Positions 1-64,000 of a stretch of DNA of 64,000 nt are shown piece after piece; the stretch's first letter is position 1, and every line of letters begins with the position of its first letter. The position numbers and the translations under genes were made by a program. The notes under the pieces are model-generated. The model did not search any database, was not told the DNA's origin, and worked only from the letters and a program-made list of their open reading frames with translations. The stretch is from Rufibacter ruber (GTDB taxonomy: Bacteria > Bacteroidota > Bacteroidia > Cytophagales > Hymenobacteraceae): assembly GCF_001647275.1 (NCBI RefSeq), contig NZ_LRMM01000015.1, positions 25,924 to 89,923 of the forward strand, given 5' to 3'.

Positions 1-782
1 CCAGCAATGCAAAATTAGCAGTAAATAAGACAGGGCTTTACACACAAGAAGTTTCTATGAATGGTTGTACTTCAAGTGATGACATCTTTATAAGATTTGA
101 GCCTCTACCATATGTAAATTTAGGGAAAGATACCACCCTATGTATTGGACAAACCTTATCTTTAGATGTTACAATACCAAATGCAAGTTATCGTTGGCAA
201 GATGGCTCAACAGCTGCTACATTTACAGTATCCAAGGAAGGTGTTTATTGGGTTGAGGTAACTAATGAATTGAACTGTACTTTACGAGATGAAATACAAA
301 TATTTTATCTTACACCACCAGCCATTGAACTAGGGAAGGATACAACATTATGTTATGGGGAAACACTTGCAATTGGTCAAATCCTTCCCGGAGTCACATA
401 TATGTGGCAAGATGGCTCCACTGAACCGCTATACAAGGTATCTAAGCCCGGAATTTACAAAGTTATTGCTTCTCTGGAGCAATGTGGAGAGGGTGATGCT
501 ATCACTGTTACATTCAAAGATTGTAAGGAAGGAATTTTCATTCCCAATATTATTACCCCTAATGGTGATGCCTTAAACGATCAGTTTTACATCCATGGTC
601 TTACTATGTCTGATAAATGGGAGCTTACTATTTATGATAGGTGGGGAAAGAGACTTTTATATATGAATGATTACAAAAATAATTGGGATGGGACATCTCT
701 TCCTGAAGGAACTTACTATTATCACTTAGTAAATTTAAATACTCATAAAGCTTTTAAAGGATGGGTGGAATTGATACGCTGA
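1..782 (+). CDS. C-terminal part of secreted protein with T9SS type B (CHU_C) sorting domain
   Basis: The reading frame is open back to base 3, so this is the 3' end of a longer gene that starts outside the window. The visible part has two similar Ig/PKD-like modules, each with LGKDTTLC near its start and a W-QDGST motif, so they are recent internal duplicates. They are followed by a C-terminal module with FIPNIITPNGDALND, YDRWG and a final GWVELIR. That module is the gliding-motility-associated (CHU_C/TIGR04131) domain, known as a type B signal for the type IX secretion system. The product is therefore inferred to be exported through T9SS as an adhesin or surface protein. Its full function cannot be judged from this fragment. 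Downstream is a convergent glycosyltransferase gene. Confidence 0.85.
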   Translation, partial: SNAKLAVNKTGLYTQEVSMNGCTSSDDIFIRFEPLPYVNLGKDTTLCIGQTLSLDVTIPNASYRWQDGSTAATFTVSKEGVYWVEVTNELNCTLRDEIQIFYLTPPAIELGKDTTLCYGETLAIGQILPGVTYMWQDGSTEPLYKVSKPGIYKVIASLEQCGEGDAITVTFKDCKEGIFIPNIITPNGDALNDQFYIHGLTMSDKWELTIYDRWGKRLLYMNDYKNNWDGTSLPEGTYYYHLVNLNTHKAFKGWVELIR

Positions 783-795
783 AAAGAAGCTAATA

Positions 796-1872
796 TTAAT
801 TTTTAATCTTATTCAATGCTTTTAACAGGTTAAAAAGCTTTTCTTCTCTTGCTTCTTCAGTAAAATTAGAGGCAACAACATCTCTGGCAAGATTACCTAA
901 CAACTTGTAATCTGATGTAATAGCATTCAGGAGTACTTCCCGTAATTGATTCACATCACGCTTCTCCAAGATGAAACCACATTTACCAATTATTTCAGGC
1001 ATCCCGCCAACCTTACTCACTACTGGTATACAGCCACAAAGCATGCTTTCACTTAGGGCATTGGGGAATCCTTCTGACATTGAAAGCTGCAAATAGAATT
1101 CATGAGCACTATACACCTCTTTTAAATTACTTATAGGGATCTTTGGTAACACTTGCACGTTTTCTGGTTTATCACGGAACTTGAAACCAGTAGGCGCTCC
1201 TACTATAGTAAATGATGCATCAGGTAATTGAGAAGCAACTTCTAAAATCAAATCTACACCTTTTAACCGCTGGGTGAATTGCATATCCAAACCAGCACAA
1301 ACTGTCAAAAATGATAGGGGCTTTCTTATTATAGTCTCTATAGGTTTCCAAAAATCAGCATTATACCCGTTATAAATAACTGTATAAGGAGTCTTTAAAT
1401 CTGGGCAATGGTATTTGAAACCTTGATATGGATAATCATCTGGCTGGTATTTATACTCCTGCCATACTAGCTTTTCATGTACTGGGGAAATGTGTGCGGC
1501 CATCTGGTAAGACCAACGGGTAAATTTAGAAAGGAGAGGTTTGGCAAAGCATCCATACCCGATACTAGGAAACGACACGCAATCTGTTCCTCCCGCTACA
1601 ATCAAACAGGGCCTATTAAATAATTTTCCTAAAAGGGCAGGTAGAAAGGAATGGTAACCAGAGAACATGCAAACTATAATTTTGGCTTGCCATATTTGCT
1701 TCATCAAAAAGAGAGCCTGTTGAAGCCACACGAAAGGTGTCTGCCATTTCTTCTTAGGAAGAAACCCTTTATGCCTCACCTCGTATTCCTGCTCCATTAA
1801 CGCAAGATCCTTTATTACAAAGGAAGAAAGCGCAGGATAAAAATATAAAAGGACCGGCCTCCTGTTCTGCAT
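796..1872 (-). CDS. Glycosyltransferase family 4 (GT-B fold)
   Basis: The 358-residue product has the usual length of a GT4 enzyme. The C-terminal half carries the nucleotide-sugar-binding pattern: TVCAGLDMQFTQRLKGVDLIL, then SEGFPNALSESM around residues 265-280. This is the E-x7-E motif, followed by a conserved VVSKVGGMPEIIG loop. The N-terminal half is a Rossmann-like acceptor domain with GGTDCVSFPSIGYG. It most likely transfers a sugar from a nucleotide donor to a lipid-linked or surface glycan. It is the last gene of a leftward cluster (aminotransferase, sugar dehydrogenase, FkbM methyltransferase) that looks like surface polysaccharide synthesis. Substrate and linkage cannot be told from sequence. 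Confidence 0.85.
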   Translation of the reverse strand: MQNRRPVLLYFYPALSSFVIKDLALMEQEYEVRHKGFLPKKKWQTPFVWLQQALFLMKQIWQAKIIVCMFSGYHSFLPALLGKLFNRPCLIVAGGTDCVSFPSIGYGCFAKPLLSKFTRWSYQMAAHISPVHEKLVWQEYKYQPDDYPYQGFKYHCPDLKTPYTVIYNGYNADFWKPIETIIRKPLSFLTVCAGLDMQFTQRLKGVDLILEVASQLPDASFTIVGAPTGFKFRDKPENVQVLPKIPISNLKEVYSAHEFYLQLSMSEGFPNALSESMLCGCIPVVSKVGGMPEIIGKCGFILEKRDVNQLREVLLNAITSDYKLLGNLARDVVASNFTEEAREEKLFNLLKALNKIKN

Positions 1873-1897
1873 GTTGCGGTTGATTCAGTTGTACCCG

Positions 1898-2794
1898 TTA
1901 CCGAAGGATATATTTTTCAATCAGGGACAATTTCTCTGGATGTACAAAGAAACAGTTCTTTGCTCCGTTGTCATTTTCGCGGGCCAAGGTTGAGACGTGC
2001 ACCAAGCCGTCATTCAGATGCAGGTAAAAGCCGTAGCCATACTGCTTCATGGCCTCTTCCAGTTCATTTTCTATGAGTCCAAAGAGGATTTCGCAGACAA
2101 TGATGGGCTTATGTTTTCTGATGGTAGCATCCATCCCTTTGATGATACTGGGTTCGGCTCCTTCGGCATCAATCTTCACAAAGTCTACCTGCAGGTCAGA
2201 CTGGCCCGGCTCCTGCAGAAGCGCGTCCAGGGTATAGCTGTGCACACTATACTTTGAAAATTGCCTTGGCTTCACAAAAAGGCTGGAAGAACCACCTAGG
2301 TTGTACTGGAGGTAACCGTACTTCTCACTTTTCACCTCAAAGAATTCCAGTTCGCCCACCTGATCTGAGAGAGCAGATTTAAAAGTCTTTACCCGGCTGT
2401 TCAACCCGTTCAACTGTACATTTCTGTTCAGGAAATGATGAGAGGCGTTAGAAGGGTCAAAAGCCAGCACGTTGATAGTTGGATTGACAGTGGCAGCTAC
2501 CAAAGAGAAAAGCCCGGCATTGGCGCCTATATCAACAAACCCTTTACAGTTTTGGATGATCTCTTCAAAGATCCCCAGGTATTCATAGGAATAAACCCCG
2601 TTCCAGAAGATCAGGTAACCTACATAATCTGTCTGGTTCGTTTCAAGCTTTATCTTCTCCCCATTTTTAAGCGTGATATCTAAGATGCCAGAAACCGGTA
2701 GCTTAAATTTGGGGAAAAGCAGCTTGTTTACATTCCGGAGGAAGTAATTCACCTGTGGTTGGTAAACCACTTTATAAAGAGGGGTTAAGTTCAT
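1898..2794 (-). CDS. FkbM-family SAM-dependent methyltransferase
   Basis: The 298-residue product has the class I methyltransferase SAM-binding strand FVDIGANAGLFSLVA around residues 90-105, the acidic strand VLAFDPSNASHHFLNRN, and the FkbM-type motif VDFVKIDAEGAEPSIIKGM around residue 205. The family O-methylates sugars or polyketides. With a GT4 gene 25 bp downstream and a Gfo/Idh gene 23 bp upstream, it probably methylates a surface-glycan sugar. It is tightly spaced with its neighbours, which suggests one transcript. The acceptor is unknown. Confidence 0.85.
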   Translation of the reverse strand: MNLTPLYKVVYQPQVNYFLRNVNKLLFPKFKLPVSGILDITLKNGEKIKLETNQTDYVGYLIFWNGVYSYEYLGIFEEIIQNCKGFVDIGANAGLFSLVAATVNPTINVLAFDPSNASHHFLNRNVQLNGLNSRVKTFKSALSDQVGELEFFEVKSEKYGYLQYNLGGSSSLFVKPRQFSKYSVHSYTLDALLQEPGQSDLQVDFVKIDAEGAEPSIIKGMDATIRKHKPIIVCEILFGLIENELEEAMKQYGYGFYLHLNDGLVHVSTLARENDNGAKNCFFVHPEKLSLIEKYILR

Positions 2795-2817
2795 GGTGGG
2801 GCAGAGATAATGCTGGC

Positions 2818-3837
2818 TTACGCTTTGTTCTTCAGTTCATAAATTCGCTCAATGATCTCCACCACCTTCAGTCCTTCCAGCGCATTGGTAGTGGCAAAGG
2901 TCTTGCCCTTGAGCGTGTCAATCACGTTCTCAAAAATGAAGTGGTGGTTGGCGGCACTCCCTTTGTAGTGGCCGTAGTCATTGGCCGGGCTGCTGGGCGG
3001 CAGCTCAGGCATGGTGTAGCCCTGCACGTGGCAATATTCCACCTCGTTCATGTACTGGCCACCCACTTTGATACTGCCTTTCTCGCCAATAATGGTCATG
3101 CTGCTCTCCAGGTTGGTATCCCAAACGGCAGTGCTGTAGTTCAGGCACCCGTTTCCGCCGTTCATAAACTCAAACTGTATCAGGCCGCTGTCTTCAAAAT
3201 CTGTGAGCGTGGCGTGGTTGAAGTCCATGAACCGGCCTGTTATATTTTTGATATCCCCGAAGAGCCAGTACATGATATCAATAAAATGGCTGAACTGGGT
3301 GAACAAGGTGCCTCCATCCAGCGCCTGGTTTCCTTTCCAGGTACCGGCTTTGTAGTAGCGTTCATCCCGGTTCCAGTAGCAATTGATCTGCACCATGAAA
3401 ATCTGCCCCAGCCGCTTCTCAGAAATCATCTCCTTTAACCACAAAGACGGCGGACTGTAGCGGTTCTGCATGACACAAAACACCAGTTTAGAAGTCTGCA
3501 GTGATTTATAGATGATGCGCTCACAGTCTGCTTTACTGAGGGCCATGGGTTTTTCACAGACCACATGGCTCCCGTTCTCCAGCGCCAGCATGGCCTGCTC
3601 AGCATGATAGCCGTTAGGGGTGCACACGCAGATGACATCGGCCTTGGGGCCGGAAGCCAGGTATTCTTCCATGCTCAGGAAGAAAGGAACGCCATAGTCC
3701 TCCACTTCCGCTCTACGGGCGGGGTCTGAATCTACCATGGCTATCAGCTCCCCTTCCGGATGGCGCTGTACCATGGTGGCGTGGCGTTTGCCAATATGGC
3801 CGGCCCCTATGACCGCAAAAGTTATTTTCTCTGACAT
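2818..3837 (-). CDS. Gfo/Idh/MocA-family NAD(P)-dependent sugar dehydrogenase
   Basis: The 339-residue product begins with a Rossmann fold (FAVIGAGHIGKRHATMV) and contains CVCTPNGYHAEQ and the family signature HVVCEKPMALSKADC with its Glu-Lys-Pro, where the Lys is the usual catalytic residue. A C-terminal alpha/beta domain has GTLFTQFSHFIDIMYWLFG with the conserved His. Members of this group that sit beside DegT aminotransferases include WbpB/WlbA, which oxidise the C3 of UDP-N-acetylglucosaminuronate before transamination. The next gene upstream is such an aminotransferase, so the same two-step route to a 3-amino sugar is a reasonable inference. A degenerate copy of the repeated palindrome lies just upstream at 3854. 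Confidence 0.85.
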   Translation of the reverse strand: MSEKITFAVIGAGHIGKRHATMVQRHPEGELIAMVDSDPARRAEVEDYGVPFFLSMEEYLASGPKADVICVCTPNGYHAEQAMLALENGSHVVCEKPMALSKADCERIIYKSLQTSKLVFCVMQNRYSPPSLWLKEMISEKRLGQIFMVQINCYWNRDERYYKAGTWKGNQALDGGTLFTQFSHFIDIMYWLFGDIKNITGRFMDFNHATLTDFEDSGLIQFEFMNGGNGCLNYSTAVWDTNLESSMTIIGEKGSIKVGGQYMNEVEYCHVQGYTMPELPPSSPANDYGHYKGSAANHHFIFENVIDTLKGKTFATTNALEGLKVVEIIERIYELKNKA

Positions 3838-3853
3838 GAACTGCCTGTTGTGC

Positions 3854-3892
3854 GTTTTTGGCCTGTTTTCAGAAAAGTAGCCCGAAAACAGG
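3854..3892. repeat. Degenerate copy of the CTGTTTT palindrome
   Basis: TTTTTGGCCTGTTTTC, a short loop, then AAGTAGCCCGAAAACAGG. The arms pair imperfectly. It lies between the Gfo/Idh and aminotransferase genes and belongs to the family described in the findings. Confidence 0.55.
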
Positions 3893-3916
3893 AAATCTTA
3901 ACTCTATTTTGTTGCT

Positions 3917-5047
3917 CTATTTCCGCAGAAACTCTATTACTGCGTTGGCAATGTATTGCTGTTGTTCCTGGGTAAGTTCTGTGTGCATGGGCAGGGAAAG
4001 TACAGTATGGCAGAGGCCTTCCGCCACCGGGAAGTCTCCCGCTTGGTAGCCCAGGTAGGCATAGGCGTCGTGGAGGTGCAGCGGCACCGGATAATACACC
4101 ATGCTGGGGATGCCCTGCTCCTGCAGGTGGGCCTTTAAGGCGTCACGCTTCCCGGCAGAGACCTGCACGGTGTACTGGTGGAACACGTGCGAGCTGTAAG
4201 GGGCCAGGGTTGGGATTTTGATGCCCTCCACTTCGGCAAACGCCGAATCATAATTCATGGCTGCTTTCTGCCGGCGCTGAATAAAATCATCCAGGTGCTG
4301 CAGTTTTACATCTAGCAGGGCGGCCTGCAGAGTATCTAACCTGGAGTTCACCCCTACCCTGGAGTAATGGTATTTCTTGTGCTGCCCATGGTTGGCAATC
4401 TGCTGAAGCACTACTGCCAGCTCCTCGTCCTGGGTGAAAATAGCACCGCCGTCTCCCATGCACCCCAGGTTCTTTGACGGAAAGAAAGACGTGGTGCCCA
4501 CATGCCCAATAGTGCCTGCAAACGAGGTGCCCCCCTCTGCGTCTATGTATTCTGCCCCAATGGCCTGGGCATTGTCTTCAATCACAAACAGTTCCTGCGC
4601 AATGGCCAGATCCATGATTTCCTCCATAAGGGCACATTGCCCGAACAGGTGCACCGGCATAATGGCCACTGTTTTATCTGTGATGGCGGCTCTTACGCGG
4701 TCTGGGTCCAGGCAGAACGTATCTGGCAGAACATCTACAAAAACCGGCTTGAGCCCCAGGAGCGCAATCACTTCGGCGGTAGCCACATAATTGAAGGCAG
4801 GCACAATTACCTCGCCCCCGGCGGGAAGATCCAGCGCCATGAGCGCAATCTGGAGGGCATCTGTACCGTTGGCGCAGGGAATGACATGGTTGGCCTGCAG
4901 GTACTGGGCCAGGTGCTGGGAGAATTCCTTTACCTGTGGGCCGTTGATAAAAGCTGTACTGTCTACCACAGCCTGCATGGCTGCGTCAATCTGAGGTTTA
5001 AGGCGTTGGTACTGACCTTTCAGGTCTACCATCTGCAGTTGGTTCAT
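3917..5047 (-). CDS. DegT/DnrJ/EryC1/StrS-family PLP-dependent sugar aminotransferase
   Basis: The product is about 376 residues from the preferred ATG at 5047 (MNQLQMVDLKGQY). A 7-codon upstream extension is possible but has no family support. Recognisable motifs are ANGTDALQIALMAL, IVPAFNYVATAEVIALLG, PVHLFGQCA, IEDNAQAIGAEY (the Asp that contacts the PLP ring nitrogen) and TSFFPSKNLGCMGDGG, whose Lys forms the Schiff base. This is the WbpE/WecE-like group that transaminates nucleotide-linked keto sugars. Together with the Gfo/Idh gene downstream it suggests synthesis of an amino sugar for surface polysaccharide. It appears to be the first gene of the leftward cluster. The upstream 200 bases are AT-rich and probably hold its promoter. 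Confidence 0.9.
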   Translation of the reverse strand: MNQLQMVDLKGQYQRLKPQIDAAMQAVVDSTAFINGPQVKEFSQHLAQYLQANHVIPCANGTDALQIALMALDLPAGGEVIVPAFNYVATAEVIALLGLKPVFVDVLPDTFCLDPDRVRAAITDKTVAIMPVHLFGQCALMEEIMDLAIAQELFVIEDNAQAIGAEYIDAEGGTSFAGTIGHVGTTSFFPSKNLGCMGDGGAIFTQDEELAVVLQQIANHGQHKKYHYSRVGVNSRLDTLQAALLDVKLQHLDDFIQRRQKAAMNYDSAFAEVEGIKIPTLAPYSSHVFHQYTVQVSAGKRDALKAHLQEQGIPSMVYYPVPLHLHDAYAYLGYQAGDFPVAEGLCHTVLSLPMHTELTQEQQQYIANAVIEFLRK

Positions 5048-5272
5048 GCACACAAATATAACAGGCAAATATAGGAACTGTTGCTGGTAATCTCTTTACC
5101 GGCAGTCACTATAATTCAACAGACAAGCAATCAACCTATACCAATACTATCTTTATAATATTCAATTAAAAAACCAGAACCACCAATATATAATGCAAAA
5201 TGCAACCTCAGTTACAGCACCCCGTTAAATAACCCATATTGAACTTTGAATAAAAGGCAAAACCACACAACT

Positions 5273-6175
5273 ATGAAAAAGCCAAATTTCTTTAAAAAAC
5301 ATATTTTTATCTATGGGGCGGTTCTGACCATGGGTTTCACGCAAGTGGCGTGTAACAGCACTGACCGCACTACTGCCACCAACACAGAGGCTTCTGGCAC
5401 CAGTGACCAGGCCTATAATGATTACAAGAGTTATGTCACTACGTATGAGTCTGACGTAAACGGCGGCTGGGACAGCACCGAGACTGACTGGGATTCTCGC
5501 ATGACCAGAGACCGCCAGCGGTATGACTCCCTGGAGTACGCGGTTTCAGGGTTTGAAAGCACCCTTGATGAAAACCAGAAAGCAGAATACGCCGAGTACC
5601 GCAGCCGCTACCAAAATGCGTGGCAGCAGCGGGAAGGCCAGTACAGCGCCTGGATGAACAACAACCAAAGCACCAGTGCCAGCTCAACCAACCGTAGCGC
5701 CGGTATGAGTTCAGAGGTTGACATGTCTTCTATGAACACAGAAAAGATCCCGTCTTATACCGCCCGTGACATCAGGGAAGCGTATGAGTCGTTTGTGTCA
5801 CATGTAGAAAGCAACAAGTCAAACTACAGCAATGACGACTGGAAAACTGTTGAAATGTACTGGAACAAACTGGATGACCGTAAAAACGCCATCCAGAGCG
5901 AACTGAGTGACAAAGACAAGTGGGAAATCGCCAAGGCGAAAACCAAGTACATTGCCATGAAGAATGCCAGTAAAGCCGGTAATACCGCCAGCAATGTGGG
6001 CTCCAGCCTGAAAGAAACCGGTAAAGATGTTTCTAACAGCAAAGTGGGCGAGAACGTGAAAGACGCCGGGCAAGCCGTTGGCTCTGGTGCAAAAAAAGCC
6101 GGGAAAGCCGTAGGCAACACCGTGAAGAAAGGTGCCAATAAAGTAGAAGACGCTTTTGACGGCGATGATAATTAA
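5273..6175 (+). CDS. Exported Lys/Ala/Gly-rich protein of unknown function
   Basis: The start chosen is ATG 5273 (MKKPNFFKKHIFIYG), which gives a good signal peptide. The longer frame from 5246 adds nine residues before it. The signal peptide ends GFTQVACNS, so a lipoprotein is possible, although the residue at -3 is Gln, which is atypical. The mature protein is hydrophilic with YNDYKSYV- and AYESFVSHV-type helical segments, each followed by W-x-x-x-E/Y-W patterns, suggesting two copies of one helical module. It ends in a KDAGQAVGSGAKKAGKAVG tail resembling LEA-like or amphipathic 11-mer repeats. I do not recognise a named family. The gene is followed by a strong terminator at 6202 and a perfect palindrome copy at 6237. 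Confidence 0.75.
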   Translation: MKKPNFFKKHIFIYGAVLTMGFTQVACNSTDRTTATNTEASGTSDQAYNDYKSYVTTYESDVNGGWDSTETDWDSRMTRDRQRYDSLEYAVSGFESTLDENQKAEYAEYRSRYQNAWQQREGQYSAWMNNNQSTSASSTNRSAGMSSEVDMSSMNTEKIPSYTARDIREAYESFVSHVESNKSNYSNDDWKTVEMYWNKLDDRKNAIQSELSDKDKWEIAKAKTKYIAMKNASKAGNTASNVGSSLKETGKDVSNSKVGENVKDAGQAVGSGAKKAGKAVGNTVKKGANKVEDAFDGDDN

Positions 6176-6201
6176 TCTTTGGTTTCTTCTTGTAGAAACG
6201 T

Positions 6202-6234
6202 AAAAAGCCCTGCCGCTTTGGCAGGGCTTTTTTG
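6202..6234 (+). terminator. Intrinsic terminator
   Basis: AAAAAGCCCTGCC, a 5-base loop, then GGCAGGGCTTTTTT. It is a bidirectional-looking hairpin between convergent genes at 5273 and 6269. Confidence 0.85.
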
Positions 6235-6236
6235 TG

Positions 6237-6278
6237 CCTGTTTTAGGGCTGTTTTCAGAAAAACAGCCCTAAAACAGG
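6237..6278. repeat. Perfect copy of the CTGTTTT palindrome (19-bp arms)
   Basis: The left arm is CCTGTTTTAGGGCTGTTTT, the loop is CAGA, and the right arm is the exact complement. It overlaps the last codons and the TAG stop of the leftward GT2 gene. The AGGG/CCCT inner step differs from the GGGG/CCCC of other copies on both arms, a compensatory change. Confidence 0.95.
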
Positions 6279-7168
6279 TTTTGTTTCTGCAGGTAACGGG
6301 TTAGCAAGAGCAGCCGGTACAGGTCAAAACACCACAGGCGGGGGTTCTGGCTTAGGAGTTGCTGCTTAAGCATGGGAAGCAACCAGGTATTGCTCTGCTG
6401 GAGCAGTGGCACAGCCCCCCATTTCTTCGCCTTACAATACACCTGAAACAACCGGCTGTCTTTGCCCAACTGCAGCTGCCGGTGCAACCGCGCCAGGTTG
6501 TACACCGCCTGGTCTGCCTTAAGAAGGAAAAGCGGGCCAGGTTCAAGCCCCAGGTGCACCACCGGGTTCTCCAGATGCTGTACCGGCAGGCCTTTTTCCT
6601 GCAGCCGCCAGGCAAAGAGCGTGTCTTCATGCCCATACCCCTGCACCTGCGCCGCCAGAAAGTTCTCCAGGAACAGCGTTTTAGAAACGAGCATGTTACT
6701 GAAGAACAGGCGCTGGTAAGGGTTCTTCTGCCGCTCCGCACTGGTGGCCTGCTCTCTTGCCCTCCCATATTTCCACCGGAGAACCGCCTCTGCCGGATAG
6801 GTATCTGCATACGTAACCCCGCCCGCTACCACGGGCGCCTGCCCTTGCTGCACGTACTTTTGAAGGAAAAACAGGGAGGCCGGTAAGACATCATTGTCCA
6901 GGAAAAGCAGCGTGTGGAAAGCGGCCTCTGTGGCCAGTTGGTACCTGATCTGGGACCGGCCTACGTTTTGGGGCAGTTCCAGGTAAGTTACCTCCGGCAA
7001 GTTGCGGCACGCCCGGTTCTGTTTTTTAATTTCCTGGTTAGAGCCGTCATCATAAACCCTCACCTCAAAGGGAATGGTAAGAGACCTTGCCTGCTGCAGC
7101 AGCGCCTCAACCAGTGCAATAACCGGCTGGTTATAAACGGGAATGAGAACAGAAAGCTCAGATACCAT
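6269..7168 (-). CDS. Glycosyltransferase family 2 (GT-A fold)
   Basis: The 299-residue product starts with SVLIPVYNQPV and has VRVYDDGSN, LPQNVGRSQIRYQLA and the metal-binding strand LLFLDNDVLPASL (D-x-D) around residue 92. GYGHEDTLFAWRLQEKG is the acceptor/catalytic-base loop typical of GT2. It probably extends a glycan. It overlaps the upstream FtsE-like gene by 11 bp, so the two are likely co-transcribed even though their roles differ. Its stop codon lies inside a copy of the palindromic repeat, so the repeat has fixed the C-terminal residues QNLF. Confidence 0.85.
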   Translation of the reverse strand: MVSELSVLIPVYNQPVIALVEALLQQARSLTIPFEVRVYDDGSNQEIKKQNRACRNLPEVTYLELPQNVGRSQIRYQLATEAAFHTLLFLDNDVLPASLFFLQKYVQQGQAPVVAGGVTYADTYPAEAVLRWKYGRAREQATSAERQKNPYQRLFFSNMLVSKTLFLENFLAAQVQGYGHEDTLFAWRLQEKGLPVQHLENPVVHLGLEPGPLFLLKADQAVYNLARLHRQLQLGKDSRLFQVYCKAKKWGAVPLLQQSNTWLLPMLKQQLLSQNPRLWCFDLYRLLLLTRYLQKQNLF

Positions 7169-7871
7169 CTACCAGCGAGAATTCTTCGCGGGCAGAATCA
7201 AGTACCCTGCCCCGTTCACACTTCAAGATGCGGCGCGGGTACCGTTGCAAGGTCTGGTGGTTGTGGGTAGCCATGAGTATAGCCGTCCCGCTGTTGTTGA
7301 TCTCCTGAAACAGGCGCAAGATACTGTCAGTCACCTCGGGGTCCAGGTTGCCGGTGGGCTCATCTGCAAACAGAATGAGCGGTTCATTGAGCAGGGCGCG
7401 GGCAATCACTACCCGCTGCTGCTCCCCCCCGGAAAGCTGGTGGGGCATTTTATTGGCCGCAGAGTCCAGGCCCACCCGCATGAGCACCTCTGAAATCCGG
7501 TTTTTGATTTTAGACTTGTCGCTCCAGCCGGTTGCTTTCAACACAAACTTGAGGTTGTCTGCCACACTGCGGTCAAACAGCAGCTGGAAATCTTGAAAGA
7601 CAATCCCAATCTTGCGACGCAGAAATGGAACCTGCTTCCAGGTGACGCTGTGAATGTTAAACCCGGCCACCTGGGCGGTGCCCACTTTCAGTGGAAGATC
7701 AGCGTACAGGGTTTTAAGCAAGGAGCTTTTCCCGCTTCCGGTTCTGCCTACCAGGTACACAAACTCCCCTTTCTCAATGGCAAAGCTCACCTCGCTCAAG
7801 ATGGTGTTCACATCTTGAAAAATAGAGACTCTGTTTAAGACCACCACCGGGTTAGAGGAGAAATCTGCCAT
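7158..7871 (-). CDS. ftsE: FtsE-like ABC transporter ATP-binding protein
   Basis: The 237-residue ATPase has Walker [10 protein letters not shown] (about residues 42-50), a Q-loop in [10 protein letters not shown], signature [15 protein letters not shown], Walker [14 protein letters not shown] and H-loop MATHNHQTL. The short length, [13 protein letters not shown] and [12 protein letters not shown] agree with the FtsE/LolD group. In Bacteroidota, FtsE works with the membrane protein FtsX to control peptidoglycan hydrolases at division. No ftsX lies in the window, so the symbol is given on similarity only. A LolD-type lipoprotein exporter is the alternative. It overlaps the GT2 gene by 11 bp and follows a small gene by 3 bp. 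Confidence 0.75.
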
Positions 7872-7874
7872 AGG

Positions 7875-8078
7875 TTATATTTCCAGTTTCTGTAATTTCC
7901 CGAACTCCAGGCCTTCTATCACGGCAGCCAAGGCTTCTTCCTTGCCTGCCAGGCCGTATCGGTCAATGTTTTTCAAAGGCCGGTCAGCCCGGAAATACGC
8001 AATCAGCACGAAGTTCTCATCGCGCAGCTGAATATAATCTGGAATCTTGGCCTTGCCTTTTACTTTGATGATGTACAC
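7875..8078 (-). CDS. Small conserved-looking protein of unknown function
   Basis: A 67-residue acidic/basic protein starting MYIIKVKGKAKIPDYIQL and including FVLIAYFRADRPLKNIDRYGL. It ends 3 bp before the FtsE-like gene and shares its direction, so it is probably translated from the same message. It has no signal peptide or membrane segment. I do not recognise a domain. The compact spacing and sensible composition argue that it is real. Confidence 0.65.
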   Translation of the reverse strand: MYIIKVKGKAKIPDYIQLRDENFVLIAYFRADRPLKNIDRYGLAGKEEALAAVIEGLEFGKLQKLEI

Positions 8079-8086
8079 CTTTTTTT

Positions 8087-8167
8087 AATTAGGGATTAGG
8101 AATTAAGAATTAGAAATGCACGAAAACACCTTCCAATTCTTAATTCCTAATTCTAAATTCTTAATTT
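8087..8167. repeat. AT-rich inverted repeat (AATTAGGAATTAAGAATT type)
   Basis: Arms GGATTAGGAATTAAGAATT and AATTCTTAATTCCTAATT flank a 24-base spacer, and the right side continues with a second TCTAAATTCTTAATT. A related element lies inside rnpB at 37379-37441. It sits between the small gene at 7875 and the aldolase gene. Confidence 0.7.
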
Positions 8168-8169
8168 AT

Positions 8170-8826
8170 TTACCCGTTTGCTTTTTTATGGTCTGCCAGG
8201 AATTTAGCCAGACCAATGTCGGTCAACGGGTGGTTCAGCAAACCGGTGATCACATTCAACGGGCAGGTCACCACATCAGCGCCAATCTCAGCACACTGCA
8301 CCAGGTGCATCACGTGCCGAACGGAAGCCGCCAACACCTCTGTGGGGTATCCGTAGTTCTGATAAATCTGCACAATCTGCTCAATCAGGTTCAACCCGTC
8401 TGTAGAGATGTCATCTAAACGGCCCACAAACGGAGACACATAGGTAGCACCGGCTTTGGCGGCCAGCAATGCCTGTCCGGCTGAGAAAACGAGGGTACAG
8501 TTGGTTTTAATGCCTTTGTCTGTGAAATACTTGATGGCTTTTACACCGTCTTTGGTCATGGGCACTTTCACCACAATATTGGGGTGCAGTTGCGCCAGCT
8601 CCTCCCCCTCTTTCACCATGGTCTCAAAATCTGTGGCAATCACCTCCGCACTGATGTCACCGTCTACAATTTCGCAAATGGCTTTGTAGTGCTTCATCAC
8701 ATTATCATAGCCAACAATGCCTTCTTTGGCCATCAATGACGGATTGGTAGTCACGCCGTCCAGTACGCCAAGGTCATAGGCTTCACGGATTTCATTCAGG
8801 TTTGCGGTGTCAATGAAAAATTTCAT
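8170..8826 (-). CDS. fsa: Transaldolase-like fructose-6-phosphate aldolase
   Basis: From ATG 8826 the product is 218 residues ([17 protein letters not shown]), which is the length of the short FSA/TalC-type transaldolases; the longer frame adds seven non-conserved residues. Conserved motifs are [28 protein letters not shown] with the Schiff-base Lys, [19 protein letters not shown] and [12 protein letters not shown]. The enzyme performs aldol cleavage or dihydroxyacetone transfer in the pentose phosphate/fructose-6-phosphate pool. Transaldolase and FSA activity cannot be told apart by eye. Many Bacteroidota use this short form as their only transaldolase. Confidence 0.85.
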
Positions 8827-9089
8827 AGCAGATGGGTTTTGAAACACAAATCTACTTTAAAGCATTTTTAAAAGCGAACTGACAAGGGAAGTATTTTCTC
8901 ATGGCTTTTACAGAAATAAAGGAAGGGTATTTGGTTGATTAGATGCTGGAGCAATTACCGTGGCAGCAGTGGTGCGTGATATGCAGTTCCCCTGGCGGTA
9001 GCGGTTGGTGCGGTAGTGCCTAAGTGATACACTTTTTTCAAAGCCCCTGTTGCTGGAGTTAGAATGTGGAGCGTAGTCTGCTGATTCCT

Positions 9090-9590
9090 TGGCAGCGGCA
9101 GTTGGATGCAGTGCTGTTGTTTTAGGAATACGTGGACTGCTGTTCCCTTGGCTCTCCCGTTTGCTCCGGTGCGAAATCCCATTGCTGTTGCATTGTCTCC
9201 GGTAAGTGCTCACGGCCGCGGGGCCCCGTCCTGGCGGTGAGCACTGCTGTTAAAACTAGGCCCTCCGGCCTTGCCGCTGGAGCGGCACCGTAGTAACAGG
9301 CGCTCACCCCCAGAACTGGTTTCGGTTCCTCTCCTGTTACTGCTTGTGCTGTTATGTCTGCTTCAGTAGGTAATGGTTGCTGTTCCGCTAGCCTATGGCG
9401 AGCCCGTGCTGCGCACATCAGCCAGGGGTATGGTTGATTGTCTATTGCTGATTGCTATAGGTCTGGTTCAGACGTTTCGTAGAATGGTAGAGACCAGGCA
9501 CCGCCTTGTCTGCCACGCATACCTGATACTCCCCCTTGAAGGGGGCGAAGGGGGATGTTTACACAGGAGGACACGCATGCCAGATCAATC
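9090..9590. repeat. Long G+C-rich dispersed repeat, copy 1
   Basis: Shares long near-identical blocks with 34650-35140: the CACGGCCGCGGGGCCC block, CTGTTAAAACTAGGCCCTCC, CTTGCCGCTG-GCGGCACCGTA, CTGCTTGTGCTGTTATGTCTG, and AGAGACCAGGCACCGCCTTG. The order is the same in both copies. It contains nested inverted repeats such as the AGAGACCAGGCA/CCTTGTCTC arm pair and shows no consistent reading frame. Confidence 0.75.
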
Positions 9591-9633
9591 CCCATGTCGG
9601 CACATATCGTTGAGCCCTGCCTAGCATCGCGCT

Positions 9634-9760
9634 CTTCCGGATTTGCAATCCGGAAGCTAGTACACGGTGATTTGCAATCCCCGTGGCAGCACGTTTGATC
9701 TGCAGGCGCCGCGGATTACAAATCCGCAGGCACTGTGTCCGGGATGGCAAATCCCGGACA
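9634..9760. repeat. Cluster of four small palindromes with a GATTTGCAATC-type core
   Basis: The palindromes are at 9634-9656 (CTTCCGG/CCGGAAG arms), 9663-9685 (CACGG/CCGTG), 9711-9727 (GCGGATT/AATCCGC) and 9736-9760 (TGTCCGGGAT/ATCCCGGACA). Each has the same GAT-x-TTGCAAATC-like centre but different, self-complementary stems. Confidence 0.8.
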
Positions 9761-10120
9761 GACGAGGCCATTTCAGAGGCAGGGGCATATTGCATACAAC
9801 CTACGCATTCCAGATCACTCCCCTCTCGGGAGGGGTAGGGGTGGGTTTTACATACGGCTAAACTCCCCGCGGTTCCCGTCGGCTCTGGAGACTCGCCCCA
9901 TGCCATGCACGAAACCAGAGTCTCGCGCCAGTGCCAGCAACCAACCTAGCAACAACAAACCATCAGCCATTCTTATAATTCCCCGTAGCGTCTAGAGGAT
10001 ATAAGAGCGGCTGGGCCAATAGCTGTTTACGGGCTATTTTTCCCAAAACAGCGCTAAACCAGAAAATAAAACGTGTGAGGTGGAGGCAGTGCCGGAAGTG
10101 GCATCTGTTGGGGTATGGGC

Positions 10121-10222
10121 AAAAAAAAGCGGCAAACCGAGTATCGCGCCGCTCAACCACCTACCCTTGCTCCCTTCCGGGCCTGGGGGAGTTCAGCAGG
10201 AGCTGGCCGTACCGATTTGCCG
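10121..10222 (-). ncRNA. ffs: Signal recognition particle RNA, small bacterial (4.5S) type
   Basis: On the minus strand the sequence contains the SRP RNA domain IV signature CAGGCCCGGAAGGGAGCA (about 10164-10181), where GGAA is the apical tetraloop and the flanking A/C bulges form the Ffh-binding site. The 5' GGCAAA and 3' TTTGCC close the outer helix (about 10216-10221 and 10131-10136), giving a hairpin near 100 nt, the size of the 4.5S form that lacks an Alu domain. A T-run follows (10121-10128 read on the minus strand). A matching Bacteroidota promoter lies just upstream. The RNA pairs with Ffh for co-translational membrane targeting. Confidence 0.88.
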
Positions 10223-10225
10223 TTG

Positions 10226-10255
10226 CAAAGATACGCAACCATTTCTTCAGCGCAA
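10226..10255 (-). promoter_or_regulatory. Promoter of the SRP RNA gene
   Basis: On the minus strand the -7 box TATCTTTG occupies 10233-10226 and a TTG lies 19 bases upstream, matching the Bacteroidota sigma-ABfr consensus. Transcription would start within a few bases of 10222, at the outer helix of the RNA. Confidence 0.75.
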
Positions 10256-10257
10256 GC

Positions 10258-10300
10258 TGTTTTTCGTTTATTTTTCAAAAAACAGCCCGAAAACAGAAAA
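10258..10300. repeat. Degenerate CTGTTTT palindrome upstream of ffs
   Basis: CTGTTTTTCGTTTATTTTTC followed by AAAAAACAGCCCGAAAACAG. Imperfect arms. It abuts the SRP RNA promoter. Confidence 0.5.
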
Positions 10301-10601
10301 GTAACGGCAAACGGCAAGACAACTGCATCTGGGTCAACGGGAAAGCAACAGGGACTAAAAAGCCAGAAGTGGCGCATGCTCCTTACGCATCACCCCCTCC
10401 ACAATGGCCCTTCTCCATATATCATCTGAAAGACCAATAAGTGAGGGAAGATATAAGAGCATGTTTTTGCACAGTAAAGCGGCCTCAAGGTTGCCTCGTA
10501 CGTTAGCGCTGCTATGCGGCTCTAAAGACTATAGTGAAGAGCCTCTTGCTCCCCCATTCCCCTTGTAAACCAAAACGAAAACCTGCTCCAAAAAAATAAT
10601 A

Positions 10602-10642
10602 CTGTTTTGAAGCTGTTTTCTGAAAAACGGCTCCAAAACAGG
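10602..10642. repeat. Imperfect CTGTTTT palindrome
   Basis: CTGTTTTGAAGCTGTTTTC, a loop, then AAAACGGCTCCAAAACAGG. It lies 35 bp past the stop of the leftward lipoprotein gene at 10677. Confidence 0.75.
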
Positions 10643-10676
10643 ATGGCCCAACCCTTCACAGGGAAGGAGAATGCAA

Positions 10677-11333
10677 CTACATTTGGCGCAGCTTTGCGTT
10701 CTTGAATGATAGGTTTACATGACGGGTTGAGCCGCTGGTGCTCAGGAACAGGCCCGTATGGTTAGGGAAAGCATAAGACGGCACAAAGTAGCCAATCCCG
10801 AATTTCAGGTTAGTGACAGCTCCGCTCAACACGCGGGTGTCTTGGTCATACGTCAGGGAAATGGAACCGTCCAGCACCGTGGTGCAACCGGGAGACATAG
10901 CCATGCTGCCATCTTTGAACTGTTGTCCGTCTTCCACGCAAACCACCGCGGTATCTTTTAAAGAGACATGGGCTGGTAGGTTTTTTACACTCCGGTTCTT
11001 GAAAGTGAAAGAAAGCCACGGCTGCTCTTTCCCCTGTGAAGCATCTTTCACGTACAAGGTTAAACCTTCCTGGTCTTCATAATAATATACCTCAGACTGG
11101 TTCTGTGAAGTCACCAGGTAGGTCTTATCGTTCATAGAAGCATAGAAATCTGGATACGCCAACTGATACGCAGCAGAGACTTTCATGCTGTCTACCAAAG
11201 CAAACTGCGTTTCAAGCGGGGCGGCCAGCGGAGTGGGTTCTTCAGAGGTTTCAGTTTCACAGGCCGCCAGCAAGGTGGCGGCCAGTAGTACCGTACTTGC
11301 GTTGCGGAGCAAAGAGAGTAAAGTTTTTAACAT
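10677..11333 (-). CDS. Predicted lipoprotein of unknown function
   Basis: 218 residues. A signal peptide ends in the clear lipobox LLAAC (Cys near residue 25), followed by acidic ETETSEEPTP, which suggests export to the outer membrane or surface. The mature part is beta-rich with repeated polar strands (SQNQSEVYYYEDQEGLTLYVKD, TVLDGSISLTYDQDTRVLSGAVTNL). I do not recognise a family. It stands alone between non-coding regions. Confidence 0.75.
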   Translation of the reverse strand: MLKTLLSLLRNASTVLLAATLLAACETETSEEPTPLAAPLETQFALVDSMKVSAAYQLAYPDFYASMNDKTYLVTSQNQSEVYYYEDQEGLTLYVKDASQGKEQPWLSFTFKNRSVKNLPAHVSLKDTAVVCVEDGQQFKDGSMAMSPGCTTVLDGSISLTYDQDTRVLSGAVTNLKFGIGYFVPSYAFPNHTGLFLSTSGSTRHVNLSFKNAKLRQM

Positions 11334-11340
11334 AGAATAT

Positions 11341-11790
11341 CGTTACTAAAGGATAGCAGGCGGTATAAGTGGTGCCAGACCGTCAAGTCTCAGCCCCGTT
11401 TTCTGTTACAAGATACCAACAAAAGCCGTGCCTATTTAGAATCGTTCTTTAAATTAATTTCGAATGCTGGGAACCGCCTCCCCTACCTTAAGAAGCGGGT
11501 TAGGGTTTACTCGTTTTATTGCCGTTTTACACCGCCGCTGCCCCTGGCATGGCACACGCTCCTGCATGCGCCTGCGTTTTTGGCCTAATTTCCCAAAAAC
11601 AGCCCGGAAACAGAAACTCACTTCCTCTCAAAGCACAAGCGCAGGCCTCGCTTGTGCTTTGAACAAAAAAAGCTAAACAGCTTCTAAGGGAAACCCACCA
11701 TTAGGCTGCCCTCCCTCATCTTTAGACAGCACCGGGGTTCTTCTCCCCTACACTTCTATAATTTCATTTTCAAGTTTTAACTCCTGCGTG
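11341..11790. other. Intergenic stretch upstream of guaA
   Basis: About 450 bp with no credible gene. It holds an imperfect palindrome copy at 11575-11613 and a companion inverted repeat (GCACAAGCG/CGCTTGTGC) at 11634-11659. The 70-codon frame at 11464 runs through these repeats and is not supported. Confidence 0.6.
11575..11613. repeat. Imperfect CTGTTTT palindrome
   Basis: CGTTTTTGGCCTAATTTCCC followed by AAAAACAGCCCGGAAACAG. A GCACAAGCG...CGCTTGTGC inverted repeat follows it at 11634-11659. Confidence 0.6.
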
Positions 11791-11798
11791 TACCTTTG
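11791..11798 (+). promoter_or_regulatory. -7 promoter box of guaA
   Basis: TACCTTTG matches TAnnTTTG. It ends only 3 bases before the ATG at 11802, so the transcript would have almost no 5' leader. Confidence 0.6.
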
Positions 11799-11801
11799 CG
11801 C

Positions 11802-13331
11802 ATGCCAGAAAAAATTCTCATTCTCGATTTCGGGTCCCAGTACACCCAACTGATTGCCCGTCGCGTGCGCGAACTCAACGTTTACTGTGAAATTCACCCG
11901 TTCAACAAGATCCCGGAAATCACCTCAGACCTGAAAGGGGTCATCCTCTCCGGCAGCCCTTGTTCTGTGCGGGAAGAGAACTACCCCAACCCAGACCTTT
12001 CGGCTTTCTTAGGCAACCTGCCCGTTTTAGGGGTTTGCTACGGCGCCCAGTTGATGGCACAGGAAGGCGGCGGCGAAGTGATTGCCTCTACCATTAGAGA
12101 ATACGGAAGGGCAAAACTGAGCCACGTTGACCAGCACAGCCGTTTGCTCAAGGAAATCACCATTGACTCCCAGGTCTGGATGAGCCACGGGGACACCATC
12201 AAGCACATTCCGGATTCTTTTGAAATCATTGCCAGCACTGACTCTGTGCAGGTGGCCGCCTATAAGGTGAAAAACCAGGAAACCTACGGCATCCAGTTCC
12301 ACCCAGAGGTGACCCACTCTACAGAGGGCAAGCGCCTGTTGAGAAACTTTGTGGTGCATATCTGCGGCTGCGCCCAGGACTGGACCCCAGACCAGTTCAT
12401 TGAAAGCACCGTGGCTGAGCTGCGGGAGCAGATTGGAGAGGATAAAGTGATCCTGGGCCTTTCAGGCGGGGTTGACTCCTCTGTGGCGGCCATGCTCATT
12501 CACCAGGCCATTGGCAAAAACCTGTACTGCATCTTTGTTGACAACGGCCTGTTGCGCAAGAACGAGTTTGAAGACGTGCTCCACTCTTACAAAGACATGG
12601 GCTTGAACGTGAAAGGCGTTGATGCCAAGGAGCAGTTTTATTCGGCGTTAGCCGGCTTAACTGACCCGGAGGCCAAACGCAAAGCCATTGGCAAAGTTTT
12701 CATAGACGTGTTTGACCAGGAGTCGCACCAGGTGGAAGACGCCAAATGGCTGGGCCAGGGCACTATTTACCCAGATGTGATTGAGTCGGTGTCAGTGAAA
12801 GGGCCTTCGGCCACCATTAAATCCCACCACAATGTGGGCGGACTACCAGATTTCATGAAACTGAAGGTGGTGGAGCCGCTCAAAACCTTGTTCAAAGACG
12901 AGGTGAGGCTGGTGGGCAAAACCCTGGGAATTGCTGAGACCATCATAGGACGTCATCCGTTCCCGGGCCCCGGCCTGGCCATCCGGATCCTGGGCGACAT
13001 CACCCCGGAGAAAGTAGCGATTTTGCAGGAGGTGGACCATATCTTCATTTCCTCGTTAAAGAAAAGCGGCCTCTATGACCAGGTTTGGCAGGCGGGGGCA
13101 ATGCTGCTGCCTATCCAGAGCGTGGGCGTAATGGGCGATGAGCGCACGTATGAGCGCGTGGTGGCCCTCAGGGCCGTGACCAGCGTAGACGGCATGACCG
13201 CCGACTGGTGCCATTTGCCGTATGAGTTCCTGGCAGATGTCTCCAACGAGATCATCAATAAGGTACGGGGCGTGAACCGCGTAGTCTATGACATCAGCTC
13301 TAAACCACCGGCTACCATTGAGTGGGAGTAA
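11802..13331 (+). CDS. guaA: GMP synthase (glutamine-hydrolysing)
   Basis: About 509 residues from ATG 11802 ([18 protein letters not shown]); an upstream TTG is less likely because it falls in the promoter box. The N-terminal class I glutamine amidotransferase domain has GVCYGAQL with the nucleophilic Cys (about residue 80) and QFHPEVTHS with the catalytic His and Glu. The ATP-pyrophosphatase domain has the P-loop [13 protein letters not shown] (about residue 222), and the C-terminal dimerisation domain ends [12 protein letters not shown]...PPATIEWE, the family's exact ending. It converts XMP to GMP in purine synthesis. A signal-peptide gene follows 27 bp downstream. Confidence 0.97.
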
Positions 13332-13358
13332 TTGCGTTTCTGGCTTACTTTTCTGAAA

Positions 13359-15047
13359 ATGATGAAAAAACAATGTTTTCTTGCGGTACTGGCGGGGCTT
13401 TCGCTGGGTTTTCAAGTGCAGGCCCAGTCCAGTGCAGACCTGAACACGCGTCTGCAAAATGGAAAGGTACTGGTAGACCAGCAGAAGTATGAGCTGGCCA
13501 TGGCAGAGCTGTTGCCCCTGACCAGCAGTGCCACCGGCAAAACCTTTGCGGCAGATGCGGCCTATTTGTACAGTGTGGCGGCGGCTAAGCAGAAAAAATG
13601 GGCCGAGGCCGATAAAATGCTCACGCAGCTTACCGCAGAACACCCTGCCTGGGGTGGCCTGCCAGATGCGCAGTACCTGCACGGGCACGTTCTGTTTGAG
13701 AAGAAGGAATACCTGCGCGCCTTGAAAGCATTGGCCCCAATACAGGGAATGCAGGAGGAGGTGGCCAACATCAAGCGGCATTACATGATGCTGCTCCCTG
13801 ACAAGGCAACCTTCCAGTACCTCATGCGTCAGTTTTCTGAAGATGCCACTCTGGCCAAAGCCTACGCAGATAAACTGGCCAGCGGTTGGTACACGGCCCA
13901 GGACAGAAGTCAGCTGGAAGACCTGGTGCGGAAGTTCAACCTGGACCGCAGCTACCTGCAGCGCACCGAGGCGGTCAAGAAGAACGAGTACAACATTGCG
14001 GTGCTCCTCCCCTTCAACCAGCCGGAGAACAGGGTGCAGGTAGATAAGAAAAACCTGTTTGTCACTGACTTTTACGCCGGCATGGCCGCCGCCCAGGATT
14101 CCCTGCAGAAACAGGGCATACGGGTCAACCTTTTCCCTTATGACACCCGCAATGACACCGCCCAGGTGCGAAAGATCATGACCATGCCTGAACTAGGGAC
14201 CATGGACCTGGTGGTGGGGCCTATCTACAAGAACAACAGTACCCTGGCCGCTAAAATTGCCCAGGAGCGCAGCCTCAACATGGTAAACCCGTTTTCAGAT
14301 GACCAGGAAATCCTGAAAGGCAACCCATACCTTTACCTGATGGAAACGTCTGTGGCCACGCAGGGGCAACGGGCTGCTGCTTTTGCCTACCAGACGTTTC
14401 CTAAGAAAACCGCGGTGATTATCTACGGCAGTGACAAAGACGACACCGTTTTTGCCAGCAGCTTCAGAAACACCTATATTTCACTGGGCGGCAAAGTACT
14501 CACGTACCACCGGTTCAACCCCAAATTGGGTTCTGGCATTTCAGGGGCTTTGGCTACCACCAACCTCAAGGATCTTGGGGTATTGGTAGTGAAATCCAAT
14601 GCCTTGAATGTGGCCACCGGCACCATTGGCTACCTGGAGCAGCGCGCTTCTAAAGTACCGGTCATGGTACCGCAGGCCTGGCTGGAACACCCACAGATAG
14701 GTATGTCCCAGCTAGATTTCCTGGAGATGTACTTTTTGGCGCCCAAATACGTGGATCTGGAAAACCCCACCGTGCAGCGGTTCAGGAAAAACTATAGCTC
14801 CAGATACAATCTGCCCCCTTCCAGCTTCACCTTTTCCGGGTTTGAACTCCTCATGTACTATGGCAAACAGTTGCAGCAGAACGGCTACGCAGTTCCCTTG
14901 AGATTAAGCGGAGTGCAGCCGGGTGTCTTCTACCAGGGGGTGGGGTATATGAACAATGCCTCTGCCAAGCAAACCCAGGACAACCAGTACCTTCCTATCC
15001 TGAAACTGGAGAATGGCCGTTTTCTAGTAGTGAACCCTGTTTTTTAA
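13359..15047 (+). CDS. Exported TPR plus periplasmic-binding-like protein
   Basis: About 562 residues from ATG 13359 (or 13362). A signal peptide ends FQVQAQSS. Residues about 25-200 look like tetratricopeptide-type helical pairs (KVLVDQQKYELAMAELLPL, AYLYSVAAAKQKKWAEADKML). The C-terminal part resembles the type I periplasmic-binding fold (Leu/Ile/Val-BP): YNIAVLLPFNQP, DFYAGMAAAQDSLQKQGI, DLVVGPIYKNNS and AVIIYGSDKDDT. Such proteins in Bacteroidota are annotated as amino-acid ABC substrate-binding proteins, but no permease is near. The arrangement also recalls LpoA-like regulators. It lies just downstream of guaA, probably in the same transcript. Confidence 0.75.
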   Translation: MMKKQCFLAVLAGLSLGFQVQAQSSADLNTRLQNGKVLVDQQKYELAMAELLPLTSSATGKTFAADAAYLYSVAAAKQKKWAEADKMLTQLTAEHPAWGGLPDAQYLHGHVLFEKKEYLRALKALAPIQGMQEEVANIKRHYMMLLPDKATFQYLMRQFSEDATLAKAYADKLASGWYTAQDRSQLEDLVRKFNLDRSYLQRTEAVKKNEYNIAVLLPFNQPENRVQVDKKNLFVTDFYAGMAAAQDSLQKQGIRVNLFPYDTRNDTAQVRKIMTMPELGTMDLVVGPIYKNNSTLAAKIAQERSLNMVNPFSDDQEILKGNPYLYLMETSVATQGQRAAAFAYQTFPKKTAVIIYGSDKDDTVFASSFRNTYISLGGKVLTYHRFNPKLGSGISGALATTNLKDLGVLVVKSNALNVATGTIGYLEQRASKVPVMVPQAWLEHPQIGMSQLDFLEMYFLAPKYVDLENPTVQRFRKNYSSRYNLPPSSFTFSGFELLMYYGKQLQQNGYAVPLRLSGVQPGVFYQGVGYMNNASAKQTQDNQYLPILKLENGRFLVVNPVF

Positions 15048-15200
15048 GCACATGACTGTTGGGAGAAGAGAGAGTTCTAACAAACCAGGCAACAGAGACA
15101 GGAATCTTTCCCTTTTGCCCTCCAGCTTTGGAACCCGTTGCTTTACACCCTCCCCTACTCTGTCATCTGCATATTTCATCCACTAATCCTTTGAACCAAC

Positions 15201-16495
15201 ATGCTTACCCATATAACCAGCAAAGAACTATTTGAGCGGGCCCAACAGTTTATTCCCGGCGGGGTGAATTCACCGGTGCGGGCATTCAGGGCGGTGGGCG
15301 GTCAGCCCCTGTTCCTGAAATCTGCCAAGGGTGCGTTTCTCTATGACGAAGACGGCAACCAGTACCTGGACCTGATCAACTCCTGGGGCCCAATGATCCT
15401 GGGCCACGCCCATGAGGTGGTGGAGAAAGCGGTGCGGGATGCCCTGCCCGGTTCCCTTTCCTTTGGGGCCCCTACCCGCCGCGAGATTGAAATGGCCGAG
15501 CTTATCACCAGCATGATCCCCAGCGTGGAGAAGGTGCGCATGGTAAACTCCGGCACTGAGGCCACCATGAGTGCCATACGCGTGGCACGCGGCTACACCG
15601 GCCGTGACAAAATGATCAAGTTTGAAGGCTGCTACCACGGGCACGGTGACTCATTCCTGATTGCCGCCGGCAGCGGGGCCGTTACCCTGGGGGTACCAGA
15701 CAGCCCCGGCGTAACCAAAGGTGTGGCCAATGATACCCTTACCGCCCCCTTCAATGACTTAGCCGCCGTGCAAACGCTGGTAGAAGCCAACCCGGGGCAG
15801 ATAGCCGCCATCATTCTGGAACCGGTGGTAGGCAACATGGGCCTGGTGCCACCGGCAGAAGGCTTTCTGCAGGGGCTTCGGGATTTATGTACCAAAGAAG
15901 GCATTGTGCTCATTTTTGACGAGGTGATGACGGGATTCCGGCTAGCCAAAGGCGGGGCGCAGGAGTTGTTCGGCGTAAGCCCAGACATGACCACCCTGGG
16001 CAAAATCATTGGCGGCGGCATGCCCGTGGGCGCCTACGGCGGAAAAAAGGAGATCATGAACGCAGTAGCCCCGGCCGGCCAGTGTACCAGGCAGGTACTT
16101 TGTCAGGCAATCCCATTGCTATGTCGGCAGGTTTGGCGGCATTGACGTACCTGAACGAGCATCCTGAGGTGTACACGCACCTGCAGCAGATCACTGACAA
16201 GTTGGTGAACGGTACCAGACAGAACCTGCAGCAACTGGGCTTGCACTACACCCTTAACCAGGTGGGCTCCATGTTCAGCATCTTCTTCACAGAGCAACCG
16301 GTTACAGATTTTGCCTCGGCCAAAACGTCAGACCTGCAGCTGTTCGGGAAGTATTTCCATGAGATGCTGCAGCGGGGAATCTACCTGGCCCCTTCCCAGT
16401 TTGAGACTCTGTTTGTCTCCCATGCCCTCACAGATGAACTGGCAGATCACTACCTGGCAGCTAACCTGGAAGCTTTAAAAGCCATACACCCTTAG
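15201..16495 (+). pseudogene. hemL: Glutamate-1-semialdehyde 2,1-aminomutase, interrupted by a one-base frameshift
   Basis: Two overlapping frames (15201-16145 and 16082-16495) together encode the complete ~430-residue enzyme. The first has [31 protein letters not shown], the PLP-contacting [16 protein letters not shown] and the Schiff-base region [19 protein letters not shown]. The frame is lost near 16076-16082: adding one C (GGCCAGTG to GGCCCAGTG) restores [20 protein letters not shown]. HemL makes 5-aminolevulinate in the C5 heme pathway and is normally essential where it is the only route. A sequencing or assembly error in a C-run is therefore at least as likely as true inactivation. A terminator follows at 16511. 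Confidence 0.9.
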
Positions 16496-16510
16496 AAAGA
16501 ATAGCTCAAA

Positions 16511-16555
16511 AGAAGCGGCGCCTGAACCTAACCAAGGCACCGCTTCCTTTTTTTA
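16511..16555 (+). terminator. Terminator after hemL
   Basis: GAAGCGG and CCGCTTC arms around a partly paired loop, followed by CCTTTTTTT. Confidence 0.75.
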
Positions 16556-16584
16556 AGCACCTGTTTTTTTCACTTTATGATATT

Positions 16585-16625
16585 CCTGTTTTGGGGCTGT
16601 TTTTCAGAAATCAGCCCCAAAACAG
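16585..16625. repeat. Copy of the CTGTTTT palindrome
   Basis: CCTGTTTTGGGGCTGTTTTT, then TCAGAAA, then TCAGCCCCAAAACAG. Only the innermost pairs are broken. It lies upstream of the thioesterase start and would be translated if the longer frame from 16577 were used, an argument against that start. Confidence 0.85.
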
Positions 16626-16672
16626 AACGTCCGCCTTATCTTCTCCCCTCAATTTTACGTTCAGCCCTTAGA

Positions 16673-17077
16673 ATGAAACCTCAGGAGCACGCCGGCAAGT
16701 TTTCAATTGAGATCAGGGTCACCCCGCAAGAAATTGATGCGTTGGGCCATGTGAACAACGTGGTGTATCTGAGGTGGGTGCAGGAGGTGTCAGCGGCGCA
16801 CTGGGCGCAGGTGGCACCGCCCAGAGTGCAGGAAAAATTCCTGTGGGTGGTGCTTCGGCACGAAATTGATTTTCACAAACCTGCTTTCCTGCAAGACACC
16901 GTGACGGGTTATACCTGGGTAGGGGAACACCAGGGGGCAAAATTTGAGCGGTTTGTGAGCCTGTACAGAACAGCCACCGGTGAACTGCTGGCCGCCGCAA
17001 AGACCGTCTGGTGTCTGTTAGACGCCCAGACCCTACGCCCCAGAAGGATTGAGCAGGAGCTTCTCCGTCTGCTGTAG
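16673..17077 (+). CDS. Acyl-CoA thioesterase, hotdog fold (4-hydroxybenzoyl-CoA thioesterase type)
   Basis: 134 residues from ATG 16673 (MKPQEHAGKFSIEIRVTPQ). The 4HBT motif EIDALGHVNNVVYLRWVQEV contains the conserved Asp and His-Val-Asn. VVLRHEIDFHKPAFLQDTV and SLYRTATGELLAAAKTVW follow the usual hotdog strands. It probably hydrolyses an acyl-CoA thioester in the cytoplasm; the acyl chain is unknown. The palindrome copy upstream and another downstream at 17172 bracket it. Confidence 0.85.
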   Translation: MKPQEHAGKFSIEIRVTPQEIDALGHVNNVVYLRWVQEVSAAHWAQVAPPRVQEKFLWVVLRHEIDFHKPAFLQDTVTGYTWVGEHQGAKFERFVSLYRTATGELLAAAKTVWCLLDAQTLRPRRIEQELLRLL

Positions 17078-17171
17078 AAGCCGCCCTTTTTTCATGCCGC
17101 CTAGGTGCCCACTCCATTTCATTGGAACGAGAAGAATGCCTCCTTTCCTGAATTATTTTCAGGGGAGTTTT

Positions 17172-17214
17172 TTCTGTTTTGGGGCTGTTTGGCCAAAACA
17201 GCCCCAAAACAGAA
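17172..17214. repeat. Near-perfect CTGTTTT palindrome
   Basis: TTCTGTTTTGGGGCTGTTT, centre GGCC, then AAAACAGCCCCAAAACAGAA. It lies between the convergent thioesterase and GlxA-type regulator genes. Confidence 0.93.
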
Positions 17215-17236
17215 AAAGTAGCTCAACCTGCTGCTG

Positions 17237-18226
17237 CTAATTCACCTGGAGCGCACCGGCTACTTTGTTGTATTTGTTCCGGTATTCAAGCGGTGACAAA
17301 CCCGTGATTTTCTTAAACGTGGCCCTGAATGCTTTTGGATCTGAATACCCAACGGTAAACATCACCTCGTTCACATTGTCCTGGGAGGATTCAAAGCGCA
17401 TCTTGGCCGCCTCCATCTTCACCCGCTGTATGTACTCCAGCACGGTATTGCAGGTGGCTTTCTTGAACCGGCGTTCCAGGTTTCTCCGGCCTAGATAGAA
17501 ATTACTGGCCAGGTCGTCTACGGAGATTTTTTCCTGGTAATTGGCTTCAATGAACTCCTGGGCCTGTTTGATGAGGTCGTCTTCATGGTCTTTCTGCCCC
17601 TGGAAAATCACGAACGGGCTCTGGCTGCGCCGGTCAATGTCAATCTGGAACGCCTTAGACATGACTACGGCAATCTCGCGCCCCGCAAATTTCTCAAGGA
17701 GGTAGAGCACCAGGTTGAGGTAGGAGAACGCGCCGCCGCTGGAGTAGATGCGGTGCTCGTCGGTGATGATGCTGTCTTCCACCAGTTCCACCTCTGGGAA
17801 CATCTTCCTGAAGGCATTGGCGGCCATCCAGTGGGTGGCGCACTTGCGGCCGTTGACCAATCCGGTAGAGGCTAGCAGGAAAGCGCCCACGCAGAGACTC
17901 GCCACTTCGGCCCCGGTCTGGTACTGTTGCACAATCCAGGGCATGAATTCGGCATTGGCTTGTACGGCCTTGGCCAAATCACCGTCCAGCGCCGGAATCA
18001 ACACCAAATCAGTGTGGGGAACGTCATGAATGGTGGCATCTGTATAGACAGTGTAAATGCCGCCGGCCGCCTTCACTTCCCTTGTAAGCCCCACCAGCTG
18101 AATCTTGAAAAGCGCCGGTTTGCCCATGCCTAAGAGCAGTTTATTGGCCTCTGTCAGCACCTGTCGGGGGCCTTCCACGCTACCCAGAATAGCGCCTTCA
18201 GGAACAAGAAGCGTGATGTGTTTCAT
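17237..18226 (-). CDS. GlxA-type transcriptional regulator: DJ-1/PfpI domain plus AraC helix-turn-helix
   Basis: 329 residues. The N-terminal half is a class I glutamine amidotransferase-like (DJ-1/PfpI) domain (HITLLVPEGAILGSVEGPRQ, VASLCVGAFLLASTGLVNGR, where the Cys sits at the nucleophile-elbow position). The C-terminal 100 residues are an AraC DNA-binding pair of helix-turn-helices: SVDDLASNFYLGRRNLERRFKK and VNEVMFTVGYSDPKAFRATFKKITGLSPLEYRNKY. It probably senses a small metabolite and activates transcription. The divergent SRPBCC/VOC/DoxX gene run upstream is a candidate target, but no operator could be identified. Confidence 0.88.
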   Translation of the reverse strand: MKHITLLVPEGAILGSVEGPRQVLTEANKLLLGMGKPALFKIQLVGLTREVKAAGGIYTVYTDATIHDVPHTDLVLIPALDGDLAKAVQANAEFMPWIVQQYQTGAEVASLCVGAFLLASTGLVNGRKCATHWMAANAFRKMFPEVELVEDSIITDEHRIYSSGGAFSYLNLVLYLLEKFAGREIAVVMSKAFQIDIDRRSQSPFVIFQGQKDHEDDLIKQAQEFIEANYQEKISVDDLASNFYLGRRNLERRFKKATCNTVLEYIQRVKMEAAKMRFESSQDNVNEVMFTVGYSDPKAFRATFKKITGLSPLEYRNKYNKVAGALQVN

Positions 18227-18494
18227 CTCTAAAATATTTTTGGTTATTTAAGGCATTCTTTTCCTTCTGCCCTATCTATCACTCTCATTCTTAAGCATTA
18301 TACCGGCGGCCGGTGTAGTTGCTTTGGTTTTCAAGGTACATAATTTTCTTGCTTCCTGATTCTATAACCTGGTCAATTTTGAGGCTTTCCTTTCAGCTTC
18401 AGGCGTACTGGGGAAAATGTCGGAATCACCCCGTTTAATGCCGTATTCCCCCCCGTTCCATCCTTTTAAAGAAGTCTATGTTTGCAAGGTCAAT

Positions 18495-18770
18495 ATGAAG
18501 GAAAGAACTATGACTCCATACGCCCTGGCAGCCTATACAGAACCCCGCGTTAAGCGCCACTCTGCCCAGCACTTGGCGGTCATCAAAACGCAGGTGGCCC
18601 TACCGCAGATTCACCGGCACCTGCCTCCGCTTTTGCCAGAAGTTCAGGCGTGGCTGGCCGCATGCCCGGTAGCCGCGGCGCAGCAGGAGCTGGCTGCCTT
18701 TATCAAAGGAAATGTCTTCGCTATTGAAACGCACCCCACCGGCCCCGCCAACAAGCCAAACCCGGAATAA
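18495..18770 (+). CDS. Small protein of unknown function
   Basis: 91 residues from ATG 18495 (MKERTMTPYALAAYTEPRV). ATG 18510 and the upstream ATG 18417 are alternatives. Basic N-terminus, then an amphipathic VIKTQVALPQIHRHLPPLLP and a helical CPVAAAQQELAAFIKGN. No family recognised, no signal peptide. It is the first rightward frame after the divergent regulator and may be co-transcribed with the SRPBCC gene 82 bp downstream. Confidence 0.5.
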   Translation: MKERTMTPYALAAYTEPRVKRHSAQHLAVIKTQVALPQIHRHLPPLLPEVQAWLAACPVAAAQQELAAFIKGNVFAIETHPTGPANKPNPE

Positions 18771-18851
18771 ATGGCAAACCAAAATTCTGCTCATGGTGAA
18801 GCCTGCTACTACCCTTGTCACTATTTAAACCAATCATCTCTCTTTTTATCC

Positions 18852-19397
18852 ATGAAAACCTTGAAAAAAATCTTACTCGGCGTAGCCGCTTTTGTAGTGC
18901 TGCCTCTGGTAGTGGCGCTGTTCGTGCAAAACGACTTTAAAGTGGAACGGCAGATTGTCATCAACAAGCCCCAGCCAGAGGTGTTTGCCTACCTCAAGCA
19001 CCTCAAAAACCAGGAAAACTTTAGCAAATGGGTCATGGCTGACCCGAACATGAAAAAAGCATTCAGGGGCACCGACGGCACCGTGGGGTTTGTGTACGCC
19101 TGGAACGGCAATGACCAAGCCGGTGAAGGCGAGCAGGAAATCAAGCACCTGGACGGACAGAACATTGACATTGAAGTCAGGTTTAAACGCCCCATGGAAA
19201 GCATGGCACAAGCCCCATTCCACACCCAAGCCCTCTCTGACAACCAGACCAAAGTCACGTGGGGCATGCAAGGTTCTTCGCCTTACCCATTCAACCTCAT
19301 GAATTTATTTACAGACAAAATGCTGGGCGGTGACTTAGAAGCCAGTTTGACCAACCTGAAAGGAATTTTAGAAAAAGAAACCATTTCCAAAAAATAA
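18852..19397 (+). CDS. Membrane-anchored SRPBCC (START-like) protein
   Basis: 181 residues from ATG 18852; the longer frame from 18771 adds a non-conserved leader that would cover the intergenic region. One N-terminal membrane helix (ILLGVAAFVVLPLVVALFV) is followed by a polyketide-cyclase/START-like domain: VERQIVINKPQPEVFAYLKHL, FSKWVMADPNMKKAF and VTWGMQGSSPYPFNLM. The fold binds hydrophobic ligands; the substrate is unknown. It is the first of several small lipid- or ligand-binding genes in the same direction, 9 bp before a VOC gene. Confidence 0.8.
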   Translation: MKTLKKILLGVAAFVVLPLVVALFVQNDFKVERQIVINKPQPEVFAYLKHLKNQENFSKWVMADPNMKKAFRGTDGTVGFVYAWNGNDQAGEGEQEIKHLDGQNIDIEVRFKRPMESMAQAPFHTQALSDNQTKVTWGMQGSSPYPFNLMNLFTDKMLGGDLEASLTNLKGILEKETISKK

Positions 19398-19406
19398 CCT
19401 AACGCT

Positions 19407-19835
19407 ATGCTCACCATTCATCCTTACGTCAATTTCCCGGGCAACACCGAAGAAGCCTTCCGGTTCTACCAATCTGTCTTCGGCGGCAATTTCAAAGCGC
19501 TCATAAGGTTCAAAGACACGCCAGAGGCGGAAAGAATGTCACCCGAAGACCAGGAGAAAATCATGCACATTTGCCTCCCAATTGGCGATTCTGTGCTGTT
19601 GATGGGCACCGATGCGCTGGACTCTATGGGCCACACCCTCACCATGGGCAACAACTTCTTTCTCACCATTACCCCAACTTCCAGACATGAGGCAGATGAG
19701 GTATTTGCCAAACTGTCAGCGGGCGGAAAGGCGTCTCTGCCCATGCATGAAAGTTCGTGGAACTCCTACTTTGGTATGTTCACAGACAAGTTCGGGCTGC
19801 AATGGATGATTGACCTGGATTTAAGCCAGCAATAG
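19407..19835 (+). CDS. PhnB-like VOC superfamily protein
   Basis: 142 residues with the PhnB/DUF1428-like pattern: IHPYVNFPGNTEEAFRFYQSVFGG, then IMHICLPIGDSVLLMGTDAL, FFLTITPTSRHEADEVFAKLSAGG and a C-terminal FGMFTDKFGLQWMIDL. The fold is the paired beta-alpha-beta-beta-beta of glyoxalase/bleomycin-resistance proteins. The true reaction of this subgroup is unknown. It follows the SRPBCC gene by 9 bp, so they are probably translated from one message. Confidence 0.85.
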   Translation: MLTIHPYVNFPGNTEEAFRFYQSVFGGNFKALIRFKDTPEAERMSPEDQEKIMHICLPIGDSVLLMGTDALDSMGHTLTMGNNFFLTITPTSRHEADEVFAKLSAGGKASLPMHESSWNSYFGMFTDKFGLQWMIDLDLSQQ

Positions 19836-19908
19836 CACCGCATGTAAGGAATGTCCTTCGCTTATTCACCTGAAAAAGAATCTTCCCATCACCTTATCTG
19901 AAATCGCC

Positions 19909-20415
19909 ATGGCAGCAAATGAAATCTTACAAGAACCTGCGTTAGACACGCTCCACCTGCATCGTATTTTCAACGCGCCCCGGGAACTGGTTTGGCAAGC
20001 CTGGACCACTCCCGCTTTGCTCATGCGTTGGCACGGTCCCAAAGACTTTACGGCTCCGGTTTGCCATGTAGACCTGCGGATGGGCGGTATAACGCACCTC
20101 TGCATGCGTTCGCCCGAGGGGCAGGATTTCTGGAGCAAGGGCACGTACCGTGAGATAGATGCCCCGCACCGGATGGTGGTGACCGATTCCTTTTCAGATG
20201 AGCAAGGGAACATTATCTCGGCCGCCAACTTGGGCATGGGCCATGATTGGCCGCTGGAACTGCTGGTGACGCTCACGTTTGAGGAAAAAGACGGCAAAAC
20301 CCATTTCCACCTGCAACATGAAGGGCTGCCCACCGGTGAAATGCTGGATTTGTGCCGCGCCGGCTGGAGTGAGTCGTTAGACAAGCTGGAGAACCTGTTG
20401 CAGCAACTTCAATAA
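19909..20415 (+). CDS. AHSA1-type SRPBCC domain protein
   Basis: 168 residues. The AHSA1/activator-of-Hsp90-like START pattern is clear: LHLHRIFNAPRELVWQAWT, LLMRWHGPKDFTAPVCHVDL, GKDFWSKG-like YREIDAPHRMVVTDSF, LVTLTFEEKDGKTHFHLQHEG and a final GWSESLDKLENLL. Cytoplasmic ligand-binding protein of unknown substrate. In many bacteria such genes travel with VOC and DoxX genes, as they do here. Confidence 0.85.
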   Translation: MAANEILQEPALDTLHLHRIFNAPRELVWQAWTTPALLMRWHGPKDFTAPVCHVDLRMGGITHLCMRSPEGQDFWSKGTYREIDAPHRMVVTDSFSDEQGNIISAANLGMGHDWPLELLVTLTFEEKDGKTHFHLQHEGLPTGEMLDLCRAGWSESLDKLENLLQQLQ

Positions 20416-20490
20416 AAAGCGGGAAGAATTTAGAGTTTTCAGTTTACCCTTAGCAACAGCGTCCGCCTGGGTCTTACGGTAGATTAGTTT

Positions 20491-20532
20491 CCTGTTTTGG
20501 GGCTGTTTTCAGAAAAACAGCCCCAAAACAGG
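20491..20532. repeat. Perfect copy of the CTGTTTT palindrome (19-bp arms)
   Basis: CCTGTTTTGGGGCTGTTTT, loop CAGA, exact complement. Identical in layout to the copy at 6237 except for the compensated GGGG/CCCC step. A GGCACAAGC...CTTGCGCC companion repeat follows. Confidence 0.95.
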
Positions 20533-20608
20533 GGCACAAGCTGGCCCTTGCGCCCTCTAACCTCTCCGCCTCTAGAACACAGCATGTATCACTTTAAAAA
20601 ATTAGAAA

Positions 20609-21043
20609 ATGGCAAAGCAAATTTTTGTAAACCTTCCGGTGAAAGACCTGAACCGTTCTGTTGAGTTTTTAACCAAACTGGGCTTCACCTTCAACCCGGA
20701 GTTCACCAATGAAGACGCCACCTGCATGATTGTGGGCGAGAATATTTTTGTCATGCTGCTGGTAGAAAAGTTCTTCCAGGGCTTCACCAAGAAACCCATC
20801 GCCGATGCCTCCAAAACCACCGAGGTACTGGTTTGCCTTTCGGCGGAAAGCCGGGAAGAAATAGATTCTTTGGTGGAAAAGGCCGTGGCCGCCGGTGGGG
20901 CCGCGCCCAATGACAAGCAAGACCACGGCTTTATGTACGGCTGGGGCTTTGAAGATTTAGACGGCCACCTCTGGGAATTCAGTTACATGGAGGCCATGCC
21001 CGAAACCCAAGCTGCCGCTGCCCAACCGGAAACTATGGCGTAA
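20609..21043 (+). CDS. VOC-superfamily (glyoxalase-like) protein
   Basis: 144 residues: KQIFVNLPVKDLNRSVEFLTKLGF, CMIVGENIFVMLLVEKFFQGF, VLVCLSAESREEIDSLVEKAVAAGG, then GFMYGWGFEDLDGHLWEFSYME, where the final Glu is at the usual metal-ligand position. Related proteins are annotated as lactoylglutathione lyase relatives; the substrate is not known. It lies between two palindrome copies. Confidence 0.85.
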   Translation: MAKQIFVNLPVKDLNRSVEFLTKLGFTFNPEFTNEDATCMIVGENIFVMLLVEKFFQGFTKKPIADASKTTEVLVCLSAESREEIDSLVEKAVAAGGAAPNDKQDHGFMYGWGFEDLDGHLWEFSYMEAMPETQAAAAQPETMA

Positions 21044-21050
21044 AAAATTT

Positions 21051-21089
21051 CCTGTTTTGGGGCTGTTTTTCTAAAAACAGCAAAACAGG
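21051..21089. repeat. CTGTTTT palindrome with a small deletion in the right arm
   Basis: CCTGTTTTGGGGCTGTTTTT, CT, AAAAACAG then CAAAACAGG; the CCCC of the right arm is missing. It lies 8 bp after the VOC stop codon. Confidence 0.85.
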
Positions 21090-21133
21090 AAATCCTTCAC
21101 AATTCACTATCAAAATTTCATCTCTTCTAACAA

Positions 21134-21550
21134 ATGAAAAAGACTAAAATTCTCTACTGGGCTTTCACCGGAATCATGGCGCTCATGCTGGGCTTCGGGT
21201 CGGTGTTCAACGTCATGTCCTCACCCGAATCGGTGGAGCTTTTCAACTGGCTAGGTTACCCGTTGTACCTGTTGCCGTTCCTGGGGGTGGCGAAGTTGTT
21301 GGGGATTTTCGCCATTCTGGTGCCTGGTTTTAACCGGGTGAAAGAGTGGGCGTATGCCGGCCTCATCTTTGATTTGGTGGGCGCCATGTATTCGCTGATG
21401 TCTATTGGCGAACCGGTTTCTGTGTATTTGCCACTTTTTCTGCCCATTCTGCTGGTGGCGCTTTCTTATTACTTCCACCACAAGCTACTGAAAGCGGCGG
21501 CGCACCGTGTTCCAGAAAAAACGCCAGACCTTTCTCTAGCCGTTTCCTAA
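21134..21550 (+). CDS. DoxX-like small membrane protein
   Basis: 138 residues with four hydrophobic segments: ILYWAFTGIMALMLGFGSVF, LFNWLGYPLYLLPFLGVAKLLG, AYAGLIFDLVGAMYSLMSIG and YLPLFLPILLVALSYYF. This is the DoxX/DUF4345-like four-helix pattern (KEWAYAGL, GYPLYLLPFLG). It acts in the inner membrane; the biochemical role is not established. It is the penultimate gene of the SRPBCC/VOC run. Confidence 0.85.
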   Translation: MKKTKILYWAFTGIMALMLGFGSVFNVMSSPESVELFNWLGYPLYLLPFLGVAKLLGIFAILVPGFNRVKEWAYAGLIFDLVGAMYSLMSIGEPVSVYLPLFLPILLVALSYYFHHKLLKAAAHRVPEKTPDLSLAVS

Positions 21551-21579
21551 GCGTTTCATTTTATTTATCAGGCGAAGTC

Positions 21580-21798
21580 ATGCACCCCGTTGAAGTATTT
21601 AAAACCAATGTGGCAAGAGTTTCCCAAGCCCATGCGCTGGCGCAACTACTCACGCAACAGCTGCCAGGCTGTAAGATTAGCTTTGACCTTGACGACTGTG
21701 ACCGGATTCTGAGAGTGGAAGGCAACGGCTGTCCGCCTGAGCTGGTCATTGAACTGGTGCAGGAAAATGGCTTTTTTTGCCAGGTGCTGGAAGAATAG
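21580..21798 (+). CDS. Small Cys-containing protein, possibly heavy-metal-associated-like
   Basis: 72 residues. The pattern VFKTNVARVSQAHALAQLLTQQLPGCKISFDLDDCDRILRVEG and ELVIELVQENGFFCQVLEE resembles the ferredoxin-like fold of heavy-metal-associated domains, but the CxxC motif is absent. Similar small proteins are common next to DoxX/SRPBCC genes in Bacteroidota. Function unknown. Confidence 0.6.
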   Translation: MHPVEVFKTNVARVSQAHALAQLLTQQLPGCKISFDLDDCDRILRVEGNGCPPELVIELVQENGFFCQVLEE

Positions 21799-21804
21799 AG
21801 TTGG

Positions 21805-21846
21805 TTCTGTTTTCGCTGTTTTTCAGAAAACAGCCCGAAAGCAGAA
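21805..21846. repeat. CTGTTTT palindrome with companion inverted repeat
   Basis: TTCTGTTTTCGCTGTTTTTC, then AGAAAACAGCCCGAAAGCAGAA. A second inverted repeat, GGTACAAGC/GCTTGTACC, follows at 21851-21872. Confidence 0.85.
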
Positions 21847-21916
21847 CCCGCGGGTACAAGCTTTAGCTTGTACCATGCCATGATCAGTCGCTATCTATTA
21901 CTTTAGAAAAAGGACA

Positions 21917-22609
21917 CTAATTTAAGGAATTATAGTATGTAACTAGTTTGGCTAAGTCTTCATCCTCTTTAAAGCTCAAATTATTATTTTCAGCGAATTT
22001 GGCTATTTCAGTGGATTTATCTTTTAAAACTGCTAGTATTCCCTTTTTATCTTTCCTTACTTTAACAAGTCCAGTTGGTGTTGTCATATAGTACCTCACT
22101 GTAGGTTTAATCTGTTTAGTAGCAAAAGTGGCCCCTGGAGCCCTTTCTTCTACAATGTCTTTAGAAGTCCGTTTGAGCAATTGGTACTTACCATCCGCCA
22201 GTACTTCATAATACGATTTCTCATTGTTACCATCTACAGCAGGAAAACCATTTCTAAAAATCCTTCCATGTGCGACAGCTTTGTCATTCCCCTCTATAAT
22301 GGTAAATTCTTTTACGGGGTACATAAAAGCTTTAGCATGATTTTTATCTAAACTGAATATTAATTCATCTTTAATCAGATCATACTTTAGGTTCAAGCCT
22401 TGGTATAAGGTCCCATCTTGCAATTTGACGCTCCCTTGAGACCAATCTTCAGACAAATATGGAGAACCTGTTGCACCATTATACATTTTACCCACTACCC
22501 CTACACCAATTGGATCTACTGAAAGGTTAACCCCTTGCCCATTTACCTTGGCATTAAAAGAAAAAAAAGCGTAAAGACTCAAAAAAGTCAGTTTCATTAA
22601 ATTTTTCAT
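21917..22609 (-). CDS. Secreted protein of unknown function
   Basis: 230 residues. A signal peptide (KLTFLSLYAFFSFNAKVNGQG) precedes a beta-rich protein with GSPYLSEDWSQGSVKLQDGTLYQGLNLKYDL, VKEFTIIEGND and YMTTPTGLVKVRKDKKGILAVLKD, and a C-terminal LAKLVTYYNSLN. The overall pattern is common in Bacteroidota secreted hypothetical proteins. Its A+T content is higher than that of flanking genes. No family assigned. Confidence 0.7.
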   Translation of the reverse strand: MKNLMKLTFLSLYAFFSFNAKVNGQGVNLSVDPIGVGVVGKMYNGATGSPYLSEDWSQGSVKLQDGTLYQGLNLKYDLIKDELIFSLDKNHAKAFMYPVKEFTIIEGNDKAVAHGRIFRNGFPAVDGNNEKSYYEVLADGKYQLLKRTSKDIVEERAPGATFATKQIKPTVRYYMTTPTGLVKVRKDKKGILAVLKDKSTEIAKFAENNNLSFKEDEDLAKLVTYYNSLN

Positions 22610-22619
22610 TCTTCTTAAG

Positions 22620-22973
22620 AATTCTAAGTTGAAATTTTAAGAAATATAAGAATTTACTTAGCAATAATCCATACCACTTTTCCTTTTTTATTATTTTAAC
22701 TTATTCTTATTTGCCTTCGTGAAACGTTTTCTAAAAGTTTATATGGGTAAATTTGAAATTTATGATAAAAATAGTCTAGCAACTTAAAGGTTAACTTGTG
22801 CTACCTCATTAGGCATACTTTCAGAAAACATTTACGAAAAATAGTGTTATTCTATTCTATAAGAGCAAAGGCGGAGGTTCGAAACTCTGATAAAACATTA
22901 AACTTTAAAGAGTAATTAATTATGACCAAAACAAACCACTCTTTATTTACAGACCATATAAATCTTATTTAAA
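22620..22973. other. AT-rich intergenic stretch
   Basis: About 350 bp, much more A+T-rich than the neighbourhood, with no credible open frame. It probably includes the promoter of the leftward secreted-protein gene. A palindrome copy closes it at 22974. Confidence 0.5.
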
Positions 22974-23014
22974 GTTTTCGGGCTGTTTTTCAGAAAACAG
23001 CCCGAAAGCAGAAC
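22974..23014. repeat. Copy of the CTGTTTT palindrome
   Basis: GTTTTCGGGCTGTTTTTC, loop, GAAAACAGCCCGAAAGC. The CGGG/CCCG step is compensated relative to other copies. Confidence 0.9.
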
Positions 23015-23022
23015 TTCCATTT

Positions 23023-23778
23023 TTACCCCGCTACTAACTGCAACTCCGCCGGCAGCTCCACCACCGGCACGCCATCTTTCTCCAGTTGGGTCACCAAATT
23101 GGTCAGGTCAGCCAACTGCTCCAGCACGAAGTACCTTTCGGCCACTTCCTTTTCTTTGTGAGGCATGGCTAACATTTCTGCCAAATCCAATGGTTGCCAG
23201 CTGTTCTCTTTGCGCATGGCCGCCTCGCCCTCCGGGGCGTTGGAAAGCAAAGCCGCCCCGAAAAGCATCACTTTCCCTTCCTCATTTCTAAGCAAGCCGT
23301 TGCTTAAAACATGCTGCGCCAACCGCCACAACAGCTCAATGCCCTCCGGCGATTTCTGTTCTTTAGACAAAACGCCCAACCGCTGCATGAAACCCGCTAC
23401 TTCTGGCTGCAGCAACCACGGCAACTGGCAGAACACGTGGGTAAACATGTCTTGCCCGCCCTGCAGACGCATATCAGCGTCTGGGTGCAACCGAAGTGAG
23501 GTCAGCGCCGGGAATTTGCACTTCGCCCAGCGGGCGAGGAGTTGCCGCGGGGTCATGGGTTCCTCAACGGCCACTACCTCCCAGCCAATCTGCCGCTTGA
23601 GCAGAAAGTTCAGCTCCTGGAAATCAGGAATCATATACGCCTTCAGTTCCAGCGCCTTCACGCCTTCCCAGAAGGGTGCCGCGACCTGATTAGCCAACGT
23701 CTCCACACGCTTGGTGTACAAGATGTTCCAAATCTGCTGTTCTTGAATGGTGTACTGATGATACTGTTGCTGGTACAT
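23023..23778 (-). CDS. Phenylalanine 4-hydroxylase-like protein lacking the iron ligands
   Basis: 251 residues, the length of bacterial monomeric PAH. Colinear with the PAH catalytic domain: QYTIQEQQIWNILYTKRVETL, AYMIPDFQELNFLLKRQIGWEV (residues 48-68), EPMTPRQLLARWAKCKFPA, then DMFTHVFCQLPWLLQPEVAGFMQRLG at 110-135 and VMLFGAALLSNAPE near 170-182. In active enzymes the first motif reads DxFHDxFGHxP, with two iron-binding His. Here the positions read DMFTHVFCQLP, so the ligands are Thr and Gln. The third ligand, Glu in TVEFGL, is replaced in HVLSNGL. It is therefore probably a non-catalytic homologue (pseudoenzyme). It lies downstream of aroF and the trp operon, an aromatic amino acid context. 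Family assignment is by eye. Confidence 0.65.
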   Translation of the reverse strand: MYQQQYHQYTIQEQQIWNILYTKRVETLANQVAAPFWEGVKALELKAYMIPDFQELNFLLKRQIGWEVVAVEEPMTPRQLLARWAKCKFPALTSLRLHPDADMRLQGGQDMFTHVFCQLPWLLQPEVAGFMQRLGVLSKEQKSPEGIELLWRLAQHVLSNGLLRNEEGKVMLFGAALLSNAPEGEAAMRKENSWQPLDLAEMLAMPHKEKEVAERYFVLEQLADLTNLVTQLEKDGVPVVELPAELQLVAG

Positions 23779-23792
23779 AACGGTTAAAATGA

Positions 23793-23828
23793 AAAAGGCC
23801 TGATTCCGAAGCGGAACCAGGCCTTTTA
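23793..23828 (-). terminator. Strong terminator in the 5' leader of the PAH-like gene (possible attenuator)
   Basis: On the minus strand AAAAGGCCTGGTTCCG, CTT, CGGAATCAGGCCTTTTT ends about 15 bp before the start codon. Because the only gene transcribed through it in that direction is the PAH-like gene, it looks like a regulated terminator. Confidence 0.65.
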
Positions 23829-24152
23829 TGGTGATTGATGTTCTTAGTCTTTATCCATCAAAAATTCACCCATATTGTCCCGGCTCCGAAGGCGCATGTG
23901 CGCTTCGCAGAATTGACAATAATCATATATAGGGCAAAGTTTTGCATAACTGGGACTAATATAAGAGTCCTGTTTTATATTTCCAAATGTTTAAACGCTT
24001 TTTTCAGTTTTTTTCTAGAAAGGATGCAACCATAGTTCTATACAGATGCTCTTACCTTTAAAGGCATCATCATTCCTATAGAAAAAGCGTTTAGCATTTT
24101 ATTACAGTTTGTGGCGCAAACATCTGTTTGTTCCTTCAGGAGAAGAAAGTCT

Positions 24153-24196
24153 CTGTTTCCGGGCTGTTTTTTGGAAAGTAGCCCCGAAACGGAAAC
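24153..24196. repeat. Imperfect CTGTTTT palindrome
   Basis: CTGTTTCCGGGCTGTTTTTT, then GGAAAGTAGCCCCGAAACGG. It lies upstream of the lipoprotein gene at 24306. Confidence 0.75.
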
Positions 24197-24305
24197 ACCG
24201 GCAATCGTGTTTGCCATGCCAGGGTCAGCCAAGATCTATCAAGATAGTAAAAGGAAAAAACTTAAAACAGCTTCAGTAAACTCTCCAACATCTACTAACT
24301 CTATT

Positions 24306-24770
24306 ATGAAAAGACTTATTTCTCTACTGCTGGTTTTCATTGTTTTCGCGCAGACAGGCTGTGATAAAACAGACGATGAACCTACTTCCCCTTTTCAAAG
24401 AAAGACTACCTCTATCAAGGCCACAGCTGTTGTTGGCGAGTGGAAGTATGTGAAGAGGGTTTGGCTATCACAAATAGCTGGTAAACCCGAACCCTATGTC
24501 ACTCCCGCCGAATTTGAAGAGGTTATCACCTTTTATACAGATAACACCTATACCAGGTCAACATCTGGCACAGTTACTACCGGAACCTATAGAGTACATG
24601 AATTGACAGCCCCAGAATGGGTAGTCATTTTAGAAAACAACCAAACCTCCAGAAGCACTTCTCTATCTACAGGAGACAGCAATTTCTTAATTGAAGACCA
24701 CACCCCCTCTGACGGCCCCATGTACTACTTCCAGAAGGTGACCAGTAGCACTGGAACCACCCCCAGGTAA
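24306..24770 (+). CDS. Small predicted lipoprotein
   Basis: 154 residues from ATG 24306 (MKRLISLLLVFIVFAQTGC); the longer frame from 24111 runs through a palindrome copy. The signal peptide ends TGC followed by DKTDDEPTSP, consistent with lipidation. The mature region resembles lipocalin-like or DUF4488-type beta-barrel proteins of Bacteroidota: VVGEWKYVKRVWLSQI, EVITFYTDNTYTRSTSGTVTTGTYRV. No function assigned. Confidence 0.7.
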   Translation: MKRLISLLLVFIVFAQTGCDKTDDEPTSPFQRKTTSIKATAVVGEWKYVKRVWLSQIAGKPEPYVTPAEFEEVITFYTDNTYTRSTSGTVTTGTYRVHELTAPEWVVILENNQTSRSTSLSTGDSNFLIEDHTPSDGPMYYFQKVTSSTGTTPR

Positions 24771-24803
24771 TAGACCAACTGAATGCACTTTTGTTCCGGA
24801 ATG

Positions 24804-24844
24804 CCTGTTTCCGGGCTGTTTTTCCCAAAACAGCCCGGAAACAG
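24804..24844. repeat. Copy of the CTGTTTT palindrome, CCGGG/CCCGG variant
   Basis: CCTGTTTCCGGGCTGTTTTTC, CC, AAAACAGCCCGGAAACAG. Two consecutive compensated pairs relative to the GGGG form. Between convergent genes. Confidence 0.92.
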
Positions 24845-24869
24845 ATGTTCTGCAAGGAGTTTTTGGGTA

Positions 24870-25883
24870 TTATACCAATTCTTTCCTGAGTTCAAACGTC
24901 TTGCGCATCTTCTGAATCATACGGGCAGACTCCGCAAAACTTAAGGTTTGGGCCCCGTCAGAGGCGGCTTCCTCTGGTTTCTCGTGGGTTTCATAGATAA
25001 TGCCATCGGCACCGGCCATGATGGCGGCCAAAGCCATGGGCTCCACATAGTCCCTGATGCCGATGCCGTGCGAAGGGTCAACAATCACCGGCAGGTGCGT
25101 TTTCTCTTTCAGGATTGGAATGGCGTTCAGGTCTAAGGTATTGCGGCTGGCGGTTTCATAGGTCCTGATGCCGCGCTCGCAGAGCATGAGCTTCTCGTTT
25201 CCGCCGGAGAAAATGTATTCAGCGGAGTACAGCAGTTCATCAATGGTGCCGGAGATGCCACGCTTCAACAGCACCGGTTTGTCTACTTTGCCCAGTTCGT
25301 CCAGCAGGTTAAAGTTCTGGGTATTGCGGGCGCCAACCTGAAACACATCAGTATACGGTTCCATGGGCGCAATCTGCGACACCTGCATCACCTCAGTCAC
25401 AATCTTGATGCCGTTGGCGCGGCAGAGTTGGTAGAACATTTTCAGACCTTCCAAACCCAACCCTCTGAACGAATACGGCGAACTGCGGGGCTTGAACACG
25501 CCGCCGCGCATGAAGCGAACGCCCTGGCTCACCAAATGCGCAATGGTTTTCTCAATTTGTTCCTCGTTCTCAATGGAGCAAGGCCCGGCCATGAGGGTCA
25601 ACTCCCCTTCCTTCACCTGCAGCCCATCCCCGAAGTCAATGACCGTGGGATTCACTTTCCATTTGCGTGACACCAGTTTGTAGTCATCAGAGACCATGTG
25701 AATGTCCTTGATACCGGGTAAATGCCCGATGGTGCGCACGTCAAATTCGGCTTTGCCGGTACCTACCAGATAATGACCTGCCTGGGTGATGACCTCAGTA
25801 GTTTTGTAATTGAGTTCTTTGGCTTTGTCCTGAATGGCAGTCTTCTGGTCAGGACGTATATTAGCTTGTAGCTGGATCAGCAT
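24870..25883 (-). CDS. aroF: 3-deoxy-7-phosphoheptulonate (DAHP) synthase, type I-beta
   Basis: 337 residues. An N-terminal ferredoxin-like (ACT-like) extension of about 70 residues ([18 protein letters not shown]) precedes the TIM-barrel catalytic domain: [78 protein letters not shown] and [10 protein letters not shown] with the metal-binding residues. It condenses PEP and erythrose 4-phosphate, the first step of the shikimate pathway. It follows trpA in the same direction, separated by a long inverted repeat at 25911. Confidence 0.95.
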
Positions 25884-25910
25884 GTTTTTAAATTTGAAAG
25901 TTCACTTCTC

Positions 25911-26008
25911 TTTTGTCATCCTGAAAGGATCTTGTGAGCGAACGGTAGTAGCGGTTAATAAATGCCGTTCTAGCTCGCCCACAAGATCTTTCCAAGATGA
26001 CAAAGGGG
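25911..26008. repeat. Long inverted repeat, GTCATCCTGAAAGGATC family, copy 1
   Basis: Arms CTTTTGTCATCCTGAAAGGA with TCTTGTGAGCGAACG, and the near-complement ending CTTTCCAAGATGACAAAG. It lies between trpA and aroF. A second member is at 28214. Confidence 0.8.
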
Positions 26009-26057
26009 GGTGTATACTCTTGAAAATAAGAGCTTGTATTTCGAATTATGTCGTCGT

Positions 26058-26867
26058 TCATGCTTGTACGGTTGGCTCTGATTTAATAGACTTCAAGAAA
26101 CTCCTTACATTCTCCCGTACCTCCGCCGCGTTTTGCAACGCTTTGATAAAAGCGCTGCCAATAATGGCGCCATGAGCTGTTTGGCAGGCCAGCTCAAAGG
26201 AGTTCTTATCTGAAATCCCGAAGCCAATCAGCAGCGGGTTCTTCAAACCCAGATTCCGCACGCGGGAGAAATAGGCCTGCTGAGCGTCATTGGTCTGCAC
26301 CTGGCTGCCAGTGGTGCTGGCGCTGGATACCATGTAGATAAAGGAGTTGGTCAGGTTGTCAATTTGCCGGATTCTTGTATCTGAAGTTTGCGGCGTAATC
26401 AGGAAGATAAGGCTGAGGCCATGCTTCTCCAGAATGGGTTTGTACTCTTCCTCGTACTCGGCAAACGGAAGGTCTGGCAGAATAAGACCATCTACCCCTA
26501 CCCTGGCAGCATCTTCGCAGAAGCGTTCAAAGCCGTACTGCATCACCGGGTTCAGGTACCCCATTAAAATGATGGGCAGCGTCACTTTCTCCCGCACGCC
26601 TTCCAATTGCTTTAACAGCACTTTCAGGGACATGCCGTTGTCCAGCGCGACCATGTTGCTGGCTTGTATGGTAGGTCCGTCGGCCAAGGGGTCAGAGAAA
26701 GGCATGCCAATCTCCACCAAATCAGCGCCGGAGGCTTCCAGTTCCTCCAGAATGGTCACGGTGTCTTCCAGTTTAGGGTAACCGGCGGTGAAATACACGT
26801 TGAGCAGGTTGCCGGTCTTCTCCCGGAAAAGTTGAGTGAGTCTATTGTTGGGCATCTTGTTGTTCAA
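26058..26867 (-). CDS. trpA: Tryptophan synthase alpha chain
   Basis: 269 residues. Motifs: [35 protein letters not shown] with the catalytic Glu and Asp, [28 protein letters not shown], and [13 protein letters not shown] in the phosphate-binding barrel loop. It cleaves indole-3-glycerol phosphate to indole, which is channelled to TrpB. It overlaps trpB by 26 bp, implying translational coupling, and closes the trp operon. Confidence 0.96.
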
Positions 26868-28044
26868 AGTAGGTGAGAATGGTGTTCAGGTCTTTGTCGC
26901 CGCGGCCGGAAAGGTTCAGTACCACCACATCTTCTGGTCCGGCATTGATTTCTTTCAGAGCCGCCAGTGCGTGTGACGATTCAATGGCCGGGATAATGCC
27001 TTCCAGACGGCTCAATTCGCGCAGCGCTTCCATGGCATCAGCGTCTGTGATGGCAATGAATTGGGCTCTGCCCGATTGGGCCAAGTGCGCGTGCAACGGC
27101 CCCACCCCCGGGTAATCCAGCCCCGCCGAAATGGAATAGGGTTCAGTTATCTGTCCGTCTTCGGTTTGCATGAGCAAGGTTTTGCTGCCGTGAATGATAC
27201 CGGTTTTGCCCAGCACCGACGTCGCCGCCGAATGCCCTGAATCTACACCCAAACCAGCGGCTTCTACTGCCACCAACTTCACGCTTTCCTCATCTAAGAA
27301 GTGATAGAACGCTCCGGCCGCATTGCTTCCGCCGCCCACGCAAGCCACCACATAATCAGGCAGTTCCCTTCCCTCTTTCTCCAGCAACTGATTCCTGATT
27401 TCTTCGGAAATAATAGCTTGAAAACGCGCCACCATGTCTGGGTACGGGTGCGGCCCTACCACCGAACCAATGATATAGTGCGTGTCTACGGGGTTGTTAA
27501 TCCAGTCTCTGATGGCCTCATTGGTGGCGTCTTTCAAGGTTTGGCTGCCCGAGGTCACCGGCACCACAGTTGCCCCCAGCAGTTTCATTTTCTCCACGTT
27601 GGGCTTCTGGCGTTCGGTGTCAATCTTGCCCATGTAGACAATGCACTCCAACCCGGCCAAGGCGCAAACGGTGGCGGTGGCCACGCCATGCTGACCGGCT
27701 CCGGTTTCAGCGATGATGCGTTTTTTACCCAGCCGCTTCGCCATGAGAATCTGCCCCACCGTATTGTTGATTTTGTGAGCACCGGTGTGGTTCAGGTCTT
27801 CGCGCTTGAGGTAGATTTTGGTGTTGTACCTTTCAGAAAGACGCTTGGCGTGGTACAGCGGCGTGGGCCTGCCCACATAATCACGCAACAACAAATGCAG
27901 TTCTTCCTGAAACTCGGGCTCCTCTATAATTTGCACGTATTTCTCGCGCAGCTCCTCCACGTTGGGGTACAGCATCTCCGGGATAAATGCCCCGCCAAAT
28001 TGCCCGTAATAGCCCCGCTCGCTTACTCCGTAATTCTTACTCAT
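26842..28044 (-). CDS. trpB: Tryptophan synthase beta chain
   Basis: 400 residues. [31 protein letters not shown] with the PLP-binding Lys, [14 protein letters not shown] with the substrate Glu, [12 protein letters not shown], the PLP-phosphate site, and SGRGDKDL at the C-terminus. It condenses indole and serine to tryptophan. The gene order trpF-trpB-trpA is interrupted upstream by 400 bp of repeats (28045-28445) but all genes point the same way. Confidence 0.97.
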
Positions 28045-28213
28045 ATTTTTATGTCTTTTTAGACGTTTAATCTTAGTTATTGCCTAGCTATTCTATTCTA
28101 AAACAGCTGGCTACTTATACAGTTTATCAATTTCACTTCACCTACCCATTTTCAATTAGCCCGCAGCTCTTCATTCTGCCTCCCTCTTTGTCCTTCTACC
28201 TTCTTTTCTATCC

Positions 28214-28320
28214 CCATTATGTCATTCTGGAAGAATCTCGGTGGCGAACTGTAGTAGCACTTGCTTTTCTAGTTTGCCAGCAAGATTCTTTCAGAATGGC
28301 AAAGAGAGACAGAATGACAA
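28214..28320. repeat. Long inverted repeat, GTCATCCTGAAAGGATC family, copy 2
   Basis: ATTATGTCATTCTGGAAGAATC and a near-complement GATTCTTTCAGAATGGCAAAG. It matches copy 1 at 25911 in layout, including the GTAGTAGC-like centre. Confidence 0.75.
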
Positions 28321-28378
28321 AAGAGAGAATTCATTAATTGAATTGGTTAGATAACCTCTCAACAGGGGTAACCTACTT

Positions 28379-28417
28379 CCTGTTTTTGACCTGTTTTGGC
28401 TAAAACAGGCCGAAAAC
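28379..28417. repeat. Copy of the CTGTTTT palindrome
   Basis: CCTGTTTTTGACCTGTTTT, GGCT, AAAACAGGCCGAAAACG. Imperfect. Confidence 0.8.
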
Positions 28418-28445
28418 GCACTTCCTTCTTTCGGCTGCGCCGATA

Positions 28446-29081
28446 TTAGTCCCTTAGCTGGGTAAAGAACTCTTTCAGGCGCGTCACATCTTTCAACCCC
28501 GGCGAAACTTCAAACTTGCTGTTCAGGTCAATGCCGTAGAGCTGCGGGTGCCGGAGGGCTTTGATTTCCTCAATATGTTCCAGGTCAATGCCGCCGCTCA
28601 AGAAGAAAGGCACGTCTAAATTGTAGTTCTGCAGCAAGTTCCAGCTGAACCGCGTGCCGTTGCCGCCGGGCGAAGGGCCGCTGGCGTCAAACAGGAAGTA
28701 GTCACAGCAGCCGGCGTATTCCTGCAACTGAATAAAATTAAAGTCGTCGCCCACCCGGAAGGCTTTCATAACGGTGAGCCCGGCGTCTTTAAGTTCGGCG
28801 CAGAACTGCGGCGGTTCATGGCCGTGCAGCTGCACCAGGTCCAGCCCCAAATCGGTGACCTTCTGCAGAATGTTGACCACCAGCTCATCTACAAAAACCC
28901 CCACCTTCTCTACCCCGCTCCCCGCCGACGACGAGAAAACGGCCCATTGGGTGGTGATGAAGCGCGGCGATTTTTCATAAAAGATAAACCCTATGTAATC
29001 TGGCTGAAGCTGAAGCAGTTCTTCAATGTTCTCTGAATACTTCATGCCGCAGACTTTAATCTTCAGGTCGCGAGGGGCCAT
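28446..29081 (-). CDS. trpF: Phosphoribosylanthranilate isomerase
   Basis: 211 residues: KIKVCGMKYSENIEEL with the catalytic Cys, DYIGFIFYEKSPRF, KVGVFVDELVVNIL, LDLVQLHGHEPPQFC, YFLFDASGPSPGGNGTRFSW with the catalytic Asp, and PFFLSGGIDLEHI. It converts N-(5-phosphoribosyl)anthranilate to CdRP in tryptophan synthesis. It starts 40 bp after trpC, with a degenerate palindrome in between (29090-29120). Confidence 0.95.
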   Translation of the reverse strand: MAPRDLKIKVCGMKYSENIEELLQLQPDYIGFIFYEKSPRFITTQWAVFSSSAGSGVEKVGVFVDELVVNILQKVTDLGLDLVQLHGHEPPQFCAELKDAGLTVMKAFRVGDDFNFIQLQEYAGCCDYFLFDASGPSPGGNGTRFSWNLLQNYNLDVPFFLSGGIDLEHIEEIKALRHPQLYGIDLNSKFEVSPGLKDVTRLKEFFTQLRD

Positions 29082-29121
29082 GGTTGCGTTTCTAAGCTGT
29101 TTTTCTGAAATGAGGCCAAAA

Positions 29122-29943
29122 CTAGATGGTAAACGCGGGCGAAGCCGTCCGCAGTTTTTTCAGCTCGTCTATGAAGGCCGCGCAGGCTTTTTCCGGACGG
29201 CTGTTTTTCATGAACGTCTCCCCTATCAAAAAACCTTCAAAGCCGTATTGCCGAAGCTCCATGATGGTTTCTGCGGAGCTGATGCCGCTTTCAGACACTT
29301 TCACAAAGTCATCAGGAATCAAGTCCGCCAGTTCTTTAGATGTCTCCACGCTCAAGGTAAAATCATGCAGGTTGCGGTTGTTCACACCAATCAGGTCTAC
29401 GTGCGACGTCACGGTTCTTTCCAGTTCTTCGCGGTCATGCACTTCCAGCAGCACCTCCAGCCCCAATGAATGCGCAAACTGCCCCAGTTGGGCCACTTCT
29501 TCCTTCGTCAAAATGGCGGCAATCAATAAGATAGCGTCTGCGCCGATGGATTTGGCCTCCAGAATCTGGTATTCGTCTATGACGAAATCTTTGCGCAGAA
29601 TGGGGCAGAAATTGAATTTGCGGGCGGTAGTCAGGTCTTCGCTCTTGCCCCCAAAAAATGCAGAATCTGTAAGTACAGACAACGCCGAGGCCCCGGCCTG
29701 CATGTAGCCAATGGTAGTTCTTTCTACCGGCGCGTAAGCGTTCAGCATTCCTTTGGAAGGCGAGCGGCGTTTGAACTCGGCAATAATGCCGTTGAGGTCA
29801 TCGCGCTGCACGTACTTTCGCAAAGACACTGGCTGCGACGGGAAATACAGGCTGCGCTCCAGCAATTTCACCGGCACAATGGTTTTGCGGTCGGCAACTT
29901 CCTGGCGTTTGTGCGCCACTATTTGGTCAAGAATGGTAGGCAT
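29122..29943 (-). CDS. trpC: Indole-3-glycerol phosphate synthase
   Basis: 273 residues: ILDQIVAHKRQEVADRK, IIAEFKRRSPSKG with the catalytic Glu and Lys, LSVLTDSAFFGG, ILRKDFVIDEYQILEA with the second Lys, VDLIGVNNRNLHDFTL, and SESGISSAETI. Complete TIM barrel. It overlaps trpD by 17 bp. It closes the indole ring of IGP. Confidence 0.96.
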   Translation of the reverse strand: MPTILDQIVAHKRQEVADRKTIVPVKLLERSLYFPSQPVSLRKYVQRDDLNGIIAEFKRRSPSKGMLNAYAPVERTTIGYMQAGASALSVLTDSAFFGGKSEDLTTARKFNFCPILRKDFVIDEYQILEAKSIGADAILLIAAILTKEEVAQLGQFAHSLGLEVLLEVHDREELERTVTSHVDLIGVNNRNLHDFTLSVETSKELADLIPDDFVKVSESGISSAETIMELRQYGFEGFLIGETFMKNSRPEKACAAFIDELKKLRTASPAFTI

Positions 29944-30937
29944 AGGGTTGGGTCACTAAAAGCTGATTAAAAGTATGGAGCGCTTTGCCTGTCTCCAGCG
30001 TGTGCCGGGCTTTCTGAATGGCCTGCGCCACGGTGAGGGTTTCGTCTGAACAGTAAATACCCAGTCCGGCGTTGGCCACCACGGCGTCTTGCTGAGCCTG
30101 GGTGCCGCGGCCTTCCAGCACGTCCATGAAAATGCGGGCCGCATCCTCCACCGTCTCACCCCCGAATAAATCAGAGGCCTGGTACGTAGGGAACCCGAGG
30201 TCTGACGGCTGCAACATCTGTTCGCCCTGCGGCGTCACCATTTTGAAGGCACCGGTGAGGGAAACCTCGTCATAGCCGTCCAGCGAATGCAGCAGCACAA
30301 AGCGTTTGCCCGTCTTCTGATACAGGTACGTGTACAGGCGCATGAGTTCCAGACTGAACACACCCACCAGCTGGAAGTGCGGCTTCGCCGGATTAATCAT
30401 AGGCCCCAACATGTTGAAGAAGGTTTTCACGCCCAATTCTTTCCTGATAGGCGCTACTTCTTTCATGGCCGGGTGGAACAGCGGCGCGTGCATGAAACAG
30501 AGGTTGGTTTTCTCCAACTGTTCGCGCAGTACCTCGCTGTCATTGGTGAAGTTGTAGCCCAAATGCCCCATCACGTTAGACGACCCGCAGATAGACGAAA
30601 CACCCGTATTGCCGTGCTTGGCCACTTTGTACCCCGCGCCCGCCACCACAAAAGAAGACAGCGTGGAGATGTTGAACGTGTCTTTTCCATCGCCGCCGGT
30701 GCCGCAGAGGTCAATCACCTGGTCGGTGCCCAAATCTGGTTGTAAGCAGAGTTCCAGCATGGCTTCCCGAAAGCCTTCCAGCTCGTCAACGGTAATGTTG
30801 CGCATGAGGTACACGGTCATGAAAGCTGCCATTTGGCTGGCATTGGCCTGGCCGCGCGTAATATTGATGAGCACTTCCTTGGCGGTTTGTTTGCATAAGG
30901 TTTTGTGCTCAATCAGTTGTTGCAGAATTTGTTTCAT
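29927..30937 (-). CDS. trpD: Anthranilate phosphoribosyltransferase
   Basis: 336 residues from ATG 30937 (MKQILQQLIEHKTLC). That start forms an ATGA overlap with the trpG stop, which is why it is preferred to the longer frame at 30967. Motifs: DLCGTGGDGKDTFNISTLSSFV (PRPP-binding GTGGD), KHGNTGVSSICGSSNVM, NMLGPMINPAKP. It transfers phosphoribose to anthranilate. Confidence 0.96.
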   Translation of the reverse strand: MKQILQQLIEHKTLCKQTAKEVLINITRGQANASQMAAFMTVYLMRNITVDELEGFREAMLELCLQPDLGTDQVIDLCGTGGDGKDTFNISTLSSFVVAGAGYKVAKHGNTGVSSICGSSNVMGHLGYNFTNDSEVLREQLEKTNLCFMHAPLFHPAMKEVAPIRKELGVKTFFNMLGPMINPAKPHFQLVGVFSLELMRLYTYLYQKTGKRFVLLHSLDGYDEVSLTGAFKMVTPQGEQMLQPSDLGFPTYQASDLFGGETVEDAARIFMDVLEGRGTQAQQDAVVANAGLGIYCSDETLTVAQAIQKARHTLETGKALHTFNQLLVTQPYAYHS

Positions 30938-31557
30938 AGGGTTAGGGAAGCGGCAAACGTGGTCCATTTCGTGATGCGGGTCTGGGGTTTTTCCAGCCAG
31001 TTGCGCATCATCTCTTTGCCGTAATCAGTTAAGATAGATTCTGGGTGGAACTGCACGCCGCACACGTCATACTCGCGGTGACGCAGCGCCAGCACCTCGC
31101 CGTTCTCATCAACGGCGGTCACTCTCAATTCTGAAGGCATGGAATCTGGCACCACCGTCCAGGAATGGTAGCGGGCCACCTGAAACGTTTGCGGCAGTGA
31201 CTGGAACATGGGCTCGTGGTTGTTCACCACTCTTATAGTAGCTGACACGCCGTGGAAGACCTCTTTCATGTTCTCCAGCTCGCCCCCGAAGGCTTCGGCG
31301 ATGGCCTGGTGGCCCAGGCACACGCCCATGATACGTTTGGTAGGCGCGTATTTCTTGATTAAGGCCGGCATGATACCCGCGTCTTCGGGCACGCCTGGCC
31401 CCGGCGACAGCACAATGGCATCATATTTCTCCACGTCTTCCAGGGTGATTTGGTCATTTCTGAAAACGTCTAGTTTATCGGCGTAGCCCAGTTCCCGGAG
31501 CAGTTGCACCAGGTTGTAGGTGAAGGAATCGTAATTGTCCAGAACTAAAATTTTCAT
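30934..31557 (-). CDS. trpG: Anthranilate synthase component II (glutamine amidotransferase)
   Basis: 207 residues: ILVLDNYDSFTYNLVQLLREL, LSPGPGVPEDAG, GVCLGHQAIAEAFGG with the nucleophilic Cys near residue 84, and VQFHPESILTDYG with the catalytic His-Glu pair. It supplies ammonia to TrpE and may also serve PabB if none is elsewhere. It is separated from trpE by 107 bp with a palindrome copy. It is translationally coupled to trpD by ATGA. Confidence 0.95.
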   Translation of the reverse strand: MKILVLDNYDSFTYNLVQLLRELGYADKLDVFRNDQITLEDVEKYDAIVLSPGPGVPEDAGIMPALIKKYAPTKRIMGVCLGHQAIAEAFGGELENMKEVFHGVSATIRVVNNHEPMFQSLPQTFQVARYHSWTVVPDSMPSELRVTAVDENGEVLALRHREYDVCGVQFHPESILTDYGKEMMRNWLEKPQTRITKWTTFAASLTL

Positions 31558-31606
31558 GGTACTCTTGGGTTTAGTCGGGTTTGTCTGTATCGGTTTGGAT
31601 TTTACG

Positions 31607-31644
31607 TTTCTGGCCTGTTTTTCAGAAAACAGCCCGAAAACAGA
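31607..31644. repeat. Copy of the CTGTTTT palindrome between trpE and trpG
   Basis: GTTTCTGGCCTGTTTTTC, loop, GAAAACAGCCCGAAAAC. Imperfect inner pairs. Confidence 0.85.
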
Positions 31645-31664
31645 AATCTTTAATTCATAAGTTA

Positions 31665-33077
31665 CTAAATAGTTGCGGCTTTTTCAAGCGCCTTCCGCAG
31701 GGCGGCCAATTTGTGGTGCACCTCATTCAGCTCGCTGTGAATGTCTGACTTGGCCACCACGCCCGCACCGGCCTGGTAAAACAGCTGGTTCTTCACGCTC
31801 AAAAACGACCGAATCATGATGGCATGGTTGAAGTCGCCGTTAAAGCCCAGATAGCCGATGCAGCCACCGTAGTAGCCGCGGCCCGTGGGCTCCAGCTCGT
31901 CAATGAGCGTGAGCGCGCGGTGCTTGGGCGCCCCAGACAGCGTGCCCGCCGGAAACGTATCTGCCACCATCTGCACCGAGCCGTGCTGGTTGGGCAGCTG
32001 CGCCGTCACTTTAGAAACTAAGTGAATCACGTGGGAGTAATACTGCACTTCCTTGAACACCTCTACCTTCACTTTATCGCCGTGCCGACTTAAATCATTG
32101 CGGGCCAGGTCTACCAGCATCACATGCTCTGCGTTCTCTTTGGGGTCATCATACAACTTCTGGGCCAACTCGGCGTCTGCCTGGTCATTGCCGGTGCGTT
32201 TGAACGTGCCCGCAATGGGGTAAATGGTGGCTTTCTCGTTTTTGATGGTGAGCTGCGCCTCCGGCGATGACCCAAAGATTTTGAAAGTGCCGTAGTCAAA
32301 GTAAAACAGGTACGGCGACGGATTGATGGAGCGCAACGCACGGTACACGTTGAACTCATCGCCCTGAAACTCCTGCGAGAACCTTCTGGAGAGCACAATC
32401 TGGAACACGTTGCCCAGGTGGCAATGCTTCACGCCCTGCTCAATCACCTTCAGGAATTCCTCATCGGTCTGGTTGGTGACTTCCTCGCCCACCGTAGAGA
32501 AATGGAACTGCGGGAAGTTCTTGTTCTGGATTTGGTTTTCCAGCTCGTCCAACCCATCGTTTTGTGGCTGATTTCCCAAAAAGTGCTCAAAAATGAACAG
32601 CTCGTTCTTGAAGTGGTTGATGGCAATCACGTACCTAAACGCCTGGTACAGAATCTCGGGCATATCAGAGTGCGCCGTGGGTTTCTCCTGCAGATTGAGC
32701 TGCTCATAATACTGTACCGCCTCAAACGACATGTACCCGAACAACCCGTTCTGGATAAACCCGAACTGGTCATTGCCTGCCTCAAACTGCTCAGCGTATT
32801 GCTGGAGCAATTTCACCGCCTCGCGCTTGTCCGTCAGTTCTTGCTCTTCTACCGTTCCGTCTGGAAACGTGAGGCGCAGCTGGCTGTCTTTTAACCGGAA
32901 CTCGGCGATGGGTTCGCAACAGATGTAACTGAAGCTGTTTTCCTGGCCGTGGTAGTCAGAGCTTTCCAGCAAGAGGCAGTTGCGGTATTTGTCGCGCAGC
33001 TGCAGGTAAATGCCCACCGGGGTCACGGTGTCGGCGAGGAGGTGGCGGTATTGCGTTTGTAGGTTGAAGGTCTTCAT
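31665..33077 (-). CDS. trpE: Anthranilate synthase component I
   Basis: 470 residues from ATG 33077 (MKTFNLQTQYRHLLADTV); the TTG at 33086 lies in the terminator run-off and is rejected. The chorismate-binding domain has GNVFQIVLSRRFSQEFQGDEF, FKIFGSSPEAQLTI, IAGTFKRTGNDQADAELAQ, EHVMLVDLARNDLSRH, FPAGTLSGAPKHRALTLIDELE and GRGYYGGCIGYLGFNGD. The regulatory element YICCEPIAEF and the LLESSDYHGQENSFSY segment fit the TrpE Trp-binding site more than PabB. It makes anthranilate from chorismate with TrpG. Expression is probably set by the two leader attenuators directly upstream. Confidence 0.95.
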   Translation of the reverse strand: MKTFNLQTQYRHLLADTVTPVGIYLQLRDKYRNCLLLESSDYHGQENSFSYICCEPIAEFRLKDSQLRLTFPDGTVEEQELTDKREAVKLLQQYAEQFEAGNDQFGFIQNGLFGYMSFEAVQYYEQLNLQEKPTAHSDMPEILYQAFRYVIAINHFKNELFIFEHFLGNQPQNDGLDELENQIQNKNFPQFHFSTVGEEVTNQTDEEFLKVIEQGVKHCHLGNVFQIVLSRRFSQEFQGDEFNVYRALRSINPSPYLFYFDYGTFKIFGSSPEAQLTIKNEKATIYPIAGTFKRTGNDQADAELAQKLYDDPKENAEHVMLVDLARNDLSRHGDKVKVEVFKEVQYYSHVIHLVSKVTAQLPNQHGSVQMVADTFPAGTLSGAPKHRALTLIDELEPTGRGYYGGCIGYLGFNGDFNHAIMIRSFLSVKNQLFYQAGAGVVAKSDIHSELNEVHHKLAALRKALEKAATI

Positions 33078-33084
33078 GTGGTTC

Positions 33085-33127
33085 AAATAAAAAAGGCTTG
33101 CCGTTTGGGTAGAACAGCAAGCCTTTT
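33085..33127 (-). terminator. trp attenuator terminator 2
   Basis: Minus strand: AAAAGGCTTGC, loop, GCAAGCCTTTT plus further T. Its left arm includes TGCTTGTTC-like bases: plus-strand GAACAGCA (33112-33119) can instead pair with TGCTGTTC (33160-33167), which overlaps the stop codon of leader peptide 2. That gives a mutually exclusive antiterminator. Confidence 0.85.
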
Positions 33128-33165
33128 GGGTATGGGCACGTTTTCTCTAGGCAACAGCCTGCTGT

Positions 33166-33225
33166 TCACGAATCTTGCGATTGGTGCCACCAACAGAACT
33201 GGTTGAAGATTTGTACCTGTACCAT
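33166..33225 (-). CDS. trpL: trp leader peptide 2
   Basis: ATG 33225 to TGA 33166 encodes MVQVQIFNQFCWWHQSQDS (19 residues). The adjacent TGG codons are at 33192-33187. Ribosome stalling there would leave 33160-33167 free to pair with the left side of terminator 2. Too short for ordinary gene finding; called on position, Trp codons and the downstream terminator. Confidence 0.82.
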   Translation of the reverse strand: MVQVQIFNQFCWWHQSQDS

Positions 33226-33250
33226 GTTTTTTTTGTCTTGATGAAACGGT

Positions 33251-33290
33251 TAAAAACGCCAAAGGCCCGGGGTGAATCCGAGCCTTTGGT
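33251..33290 (-). terminator. trp attenuator terminator 1
   Basis: Minus strand CCAAAGGCTCGG, a short loop, CCGGGCCTTTGG, then CGTTTTTA. It lies between leader peptides 1 and 2, so it would stop transcription before the second attenuator. Confidence 0.85.
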
Positions 33291-33325
33291 TCTAGCAAAT
33301 TACTGCATAGCAAGCGGGTCACCCA

Positions 33326-33379
33326 TCAGATTTGAGGAGTGTGCCACCAAGCGTTATGTGTAAATTGTGCTGTGTTCAT
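33326..33379 (-). CDS. trpL: trp leader peptide 1
   Basis: ATG 33379 to TGA 33326 encodes MNTAQFTHNAWWHTPQI (17 residues) with TGG TGG at 33349-33344. The start codon lies four bases from the -7 box, so the transcript is nearly leaderless or starts a little upstream. The WWH motif is shared with leader peptide 2. Confidence 0.82.
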   Translation of the reverse strand: MNTAQFTHNAWWHTPQI

Positions 33380-33383
33380 GTTG

Positions 33384-33391
33384 CAAATGTA
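33384..33391 (-). promoter_or_regulatory. -7 box of the trp operon promoter
   Basis: TACATTTG on the minus strand fits TAnnTTTG. Confidence 0.65.
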
Positions 33392-33528
33392 ACGGTCGTT
33401 TTAGAATGTGCAAGCGAATGGCAGAAAAAAATATCAAAAATTTAACTAAAGGCAATTTCTTATCAATTCTGTACATTTATGACGTGGTTCAACGGCTCTC
33501 TTTAGCATTTGCAAAGTCAAAATTATAT

Positions 33529-33631
33529 GGCGCAAGCGTCCGCTTGTGCCTACTAACAAGGAGAAATTTGCGTTTACAGCCTCTTTTTCGCGAAACTGCC
33601 CCAAACTGCGGCACAAGCGGACGCTTGCGCC
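33529..33631. repeat. 22-bp perfect inverted repeat (GGCGCAAGCG type)
   Basis: The arms at 33529-33550 and 33610-33631 are exact complements. Each arm is itself nearly self-complementary (GCAAGCG/CGCTTG). A degenerate CTGTTTT palindrome lies between them. Related shorter elements sit beside palindrome copies at 11634, 20535 and 21851. Confidence 0.85.
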
Positions 33632-33660
33632 ATGTTAAACGAGCAACCATTTTTTTACCA

Positions 33661-34605
33661 TTGCACAAAACGCTTTCCTCCAGCTTCTTTATCTGGTGCT
33701 GCCTGTACGGGTGGTTGTGGCTAACTCCTGCCCTGCCCGCTGCCGCGCAGTCAACCTATACTTTAGAAACTGGGGTTGAAGCAGATTCTGCCCGGCAGGC
33801 CTCCAAGAAGGTGCTCCCCATTGCCATCGGCGCAGCCGCCGTCTACACCGGCGGTCTGCTCTGGCTCAATGAAACCTGGTACAAAAATGAGCCCCGCTCC
33901 TCTTTCCACTGGTTCAATGACGCCCGCGAATGGAAACAGATGGACAAGCTTGGCCACTTCTGGGGTGCCTTCCATGAAAGTCGGTTGGGCGTTGACGTGC
34001 TGCGCAGCTTGGGTGTCTCAGAGAAGAAAGCTATCTGGTGGGGCGGTTCACTCGGTTTCCTGCTCCAGACACCCATTGAGTATTTTGACGGCCGCTCGCC
34101 TGCCTACGGTGCCTCAGCGTCTGACATCGCCACCAACGCCGCCGGTTCTTTGGCTGTCATTAGCCAACAACTGGCTTGGGGAGAGCTTCGGCTCACGCCG
34201 AAATTTTCCTTCCACCGTTCCCGCTACGCGGAATTACGCCCTAACGTCTTGGGCAACGGCCTGGCCGAGGAACTGCTCAAAGACTACAATGGGCAAACCT
34301 ACTGGCTCAGCGTAGACGTGGCCAAGTTCCTACCTGCCTCCAGCCAATACCCAAAATGGTTGAATGTAGCTTTAGGTTATGGGGCCGAGGAAATGGTGTA
34401 TCATGATACAGATGCCAATCAAGCCTTAGGATTACAGGCGTACCGGCAGTATTACCTGAGTCTGGATTTGAACTGGCAAGCTATTCCAACCCGGAGCAAG
34501 TTTTTACGCGGCGCGTTTTATGTGCTGAATGCGGTGAAGTTACCCGCCCCGGCGGTGGAATGGAATGGCAGACGTGGGTGGCGCCTGCATGGGTTGTATT
34601 TTTAA
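33661..34605 (+). CDS. DUF2279-family predicted lipoprotein/outer-membrane-associated protein
   Basis: The open frame begins at 33367, but the first 98 codons run through the inverted repeat at 33529-33631 and are not credible. TTG 33661 (LHKTLSSSFFIWCCLYGW) gives a signal peptide ending PALPAAAQ. The DUF2279 core follows: VLPIAIGAAAVYTGGLLWLNETWY, QMDKLGHFWGAFHESRLGVDVLRSLG, GGSLGFLLQTPIEYFDGRSP and GASASDIATNAAGSLAVISQQLAWGE. Function unknown; related to the E. coli lipoprotein YfiM group. The precise start is uncertain because no in-frame ATG is present before the mature region. Confidence 0.75.
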   Translation: MHKTLSSSFFIWCCLYGWLWLTPALPAAAQSTYTLETGVEADSARQASKKVLPIAIGAAAVYTGGLLWLNETWYKNEPRSSFHWFNDAREWKQMDKLGHFWGAFHESRLGVDVLRSLGVSEKKAIWWGGSLGFLLQTPIEYFDGRSPAYGASASDIATNAAGSLAVISQQLAWGELRLTPKFSFHRSRYAELRPNVLGNGLAEELLKDYNGQTYWLSVDVAKFLPASSQYPKWLNVALGYGAEEMVYHDTDANQALGLQAYRQYYLSLDLNWQAIPTRSKFLRGAFYVLNAVKLPAPAVEWNGRRGWRLHGLYF

Positions 34606-34619
34606 CTACGGCTAATGCT

Positions 34620-35205
34620 TGGGGGCCTGCTTTTGCAATGCGTAGTCTGCTGTTCCCTTGTCGGTGGCGCTTGATGCTGTATTTGGTGACTGCCAGTTGC
34701 TGCTGCTGAAATGCTTAATTCGCTGTTCCCCTGGCTTTGGTGTTTGACGCGGTGGTTTAGTAGCTGTGTTGTTTCATCTTTTCTGGTATGCGCTCACGGC
34801 CGCGGGGCCCGTCCTGGCGGTTCGCACTGCTGTTAAAACTAGGCCCTCCGGCCTTGCCGCTGGTGCGGCACCGTATGAACAGAGGCGCTCACCGCCAGGA
34901 CTGGTTTGGGTTCCTTTACTGTAGCTGCTTGTGCTGTTATGTCTGCCTCTGCAAGTAGCTGCTGCTGCCCCGCTAGCCTGAGACGGGCCCGTGATGCGCA
35001 CATTCAAGGATTTGCAAATTGTCAAATTGCCGATTGTTATTGGTTTGGTTCAGACGTTTCGGAAAAAGGTAGAGACCAGGCACCGCCTTGTCTCCCACAC
35101 ATTCCTGATAACTCCCCTCCTCTGAGGGGCAGGGGTGGGTTTAATCCATTTGCCGCTGCAATTGCGCCTGCTCAACAGACCTCGTAGCGTCCGGAGGACC
35201 TGCGA
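34620..35205. repeat. Long G+C-rich dispersed repeat, copy 2, with flanks
   Basis: Non-coding stretch of about 580 bp whose core (34790-35140) repeats 9215-9560 in the same order: CACGGCCGCGGGGCCC, TAAAACTAGGCCCTCC, CTGCTTGTGCTGTTATGTCTG, GTAGAGACCAGGCACC. It ends with CTCCCCTCCTCTGAGGGG plus CAGGGGTGGGTTT, the small element also at 9815 and, in another variant, inside icmF. Confidence 0.75.
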
Positions 35206-35222
35206 GCGTCTGCGCCAATGTT

Positions 35223-35876
35223 TCACCGCAGCACCTCCGCCACCGGAAACACCATCTTAAAATCCTGCACCGCCAGCACAGCCAACGGCTTTAAATGCTG
35301 TACAGGCGGGAAATAGGCCGCGTCTGCCTCTAAATACGGCACGTTGGCCAGGTGGGCATGGCCGGAGGCCTGCGGCTGGGTGAGGAGCAGTCGCCCCCGC
35401 CGTTCCTGCACCACCCGGAACAGGGGAAGCAGTTTGGTGGTAACCGGAAAGGAAAAGCCTTTGGGGTGAACCTCAGCAGAGAAGAAAGTACGGCCCTCCC
35501 GGCTCACGTCAAACAACTGCGTCCCGTCTCCCTGCTTCCGGAAGTGGAAGTCGGCCACCTCTTTGGGTATGCCCCAGTTCTCCCTTCCGCTGGCGGCGCT
35601 GGCGTGGGTGGAGACGTAAATTTTTGAGATGGCAAAGGTGAGTTTTCCGCCCCGGCGGAAAATACCCGGGATAAAGAGCAGCTCCTGGTACGGCCCCACC
35701 CCCGAGGTGTCATACTTCACCGCCATCACCGCCCCCAGCCCCAGCTTGTGCTGCCTGCACAAGTCTGGGTCCAGAAATCCGAATTGCCGGAGAAAGGCCT
35801 TCGGGAAAGCGTACAGGAAAACCGCGCCGTGGCCCGTGAGAAACCAGGGGGCGGGAACGATACCAGCAGGTGCCAT
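35223..35876 (-). CDS. Acetoacetate decarboxylase-like protein
   Basis: 217 residues from ATG 35876 (MAPAGIVPAPWFLTGHG); the longer frame from 36020 crosses a perfect palindrome. The ADC-superfamily pattern is GAVMAVKYDTSGVGPYQELLFIPGIF, AISKIYVSTHASAASGRENWGIPKEVADF and FSFPVTTKLLP. In true ADC a Lys-Lys pair gives the Schiff base; here the EVADF region lacks an obvious pair, so catalytic activity is uncertain. Relatives include poorly studied cytoplasmic aldolase-like proteins. It is divergent from the DUF2027-Smr gene. Confidence 0.75.
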   Translation of the reverse strand: MAPAGIVPAPWFLTGHGAVFLYAFPKAFLRQFGFLDPDLCRQHKLGLGAVMAVKYDTSGVGPYQELLFIPGIFRRGGKLTFAISKIYVSTHASAASGRENWGIPKEVADFHFRKQGDGTQLFDVSREGRTFFSAEVHPKGFSFPVTTKLLPLFRVVQERRGRLLLTQPQASGHAHLANVPYLEADAAYFPPVQHLKPLAVLAVQDFKMVFPVAEVLR

Positions 35877-35948
35877 AGGCCAGAATGTGTTGGTGCTTTT
35901 CCTCAGAACGGAATCCTCTACCGGCAGTTGCCCTAAAAGCAGCGGGGC

Positions 35949-35984
35949 GTTTTGGGGCTGTTTTCCGGAAAACAGCCCCAAAAC
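35949..35984. repeat. Perfect loopless CTGTTTT palindrome (18-bp arms)
   Basis: GTTTTGGGGCTGTTTTCC directly followed by its exact complement. Between divergent genes. Confidence 0.95.
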
Positions 35985-36121
35985 AGGACGGGGTGCGGCC
36001 AGGCCAACAAAAAAATACACCGTTCCTGCTGTGGTACAGGCTGCTCCCTTGTGGCAGCATTCTCTGGCTGATCAGCGGAAACCTGTGTCAATTAACTTCC
36101 CCGCGCCAGCCGCATTTCCCG

Positions 36122-36129
36122 TATCTTTG
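36122..36129 (+). promoter_or_regulatory. -7 promoter box upstream of the DUF2027-Smr gene
   Basis: TATCTTTG matches TAnnTTTG. A degenerate palindrome (36143-36180) lies between it and the start codon, so it would be in the 5' leader. Confidence 0.6.
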
Positions 36130-36185
36130 CCTAACGGCCGAAGCTGTTTCTGGCCTGTTTTTCCCAAAACTGAACCAAACTGGAT

Positions 36186-37145
36186 ATGAACATAGGAGAC
36201 CGCGTACGCCTTATGCACGGCAAAGAACAAGGCGTGATTACCCGCTTTCTGGATAACAACCTGGTAGAAGTGGCCATTGACAATGATTTCACCATACCGG
36301 TGATGCGCCGCGAGGTGGTGGTCATTGCGCAGGAAGAAGACCAACATTTCAGGAACGCCCCGGCTCCGGCTCCGGTGAAAAAAGAAGCCGCGCCGGTGGT
36401 GCCGTCTACCGCCGTGGCGGGCATCTACGTGGCCCTGGTGCATACTACGCCTGAACTGCTAGCGGTGCACCTGGTCAACAACTCTGAGTTTGACCTGCTG
36501 TTCACCTACGGCGAGGAAACCGCTAAAGGCTACCGCGCCCAGCACAATGACAAGCTTCCGCCCAAAAAAACCAAGCCGGTGGCGCACCTGCACCTAAACG
36601 ACTTTGACAAATGGCCCGACCTGGTGGTGCAATACCTACAGCACAAGACCGGTGCCAACACCCTGCTGGAGCCTGTGACCCGCAAGCTGAAGTTCAAGGC
36701 CTCCTCGTTTTACAAGAGCAAGAAAACCGCGCCGGTGCTGCAGAAGGAAGGTTACGTTTTCCAGCTGGACTCCAAGCCTTCATTGGTGAACCCCGGGCAA
36801 ATACAGGAGCAGTTGATTGAATCTTCGGCCGCGGCCGATAACATCAAAGTCACCGTGCCCAATCATGAGGTGGACCTGCATATTGAGAAACTGCTGCCCA
36901 ATGAGGACCCCAAGCAGCTAAGTAATTCAGAGCTGCTGCGCACGCAGTTGGCCGCTTTTCAGGACAATTTAGACCGCGCCGTGGCCGCCAACATGCACGA
37001 GATTATCTTTATTCACGGCACCGGCAACGGCGTACTCAAAAAGGAAATCCAGAAGCTATTGAGCCGCCACCCGCACATCAAGTTCTATGAAGACGCCCGC
37101 AAAGAGAAGTTCGGGTACGGGGCAACCCGGGTGGTCCTGAAGTAG
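36186..37145 (+). CDS. DUF2027 and Smr-domain protein (MutS2-like endonuclease domain)
   Basis: 319 residues. Residues 1-70 (NIGDRVRLMHGKEQGVITRFLDNNLVEV) form a small SH3-like module. Residues about 85-240 are the DUF2027 beta-sandwich (GIYVALVHTTPELLAVHLVNNS). The C-terminus is an Smr domain with EVDLHIEKL (the conserved D-x-H) and FIHGTGNGVLKKEIQKLL (the HGxG motif). Smr domains cut nucleic acids or bind branched DNA; this architecture is typical of Bacteroidota. It lies directly upstream of rnpB. Confidence 0.88.
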   Translation: MNIGDRVRLMHGKEQGVITRFLDNNLVEVAIDNDFTIPVMRREVVVIAQEEDQHFRNAPAPAPVKKEAAPVVPSTAVAGIYVALVHTTPELLAVHLVNNSEFDLLFTYGEETAKGYRAQHNDKLPPKKTKPVAHLHLNDFDKWPDLVVQYLQHKTGANTLLEPVTRKLKFKASSFYKSKKTAPVLQKEGYVFQLDSKPSLVNPGQIQEQLIESSAAADNIKVTVPNHEVDLHIEKLLPNEDPKQLSNSELLRTQLAAFQDNLDRAVAANMHEIIFIHGTGNGVLKKEIQKLLSRHPHIKFYEDARKEKFGYGATRVVLK

Positions 37146-37148
37146 CCG

Positions 37149-37192
37149 TTTCCGTTTTGGGGCTGTTTTCATGAAAACAGCCCCAAAGGAAA
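37149..37192. repeat. CTGTTTT palindrome between the Smr gene and rnpB
   Basis: TCCGTTTTGGGGCTGTTTTC, AT, GAAAACAGCCCCAAAGGA. The last copy before an 8-kb interval without any. Confidence 0.92.
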
Positions 37193-37220
37193 TAGGAACA
37201 GATTGCCCCATTTATAATGT

Positions 37221-37228
37221 TACCTTTG
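37221..37228 (+). promoter_or_regulatory. -7 promoter box of rnpB
   Basis: TACCTTTG, with a TTG 15 bases upstream (37203). The RNA would start about 8 bases downstream. Confidence 0.75.
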
Positions 37229-37235
37229 TAAAAAA

Positions 37236-37690
37236 ATCGGCAAGCCGGCTTATCGCTGCGCCCTTAGGGGCGGAGAGGAAAGTCCGGGCAACGCAGAGCA
37301 TCCTGCTTCCTAACGGGAAGGCACCTGGCGGGCGACGGCCAGGTGACAGCCAGTGCCACAGAAAAGTACCGCCCACTAATTAATTAGGAATGGGGAATTA
37401 GGGATCATTCTTAATTCTCAATTTTAAATTCTTAATTAAAAATGGGTAAGGGTGAAAAGGTGCGGTAAGAGCGCACCAGCGGCTGGGCGACCAGTCCGGC
37501 TGGGTAAACCTCAGGAGTTGAAAGACCAAATAGGCTGGCAGCGTCACTCCCCCGGGAGTGGCTAAGGGCGGCTCGTCCGATGTCAGTGGGTAGGTTGATG
37601 GAGCCCCTCCGTGAGGGCGGGCCTAGATAAATGATAAGCCATCTGCCGCCAAGGCAGAGGACAGAACCCGGCTTACAGGCTTGCCGATTT
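37236..37690 (+). ncRNA. rnpB: RNase P RNA, class A
   Basis: The conserved cores are present: GAGGAAAGTCCGGGC (about 37275), GTGCCACAGAAAA, GGTGAAAAGGTGCGGTAAGAG, GCGACCAGTCC and a 3' AGACAGAACCCGGCTTACAGG-type end (ACAGAACCCGGCTTACAGG near 37660). ATCGGCAAGCC at the 5' end pairs with GGCTTGCCGAT at the 3' end (P1), and a T-run follows at 37687. The P12 region carries an extra AT-rich inverted repeat of about 60 bases (37379-37441). RNase P RNA is the catalytic subunit that matures tRNA 5' ends. Confidence 0.95.
37379..37441 (+). repeat. AT-rich inverted repeat inside rnpB P12
   Basis: AATTAATTAGGAATGGGGAA and TTCTTAATTCTCAATTTTAAAT with a final TCTTAATTA form a long AT-rich hairpin. It resembles the element at 8087-8167. 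The flanking rnpB cores are intact, so it is a loop extension rather than a disruption. Confidence 0.8.
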
Positions 37691-37694
37691 TTTT

Positions 37695-37970
37695 TATTTA
37701 TCCATTCTGGAGAATCTTCTTTAGCCTGGCTTTTGCCTCGCCATTAGCAGCCCCGCACACGAATTTTATTCCTCTCTTTTTCGTGGCCCTGAATCTGGCA
37801 ACTTCAGCAGGGCTACTACCTATTTATCTGATTCTCTTCATCTTGTTAAAGATATATCCTATATTAGGCTGTGTATTACGTTTATCAGCCTAAAACTGGG
37901 GGTAAACCGTATGTTTAGGTACGTATATAGGGGTGATAAACGTGATTATGACGGTTATACGGGAGTTGTG
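37695..37970. other. Leading edge of the cassette island
   Basis: Between the rnpB terminator and the first recombination site. It holds an unsupported 70-codon hydrophobic frame that overlaps the rnpB 3' end and no gene I can defend. Base composition changes here to the AT-rich pattern of the island. The last 60 bases form attC-like site 0. Confidence 0.55.
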
Positions 37971-37981
37971 CGGCATTTTAA
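37912..37981 (+). other. Degenerate attC-like site 0 (left boundary of the cassettes)
   Basis: An imperfect stem (CCGTAT.../...TTATACGG) ends in GTTGTGC at 37975-37981. That box is the exact reverse complement of GCACAAC at 38527-38533 in the next attC, as expected for the two ends of one excised circle. The body is less regular than the other sites. Confidence 0.5.
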
Positions 37982-37999
37982 AATATTAAATAAATTACA

Positions 38000-38518
38000 A
38001 TGGAATATACATCTGTGTACGGCTATATCAAAATCGACCGAGATTATGAAGAATCCGTCAATCATATAAAAAGTTTAGGTAAAGATGATTCATACCCATT
38101 CATAAATACAAGTATGTTTAGTTTTGGAGATTATGAAATCCCATACTATTATGAAAATATGATTTTTGGATTTGCTGCTACCTATAAATATTTTGGATTT
38201 GAATTATCAGACTGGAATAATTTTATTATTAAAATTGAGAATATTCTTAGGAATGTTGATTTTGAGAATGCTCAATTTCATATTGAAAGTTCTTTTGGAG
38301 ATTTTACATTATTTTGGACTACACAAGGTCCTTCTTTATCAGGTAAAGAACATGAAGAAGAGTACCTTAAAGAATATTTATTAACTAAAACTGACGAATG
38401 GTATTTTGGCTTTGGTAAAAGGAGCGTTTTTACTGGCTATATAGAAAGTTTAGAAGACTATGAAGATTTAAGGAATGATAAAACTCTCGGATTTAGTTAT
38501 CCTGTACCTCTGAAATAA
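38000..38518 (+). CDS. Cassette gene 1: protein of unknown function
   Basis: 172 residues, acidic, rich in Tyr/Phe (YGYIKIDRDYEESVNHIKSLG, FGDYEIPYYYENMIFGF, FTLFWTTQGPSL). No signal peptide or membrane segment. The look recalls SMI1/KNR4- or Imm-type small cytoplasmic proteins, but no motif settles it. It is much more A+T-rich than the surrounding chromosome and fills nearly the whole space between attC-like sites 0 and 1, starting 19 bp after the recombination box. Confidence 0.75.
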   Translation: MEYTSVYGYIKIDRDYEESVNHIKSLGKDDSYPFINTSMFSFGDYEIPYYYENMIFGFAATYKYFGFELSDWNNFIIKIENILRNVDFENAQFHIESSFGDFTLFWTTQGPSLSGKEHEEEYLKEYLLTKTDEWYFGFGKRSVFTGYIESLEDYEDLRNDKTLGFSYPVPLK

Positions 38519-38525
38519 AAACGAA

Positions 38526-38595
38526 CGCACAACAAGGCATAAACGTCAGCCTTCGGCCGACGGCCTCGCCCGTCGTTTATGCTAGACCGTTAGAC
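38526..38595 (+). other. attC-like site 1
   Basis: R''-type box GCACAAC (38527), inner arms GCATAAACG/CGTTTATGC, central TCGGCCGACGGCCT, and R'-type box GTTAGAC (38589-38595). About 70 bp. Confidence 0.82.
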
Positions 38596-38616
38596 AGCAT
38601 TTATAATAAATCATCA

Positions 38617-39126
38617 ATGAAAAAACTCATAATCTTAGCCACTTTCTCAACATTTCTAAATTCATGCGCTAAACCTGAAGCAGCTAACAATCAAGCTCCT
38701 ATATCAATAAGTGGTACGGATTCTTTGGCAAGTAAATCTCCTTTGATGAAAGCGTCCTTACCAGAGGAAGAAGAATCATCGGACAATTCCCAAAAACAAG
38801 AAAAAAGGGATAAACAGGTAAGTACCGCCGCTGAACTGCAAGGAAAATGGGTGCATGAAAGTGATAGTCTAGCCTATTTAAATATAACTGGCTCAAGCTG
38901 GGTTTCAGGATATGAAGGTGAAGAAGAGACACAGGACAATAAATACACATATACTCTCACCGATAAACTTCCTCAATTTGTTGACCCAGAGGTGAAAGCA
39001 GAGTTTATAGTTTTGTCTAATAAGAATGACACCATGTACTATGAACTAAATGGTGTCTCAAAGGAAACGCTAAGCCTCACATATTATCCAATGATGAAAC
39101 TTCATGTCTATAAAAGAAAGAAATAA
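38617..39126 (+). CDS. Cassette gene 2: predicted lipoprotein
   Basis: 169 residues. Signal peptide KKLIILATFSTFLNSC with Cys near residue 17, then low-complexity polar linker (ESSDNSQKQEKRDKQ) and a small domain AAELQGKWVHESDSLAYLNITGSSW...YTYTLTDKLPQFVD, lipocalin-like in feel. Family not recognised. It starts 22 bp after box GTTAGAC, which reads GTTAGACAGC and is the exact 10-base complement of GCTGTCTAAC at its own downstream attC. Confidence 0.8.
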   Translation: MKKLIILATFSTFLNSCAKPEAANNQAPISISGTDSLASKSPLMKASLPEEEESSDNSQKQEKRDKQVSTAAELQGKWVHESDSLAYLNITGSSWVSGYEGEEETQDNKYTYTLTDKLPQFVDPEVKAEFIVLSNKNDTMYYELNGVSKETLSLTYYPMMKLHVYKRKK

Positions 39127-39130
39127 AAAC

Positions 39131-39202
39131 GCTGTCTAACAACACCTAAACGTCAGCCATCGGCCGACGGCCTTGCCCGTCGTTTACACGAGACCATTGG
39201 CA
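39131..39202 (+). other. attC-like site 2
   Basis: GCTGTCTAAC at the left, TAAACG/CGTTTA inner arms, CGGCCGACGGCC core, and right box ATTGGCA (39196), where the first base is A instead of the canonical G. Confidence 0.8.
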
Positions 39203-39214
39203 AAAATTTGATAT

Positions 39215-39820
39215 ATGAAAAAGGTATTACAAATAAGTTTTCTGCTCACCATCTTTGTTGGTTGCAACTCTTCGTATATCCACTCTTCTACATCGCACTA
39301 TGAAGCTATTAACGAAGGGGACTTATATTTCCCATTGAAACCAGATAGTGTTGAAGGTCAAGAAAATGACAAACTGATTACTTTTATGAACAAATGGTAT
39401 TCAGAAAATATGGTCAGACTGAAAGAACCTGTCTTGTATAAACATACCGGTAGAGACTTTAATGTTTTCAGATTTACCAAAATCGGGACATGGGGTGAAT
39501 CAACCTCCTACAGGATAGAAAAGACGGATTCAAATGTATCGATTGTTAAACGCACAAAGGACTTGCCTGGAAATTTGATTGCTGATGAAAAGAAGTTATT
39601 GAGCAAAGAAAATTGGAGCGCATTAGAGGCAAGAATACAATCAATAGCTTTCTGGCATTTAAACACTCACGGTGAGCGAGGTCTCGACGGGGAGGAATGG
39701 ATATTGGAAGGTCTAGATGATGACAAGTATCATTTTGTGATAAGATGGAGTCCTGACCTTCATGGTGATAAAGAGTTTGTAAAAGCTTGTAACTTATTTG
39801 AAGATTTGTTTAAAAAATAA
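39215..39820 (+). CDS. Cassette gene 3: predicted lipoprotein
   Basis: 201 residues with signal peptide VLQISFLLTIFVGC, then NSSYIHSSTSHYEAINEGD. The mature region is mixed alpha/beta (TGRDFNVFRFTKIGTWGESTSYRIEK, LEARIQSIAFWHLNTHGERGLDGEEWILEGLDDDKYHFVIRWSP), which recalls small secreted proteins of unknown role. It is bounded by attC-like sites 2 and 3. Confidence 0.8.
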   Translation: MKKVLQISFLLTIFVGCNSSYIHSSTSHYEAINEGDLYFPLKPDSVEGQENDKLITFMNKWYSENMVRLKEPVLYKHTGRDFNVFRFTKIGTWGESTSYRIEKTDSNVSIVKRTKDLPGNLIADEKKLLSKENWSALEARIQSIAFWHLNTHGERGLDGEEWILEGLDDDKYHFVIRWSPDLHGDKEFVKACNLFEDLFKK

Positions 39821-39828
39821 AGAAAAAC

Positions 39829-39900
39829 TCTTGCCAACACTGTATAAACGCCAGCTTCGGCCGACGGCCTCGCCGTCGTTTATACTAGTCCGTTGGCAGT
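39829..39900 (+). other. attC-like site 3
   Basis: TTGCCAAC (39831) pairs with cassette start TTGGCAA at 39197, inner arms GTATAAACG/CGTTTATAC, core TCGGCCGACGGCCT, right box GTTGGCA (39892-39898). Confidence 0.85.
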
Positions 39901-39910
39901 AAGTTATAAT

Positions 39911-40369
39911 ATGAAGAAACTAATTCTTTTAACTTATCTAATTGTAGTAATAGCGACAGATTCTATTGCGTGTAAATGCGGGATTTATACAACATCTCTT
40001 CAAGCAGCTACTCAAGAGCGCTATAATTCTTCGGACTTTGTAATATCGGCAAAGGTGGAGCTTGTTAGAGACAGCTTGACAAAAGGAAACTACTTTATGG
40101 AACCAGGACCTTATTGGCGGAAAGGTGGCTATAACGTAGTAATAAATGTAAAAAAAGCCTACAAAGGAGAAATAAAGACTGATAAAATTGAAATTACTCC
40201 AAGCTGGTTGAATTGCAGCCAATATTTCAAAATAGGAGATACATATATAATTTTTGGGTACATCAATAAAAAGGGTGAGTACACAACTGACATATGCTCA
40301 ATGAATTTCTCAACAGATCAAAAAGATAGGTTGAGGGCGTTTAAAAAAATAAAGAAGAAGAAAACCTAA
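39911..40369 (+). CDS. Cassette gene 4: secreted TIMP/NTR-like protein
   Basis: 152 residues from ATG 39911. Signal peptide LILLTYLIVVIATDSIA leads straight into CKCGIY, so the mature protein starts Cys-x-Cys, as in netrin/TIMP modules. It continues SDFVISAKVELVRDS, YNVVINVKKAYKGEIKTDKIEITPSWLNCSQYFKIGDTYIIFGYINKKG and a final TDICSMNF, four to five Cys in the order expected for an NTR-type OB fold. Function in bacteria is unknown. It lies between attC-like sites 3 and 4. Confidence 0.75.
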   Translation: MKKLILLTYLIVVIATDSIACKCGIYTTSLQAATQERYNSSDFVISAKVELVRDSLTKGNYFMEPGPYWRKGGYNVVINVKKAYKGEIKTDKIEITPSWLNCSQYFKIGDTYIIFGYINKKGEYTTDICSMNFSTDQKDRLRAFKKIKKKKT

Positions 40370-40440
40370 TGCTAACAAGGTGCATAAGTCATGCTACGGC
40401 CGACGGCCTTGCACGCCTCATGCACTAGACGTTGGGGTTA
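40370..40440 (+). other. attC-like site 4
   Basis: TGCTAAC (40370), inner arms GTGCATAAG/CCTCATGCAC, core CGGCCGACGGCC, right box GTTGGGG (40431-40437). Confidence 0.82.
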
Positions 40441-40453
40441 ATTAAAAATATAA

Positions 40454-40822
40454 ATGTTCGGACTATTTGATAAGAGAACTTCTAAAATTGAATTCACCGA
40501 AGAAAGTGAGGAGAAGTTCAACCACCTGTTGACAGAAATCTATGAAATCCTTCGCGACTCAGCATATACAATTCAGGCGGACAGGATAAAAGAAATCTTG
40601 TTCGCTGTTCAAAAAGAAGACCCCGAATTATTTGAGCAGAAAGTGATTTCTGCAGAACTACTTGGTGGTGCAGGTTCTGTAGTGGACGTTTGGATTGAGA
40701 AAGAAGAGAAAATGAAAAGAATGGATTCGTTAATGAACGACTTCTTAGAACTTACTTTTAAATCGGGGTTGAATCAAAGAGCTTTAAAAGCAAGAATGAC
40801 TAGAAAAATGAAAAACAACTAA
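40454..40822 (+). CDS. Cassette gene 5: small cytoplasmic helical protein
   Basis: 122 residues, no signal peptide: MFGLFDKRTSKIEF then EEKFNHLLTEIYEILRDSAYTIQADRIKEIL and a charged helical C-terminus KEEKMKRMDSLMNDFLE. No family recognised. It starts 17 bp after the recombination box of attC-like site 4 and runs into the truncated attC 5. Confidence 0.72.
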   Translation: MFGLFDKRTSKIEFTEESEEKFNHLLTEIYEILRDSAYTIQADRIKEILFAVQKEDPELFEQKVISAELLGGAGSVVDVWIEKEEKMKRMDSLMNDFLELTFKSGLNQRALKARMTRKMKNN

Positions 40823-40840
40823 CCCCTAACATTGTGTTCT
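40823..40840 (+). other. Truncated attC-like site 5, interrupted by IS110
   Basis: CCCCTAACATTGTG has the R''-type box CCCTAAC and partly matches the cassette start GTTGGGGTTA, but no core or right box follows. The sequence changes to IS110-type non-coding end within about 10 bases. Confidence 0.6.
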
Positions 40841-40918
40841 ATGGTCAAAGCAAGTAAAAGCGCATAAATTTCCCAAGAACTTCTCCCAACCTACTTCATG
40901 GATTTGTAGGCATACGCA

Positions 40919-41914
40919 TTACGTCTGCAGGCACACGTAGGGCGTGTTGCGCTCGATGACGGCGAACATGCGGCTGACGATCTTGTTCTTGATGGCGTTG
41001 AGCACGGCCATGGGGTGCTTGCCCTCGCCCGTCTTCCTCTCATAGTACTTGCGGTACTCGTTGCCGGCCTTGATGCTGGCCAGAGCGCCCATGGTCAAGA
41101 GGTCCTTTATCTTCTTGTTGGCGATCTTTGAGACCTTCGTCCTCCCCCTGACGCTGGAGCCGGAGGAGTTCTTGAACGGCGCGAGCCCGGCGTAGCAGGA
41201 GAACTTGCGTCAGGAGGGGAACCGGGTGAAGCCCCTGGTGAGGATGAGCATCTGGGTCGCCGTCTGCTCGCCCACGCCCGGCACTGAGCACAGGAGCCCC
41301 TTCTTCTCCCTCAGCTCCCTCTGGGCCTCTATCAGGCGGTTTATCTCCGCCTGCACCTCCTTCAGCTTCCTGTCCAGAAGGCAGACCATCTCCTTCTCGA
41401 TTCTCAGGGGAAACCTCACGTCCAGGCAGCGTCCCAACACTTTCAGCTCCCTGATGCGCGCCTTGTGGGCCGATTTCTCCTTCAGCAGCAGCTCGCGCTG
41501 GGAGAAGAGCTGGCGCAACTCCAGCAGCAGGTCGGGGGCCGCCCCGTTGAAGCTCAGCTCCTCCAGGTTCCTTTTCAGGTAACGGGCTATCAGCAGCGAA
41601 TCAGCCTTATCGTCCTTGCCCCGCACGGTGCCCATTGAGCGCCTGATGCGGCAGGCGTTCTCCGAGACATACTTAAGCTTCAGCTCGGAGAGGAACCTGC
41701 CCAGGCCGACGGAGTAGACGCCCGTGTCCTCAAACCCGAACACCGCCCCACAGGTCGCATACGCGTTAAACTTCCCTACCCACCTGAGCAGCTGGCCGAA
41801 GCCCACCTTGTTGTTCTTGAATTGTTGGTGGGCGTGGTCACCATTAGGGAAAAGCACGGTGGCATCCAGCACAAGTTTGCTGACGTCAATGCCAACGGAA
41901 AGGTTTTTCTCCAT
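40919..41914 (-). pseudogene. IS110 transposase with an in-frame TGA
   Basis: From ATG 41914 (MEKNLSVGIDVSKLVLDATV, with the first catalytic Asp), the frame runs through RGKDDKADSLLIARYL, a helical linker (KEKSAHKARIRELK), VPGVGEQTATQMLILTRGF, then an in-frame TGA at 41210-41212. It continues in the same frame RKFSCYAGLAPFKNSSGSS, with the Ser expected in the C-terminal domain, to TAA 40919. The TGA separates FTRFPS from RKFSCYAGLAP, an otherwise continuous family motif, so it is a point nonsense change (or read-through/sequence error). About 331 codons in total, normal length. Confidence 0.88.
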
Positions 41915-42060
41915 ATCTTTCTCTTGGTTAAAAGAAGGTTGAACAACTGCCACCTATATGAGGCATGAGAGCCTGGTGTTCTATCTGGTCAAGGTTCAAC
42001 CGAAGGGAACAGGGAGAGGACTAACACAATGTAGGGGAATAGAATCCTATGTAAACGTGT
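41915..42060 (-). ncRNA. Candidate bridge RNA region of the IS110 element
   Basis: In the IS110 group the left non-coding end encodes a bridge RNA whose two loops match target and donor DNA. Read on the minus strand, this end has CCCCTACATTGTGTTAG (42036-42020), close to the attC 5 sequence CCCCTAACATTGTGTT (40823-40838). Nearer the transposase it has GACCAGATAGAACACC (41994-41979), close to the right-end junction GACCATAGAACAC (minus strand of 40834-40846). The order (target-like first, donor-like second) fits the known layout. Loop structures were not folded. Confidence 0.5.
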
Positions 42061-42194
42061 AGTTCTCCTCTCCCTTTTCCCAAGTTAGGAAATTGTACTC
42101 GTACAGGTATAGCAAATATAAAGGTGTAAACGGCAGCTGGGTTTCCTCGGCGAGCGCCTCTACTCCCCTTCTCCCCAATACCCGAACTTTGGTT

Positions 42195-42202
42195 TAAATT
42201 TG
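42195..42202 (+). promoter_or_regulatory. -7 promoter box of the Crp-like gene
   Basis: TAAATTTG fits TAnnTTTG, 58 bp before the ATG. Confidence 0.45.
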
Positions 42203-42260
42203 CCAGGCAGGTGGAGGTGAATCTTTACTTTCAGCCCCTCATGCCGCCATAGCCCCCCGT

Positions 42261-42872
42261 ATGGCAGAAAACCAGTTCATTTGTGAGAAGATGATAAATC
42301 ACTTTGATGAAATCCTGACTGGCTTCGGTTTTGTTTCCTCCTTATCCAGACAACAGTTTGTGAACCATGCGCAGGTGCTAGAGTTCCCTAAGAACCAGGA
42401 GATTTTTGCAGAGGGTAAGAAAAACACCTTTGAATACCTGCTCTTGTCCGGTATTTCCCACCGGTACACTTTTACTGATTCGGGAGAAATGGTTACCACT
42501 GGCCTCTATGTGGCACCCGCGGTGATCACCCCCCATTTTGCCAGGACAAGCCAGGGGAAAAGCATGTTCAGTTTGCAGTCACTAACGGAGGTGGTGCTGG
42601 CAGCCATACCCGTGGCTGAACTGGACAGGTTAAGAAGCAGCCTGTCCGAGTTCAGGGACTTTGGGCAGCGGGTGATAGAACAGGAACTTGTCCAGAGCAT
42701 CCAGCAGGAAGTGACCTTCCGGTCCTTCAGCGCCAAAGAAAGGCTTCTGGCCCTCCGGAGAAGATACCCCTTGCTGGAAAACCTGATCCCCCATCACATC
42801 ATTGCCTCCTATCTGGGGATCACCCATGTCTCTTTCAGCCGGCTGAGAAAAGAACTTGCCCTTGAAGAATGA
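42261..42872 (+). CDS. Crp/Fnr-type transcriptional regulator
   Basis: 203 residues. An N-terminal cyclic-nucleotide-binding-like domain (RQQFVNHAQVLEFPKNQEIFAEGKKNTFEYLLLSGISHRYTFTDSGE) is followed by a long linker helix (IEQELVQSIQQEVTFRSFSAKERLLALRRRYPLLENLIPHHIIASYLGITHVSFSRLRKEL). The last 30 residues form a helix-turn-helix. Effector-binding residues of CAP are not conserved, which is usual in Bacteroidota members. It lies 75 bp upstream of a co-directional alpha/beta hydrolase, a plausible target. Confidence 0.85.
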   Translation: MAENQFICEKMINHFDEILTGFGFVSSLSRQQFVNHAQVLEFPKNQEIFAEGKKNTFEYLLLSGISHRYTFTDSGEMVTTGLYVAPAVITPHFARTSQGKSMFSLQSLTEVVLAAIPVAELDRLRSSLSEFRDFGQRVIEQELVQSIQQEVTFRSFSAKERLLALRRRYPLLENLIPHHIIASYLGITHVSFSRLRKELALEE

Positions 42873-42947
42873 TTTTATCAAATGATAACAGAGGGGGCGG
42901 TATTTTAGTCCACTTTTGCCTCATTCACCATAAAAACAGGTTGAGGC

Positions 42948-43853
42948 ATGAGACATACATTCTTCAGGTTAGCCGTGCTGGTTTCTTTCACCGCAACTGT
43001 ACAGGCTGGTATGGCGCAGGAAACCAGCGTGCTTGATAACAAAGGCGATAAATTATTTACCACCCTTTACCCTAACCCCGGGAAAGAAACTGTTCTTCTC
43101 CTGCATGGGGGCCCGGGGTTTCCCAGTGACCTGGTAGAGGTAGTGCAAACCCTGAAAGACAACTATCAGGTAATTACCTTTCACCAGAGAGGCACTAAAA
43201 AATCTCCCTGCATAAGCAAAGATTATTCTATGCCAGCCTATCTCAGTGACATAGAAGCCATCAGAAAATACTACCAGCTAGACAAATTTCACCTGTGGGG
43301 CCACTCCTGGGGCGGGCTTTATGCCCAGATTTATGCCAATCAATTCCCCGAAAGGCTTGTGAGCCTGTTCTTGTGCTGTCCCGGGTCAGGCACCAATACA
43401 GAATGGCAGCAGACTGAAAAGGAGGTCATGCAGCTGAACAGGGCAAAATGCACCCACTGGCAGTGGGCAAAAATGGGTTGGAACAACGTATGGGGGGCAC
43501 TGGGGAGCGACAGGGCTTATAAGCGGCTCTTCACCCAGGTGATGAAAAACTACAATGATGGTTTCATTCAGACGGACGGCCTGGAGATTGATTTTGATTA
43601 CCTCAGGGCCGAACCCATCAATAAAACGCGGCCACAGATTGTCAAATACCCTATACTTGCCAGACAAGAAAACCCAGGCTTTCAGATTACCATTATTTAC
43701 GGGGATCAGGACATTTACAATGCAAGTAAAAACTTTGTCCTGAACCGGTACCCTACCGCTAAGACCGTCACCATCAAGAACAGTGGGCATATACCGTGGC
43801 TGCACAACCCTTCGGCTTATAAGGCAGCTTTGGAACAGCATTACCGGTTATAG
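42948..43853 (+). CDS. Exported alpha/beta hydrolase (proline iminopeptidase-like)
   Basis: 301 residues. Signal peptide ends QAGMAQE. Hydrolase elements: LLLHGGPGFPSDLVEV (oxyanion HGGPG), nucleophile elbow GHSWGGLYAQ with Ser near residue 122, acid in IIYGDQDIYNA, and His in IKNSGHIPWLHNP. HGGPG plus GxSxGG are typical of S33 proline iminopeptidase and related esterases. Periplasmic location inferred. The substrate is unknown. A bidirectional terminator follows. Confidence 0.85.
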   Translation: MRHTFFRLAVLVSFTATVQAGMAQETSVLDNKGDKLFTTLYPNPGKETVLLLHGGPGFPSDLVEVVQTLKDNYQVITFHQRGTKKSPCISKDYSMPAYLSDIEAIRKYYQLDKFHLWGHSWGGLYAQIYANQFPERLVSLFLCCPGSGTNTEWQQTEKEVMQLNRAKCTHWQWAKMGWNNVWGALGSDRAYKRLFTQVMKNYNDGFIQTDGLEIDFDYLRAEPINKTRPQIVKYPILARQENPGFQITIIYGDQDIYNASKNFVLNRYPTAKTVTIKNSGHIPWLHNPSAYKAALEQHYRL

Positions 43854-43872
43854 GCACCGGGCAGCATCTGCT

Positions 43873-43947
43873 TAAAAAAAAGTCCTCCTGAGGGTCCTTT
43901 CCTGCTTGGTTAAAACATAGGAAGAACCCTCAGGAGGGCTTTTTTTA
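43873..43947. terminator. Bidirectional terminator
   Basis: A-run, AGTCCTCCTGAGGGT, 25-base loop, ACCCTCAGGAGGGCT, T-run. Between convergent hydrolase and DUF808 genes. Confidence 0.88.
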
Positions 43948-43977
43948 CCGTAATGAAGCTTAGTAGCAGTTATAGGT

Positions 43978-44904
43978 TTACCGGTTGTTTGACTTGAACA
44001 AGCCTTTCGCCATCCCTATTACTTTCTCAATCATAAACCCCAGCGCAATGCCAAAGACAGCACAGGCTACCACCTTGGCCAACCAGGCCAGAACCGGAAT
44101 TTGGGCCAGGGAGTGCTCCAGGTTCTCCAGGTGATGGTGCAGGTAAGGAATTCCGTGAATCACAATTTCAGCCCCTACCCAGAGCATGGCGGCCGTCCCC
44201 ACATACCCTAAGATCTTAAGGAAGCTGGGCATGAACTTGACAATGCCGCGGCCCATCTTTTGGGTTGAGGCATTGTTCTTCTTGGCCATGTGCAAGCCTA
44301 TGTCATCTGCTTTTACAATGAGCCCCACAAAACCGTACACGGCGGCGGTAATGAAAATGGCCACGGCCAACATCACAGCAATCTGGTTGAGCAACGGCTG
44401 GTCGGCTACGGTAGAATAGGTGATGGCTACAATCTCAGCCGACAAGATAAAGTCTGTTCTGATGGCGCTGGTCACGCGCTCCTTTTCCAGTTCCTCAGGG
44501 GTGATGACCTGCACGTCACCGGCCGCCTGCGCCTCCTCCGCCGCATGGGGGCTGAACATGCCGTGCACCTTCTCATAGCCTTCAAAGCAAAGAAAGGCGC
44601 CCCCCAGCATCAAGATGGGGGTAATGGCCCACGGGGCGAAGAATCCCAGAAGCAAAGCCGCCGGCCCCAGAAAAATAACCTTGTTGATAAAAGATTTCTT
44701 GGCAATCTGCCAGATGATGGAAAGCTCCCGCGAAGGGTCCAGCCCTACCACGTACTTAGGCGTGACAGCGGTGTCATCAATCACAATGCCAGACACTTTG
44801 CCGGTGGTTTTGGCTACCTGCGTGGGTACATCATCTAAACTTGCCGCACTGACTTTCACCAGCGCCGCCACATCATCTAAAAGAGCGAGAAGACCTGAGG
44901 CCAT
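43978..44904 (-). CDS. DUF808 (YedI-type) membrane protein
   Basis: 308 residues. The conserved start MASGLLALLDDVAALVKVSAASLDD and VAKTTGKVSGIVIDDTAVTPKYVVGLDPSREL are diagnostic of DUF808. Six to eight hydrophobic segments follow, including VIFLGPAALLLGFFAPWAITPILMLGGAFLCFEGYEKV and a C-terminal VLAWLAKVVACAVFGIALGFMIEKV. Integral inner-membrane protein of unknown role. Stands alone. Confidence 0.92.
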   Translation of the reverse strand: MASGLLALLDDVAALVKVSAASLDDVPTQVAKTTGKVSGIVIDDTAVTPKYVVGLDPSRELSIIWQIAKKSFINKVIFLGPAALLLGFFAPWAITPILMLGGAFLCFEGYEKVHGMFSPHAAEEAQAAGDVQVITPEELEKERVTSAIRTDFILSAEIVAITYSTVADQPLLNQIAVMLAVAIFITAAVYGFVGLIVKADDIGLHMAKKNNASTQKMGRGIVKFMPSFLKILGYVGTAAMLWVGAEIVIHGIPYLHHHLENLEHSLAQIPVLAWLAKVVACAVFGIALGFMIEKVIGMAKGLFKSNNR

Positions 44905-45190
44905 TAGGTTATAGTTGTTTATGGGGAATTAAATTCTTCTTTCAGTCCTGGGACAAATCTTTATTTTTTTGTGCAAGCCCGTCTTCGCCTCTCTTCCTCA
45001 GCTTCCGGCAAGCAGACTCTTTTTTACAGAATTGACCGCCTAAAGATAAAGCAACCGCGCCAGAATCATAGGCAATGGCCAACATTTCTGCAGCAGACAG
45101 GCCTGGGGGTGAATAACTGTGATTTACACCAAGCTAGAAACGGCCCCTGCCGGAATAAGTTGGCAGAGGGTCACCACCATAAACGCTTCT

Positions 45191-45230
45191 CTGTTTTAGG
45201 CCTGTTTTCGCAAAAACAGGCCTAAAACAG
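45191..45230. repeat. Perfect CTGTTTT palindrome, AGGCC/GGCCT variant (18-bp arms)
   Basis: CTGTTTTAGGCCTGTTTT, CGCA, exact complement. The first copy after the 8-kb gap; 1 bp from the stop of the TRIC gene. Confidence 0.95.
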
Positions 45231-45231
45231 A

Positions 45232-45867
45232 CTATTCCCCGGCGCTCAGATTCGGGAAGGCCCACTTTAGCCGCACCGCCAAAACCCTGATCAGGATGAT
45301 AATGCCCACGGCTACGCCGAAGGGGACTTCGGCGGGAACGGGAGCCAGGCGCATGAGCAGGTACGTCACCCCGCCCGCCAGACACGCCGTGGCGTAGATT
45401 TCCCTCCGGAAAATAAGCGGGATCTCATTGCAGAGAATATCCCGCACCACCCCGCCAAAAACAGCGCTTACCACCCCCATCACCAGGGCTATCAGCGGGG
45501 GCACACCCAGCCGGAGGGCTTTCTCCATTCCCAACACCGTAAAGAGGGCAATTCCCACGGTGTCAAACAAAAACATGGTGCGCCTGAATCGGCCAATGTC
45601 TCTCCTGAAAACCAGGGTGACCAGCACTGACACAAAAACGGTTACCAGAAACCTCTCTTCCTGCATCCAGATGGGCTGCAGGTTGAGCAGAAGGTCCCGC
45701 AAAGTACCTCCGCCCAGCGCCGTCACAAACGCAATCACACTCGCGCCAAACGGGTCCAGTTTTTTATCTGCGGCGGTAAGTGTGCCGCTGATGGCGAACA
45801 CAAACGTTCCCACTACATCAATAACAGGAATAAGCGCAAAGGAGGGCAAGTCTGGCATAGGCGGCAA
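45232..45867 (-). CDS. Trimeric intracellular cation channel (TRIC/UPF0126) family membrane protein
   Basis: 211 residues built of two repeats, each with three membrane helices: VIDVVGTFVFAISGTLTAADKKLDPFGASVIAFVTALGGGTLRDLLL and, after a break, ALFTVLGMEKALRLGVPPLIALVMGVVSAVFGGVVRDILCNEIPL. The paired GGGTLRD and GGVVRD motifs at the ends of helices are typical. Prokaryotic TRIC-like proteins conduct potassium or related cations; physiological role not tested. Confidence 0.9.
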   Translation of the reverse strand: MPPMPDLPSFALIPVIDVVGTFVFAISGTLTAADKKLDPFGASVIAFVTALGGGTLRDLLLNLQPIWMQEERFLVTVFVSVLVTLVFRRDIGRFRRTMFLFDTVGIALFTVLGMEKALRLGVPPLIALVMGVVSAVFGGVVRDILCNEIPLIFRREIYATACLAGGVTYLLMRLAPVPAEVPFGVAVGIIILIRVLAVRLKWAFPNLSAGE

Positions 45868-46007
45868 GTGAAAGATGAAACTACGGCATAAGCGGCAGAA
45901 AATCTAAAGGCTGCTGAAATTTGTACTGCCCCTACAAACAGATGACGCAAACAGGAACAGGCATTTTATCCCCCTTTTGCGGGAGCAAACGAGCCTTTTC
46001 TTACTGT

Positions 46008-46019
46008 GATCACGTGATC
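46008..46019. promoter_or_regulatory. Possible palindromic operator GATCACGTGATC
   Basis: A perfect 12-bp inverted repeat in the divergent space between TRIC and icmF genes. No factor is assigned; it may also be a chance GTGATC/GATCAC palindrome. Confidence 0.3.
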
Positions 46020-46039
46020 GTTTCTTCCGTGCCTGCAGC

Positions 46040-46106
46040 GGCCCCACCCCTTTTCTGTTAGCCTGTTTTTCTGAAAACAGGCCTAAAACAGAAAAGGGGT
46101 GGGGCC
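46040..46106. repeat. CTGTTTT palindrome with stems extended by GGCCCCACCCCTTTT
   Basis: The usual 38-base core is flanked by GGCCCCACCCCTTTT and AAAAGGGGTGGGGCC, giving a stem of about 30 bp with one small bulge. Confidence 0.9.
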
Positions 46107-46252
46107 TCCTATTGCCAATGGTGAACCCTAATCAATAGCACCTTCTTCTGCCGCAGGCTTTTTCCATGGCGTCACCTCTTCCCTTTTCTGCTGTCAGTTT
46201 TGTTGCTTGTGAGTAGAGGAATACGGTAAGCAATTGACCAACTGAACAAATA

Positions 46253-46294
46253 GCGTTTTTTGGCTGTTTTCAGAAAAGTAGGCCAGAAACAGGA
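46253..46294. repeat. Imperfect CTGTTTT palindrome
   Basis: GCGTTTTTTGGCTGTTTTC, loop, GAAAAGTAGGCCAGAAACAGG. Confidence 0.7.
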
Positions 46295-46371
46295 CGGGTG
46301 ACTTTTGCCAGCCCGTTCCATTCTATCTTAAAATTCGTACTTTCGCATACCAATCACTAGCAACCTAACAA

Positions 46372-47013
46372 ATGTCAGTTACCACTGTACAACCTTATAA
46401 ACCGGTCAACCATATCCGAATTGTAACGGCCGCCTCTCTGTTTGACGGCCATGACGCGTCTATCAACATCATGCGCCGCATCATCCAGGCATCGGGGGCC
46501 GAGGTCATTCACCTGGGCCACAACCGCTCAGTGCAGGAGATTGTGGACTGCGCCATTCAGGAAGACGCCCAGGCCATTGCCATCACCAGCTACCAGGGCG
46601 GCCACCTGGAGTACTTCAAATACATGTATGACCTGCTGCAGGAGCGGGGCTGCGGCCACGTACGGATCTTTGGCGGCGGTGGCGGCGTGATTCTGCCCAC
46701 TGAGATTGAAGAACTGCACGGCTACGGCATCGCGCGCATCTACTCCCCAGACGACGGACGCGCCATGGGCCTGCAGGGCATGATCAACGACATGCTGGAG
46801 AAATGCGACTTCCCTACCGGCCAGAACCTGAACGGCGAGGTGAAGCACCTGAAAGAAAAAGACATCAAATCCATTGCCCGCCTTATCTCTGCCGCCGAGA
46901 ATTTCCCGGAGGAATTTGCGAAGGTAAAAAAGACCTCACCCCAGCCCTCTCCCGCGGAGAGGGAGATAAAAACACCCCCTCTCCGCGGGAGAGGGGGCCT
47001 GGGGGTGAGGTGA
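46372..47013 (+). CDS. icmF: IcmF N-terminal part: B12-binding domain, separated from the rest by a repeat insertion
   Basis: 213 residues. Residues 10-145 are a cobalamin-binding domain: [20 protein letters not shown] contains the base-off DxHxxG motif whose His binds cobalt, followed by [15 protein letters not shown] and IFGGGGGVI. From about residue 190 ([10 protein letters not shown]) the frame runs into a palindromic repeat and encodes [21 protein letters not shown], then stops at TGA 47011. In known IcmF this domain is fused to a GTPase and mutase domain, which here continue in another frame at 47010. The stop TGA overlaps the GTG of the next frame (GTGA). Confidence 0.88.
46933..47011. 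repeat. CCCTCTCCGCGG-type palindrome inserted in icmF
   Basis: Arms ACCTCACCCCAGCCCTCTCC and GGAGAGGGGGCCTGGGGGTG with CCCGCGGAGAGGG/CCCTCTCCGCGGG inner pairs and a short AT-rich centre. Smaller relatives lie at 9815-9850 and 35112-35142. It adds about 80 bases to the linker between the B12 and G-protein domains and breaks the frame. Confidence 0.88.
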
Positions 47014-49811
47014 CCACCCCCGTGCTGGGCATTACGGGTACCGGCGGGGCCGGAAAATCTTCTCTGGTAGATGAGCTGGTGCGCCGTTTCCTGATGGATT
47101 TTCAGGACAAGACCATCGCCATTATTTCAGTGGACCCGTCTAAGCGCAAAACGGGCGGCGCCCTGTTGGGCGATAGAATACGCATGAACGCCATCAGCAA
47201 CAGCCGGGTGTACATGCGCTCGCTGGCCACGCGCCAGAGCAATCTTGCCCTGAGCCGCTACGTGCAAGACGCCGTGGACATTGTAAAAGCCGCCCACTTT
47301 GATCTGATTATCCTGGAGACCTCGGGCATTGGCCAGTCAGACACCGAGATAATTGAGCATTCAGACGCCAGCCTGTACGTGATGACGCCCGAGTATGGCG
47401 CCGCTACCCAGCTGGAGAAAATTGACATGCTGGATTTTGCCGATATCATTGCGCTGAACAAGTTTGACAAGCGCGGGGCCCTGGATGCGCTGCGCGACGT
47501 GAAGAAACAATACAAGCGCAACCACCAGCTCTGGGACGTGTCTGATGAGGAAATTCCGGTGTTCGGCACCATCGCCTCGCAGTTCAACGACCCCGGCATG
47601 AACCGCCTGTACAAAGCCGTGATGGCGAAGATTTCTGAGAAGACCGGCATCACGTTTGACTCTCAGATGCAGGCCACCGGCGAGATGTCTGAGAAAGTGT
47701 ACATCATTCCGCCCAGCCGCACCCGCTACCTTTCTGAGATTGCCGAGAACAACCGCAGCTATGACAAATGGGTGCAGGATCAGGCCGCCGTGGCGCAGAA
47801 ACTGTACGGCATCCGGCAGTCTATTGAAGCCATCCAGGCCATTGAGGTAGAAGATAAAGACCGCTTGATCAAAGGGTTGGAGTACGCCTATGAAGAAACT
47901 GCTTTAAAGCTGGACGGCCAGAACAAGAAGCTGCTGGAGCAATGGCCTGAGAAGCGGCAGAGTTACAAAAACGAATTCTACGAATTCAAGGTGCGCGATA
48001 AGGTGCTCAAGGTGAAAACCCACACCACCAGCCTCTCCCACCTGGAAATCCCCAAAGTAGCCACCCCGCGTTATGAGGCCTGGGGCGATTTATTGAAGTG
48101 GAACCTGCAGGAGAACGTGCCGGGCGAGTTCCCGTACACCGCGGGCGTGTTCCCGTTCAAGCGTGAAGGCGAAGACCCTACCCGTATGTTCGCGGGCGAA
48201 GGCGGGCCGGAGCGTACCAACCGCCGTTTCCACTATGTGAGCAAAGGCTTGCCGGCCAAGCGCCTCTCCACCGCCTTTGACTCCGTGACCCTGTACGGCG
48301 AAGACCCGGATTTGCGCCCAGACATTTATGGGAAGATAGGAAACTCCGGCGTGAGCATTGCCTGCCTTGATGATGCCAAGAAACTGTATTCCGGTTTCAA
48401 CCTGGCGCACCCCATGACATCGGTGTCTATGACCATCAACGGTCCGGCCGCCATGTTGACCGGCTTTTTCATGAACGCCGCCATTGACCAGCAGTGCGAA
48501 CTCTACATCAAAGAGAACGGTCTGGAGGCTGAAGTGGAAGCCCAGATTGAGGCTATTTTCCAGAAAACAGGCCAGAAACACCCCCGCTACCAAGGTGACC
48601 TGCCCGAAGGGAATGATGGCCTGGGCCTGATGCTCTTAGGTGTGACCGGCGACCAGGTGTTGCCCGCCGAGGTGTATGCCCAAATCAAAGAACGCACCTT
48701 GGCCTCGGTACGCGGTACCGTGCAGGCCGATATCCTGAAGGAAGACCAGGCGCAGAACACCTGTATCTTCAGCACCGAGTTTGCGCTGCGGTTGATGGGT
48801 GACGTACAGCAGTATTTCATTGACCACAACGTACGCAATTTCTACTCGGTTTCTATTTCAGGCTACCACATAGCCGAGGCGGGCGCCAACCCTATTTCCC
48901 AATTGGCGTTTACGCTGGCCAACGGCTTTACCTTTGTGGAGTACTACGTGAGCCGCGGCATGGACATCAACGCCTTTGCGCCCAACCTGAGCTTCTTCTT
49001 CTCCAACGGCATTGACCCTGAATATGCGGTCATCGGGCGAGTAGCCCGCAGAATTTGGGCGAAGGCCATGAAGCTGAAATACGGCGCCAACGCCCGCTCG
49101 CAGATGTTGAAGTACCATATCCAGACCTCGGGCCGCTCTTTGCACGCGCAGGAGATTGACTTCAATGACATCAGAACCACGCTGCAGGCGCTGTACGCGA
49201 TTTATGACAACTGTAACTCCCTGCATACCAACGCATATGACGAGGCTATTACAACCCCTACTGAAGCATCGGTACGCCGGGCAATGGCCATTCAGCTTAT
49301 TATTAACCGCGAGTTGGGCTTAGCCAAAAACGAGAACCCGCTGCAAGGTTCCTTCATCATTGAAGAACTGACCGACCTGGTAGAAGAGGCAGTATTGCTG
49401 GAGTTTGACCGCATCACCGAGCGCGGCGGCGTGTTGGGCGCCATGGAAACCATGTACCAGCGCGGTAAGATTCAGGAGGAAAGCTTGTACTATGAGACCC
49501 TCAAGCATACCGGCGAGTACCCCATCATTGGGGTGAACACCTTCCTGAGCAGCCAGGGCTCCCCTACCGTTATTCCTTCTGAAGTAATCAGGGCTACTGA
49601 GGAGGAGAAGCAGTACCAGATTTCCATGCTGCAGGAACTGCACGCCCGGCACGCTGACAAAGCCCCGGCAATGCTTAAGCAACTGCAGGAGGTGGCTATC
49701 CAGAACGGTAACATCTTTGACGCACTCATGGAAGTGTCTAAATACTGCTCTCTGGGCCAGATCACCAATGCCCTGTTTGCCGTAGGCGGACAATACCGCC
49801 GGAACATGTAA
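47010..49811 (+). CDS. icmF: IcmF C-terminal part: MeaB-like GTPase plus isobutyryl-CoA mutase domain
   Basis: 933 residues from GTG 47010 ([20 protein letters not shown]); the longer open frame back to 46803 is a shadow of the upstream domain. Residues 1-290 are the MeaB/ArgK G-domain with P-loop GTGGAGKSS and switch-like ETSGIGQSD; the NKFD motif is present as [11 protein letters not shown]. Residues about 400-930 form the mutase barrel ([62 protein letters not shown]). It interconverts isobutyryl- and n-butyryl-CoA (or related acyl-CoA) with adenosylcobalamin. Ends close to a terminator at 49853. Confidence 0.9.
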
Positions 49812-49852
49812 AACCTTTGGCCAGAGCCAACGCTGTTTTTAACCTGTTTTCA

Positions 49853-49888
49853 GAAAAGGAGCCGATAAACGTCGGCTCCTTTTTTTAT
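49853..49888 (+). terminator. Terminator after icmF
   Basis: AGGAGCCGA, loop TAAACG, TCGGCTCCTTTTTTT. Confidence 0.85.
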
Positions 49889-50379
49889 GAGGGTTTGGGG
49901 GCATTTCAGGTATATCGCTCACATAATGCAACGGCAGGTTTCTGTCAGCTTTGTGCAATGGAGACACAAAATTGAAGAACCACTGAAACCGGCTGGTGTT
50001 TACAATCCTTTCGGGAGGAAAATTTAATATCTGTTGTCCGCTTTGAGATAGGGCATCCCACTGAACATGGTGGCCATTGCCAGGACATATTTAGCAGCTG
50101 AATCCCCGTCCTGGCCGTTCCTAACCAGGGGTAAGAATAAAGTGGATTGGCAATGAACAGGAAGTAGTGATTTAGATAATTTACATCTGCCGTTATGGGT
50201 TTAACAGAGAATTTCCGCCTAAGGTTGAGTCTGCCCAACAGAACATAACTCCTTCATAGCGGGCTGTTTAACAGGCAAAAGATATAACCTTAACTAAAGC
50301 ATAACCTGGAGAACACACTGGAGTAAACTCATTTGCATTATTTTACGTTTATAGTATAAACCAAAAATAGCTGCAGGCC
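49889..50379. other. Intergenic stretch before the small membrane peptide gene
   Basis: About 490 bp without a credible gene. A minus-strand 97-codon frame (49945-50238) has no recognisable domain, no start context and an odd composition, so it is not called. No palindrome copy lies here. Confidence 0.5.
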
Positions 50380-50508
50380 ATGAAAACAATTTCTACACTC
50401 TCGTCCCTCTTAGTTATAGGCGCTTTGGGCATCTTGGCCTCAACCTGGCTTTCTACTCCAGATTTGTCTATTGACCTCTCAGACGAAGAAACCCACCTGT
50501 ATCTCTAA
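50380..50508 (+). CDS. Small single-pass membrane peptide (42 residues)
   Basis: ATG 50380 to TAA 50506 encodes MKTISTLSSLLVIGALGILA followed by STWLSTPDLSIDLSDEE and THLYL. One hydrophobic segment is followed by an acidic tail. It is followed within 25 bp by a strong terminator (50534), supporting a stand-alone transcript. No family recognised. Coding status inferred from structure only. Confidence 0.5.
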   Translation: MKTISTLSSLLVIGALGILASTWLSTPDLSIDLSDEETHLYL

Positions 50509-50533
50509 ACCCTGTATAAGCTTTGAACCTCTG

Positions 50534-50560
50534 AACCCCGCCCTGGCGGGGTTTTACTTT
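50534..50560 (+). terminator. Intrinsic terminator
   Basis: AACCCCGCC, CT, GGCGGGGTTTTAC, followed by a T-rich tract. Confidence 0.88.
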
Positions 50561-50612
50561 TTTTGCTCATCTATTTCAGCTGAGCGCCGTACCTTTACCC
50601 AAAATAAACACT

Positions 50613-51233
50613 ATGGAATTAAAAGACCTTTCACAGAAAATCAGCTACATTATTGGCCGTGACATGGCCGCTAACTTCAAAAAACAAGGCATTGACATTG
50701 AGCCGGAGTCTCTCCTTTTTGGCTTGAAGGAAGCCCTTGCAGGTACCCCCTCAAAGCTTAGCCAGGAAGAGGTACAGTCTTCTATGATGCAGTTGCAGCT
50801 CCAGATGCAGGAGAAGCAGCAGGCAAACGCCGGGGCGGCCGGTGAGCAGAATAAAAAAGAGGGGGAAGCTTTTCTGCAGGAGAACAAGGGCAAAGAGGGC
50901 GTGAACACCTTACCGAGCGGCCTTCAGTACCAGGTGCTGGCGTCTGGATCAGGCAAGACCCCGTCCGGAAGCTCAAACGTGACCACCCATTACCATGGCA
51001 CCCTGATTGACGGCACCGTGTTTGACTCTTCCTATGAGCGCGGTGAACCCGCCACCTTCCCGGTAAACGGGGTAATTGCCGGCTGGACCGAAGCCCTGCA
51101 ACTCATGAAAGAGGGCGACAAGTGGCGTCTGTACATTCCCAGCAACCTGGCATATGGCGCGCGCGGAGCCGGTGCTGACATTGGGCCCAATGCTACCCTT
51201 ATCTTTGATGTGGAACTGTTGCAGGTTCATTAA
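50613..51233 (+). CDS. FKBP-type peptidyl-prolyl cis-trans isomerase (FklB/Mip-like)
   Basis: 206 residues with no signal peptide, so probably cytoplasmic. Residues 1-90 are the helical FKBP_N dimerisation domain (LKDLSQKISYIIGRDMAANFKKQGIDIEPESLLFGL, then a Gln-rich helix). Residues 110-205 are the FKBP catalytic domain: TLPSGLQYQVL, VTTHYHGTLIDGTVFDSSYERGEPATFPV, VIAGWTEALQLMKEGDKWRLYIPSNLAYG, with the conserved Tyr, Phe-Asp and Trp of the active pocket. It catalyses prolyl isomerisation as a chaperone. A terminator follows. Confidence 0.93.
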   Translation: MELKDLSQKISYIIGRDMAANFKKQGIDIEPESLLFGLKEALAGTPSKLSQEEVQSSMMQLQLQMQEKQQANAGAAGEQNKKEGEAFLQENKGKEGVNTLPSGLQYQVLASGSGKTPSGSSNVTTHYHGTLIDGTVFDSSYERGEPATFPVNGVIAGWTEALQLMKEGDKWRLYIPSNLAYGARGAGADIGPNATLIFDVELLQVH

Positions 51234-51242
51234 TAGCTACAA

Positions 51243-51279
51243 AGAAGACCTGTTGCAAAGCAGGTCTTCTTCTTTTTTA
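51243..51279 (+). terminator. Terminator after the FKBP gene
   Basis: AGAAGACCTG, TTGCAAAG, CAGGTCTTCTTCTTTTTT. Confidence 0.88.
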
Positions 51280-51468
51280 CCCCTTCCCCACTAAAGGCTT
51301 TTGTCCCTTCTCCATAGCGGCAAGCCGCCCCTCATCTGGCAAGGCGCATTTCCCAAAAAAACGGTTCCACCGCAGTATCAGCCGGCAAAGCTTACATTCA
51401 GAATTGGTGCTCAGGTGGTGCAACCACAATGAGCATGTTAACCGTGCTTCACAATAGAGGGATTATGA

Positions 51469-51509
51469 CTGTTTTCGGCCTGTTTTTGTGAAAACGGCTC
51501 CAAAACAGA
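51469..51509. repeat. Imperfect CTGTTTT palindrome
   Basis: ACTGTTTTCGGCCTGTTTTTG, then GAAAACGGCTCCAAAACAG. Confidence 0.78.
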
Positions 51510-51678
51510 AACAAAGGTTGGCTGGCGCCAGCCCGAAAAAAGAAGTGCGCGGGCGCAGGAATTTTACACGTCTTACTGCTTCAACAGGCCATGGTCTGCC
51601 CATAACTGTCCCAAGCTCCCTTGCCTGTGACGTTCCTTTCCGGAAGCGGCCACAAAAAAGAACGCTTGAAACAACAGT

Positions 51679-51718
51679 TCTGTTTTCGGCCTGTTTTTCT
51701 TAAAACAGCGAAAAACAG
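51679..51718. repeat. Imperfect CTGTTTT palindrome
   Basis: TCTGTTTTCGGCCTGTTTTTC, TT, AAAACAGCGAAAAACAG. Confidence 0.78.
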
Positions 51719-52099
51719 CGGGAATTCCTTCCTGCCCCCCAAAAAAGGAAAGAGGCAGCATTTAAAAAACCATCCTCCCTCACTTCCCATCAGACTTGAA
51801 TTAAGTCCCTGACCTTGCTCTTCCCTGCTGTGGTGGGCGTATTCTCATACCCATGGCTGGCGGGTTCACCTCGCCTTCTCTTACAGAAAGTTACCTGCGC
51901 GGCGGTGCTGGTCAACCACAGGAATCTACCTGTTTAAATTAAATGGAGGCAAAACGTAAATATTATTAAACCACCTGCTAATTTTGGCGCCGCTTGTCTA
52001 GGCAGGCCAGGTGCGGGAAAAGGAATGGTATCAGCTTAACCTGCACCAAATCAATTTAAAGAATGGCTTTGCGGGAAGAGGGAATTAAACACATACCAA

Positions 52100-54046
52100 A
52101 TGAATAATACTAGCCACGCCCACCGGGTTTCGGGGGCCGGTCTGCTCATTGCTCTAGGCATCATTTACGGGGACATAGGAACGTCTCCTTTGTATGTGAT
52201 GAAAGCCATCATTGGGGCTTCCCCCATTAACTCCACGTTGGTCTACGGAGGTATCTCGTGCGTGGTCTGGACCCTTACCCTCCAGACCACCATCAAGTAC
52301 GTGATCCTGACCCTGCGGGCAGACAACAAGGGCGAAGGCGGGATCTTCTCGTTATACGCTCTGGTGCGGCGGCATGCCAAATGGCTCACGGTCCCGGCCA
52401 TTATAGGGGGTAGCGCGCTGCTGGCAGATGGCATCATTACCCCTCCCATCTCGGTTTCTTCAGCGGTGGAAGGGCTGGAGATCCTTTACCCGCACATCCC
52501 CACGGTGCCTATTGTCATCAGCATTCTCACGCTGCTGTTCCTGATGCAGAGTTTTGGAACGCAGATTGTGGGCAAAGCCTTCGGGCCGGTGATGTTCATC
52601 TGGTTCAGTATGCTGGCGGTGCTGGGCGGGTTATCTGTCATGCAGCACCCGGAGGTGCTAAAGGCGTTCAACCCGTACTACGCATATGATCTGCTGGTCA
52701 ACTACCCGGGGGGCTTTTGGCTGCTGGGGGCGGTGTTTCTCTGTACCACCGGGGCAGAGGCCTTGTATTCAGACCTGGGGCACTGCGGCAAAGGCAACAT
52801 CAGAATCAGCTGGGCGTTTGTGAAAGCCTGTCTCCTGCTCAATTATTTTGGCCAGGGGGCGTGGCTGATGCAGTTTGAAGGGCAGGAACTGAAACTGCTC
52901 TCCACCACTAATCCTTTTTATGGCATAATGCCAGATTGGTTCCTGATCTTCGGGATTGCCATTGCCACCATTGCCGCCATCATAGCCAGCCAAGCCTTGA
53001 TCACAGGTTCCTTTACGCTGATTGGCGAGGCCATCAGGCTGAACATGTGGCCGAAGGTGCGGCTCATCTACCCTACCAACGTGAAAGGGCAGCTGTATGT
53101 ACCCAGCATCAACTGGCTCCTGCTGTTTGGTTGTATTGGTGTGGTGCTGTATTTTGAGAAGTCAGAGAACATGGAGGCGGCTTACGGCCTGGCCATTACC
53201 ATGACCATGCTCATGACCACCACCCTGTTGAGCTATTATCTCATTGCCAAGCGTACCGCCCGCATCTGGGTGTTTCTGTTCCTGGCGGTGTACCTGGCCA
53301 TTGAAGGGTCTTTCCTGGTGGCCAACCTCATTAAATTCCCGCACGGCGGATGGGTGTCTCTGGTGATAGGCTTCCTGCTGATCAGCATCATGTACATCTG
53401 GCTCAAAGCCTTCTTCATCAAGCGCCGGCTTACCGAGTACGTTCGGCTTTCTGACTACGTGCCCATGCTCCGGGAGCTGAGCGAAGACGACTCCATTCCC
53501 AAATACAGTACGCACCTGGTGTTCATGACCAGTGCCGAGAGAACCTCTGAGATTGAATCAAAGATCATTTACTCCATCTTTCAGAAACGCCCCAAACGGG
53601 CCGACATTTACTGGTTCGTGCACGTGAACACCATGGATGAGCCGTACACCATGGAGTACAAGGTAAACGTTCTGGCGGCGCAGGATGTGGTGCGCATTGA
53701 CTTCCGGCTGGGTTTCCGGGTGGAGCAGCGCATTAACCTGTTCTTCCGGAAAGTGGTGGAGGACCTGGTGCAGAACGGCGAGGTAGACATTACCAGCCGC
53801 TACAGCTCCCTGAACAAACAGAATGTGATAGGAGACTTCAGGTTTGTGGTACTGGAGAAATTCCTGAGCTATGAAAACGACCTCCCCTTCTGGGAAAACA
53901 CCATCATGCAGTCGTACTTCAACATAAAACAGTTCACCGCCTCAGAAGGAAAGTGGTTTGGGCTAGACACCAGCTCTGTTAAAGTTGAAAAAGTGCCGCT
54001 CATCATCAAACCAGCCAGGGAGGTTGAACTGAAGCGTATTCTTTAA
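52100..54046 (+). CDS. kup: Kup-type low-affinity potassium uptake transporter
   Basis: 648 residues, the normal length. Twelve hydrophobic segments begin GAGLLIALGIIYGDIGTSPLYVM, which is the diagnostic Kup N-terminus (GIVYGDIGTSPLY). Further motifs are GEGGIFSLYALV, LLADGIITPPISVSSAVEGLE, GAVFLCTTGAEALYSDLGHCG, NYFGQGAWLM and QALITGSFTLIGEAIRLNMWPKVRLIYPTN. A cytoplasmic C-terminal domain of about 190 residues follows. It imports K+ with protons. Regulated by nothing visible upstream. A strong terminator follows. Confidence 0.97.
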   Translation: MNNTSHAHRVSGAGLLIALGIIYGDIGTSPLYVMKAIIGASPINSTLVYGGISCVVWTLTLQTTIKYVILTLRADNKGEGGIFSLYALVRRHAKWLTVPAIIGGSALLADGIITPPISVSSAVEGLEILYPHIPTVPIVISILTLLFLMQSFGTQIVGKAFGPVMFIWFSMLAVLGGLSVMQHPEVLKAFNPYYAYDLLVNYPGGFWLLGAVFLCTTGAEALYSDLGHCGKGNIRISWAFVKACLLLNYFGQGAWLMQFEGQELKLLSTTNPFYGIMPDWFLIFGIAIATIAAIIASQALITGSFTLIGEAIRLNMWPKVRLIYPTNVKGQLYVPSINWLLLFGCIGVVLYFEKSENMEAAYGLAITMTMLMTTTLLSYYLIAKRTARIWVFLFLAVYLAIEGSFLVANLIKFPHGGWVSLVIGFLLISIMYIWLKAFFIKRRLTEYVRLSDYVPMLRELSEDDSIPKYSTHLVFMTSAERTSEIESKIIYSIFQKRPKRADIYWFVHVNTMDEPYTMEYKVNVLAAQDVVRIDFRLGFRVEQRINLFFRKVVEDLVQNGEVDITSRYSSLNKQNVIGDFRFVVLEKFLSYENDLPFWENTIMQSYFNIKQFTASEGKWFGLDTSSVKVEKVPLIIKPAREVELKRIL

Positions 54047-54057
54047 ACCCTCCTTTG

Positions 54058-54102
54058 AAAAAGCGGGGCAAAAGCATTGGCTTTTGCCCCGCTTTTCTTT
54101 TA
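54058..54102 (+). terminator. Terminator after kup
   Basis: AAAAAGCGGGGCAAAAGC, ATTG, GCTTTTGCCCCGCTTTTC. Confidence 0.9.
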
Positions 54103-54115
54103 CAGGAGTTACAAT

Positions 54116-54154
54116 CTGTTTTCGCTGTTTTCACAAAAACAGCCCGAAAACAGA
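54116..54154. repeat. Copy of the CTGTTTT palindrome
   Basis: CTGTTTTCGCTGTTTTC, ACA, AAAACAGCCCGAAAACAG. Confidence 0.85.
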
Positions 54155-54394
54155 GATGCCAGCCCCCCTTCCCCTTCAGAGGGATAATCGAAAACACCAC
54201 CAGCCAATTCTCGGCACTGATTTAAACGGAGTGCCACCGGCGCGGGCAATTTCTGGCTTCGGTCTTGCTAACAGAAATGCAGGTTTAACTTTAAGATTGG
54301 TTTTCCTCAGAGTGTTCTGCCCTGCCCCCACGGCTCATGACGCAATCAAGACAATACCTGCTGAAAACTCATCGCGAATAGAACCTCCCCTTTA

Positions 54395-54434
54395 TGTTTT
54401 GGTGCTGTTTTGGGCAAAACAGCCCAAAAACAGA
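54395..54434. repeat. Copy of the CTGTTTT palindrome
   Basis: TGTTTTGGTGCTGTTTTG, GG, CAAAACAGCCCAAAAACA. One unpaired base in the left arm. Confidence 0.82.
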
Positions 54435-54462
54435 AAGAACACTAGATGATCTGGGCAGGCAC

Positions 54463-54493
54463 AAAAAAAAGGGAGCCCAGGGGCTCCCTTTTC
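54463..54493 (-). terminator. Terminator of the M61 peptidase gene
   Basis: On the minus strand AAGGGAGCCC, CT, GGGCTCCCTT plus T-run. Confidence 0.85.
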
Positions 54494-54510
54494 AAGGCTT
54501 CTTAAAAAGT

Positions 54511-56316
54511 CTATTTCTGCAGATGCAGCCAAGTGGCATTGGCTGCTTTCTGCGCTTCTGTAGGGGTTGGAACGCGGCTGGCAGCGTATTTCACCGTTTC
54601 GTTTTTCAACAGCTTGATGGGGAGAACCAGTATCTGGCCTGAGCGGTTTACCACCAGCTCCAGTACATCTCCCACCGCATACGCCGGAATAGATTTGTTC
54701 AGGTCATCTGACAACCGGTAGCCGTTCACGGCTATGATTTCGTCATTGACATTCAGACCACCCTGCCAGGCGCTTCCGTTCCGGATGACGCTGGTCACCA
54801 CCGGCTTGCCGGTTGCCGTAGAAATGCCGGCCCCCAGAAACGGTTCGTTCTGGTTTTTGTTCACATCTGTTAAGGTTACGCCCACCGTGGTGAGGTAAGC
54901 GCTGTAGTCCGGGGTTTTGGTGTTATACACAAAGTCTCTGAAGAAGCTCTCCAGAGAATGGCCGGCAAACTTCTCAACGCCCTGCTGGAATTCTTTATCA
55001 GTGAAACCGCGGCCTTTTTTCTTGTAGTACTGGTCATAGAGGTACCGCATGGCATCATCTAAACTGCTTTTGCCGTTAGACCCTTTCAGAATCTCCATGT
55101 CCAGCAGCAAACCTAAAACACCCCCAGAGGTGTAGTAGGAAATGTTGGTGTTGTAGGAGTTCTCGTCTGGGCGGTACTGCTTGATCCAGGCGTTGAAGCT
55201 GGACTCAGCGGGAGACATGGCTTTGTTGCCCGGGGAGTTGGCCACGCTGGTAATGCCAGCCGCAAGTTTTTCTAAATAGTCGCTATCTGAGGTGTAGCCA
55301 GCCCGGCGCAGGATCAAATCTGCATAATAGCTGGTAAAGCCTTCAGAGACCCAAAGCATGTTGGTGTAGTTCTCCTGGTCGTAATCAAACGGCCCCAGGG
55401 CAATTGGCCGCAGGCGTTTCACATTCCAGAGGTGGAAATACTCATGCGCCACCAGGTTCAGGAAACCTTTGTAGCCCCGCTCTGTGCCGTAGGTGGTACG
55501 CGTGGTTTGTAACGTGGTGGAGTTCAGGTGTTCCAGCCCGCCGCCGCCGCGCTCCAGGTTCTGTACAATGAAGAGGTAATAGTTCACAGACAGCTCGCCA
55601 AAAACTTTTACGGCGGTTTCGGTCACCTTTTGCATGTCTGCCATTAACCGTTTTGGGTCATAATTGCCATCACCGTACATGGCCACCTCATGCAGCACCC
55701 CGTTGGTTTTGAAGGAAAACACCTGGTGGTTTCCTATTTCAATGGGCGCATCTGCTAAGACATCATAATCTGGGGCCCGGTACGTAAACGGCTGGCCCTC
55801 TACCTTGGGCAGGCCGGTAGACACGGTTTTCCATCCTTTGAAAGGCACCACTGTTAAGGTAGACGGCAGGTTCTTGTTCCCTTCCGGGTACATGAACACG
55901 CTGGTCCCGTTGACATACCCGTGGCTGGCGTCAATGAAACTGGTGCGCACACTTACCTCAAAGGCGTAGACCCTGTATTTCACAGTTACGTCTTTTCCGC
56001 CGGAGGCGATGCGCCAGGTATTCTTGTCAATTTTGTCAGCGGCCACCCTATTGCCGCCGGCAAAGGCCTCAAAGCCCTCTACATTTTTAGCGAACTCCCT
56101 CACCAGGTAAGAGCCGGGGGCCCACACCGGCATGGTGAGGTCAAGGGTTTTGCCTTTAAAGCCAGAGAGGCTCATCTCTACTTCAAAGTAATGCGTATGG
56201 GGCTCTGGCATAGAGAGCCTGTAAGAGATAGAAGGTGCCGCCGCGGCCTGGGTGACAATGGCAAACGCCAGAACCACCAGCAAACCAGCCACCTTGGCTA
56301 AATTCTTTTGTAGCAT
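54511..56316 (-). CDS. M61-family glycyl aminopeptidase with PDZ domain
   Basis: 601 residues. Signal peptide VVLAFAIVTQAAAA. Residues about 25-190 are the M61 N-terminal beta domain (SYRLSMPEPHTHYFEVEMSLSGF). The gluzincin catalytic domain has VAHEYFHLWNVKRLRPIALGPFDY with HExxH near residue 295 and the third zinc ligand Glu in WVSEGFTSYYADLILRRAG. A PDZ module near residue 505-575 (GAGISTATGKPVVTSVIRNGSAWQGGLNVNDEIIAVNG) ends the protein. M61 peptidases remove N-terminal Gly (or Ala) from peptides; this one is exported. Expressed leftward with a terminator downstream. Confidence 0.93.
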   Translation of the reverse strand: MLQKNLAKVAGLLVVLAFAIVTQAAAAPSISYRLSMPEPHTHYFEVEMSLSGFKGKTLDLTMPVWAPGSYLVREFAKNVEGFEAFAGGNRVAADKIDKNTWRIASGGKDVTVKYRVYAFEVSVRTSFIDASHGYVNGTSVFMYPEGNKNLPSTLTVVPFKGWKTVSTGLPKVEGQPFTYRAPDYDVLADAPIEIGNHQVFSFKTNGVLHEVAMYGDGNYDPKRLMADMQKVTETAVKVFGELSVNYYLFIVQNLERGGGGLEHLNSTTLQTTRTTYGTERGYKGFLNLVAHEYFHLWNVKRLRPIALGPFDYDQENYTNMLWVSEGFTSYYADLILRRAGYTSDSDYLEKLAAGITSVANSPGNKAMSPAESSFNAWIKQYRPDENSYNTNISYYTSGGVLGLLLDMEILKGSNGKSSLDDAMRYLYDQYYKKKGRGFTDKEFQQGVEKFAGHSLESFFRDFVYNTKTPDYSAYLTTVGVTLTDVNKNQNEPFLGAGISTATGKPVVTSVIRNGSAWQGGLNVNDEIIAVNGYRLSDDLNKSIPAYAVGDVLELVVNRSGQILVLPIKLLKNETVKYAASRVPTPTEAQKAANATWLHLQK

Positions 56317-56441
56317 GATGTAGGGTTAGTTAGTATTTGTAAAACTTTAATATTACGGCAAAACAGTGGTTTTTCCAAAGTTGGCCCGGTGTTGGCAACC
56401 TCCCCTTCACCTGTTCACGTATGGAATATAAAAGAAACCCT

Positions 56442-57050
56442 ATGAAAAGGATTTGGATTGGATTTGGGGTAGTTCTCCTGCTGCTGGTGCTTTACAAAGC
56501 TATTTTTGGGGCAGGGAGTGTGCTGGGGCCGGCGGTGCGGCGTACCAGTCTGGACGGGGGGGACCGGGCGTTTCATGCTGACTCAGCTTCTGAGAAGGTG
56601 ACCGCCAAAACAGCAGGCGGGTCCTCTGCCAAGCTGGGGGTGCTGGATGGGGACTATGCCACCAAAGCCGACAGCCTGGTGGCGTTCGCCCTGCAGCGGT
56701 ACGGGGCGGAGTACACGTACGGCGGGGTGACAGAAGAAGGCTTTGACTGTTCGGGCTTCATCACCTACGTCTTTGGGGAGTTCAAGGTAGACATTCCGCA
56801 TGGCTCCACCCTTCAATCAAAAATTGGCGATACGGTCCCGTTGCAGCAGGCTAAAAAAGGGGACCTGATCATTTTTACCGGCACCAACCTGAAGGACCGC
56901 ACCCCTGGGCACGTGGGCATTGTCATCACCAACCCACCCAAGGCCGTTCAGTTTGTACACTCCTCCTCTAACGGCGGCGTAAAAGTGAGTGAAGTGGAAG
57001 GCACCCTTTACCAGAAGCGGTTTCTAGATGTGCGGCGGGTATTGCCATAA
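56442..57050 (+). CDS. NlpC/P60 (C40) peptidoglycan endopeptidase
   Basis: 202 residues from ATG 56442 (MKRIWIGFGVVLLLLVLYKAI); an ATG at 56421 adds seven residues. One membrane-anchor helix is followed by a linker and the NlpC/P60 domain: ALQRYGAEYTYGGVTEEGFDCSGFITYVFGEF (nucleophilic Cys near residue 103), LQSKIGDTVPLQQAKKGDLIIFTG and PGHVGIVITNPPKAVQFVHSSS (His). The third polar residue would lie in the QFVHSSS strand. Cleaves gamma-D-Glu-diamino acid bonds in peptidoglycan. Probably acts at the periplasmic face. Confidence 0.9.
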   Translation: MKRIWIGFGVVLLLLVLYKAIFGAGSVLGPAVRRTSLDGGDRAFHADSASEKVTAKTAGGSSAKLGVLDGDYATKADSLVAFALQRYGAEYTYGGVTEEGFDCSGFITYVFGEFKVDIPHGSTLQSKIGDTVPLQQAKKGDLIIFTGTNLKDRTPGHVGIVITNPPKAVQFVHSSSNGGVKVSEVEGTLYQKRFLDVRRVLP

Positions 57051-57106
57051 ACAGAGCGAGAGGCGCGCTTCCCGGCAGGAGTAAATAGGGACTAACTGCC
57101 TAAAGT

Positions 57107-57147
57107 GTGTTTTTGGCCTGTTTTCTGGAAATCAGGCCAAAAACAGC
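57107..57147. repeat. Copy of the CTGTTTT palindrome, TTGGCC/GGCCAA variant
   Basis: GTGTTTTTGGCCTGTTTTC, TGG, AAATCAGGCCAAAAACAGC. Compensated inner pairs. Confidence 0.88.
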
Positions 57148-57192
57148 ACTACCCTGAAAGGGACTCCCCGCTTTTACCGTGCAGGAAAGGGC

Positions 57193-57228
57193 AAAAAAAT
57201 ACCCGGCCATTGCAGTAGCCGGGTACGG
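57193..57228 (-). terminator. Minus-strand terminator
   Basis: Minus strand TACCCGGC, 10-base loop, GCCGGGTA, then a seven-base T-run. There is no T-run on the plus strand. It would end a transcript coming from the right (57240-57920). Confidence 0.8.
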
Positions 57229-57553
57229 AATCCTTTGAAATGGTATCAAGCGACACAGGAAGGAACTGCCTCCCTCACACGCCTGGCTACCTCATGCCGG
57301 ATTCGCCAGTAGACCAAGGTCTTTTAGCAAGCTTCAACACGGTTAACGGTTGACACATGAGCTAGGCTTGATACATTCTTACTGGGATTAGACACTTTTA
57401 CCTCCTTTCTTTAAGTCCAACATTAACCCATCTGGACTTCCAAATACCTTATGGTTGCGTAGAAGGGCCAGAAGCACTCGCTTCTGATTTATAAAGGTAA
57501 AAGACGTGCCGAAAGTTCAAAAGGTTTAGGGTAAAAAATTACCCTTCTCAATC
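57229..57553 (-). other. Untranslated or unannotated transcript region with a small ORF
   Basis: About 325 bp between the 120-residue membrane gene and the terminator. On the minus strand an unusually good ribosome site AAAGGAGGT precedes GTG 57395, opening a 23-codon frame (SNPSKNVSSLAHVSTVNRVE then AC) that ends at TAA 57324. The same frame continues after the stop as KTLVYWRIRHEVARRVREA to TGA about 57249. A true small protein, a broken gene, or a structured RNA are all possible. No known RNA family recognised. Confidence 0.35.
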
Positions 57554-57916
57554 TCAGTCACTTAATTTATCTGTAAGGAAAATATACCCCCAGAGGCCCG
57601 CTAACACCACCTCGGCGGCCGCGTCTAAGAGGTAAACGTTCAGGATGACATCATGAAAAGCGTACCGCATATCTATGGCCGCCAGGCCTGCTGCGCAAAA
57701 GAAACCCAGCAGGCCCACGCTTCTCTCCACCCTCTTCTGCAGCGCAGAGGCAATGAAGGTGGCCCCTACCACCAAGACCAGAATACCTACCGTCACTACC
57801 AGCCACACCTCGTTCTTGGGCCCGGTCACGGCCAGAAAGCTAGGCATGTGCAGCAGGGGCCAAATACCCGTGAGGATGTAAAAGATCCCCTGCACCCAAA
57901 GTACTGTTCTGCGCAT
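57554..57916 (-). CDS. Small four-helix membrane protein of unknown function
   Basis: 120 residues with four hydrophobic segments: VLWVQGIFYILTGIWPLL, LVVTVGILVLVVGATFIASAL, VGLLGFFCAAGLAAIDM and YLLDAAAEVVLAGLWGYIFL. Related small integral membrane proteins are widespread and uncharacterised. It is divergent from the DUF2147 gene. Confidence 0.8.
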   Translation of the reverse strand: MRRTVLWVQGIFYILTGIWPLLHMPSFLAVTGPKNEVWLVVTVGILVLVVGATFIASALQKRVERSVGLLGFFCAAGLAAIDMRYAFHDVILNVYLLDAAAEVVLAGLWGYIFLTDKLSD

Positions 57917-58037
57917 CTTGCTCTATTCTAAAGTATAAATAAAATTTCTTCTGCTATTTTCCGCCAGGTGTGTTTTTGGTCTCTAATTTGCTTATATTTC
58001 ATAACAAAAACCAAACATCTATCAAACAGCAACACGT

Positions 58038-58466
58038 ATGAGAAAAATCTTTTTGTTCGCCTTGTTCCTTTGCCTGACAACCATGGCCTGGGCTCAGAAG
58101 AAATCACCCATTGGCGTATGGACGAATGAAGAAAAGGAAGCACGCTTTGAGATTTACCAATGCGGTGACAAGCTTTGCGGTAAAATCATCTGGCTCAAAG
58201 AGCCCAACCGCGACGGCAAACCAAAGGTAGACCAGTTCAACCCTGACCCTAAGCTGCAGAACCGCCCCATCATTGGCATGGTCTTCCTGAAAAACTTTGC
58301 ACCAGACGGAGATAACAAATGGGACGATGGTCGTATCTATGATCCAAAATCAGGCAAAGAATATGATTCTTACATGAAGCTGGTAGGAAATGACAAACTG
58401 GAGGTAAAAGGCTACCTGGGTATTTCCCTCATTGGCCGTACCCAAACCTGGACCAGAGTGAAATAA
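58038..58466 (+). CDS. DUF2147 exported protein
   Basis: 142 residues. Signal peptide FLFALFLCLTTMAWAQ, then SPIGVWTNEEKEARFEIYQCGDKLCGKIIWLKEPNRDGKP, the DUF2147 signature (GxWxxE, CGxxLCGKIxWL), and IYDPKSGKEYDSYMKLVGNDKLEVKGYLGISLIGRTQTWTRV. The two Cys probably form a disulphide. Lipocalin-like beta barrel of unknown ligand, periplasmic or secreted. A terminator follows. Confidence 0.93.
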   Translation: MRKIFLFALFLCLTTMAWAQKKSPIGVWTNEEKEARFEIYQCGDKLCGKIIWLKEPNRDGKPKVDQFNPDPKLQNRPIIGMVFLKNFAPDGDNKWDDGRIYDPKSGKEYDSYMKLVGNDKLEVKGYLGISLIGRTQTWTRVK

Positions 58467-58488
58467 AGAGACTCTTTTCTAGAGAAAC

Positions 58489-58529
58489 AAAAGGCGGGGA
58501 ACAGATGCTGTTCCCCGCCTTTATTTTTT
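58489..58529 (+). terminator. Terminator after the DUF2147 gene
   Basis: AAAAGGCGGGGAACAG, ATG, CTGTTCCCCGCCTTTA, T-rich tail. Confidence 0.9.
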
Positions 58530-58694
58530 GCCTTTCACGCCCCTGCTGGCCAGTTTGAAAAAAAGGTGCAGATATTCCCCCTTTTCCCTGATTCATAAGG
58601 AAGCAAAACAGGTTGAAGCCTTACCCTAGGGTATCCTATAGTTCAATTAACTCACTATTGGTGGCAGGTTCCATGGCAGAGGTTAAGGCATTTT

Positions 58695-58736
58695 CCTGAT
58701 TTGGGGCTGTTTTTCAGAAAACAGCCCCAAAACAGG
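58695..58736. repeat. Near-perfect CTGTTTT palindrome
   Basis: CCTGATTTGGGGCTGTTTTTC, loop, GAAAACAGCCCCAAAACAGG; one mismatch (A for T) in the left arm. Between convergent genes. Confidence 0.92.
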
Positions 58737-58796
58737 AAAATGGCAGGCTGCTTTTATCAGGTTCTGGAAGGATCCTTTCTCTGGGGAGAAGGCACA

Positions 58797-59267
58797 CTAA
58801 CAGAGGTCAGTGATTTGAACCTTCTTATCTCTGAAGACGAAATAGTCGCCTTTGGTCTTTCCGTTCATGGCCTGAAACACCGGAGATGCCGGCGAAATGG
58901 CAAAATACTTTTCACCCTCTACTTCTATTTCACCCAGGCTCACAGAGATGAAATAATTCTGGGTATCTGTTTTCACCACAGAACCCAAGGAAATATCTTC
59001 GTTTACTTTATTGCGAACAATACGCTTCAAGATGCTCAACTTGCCCATTGCCTCATCCAGCTGTTTGGCAAACATGTCGCGCTGAATATGGCACGCCTCC
59101 CGGAACGACTCAAACTTGTCTTCAATGGCACCCTGGCTTTCATTGGCGCTGGCTTGGGCTTCTTCCATGGCCACACGGGCATTCTCTACAAAATCAGTCT
59201 GAAGGCGCAGGCACTCATCCAGGAGACGTTGTTTGATGTCCAGTTCGTAAGTGGTTTCTGTATTCAT
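58797..59267 (-). CDS. GreA/GreB-like protein (coiled-coil plus FKBP-like C-domain)
   Basis: 156 residues. Residues 1-80 are an antiparallel-coiled-coil-like helical stretch (DIKQRLLDECLRLQTDFVENARVAMEEAQASANE). Residues 90-156 resemble the GreA/B C-terminal domain: DISLGSVVKTDTQNYFISVSLGEIEVEGEKYFAISPASPVFQAMNGKTKGDYFVFRDKKVQI, in particular the ISPASP segment. Bacteroidota homologues are often mis-annotated. It may bind RNA polymerase, but the acidic tip residues of true GreA are not identified here. Confidence 0.7.
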   Translation of the reverse strand: MNTETTYELDIKQRLLDECLRLQTDFVENARVAMEEAQASANESQGAIEDKFESFREACHIQRDMFAKQLDEAMGKLSILKRIVRNKVNEDISLGSVVKTDTQNYFISVSLGEIEVEGEKYFAISPASPVFQAMNGKTKGDYFVFRDKKVQITDLC

Positions 59268-59779
59268 AGTTTCATTTGTTTTTTGTTGACAAAGGGCAGG
59301 CCTCAGAACCAGCCTCTTCTAAATGCTTGGTCGTTCACAGAAAAAACAGCTCCTCAGGAAGCAGAAGCCAGTTTTAGTCTGTTTTGCAAAAAAGAGCTCA
59401 GAAACAGAAAGTCCTGGAAGAACTCTTTCGTTGCAAAGCTTTAAACTGTTTAAAAGTAATTTTGTTAGAAAAAGATAGAATAAAATTTTGAATTCCGCTA
59501 AACCCTTTGCAGTGTTTTTCTGTGAAGCGGGCGGGTTTCCTGCTCTTTTGCGCCAGAGGAGCACCTCCTTTTTCAGCCATGGTGGAGCAAGAGGATAAAG
59601 TTTGGCCAATGCCCCTGCTGCGCGTTGTCTTATGCTCATCTTGTATGGGCACAGGTATTGGCAGAACTGAGTTTAGGGGCAAAATGAAACGCTCATAAGG
59701 TCTCATTACGCACCAATAATCACCCCCGCAGAGCCAGGAGTTTTTCTCAGGCCCTGCGGGGGTATGATAGGCTGCAGAA
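59268..59779. other. Intergenic stretch
   Basis: About 510 bp with a degenerate palindrome (59370-59410) and a G+C-rich hairpin ACCCCCGCAG/CTGCGGGGGT at 59722-59762 that lacks a T-run. Minus-strand frames of 106 and 140 codons here cross the repeat and are not supported. Confidence 0.55.
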
Positions 59780-60844
59780 CTACTGCACCAGTACTTTTTC
59801 AGCCTGTATGGTTTTACCACACCTGATCTGAATCACATATAAGCCGCGCCCGTACTTGCCCAGGTTTATCTCTTTCTGGTAAAGCCCTTTAAAGCTCCGG
59901 TGCTCCTCTTCAACTACTGTTTTCCCAGCACTGTTCACCACCCTCACCATCACTTCAGCTTTCTGGGGGACTTCAAAGGAAAGCTGTACCACCCCGCTGG
60001 TTGGGTTTGGGAATACCTTTACCTGCCGCTGAACCGGCTTAGCAGGGACTTCTTTTGCTGTGTTCTGCTTTTGGGTTGCCTTTGCTTTCGCCCCCTTTAG
60101 TGGCGCCTTCCTTAAAATTATATGGAAAGAATTACCAGCGGGTACCCGTATCATTTCATAATCTCCCGTCTCAATTGTTTGGGCAGCACCCTGTGATTGC
60201 AGACGTAAAACCCGTACAGGTCCCTCTCCATCTGCCTCTATCCTCACCTTTTCCCGGAGCAGGAAGGTGTCAGCAGGAACCAGCCCAGAAGAGTCCAGCC
60301 TGATGAACGCCCTGTTCCTGAGCAAAGAGTCTGACTTTATTAGCTGCCTGATCACCAGCGGGTGCCTGAGGGCCAACATCCGGCTGGAGTCACGTAGCGT
60401 CTGCCACTGTTCATGTTCGCCTCCCCTCCTGAATACCAGCCCCCTAACAGTATGCCTCAAAAGGGAATCTGCTCCCAGTAACCGGTAAACAACGGCCCTG
60501 ATGGAATCAGAAGTTTTTGAATAATCTTCTATCAGGATATCTGGCTTCACAAACGTAGTGACCTGGGCTGGCTCTATCCTCTTTGCCCCTAACCCCAGAA
60601 GCGTGCCGGCATTCAGGTTCAGCTGCTTTACAGCCCCCTGCCACGTCTCCCCTTTCTGAATAGTGAGAGTAGTGTCAAGGAAATAATAGTGCCTGTCTAT
60701 CTTTTTCACAATTTTAACTTTCGCCCTGACAGAGGCGTCTTGCTGTAGTTGCTCTGGGCTCTGGGCAAAAGCCCCTGAGAAAGAGAATGCGAAACCCGCT
60801 GCCACTGCTGTTGCTGCTCTCTTAAAAAGTTGTTTTTGTGTCAT
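59780..60844 (-). CDS. Secreted protein with T9SS type A sorting domain
   Basis: 354 residues. Signal peptide ends AFSFSGAFAQ. The middle contains helical and beta segments of unknown fold (HYYFLDTTLTIQKGETWQGAVKQLNL, DSIRAVVYRLLGADSLLRHTVRGLVF). The last 80 residues are the Por_Secre_tail/type A sorting module: VKVFPNPTSGVVQLSFEVPQKAEVMVRVVNSAGKTV, KGLYQKEINLGKYGRGLYVIQIRCG and EKVLVQ. It is exported by T9SS and probably surface-bound. It is divergent from the kinase gene at 60992, and DLLR/DSIR-type text also occurs in the kinase sensor domain, so the two may be functionally linked. Confidence 0.85.
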   Translation of the reverse strand: MTQKQLFKRAATAVAAGFAFSFSGAFAQSPEQLQQDASVRAKVKIVKKIDRHYYFLDTTLTIQKGETWQGAVKQLNLNAGTLLGLGAKRIEPAQVTTFVKPDILIEDYSKTSDSIRAVVYRLLGADSLLRHTVRGLVFRRGGEHEQWQTLRDSSRMLALRHPLVIRQLIKSDSLLRNRAFIRLDSSGLVPADTFLLREKVRIEADGEGPVRVLRLQSQGAAQTIETGDYEMIRVPAGNSFHIILRKAPLKGAKAKATQKQNTAKEVPAKPVQRQVKVFPNPTSGVVQLSFEVPQKAEVMVRVVNSAGKTVVEEEHRSFKGLYQKEINLGKYGRGLYVIQIRCGKTIQAEKVLVQ

Positions 60845-60978
60845 ATCTAGTGTACATTAGGTGAGGCTATGTGATTGACTGTTACAAAATTAGCAGACGC
60901 ACCTATGGCAGCGGGTTAAGGCTTCGTTAATGTCTGTTAAAGAAAAGTTAAAGTACTGTTTCGCAGAGTTGGGGCTAG

Positions 60979-60986
60979 TATCTTTG
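60979..60986 (+). promoter_or_regulatory. -7 promoter box of the kinase gene
   Basis: TATCTTTG five bases before ATG 60992. Almost leaderless layout as for guaA. Confidence 0.6.
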
Positions 60987-60991
60987 TTGAG

Positions 60992-63181
60992 ATGAGAAAG
61001 AAGACATTGTTTGTGGTCATTGCCCTGATGAGCCTCACCCTCATTGGGCTGATTGGTTTTCAGGCGTACTGGATCCATCATGCGGTGAAGATGGAGGAGG
61101 AGCTGTTTGACAGAAACGTGAATGATGCCCTTCACCAGGTGGCGCGCAGGCTGGAAACCAAGGAAGCCATCCATTTCCTGAAACAGGAAGCACCCCAACT
61201 CAGGGAGGCGGCCCTGGCTCCGGCGGTGACCACTACAGAAACGGTTGTCAGCACCCCCACCCCGGCAAAGTCCTCCAGAAACAAAGAAAGGAGCGAGCGA
61301 AAGGGGAAAAGAAACCAACCCATGCCCCTGGCGGAACCCGCTTCTACACTTTCTGTGGCCGCTTCTGGTTCTGCCGGTTCTTCTGTTACTATGGTTACGC
61401 CCCTTCCCGGCGAAAAACATACCATGGTAGACCGGGCCCGTTCCAGCGTGATGTCTATCCGCGGGGGCCGTTCGCCCCATTCTGAGTCAGCGCAGCAGAT
61501 CTTTATACATTCCTTTACCATGTCAGACTCTGCTGCCAAACCCGCAAGCGTGGAGGTGTTTGGCAGATCCCGGATAGACTCAGTGGTGGTACGGAAGCTG
61601 GTGGCTGCCCAGCGCAAAATGCTGGATACCTTAAGGATCTACAGCCGAAACGGGCAGGCCCACTTCATTAGGATGGATTCTGGCAGTGTCTCAAAAATTG
61701 CCCTTGATTCAATATTCATGGCCAATCAGGCAAGTTTTTTACGGCAGATCCCCGTCAAGAGTATCAAAAATATCCAGATCAAAGGGAATGTGGCCAACAT
61801 TCATACGGACTGTCTTTTTATAGGCAGGTCCCCTGAGATGGTCTGGCGCCAGGACAGCAGCACCCGCAAAGGGAAGCGGTACGTATCACCGGCCAGAGTT
61901 CAGACGCTGGCCCCCCTCCTGCTGTCTGCTGCCCCTGCCCAGCAGCAGGTGGCGCCCACCCGTCCGGCCGCTTCACCGCGGGCAAATACCCACTCCCCGG
62001 TCACCGCCCCAACCCCAGAACAAGTCACAGAACAGAAAGCCGTGGCCAAAGCACAGCACCTGAACCAGGTGATGCAACAAATGGTAGTAGAGTATGTGCG
62101 CAAGGAACGGCCCCTGGAAGAGCGCCTTGGGGAACTGGGGATGGAAGAAATCTTAGCCGCCGAACTGAAAAGCCGGAACATTGTCACCCCCTACCAAAGC
62201 ACCCTCAACATTGACCCGGGCAACAGCAAACCAACTTATCTCCTGGCCTCCAGTAATAGTCTGCCGTCGGCCTCGCTGCTGCCAGACGGTGGGTACACCG
62301 TGCAGCTGTTCCCCAATGATGTCTTATCTGCCCCCAGCTACCTTAAGCTGACGTTCCCGCACCGGCAGCTCATTATCTGGAAGAGTATCTGGATACCTAC
62401 AGTGATTTCAGTGCTCTTTACCTTAATCATCATTTTCACCTTCGCCTATACCCTGGGCACCATTTTGCGGCAGAAGAAGATCTCAGAAATCAAGAATGAC
62501 TTCATTAACAACATGACCCACGAATTCAAAACGCCTATTGCCACTATTTCGCTGGCGTTAGATGCGCTGGTCAACCCCAAGGTGCGCAAAGATGAAGCCC
62601 GCCTGGACCACTATGCGCGCATCATCAGAGATGAGAACAAACGCATGCACCAGCAGGTGGAGAAAGTACTGCAGACCGCCCAGATGGAGCGCAACAAACT
62701 GCAACTGGCCTTTGAAGAAGTAGATGTGCACGCGTTGATCCAAAAGGCGGTAGAGCCATTTCAGTTACATATTGAGCAGCGGCAGGGAAACCTGAACCTG
62801 AAACTGGACGCTCCCTCCCCTGTTGTTTGGGCAGACGCCAGCCACCTGGCCAACATGGTAGCCAATCTGCTGGACAATGCCAACAAGTATTCGCCGGAGG
62901 CGCCCAGAATTGTAGTACAAACCACCCAGGTCTCCAAAGGCCTGCACATTTCTGTGGAAGACCAGGGTGCAGGCATGTCACGGGAGGCCCAGAAAAAGAT
63001 TTTTGAGAAGTTTTACCGGGTGCCCACGGGGAACGTGCACAACGTAAAGGGGTTTGGGTTAGGGCTGAGTTATGTCAAAACCATGGCCGAGGCTCATGGG
63101 GGCAATGTGCACCTGCGCAGCGAACTGGGCAAAGGCAGCAGGTTTACCTTATGGCTGCCCCTGCAAAAACCTTCTGTTTAA
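60992..63181 (+). CDS. Membrane sensor histidine kinase
   Basis: 729 residues. Membrane helix 1 (LFVVIALMSLTLIGLIGFQAYWI, about 6-28), a periplasmic region of about 440 residues with two low-complexity Pro/Ala/Ser segments, membrane helix 2 (WIPTVISVLFTLIIIFTFAYTLG, about 470-493), then HisKA with NNMTHEFKTPIATISLALDAL (His near residue 510) and HATPase_c with NLLDNANKYSPE (N box), DQGAGMSREAQKKIFEKFYR (G1/F) and KGFGLGLSYVKTMAEAHGG (G2). It phosphorylates the response regulator encoded directly downstream. The signal is unknown. The large, divergent sensor region differs from typical two-component kinases. Confidence 0.95.
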   Translation: MRKKTLFVVIALMSLTLIGLIGFQAYWIHHAVKMEEELFDRNVNDALHQVARRLETKEAIHFLKQEAPQLREAALAPAVTTTETVVSTPTPAKSSRNKERSERKGKRNQPMPLAEPASTLSVAASGSAGSSVTMVTPLPGEKHTMVDRARSSVMSIRGGRSPHSESAQQIFIHSFTMSDSAAKPASVEVFGRSRIDSVVVRKLVAAQRKMLDTLRIYSRNGQAHFIRMDSGSVSKIALDSIFMANQASFLRQIPVKSIKNIQIKGNVANIHTDCLFIGRSPEMVWRQDSSTRKGKRYVSPARVQTLAPLLLSAAPAQQQVAPTRPAASPRANTHSPVTAPTPEQVTEQKAVAKAQHLNQVMQQMVVEYVRKERPLEERLGELGMEEILAAELKSRNIVTPYQSTLNIDPGNSKPTYLLASSNSLPSASLLPDGGYTVQLFPNDVLSAPSYLKLTFPHRQLIIWKSIWIPTVISVLFTLIIIFTFAYTLGTILRQKKISEIKNDFINNMTHEFKTPIATISLALDALVNPKVRKDEARLDHYARIIRDENKRMHQQVEKVLQTAQMERNKLQLAFEEVDVHALIQKAVEPFQLHIEQRQGNLNLKLDAPSPVVWADASHLANMVANLLDNANKYSPEAPRIVVQTTQVSKGLHISVEDQGAGMSREAQKKIFEKFYRVPTGNVHNVKGFGLGLSYVKTMAEAHGGNVHLRSELGKGSRFTLWLPLQKPSV

Positions 63182-63213
63182 CCGCTATTCATCACCTCTT
63201 AAAAAGCACCTCC

Positions 63214-63942
63214 ATGACCGCACACACCGCCACCCGCCTCCTGTTGGTTGAAGACGACCCTAACTTTGGCATGGTCCTGAAAGACTACCTGGAGTTGCAT
63301 GATTATGACGTCACGCTCTGCACAGATGGCATGCAGGGCTGGCGCACCTTTCAACAGGCCCCCTTTGATGCGTGCATCCTGGATGTGATGATGCCAATCA
63401 AAGATGGATTCTCCCTGGCCGCTGACATCAAAAAAGCCAATCCGTTCCAGCCCATCATTTTCCTTACGGCAAAAGCCATGAAGGCCGATATGCTGGAAGG
63501 ATTCAGGCTGGGGGCCGAAGATTATATCACCAAACCGTTTGACTCTGAGATTCTGCTCTGGAAACTGAAAGCCATTCTGCAGAGGAGAGCCACCGCCGCC
63601 GTGCCAGAAAAAGCCCCCGCCACAGCGTATCAACTGGGCATGTACCACTTCAACTTCAAGACCCGCCAGATCACGCATCATGGTCAGGTGCAGAAACTGT
63701 CGCCCAAAGAGGCTGAACTTCTGCAGCTGCTTTGCCACCACCTGAATGATGTCCTTCCGCGGGAAGTGGCCCTCACCACCATCTGGAAAGATGACAACTA
63801 CTTCACCGCCCGCAGCATGGATGTGTTTGTGACTAAACTGAGGAAATACCTGAAAGATGACCCGGAGGTGGAAATTATCAACGTGCACGGCAACGGTTTC
63901 CGGCTGGTTGCTCCCGCCGCCGTTTCCCAACCAGCCTCCTAG
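63214..63942 (+). CDS. OmpR/PhoB-type response regulator
   Basis: 242 residues from ATG 63214 (MTAHTATRLLLVEDDPNFGM); ATG 63151 overlaps the kinase gene and gives an unconserved leader. Receiver domain: acidic pocket EDD at 13-15, phosphoacceptor Asp57 in ACILDVMMP, Thr in FLTAKAM and Lys107 in EDYITKPFD. C-terminal winged helix: LSPKEAELLQLLCHHLNDVLPREVAL, DVFVTKLRKYLKDDPEVEIINVHGNGFRL. The start lies 33 bp after the kinase stop codon, so they form one operon. Targets unknown. Confidence 0.95.
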   Translation: MTAHTATRLLLVEDDPNFGMVLKDYLELHDYDVTLCTDGMQGWRTFQQAPFDACILDVMMPIKDGFSLAADIKKANPFQPIIFLTAKAMKADMLEGFRLGAEDYITKPFDSEILLWKLKAILQRRATAAVPEKAPATAYQLGMYHFNFKTRQITHHGQVQKLSPKEAELLQLLCHHLNDVLPREVALTTIWKDDNYFTARSMDVFVTKLRKYLKDDPEVEIINVHGNGFRLVAPAAVSQPAS

Positions 63943-63970
63943 GCAGCTTTAAAAGTAACTACATTATATT

Positions 63971-64000
63971 TCTGTTTTGGGGCTGTTTTGGCCAAAACAG
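63971..64000. repeat. CTGTTTT palindrome cut by the window end
   Basis: TTCTGTTTTGGGGCTGTTTTG then GCCAAAACAG, after the response-regulator gene. Confidence 0.85.

What the first reader, a model, noticed from the sequence alone, without database searches (positions are those of the whole stretch)
37912..40840. Array of integron-type gene cassettes without an integrase in the window
Five small AT-rich genes (38000, 38617, 39215, 39911, 40454), all rightward, are separated by about 70-bp imperfect palindromes sharing CGGCCGACGGCC, inner arms like GTATAAACG/CGTTTATAC and outer GTTRRRY / RYYYAAC-type boxes. The decisive point is that each cassette's first bases complement the left box of its own downstream site, as needed if each circularises: GTTAGACAGC (38589) with GCTGTCTAAC (39131), 10 of 10; GTTGTGCG (37975) with CGCACAAC (38526), 8 of 8; TTGGCAA (39197) with TTGCCAA (39831). 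This is the geometry of attC recombination, and the site family is uniform as in sedentary chromosomal integrons. No intI-like frame is in the window, so it would be a CALIN-type cluster. It begins right behind rnpB.
Basis: partly seen in the sequence, partly recalled or inferred. Interest (0 to 1): 0.9.

Follow-up and report, generated by a model that had tools for sequence, protein, structure and literature searches.

The report
Many-dock integron with non-standard integrase
This stretch is a row of gene cassettes headed by a predicted docking site, one of many such rows in the genome of a Rufibacter relative, and all are likely served by a single recombinase encoded elsewhere that lacks the part thought essential for this kind of gene capture.

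Summary
In detail: four complete attC-type sites separate five AT-rich genes, and cassette starts complement the left box of their own downstream site. It is not a bare CALIN. A 42-bp attI-like core (37926-37967) heads the array; nine copies lie in this genome, one beside a tyrosine recombinase on contig C5 that is followed by cassettes with the same attC family. Fifty strong attC matches lie on 17 contigs. In 150 family genomes, all 66 with this recombinase have the attC family, against 11 of the other 84. Cassette 2 has a 98% identical copy in another array, with identity switching at the G^TT crossover. The recombinase keeps its catalytic residues but lacks both inserts typical of integron integrases (I2/patch region), has about 210 extra N-terminal residues, and falls outside the sampled IntI clade. 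Sixty of 63 sites fold better on the bottom strand; 13 of 17 pairs covary. So it works like an integron but fails a defining test of the family. That the C5 enzyme acts on this array in trans is inferred; independent origin against loss of the IntI domain is unresolved (AU p 0.26).

The parts
37237..37691 (+). rnpB (RNase P RNA, class A), left neighbour of the array
   Evidence: Rfam RF00010, 268.5 bits
37853..37967 (+). extended attI module (about 115 bp) shared with C87, C113, C37, C68, C160
   Evidence: 77-85% identity over 116-118 bp
37926..37967 (+). attI-like core, ending in the crossover triplet G^TT at 37965
   Evidence: 42 bp, 81% identical to the site about 100 bp behind the integrase stop on C5; 9 pattern copies in the genome, 0 in the reversed control
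37966..38589 (+). cassette 1 (ORF 38000-38518, 172 aa, no family found)
38527..38595 (+). attC 1 (R'' GCACAAC, R' GTTAGAC)
   Evidence: R1 86.5 bits; member of R1's training set
38590..39196 (+). cassette 2 (ORF 38617-39126, 169 aa, probable lipoprotein by its start); second copy on contig C47
   Evidence: 98% over 552 bp; junctions read
39134..39202 (+). attC 2 (R'' GTCTAAC, R' ATTGGCA)
   Evidence: R1 81.6 bits; training set
39197..39892 (+). cassette 3 (ORF 39215-39820, 201 aa)
39832..39898 (+). attC 3 (R'' TGCCAAC, R' GTTGGCA)
   Evidence: R1 81.0 bits; training set; fold z -5.6 on the bottom and -5.5 on the top strand
39893..40431 (+). cassette 4 (ORF 39911-40369, 152 aa)
40370..40437 (+). 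attC 4 (R'' TGCTAAC, R' GTTGGGG)
   Evidence: R1 81.9 bits; training set
40432..40837 (+). cassette 5, truncated (ORF 40454-40822, 122 aa); relative with a complete site in G060
   Evidence: 86% identity to G060:C24 (L251), break after ATTGTGT
40838..42022 (-). IS110-type remnant (transposase frames 41210-41953 and 40919-41098) standing where the rest of attC 5 should be; ends estimated
   Evidence: PF01548, 67.5 bits; single copy in the genome; CCCCTAACATTGTGTT / AACACAATGTAGGGG arms on its two sides

Best explanation
The array is likely a satellite platform of an integron-like system: its attC-bounded cassettes, a copy of the integrase-linked attI sequence at its head and a second copy of one cassette elsewhere are seen directly, and a single tyrosine recombinase encoded on contig C5, without the IntI-specific domain, would load and shuffle it in trans. 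Proposed mechanism: the recombinase binds the shared TAAACG-type box in double-stranded attI and in the folded bottom strand of attC, cuts next to the G^TT triplet, and joins a circular cassette to attI or to another attC. Shown: anatomy of both sites, cassette starts matched to their own R'' boxes, covariation of the hairpin, bottom-strand preference, one match of this integrase family against nine attI cores in the genome, and cassette copies whose junctions lie at G^TT. Inferred: that this enzyme is the one that acts, that it acts in trans on the window's array, and that attC is used single-stranded although the enzyme lacks the I2/patch region.
For: attC family: 9 sites gave model R1, 8 of 17 pairs with changes on both sides; 65 sites gave R2, 13 of 17 pairs, 92.6% of cells paired, every slid control under 39%; a G.T wobble in 63 of 64 rows; 60 of 63 sites (2 of 65 rows under 60 nt dropped) fold better on the bottom strand, mean -3.0 kcal/mol. 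Genome: 56 R1 hits at E<=0.01, 50 of them at E<=6e-9, on 17 contigs. attI: 9 copies, 0 in the control; in the 6 of 19 regions where attI and attC are both visible attI points into the array. Integrase C5: R348, K373, H437, R440, H463, Y472 invariant in 14 rows, own included; attI about 100-120 bp behind its stop in 24 of 30 loci by a fuzzy pattern (no shuffled control run), and a related dyad at the same place by eye in the other 6. Co-occurrence 66/66 against 11/84, Fisher p 2e-31, not corrected for relatedness. Mobility: cassette 2 copy on C47, identity jumps at GTTAGAC and falls inside the next site; cassette 5 in another species with a jump at GTTGGGG. No integrase remnant in 20 other regions or the window. 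Trans copies of attI in two complete relatives: 44/44 and 27/28 bases in G051, 35 bp at 86% in G012.
Against: No recombination was assayed. The genome is a 166-contig draft, so the distance of C5 from the window is unknown and an unassembled second integrase cannot be excluded (though G012, G022 and G051, in 1-2 contigs, also show one integrase match each). In those three genomes only 3 of 17 dispersed array starts that I fetched show a recognisable attI copy (1/5, 0/8, 2/4), and in this genome only 6 of 19 regions, so attI-headed satellites are not the rule everywhere. 11 of 77 attC-positive genomes have no integrase match of this type, and some of the 66 matches are fragments (e.g. G034, G106). 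The known ssDNA-handling element of integron integrases is missing. The strict GTTRRRY box is met in only 10 of the 34 cassettes (my count from its list), though GTT is there in 33.
Confidence: 0.82

Rival explanations
1. The window's array is a plain relict (CALIN): cassettes and an attI copy left behind by duplication or loss of an integrase, no longer moved by anything.
For: No integrase on the contig and no remnant; IS110 remnant in the last attC; most dispersed arrays of complete relatives lack a visible attI (14 of 17 starts).
Against: The four attC sites score as high as those beside the integrase (81-87 against 67-85 bits, all in the model's training set); cassette 2 is 98% identical to a copy in another array, so movement was recent; the attI core keeps its sequence.
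Confidence: 0.12
2. The cassettes are moved by a canonical IntI supplied by another replicon or by a past visitor, and the C5 recombinase is an unrelated phage- or Xer-type enzyme that happens to sit there.
For: Canonical IntI is common elsewhere in the phylum (105 of 395 genomes over cut-off).
Against: No TIGR02249 match over cut-off in this genome; none of this attC family at 32 canonical intI loci, with about 1.5 kb of flank for 30 and 0.5 kb for 2; all 66 genomes with the C5-type enzyme have this attC family, and in the C5 locus the array lies directly behind it.
Confidence: 0.03
3. The palindromes are ordinary intergenic repeats or terminators and no recombination takes place.
For: They are palindromic and lie between genes.
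Against: Cassette start/R'' complementarity across 34 cassettes, junctions of moved copies at G^TT, the attI link.
Confidence: 0.01

Closest known systems
Sedentary chromosomal integrons with canonical IntI (e.g. Vibrio)
   Same: attI next to an integrase gene, array of small cassettes, attC-type folded sites of one family, R''/R' boxes from the same cassette, crossover at G^TT, bottom strand folds better (traits of the known class recalled or from the passages read)
   Different: integrase lacks both IntI-specific inserts, has about 210 extra N-terminal residues, does not group with the IntI rows sampled; several attI cores per genome with one integrase match
Integrons of Treponema ('reverse' integrons)
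   Same: integrase transcribed towards attI and in the direction of the cassettes (passages of PMC3607928)
   Different: that paper calls the Treponema gene intI; here the enzyme lacks the IntI domain
CALIN (clusters of attC sites lacking an integron integrase; IntegronFinder)
   Same: no integrase beside the window's array
   Different: the array has an attI-like head matching an integrase-linked attI in the same genome
XerA / archaeal Xer recombinases and the 360-470 aa Xer-like paralogues of g6 genomes (probably Hymenobacter, my guess)
   Different: g6 genomes of the sample carry no attC of this family, apart from one hit in G107
IS1111-attC insertion sequences (IS110/IS1111-type elements that target attC; the name was seen in a search listing, the rest is recalled)
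   Same: an IS110-type transposase remnant sits in the last attC
   Different: only one copy, broken frames, so targeting is not shown

Membership tests
Integron (canonical, IntI-based) | tyrosine recombinase with complete catalytic residues | tested here: met
   PF00589 139 bits; R348, K373, H437, R440, H463, Y472 invariant in 14 rows
Integron (canonical, IntI-based) | IntI-specific additional domain around patch III / I2 helix | tested here: not met
   query residues 457|458 adjoin IntI4 residues 206|248; both inserts absent in the alignment with IntI rows; TIGR02249 202 bits against a cut-off of 265
Integron (canonical, IntI-based) | integrase falls in the IntI clade | tested here: inconclusive
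   20 IntI rows form a clade without it, support 100/99, but IntI plus this lineage as one clade is not rejected (AU p 0.258)
Integron (canonical, IntI-based) | attI beside the integrase gene | tested here: met
   by sequence only; recombination at it not assayed
Integron (canonical, IntI-based) | cassettes bounded by attC sites with imperfect-palindrome bottom-strand fold | tested here: met
   IntegronFinder's own attC model was not available
Integron (canonical, IntI-based) | extrahelical bases in attC | tested here: inconclusive
   the folded bottom strand of attC 3 has a GG bulge and a single A bulge; their role is untested
Integron (canonical, IntI-based) | cassette movement with crossover at G^TT | tested here: met
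   by comparison only: junctions of cassette 2 and cassette 5 copies
Integron (canonical, IntI-based) | platform promoter (Pc) facing the cassettes | tested here: inconclusive
   no sigma-70-type match on the + strand at 37690-38100; the scan says that other promoter types are not covered
CALIN | two or more attC sites without an integrase nearby | tested here: met
   four attC; no integrase match on the contig
CALIN | no integron platform (attI) at the array | tested here: not met
   attI-like core 37926-37967; this row is my reading of the term, the definitions in the passages name the missing integrase only

The most novel reading that the evidence does not exclude
A second, IntI-independent origin of integrons: a XerA-like recombinase of Rufibacter, Pontibacter and Adhaeribacter relatives, without the I2/patch element, captures ssDNA-folded cassettes and runs a genome-wide network of several attI docks and dozens of cassettes from one gene.
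Probability: 0.45. Interest if true: 0.95.

Novelty: new variant of a known kind. Interest (0 to 1): 0.86.

Why it matters
Integron integrases are held to have moved from double- to single-stranded DNA recombination by gaining the I2 helix (abstract of PMC7790495), and IntI is told from other integrases by its extra domain (passage of PMC9024848). A whole lineage with hairpin-type attC sites under covariation but without that domain makes the claim testable in nature and suggests that such integrons are overlooked: the passage of that paper names one complete integron in Bacteroidetes outside Chlorobi and Ignavibacteriae (Salinibacter ruber M1), while here 66 of 150 sampled family genomes carry this enzyme, some as fragments, with this attC family. 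Several attI sites per integrase would also be an unusual arrangement, letting one enzyme feed many sites.

Tried and rejected
Integrase hidden in the window: no PF00589 match on contig C54. Canonical IntI elsewhere in the genome: nine TIGR02249 stretches, none over cut-off. Cassette genes in Pfam, NCBIfam and PADLOC: none for the window's five in Pfam or PADLOC, and one 19-bit NCBIfam match (PuhA, cut-off 200) for cassette 5. The attI pattern of this genome hardly carries over to relatives: 30 matches with 2-3 mismatches in 20 of 149 relatives against 7 in the reversed control; each lineage seems to have its own attI arms, hence the within-genome comparison. IntI-type loci do not carry this attC family (0 of 32). 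The first structure model was too poor in the catalytic half (mean pLDDT 64); its search is not used. The second (pLDDT 86) is. No solved relative was listed for the N-terminal 210 residues, which the tool says are barely tested. Independent origin of the integrase: compatible with the tree but not established. Literature: the ten searches of the PMC open library. Integron with gene cassette and Rufibacter: 0 papers. Integron integrase with Cytophagales: 1, on manured soil, by its title. Integron with Hymenobacter: 9, seen as a listing only, none opened. For Pontibacter the 15 papers listed of 502 have 0 occurrences of the name; the rest were not seen. Subscription papers and preprints are not covered, so absence in print is not shown.
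Full report
WHAT IS THERE. Behind rnpB (37237-37691) lie five rightward genes of 29-37% GC in a window of 50%, separated by four sites of 67-69 bp that share CGGCCGACGGCC. Each site has an R'' box, an L'' arm, an apex GGCC-GTC-GGCC on the bottom strand, an L' arm and an R' box. All four fold better on the bottom strand with DNA parameters (-14.8, -15.0, -22.0, -14.5 against -11.2, -8.8, -19.8, -8.7 kcal/mol). attC 2 does not fold into the expected hairpin in its best structure on either strand. Cassette starts complement the R'' box of the site behind them.

STATISTICS OF THE BOXES. Over 34 cassettes from 11 regions of this genome, the first seven bases match their own R'' in 215 of 238 positions, 24 of 34 perfectly; in 10,000 shuffles the mean was 159 and the maximum 185. 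The script picked a wrong AAC for the window's first cassette and a shifted triplet for one on C5, so 24 is a floor. 33 of 34 cassettes start with GTT, one (window 39196) with ATT; 10 of 34 fit GTTRRRY strictly (my count from that list).

THE SITE FAMILY. A covariance model of nine sites (R1) found 56 matches at E<=0.01 in this genome, 50 at E<=6e-9, on 17 contigs (150 of 438 candidates scored, so a lower bound; nine of the 50 trained the model). A second model from 65 sites (R2; 50 sites of this genome and 15 of relatives) has both-sided changes in 13 of 17 pairs, 92.6% of cells paired against 82% in shuffles and under 39% in slid controls. The alignment was fitted to the structure, which favours it. 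One pair is G.T in 63 of 64 rows, which on the top strand is an A.C mismatch; 60 of 63 sites (2 of 65 rows under 60 nt dropped) fold better on the bottom strand. This is the strand polarity expected of attC.

THE INTEGRASE AND ATTI. Contig C5 (11,199 bp) carries a tyrosine recombinase of about 490 aa (start M at L018 5192, taken as the natural start because relatives' matches begin there), transcribed towards five complete attC sites and their cassettes, beside genes that read as dnaB-like and mpl-like (names mine). Between gene and first cassette is TATAGTGGGGATAAACGTAATAGGTACGGTTATACGGTAGTT, 81% identical over 42 bp to the window's 37926-37967. The pattern occurs nine times in the genome and never in the reversed control. 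In 6 of 19 regions with attC the attI core is seen and points into the array; the other three copies (C87, C37, C160) have 125, 524 and 125 bases of contig left in the array's direction. C5, C110 and C156 share only 42-49 bp with the others; the other six share about 115-185 bp. No integrase remnant was found by tblastn in 20 other regions or in the window, and the genome has one match to this integrase at E<=1e-40.

RELATIVES. In 150 family genomes 76 have a match to the integrase; 10 of these (genus code g6) are 44-48% identical over the catalytic half only and I do not count them. All 66 others, some of them fragments, have R2 attC sites, against 11 of the remaining 84 (handles typed from those outputs). 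The g5 and g6 genomes have no match but one hit in G107. Names from protein records: Rufibacter, Nibribacter, Pontibacter, Adhaeribacter, Botryobacter; among the names shown for the 120 listed proteins none says integron (many have no name). Eight genomes searched with the laxer setting have 23-68 sites each. attI behind the integrase stop: 24 of 30 loci by fuzzy pattern without a shuffled control, 6 by eye. attI copies away from the integrase: G051 44/44 and 27/28 bases, G012 35 bp at 86% and a 16-bp part elsewhere, none in G022; 3 of 17 starts fetched. Two genomes, G017 and G048, have a divergent enzyme (40% identity) with the same attC family behind it and a dyad attI.

CASSETTE MOVEMENT. 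Cassette 2 recurs on C47: 98% over 552 bp, while the upstream attC of the two arrays differs; the switch is at GTTAGAC, and identity falls inside the next site. Cassette 5 recurs at 86% in G060, another species of the genus, again switching at GTTGGGG. At the rnpB locus of ten Rufibacter-clade genomes this array is absent from the 8-kb flanks; R. roseus has another array there, with seven attC matches, facing rnpB.

HOW IT MOST LIKELY WORKS. attI and attC share a box of type GTATAAACG (attI also GATAAACGT) a few bases from the crossover triplet; this is my reading of the sequences. I infer that the recombinase binds this box in double-stranded attI and in the folded bottom strand of attC, cleaves at the triplet and joins circles to either site, with one gene serving all platforms. 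The covarying hairpin with a fixed wobble argues for use as a folded strand; but the enzyme lacks the known element for it, so either another part (the roughly 210 N-terminal residues are a candidate) takes its place or the hairpin is read differently.

KNOWN OR NEW. Canonical integrases occur elsewhere in this phylum (105 of 395 genomes over the TIGR02249 cut-off; [quoted passage not shown] Bacteroidota are named among phyla with integrons in others (passages of PMC8618304, PMC9668308 and PMC2426708). I found no open-licence paper on integrons in this family in searches, seen as listings. It works like an integron; it is not filed as a canonical one, because the defining domain was tested and not met.

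Noticed in passing
window 40823-42038: An IS110-type transposase remnant (frames 41210-41953 and 40919-41098, minus) stands in the last attC; CCCCTAACATTGTGTT on its left and AACACAATGTAGGGG on its right look like the two arms of that site, without its middle. Single copy in the genome.
   Followed up: partly
L194 9776-15140 (Rufibacter roseus): A different cassette array with seven attC matches lies right behind rnpB in the opposite direction, so the rnpB flank may be a favoured place for such arrays.
   Followed up: partly
window 37374-37444: rnpB carries an AT-rich stretch (TTAATTAGGAATGGGGAATTAGGG...) that is missing in at least two relatives, L188 and L191, whose match breaks between 37373 and 37445.
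   Followed up: no
L018 176-550 and 2731-3102; 683-1252 and 1990-2568: Two cassettes of the C5 array encode look-alike small lipoprotein-like proteins, and two others match NCBIfam Riean_0653.
   Followed up: no
G000 contigs C37 4381 and C156 90726; C87 62256 and C160 98: The first cassettes behind two different attI copies look alike in each of these two pairs (alignment, by eye).
   Followed up: no
G017:C1:2776543-2777892 (L235) and G048:C10:175906-177312 (L236): A divergent integrase (40% identity) with its own dyadic attI-like site but the same attC family.
   Followed up: partly
window 37149-37187 and L018 5686-5716, 7459-7494, 10727-10772: A recurring intergenic inverted repeat of the type TTTCCGTTTTGGGGCTGTTTTC...GAAAACAGCCCCAAA in both contigs.
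   Followed up: no
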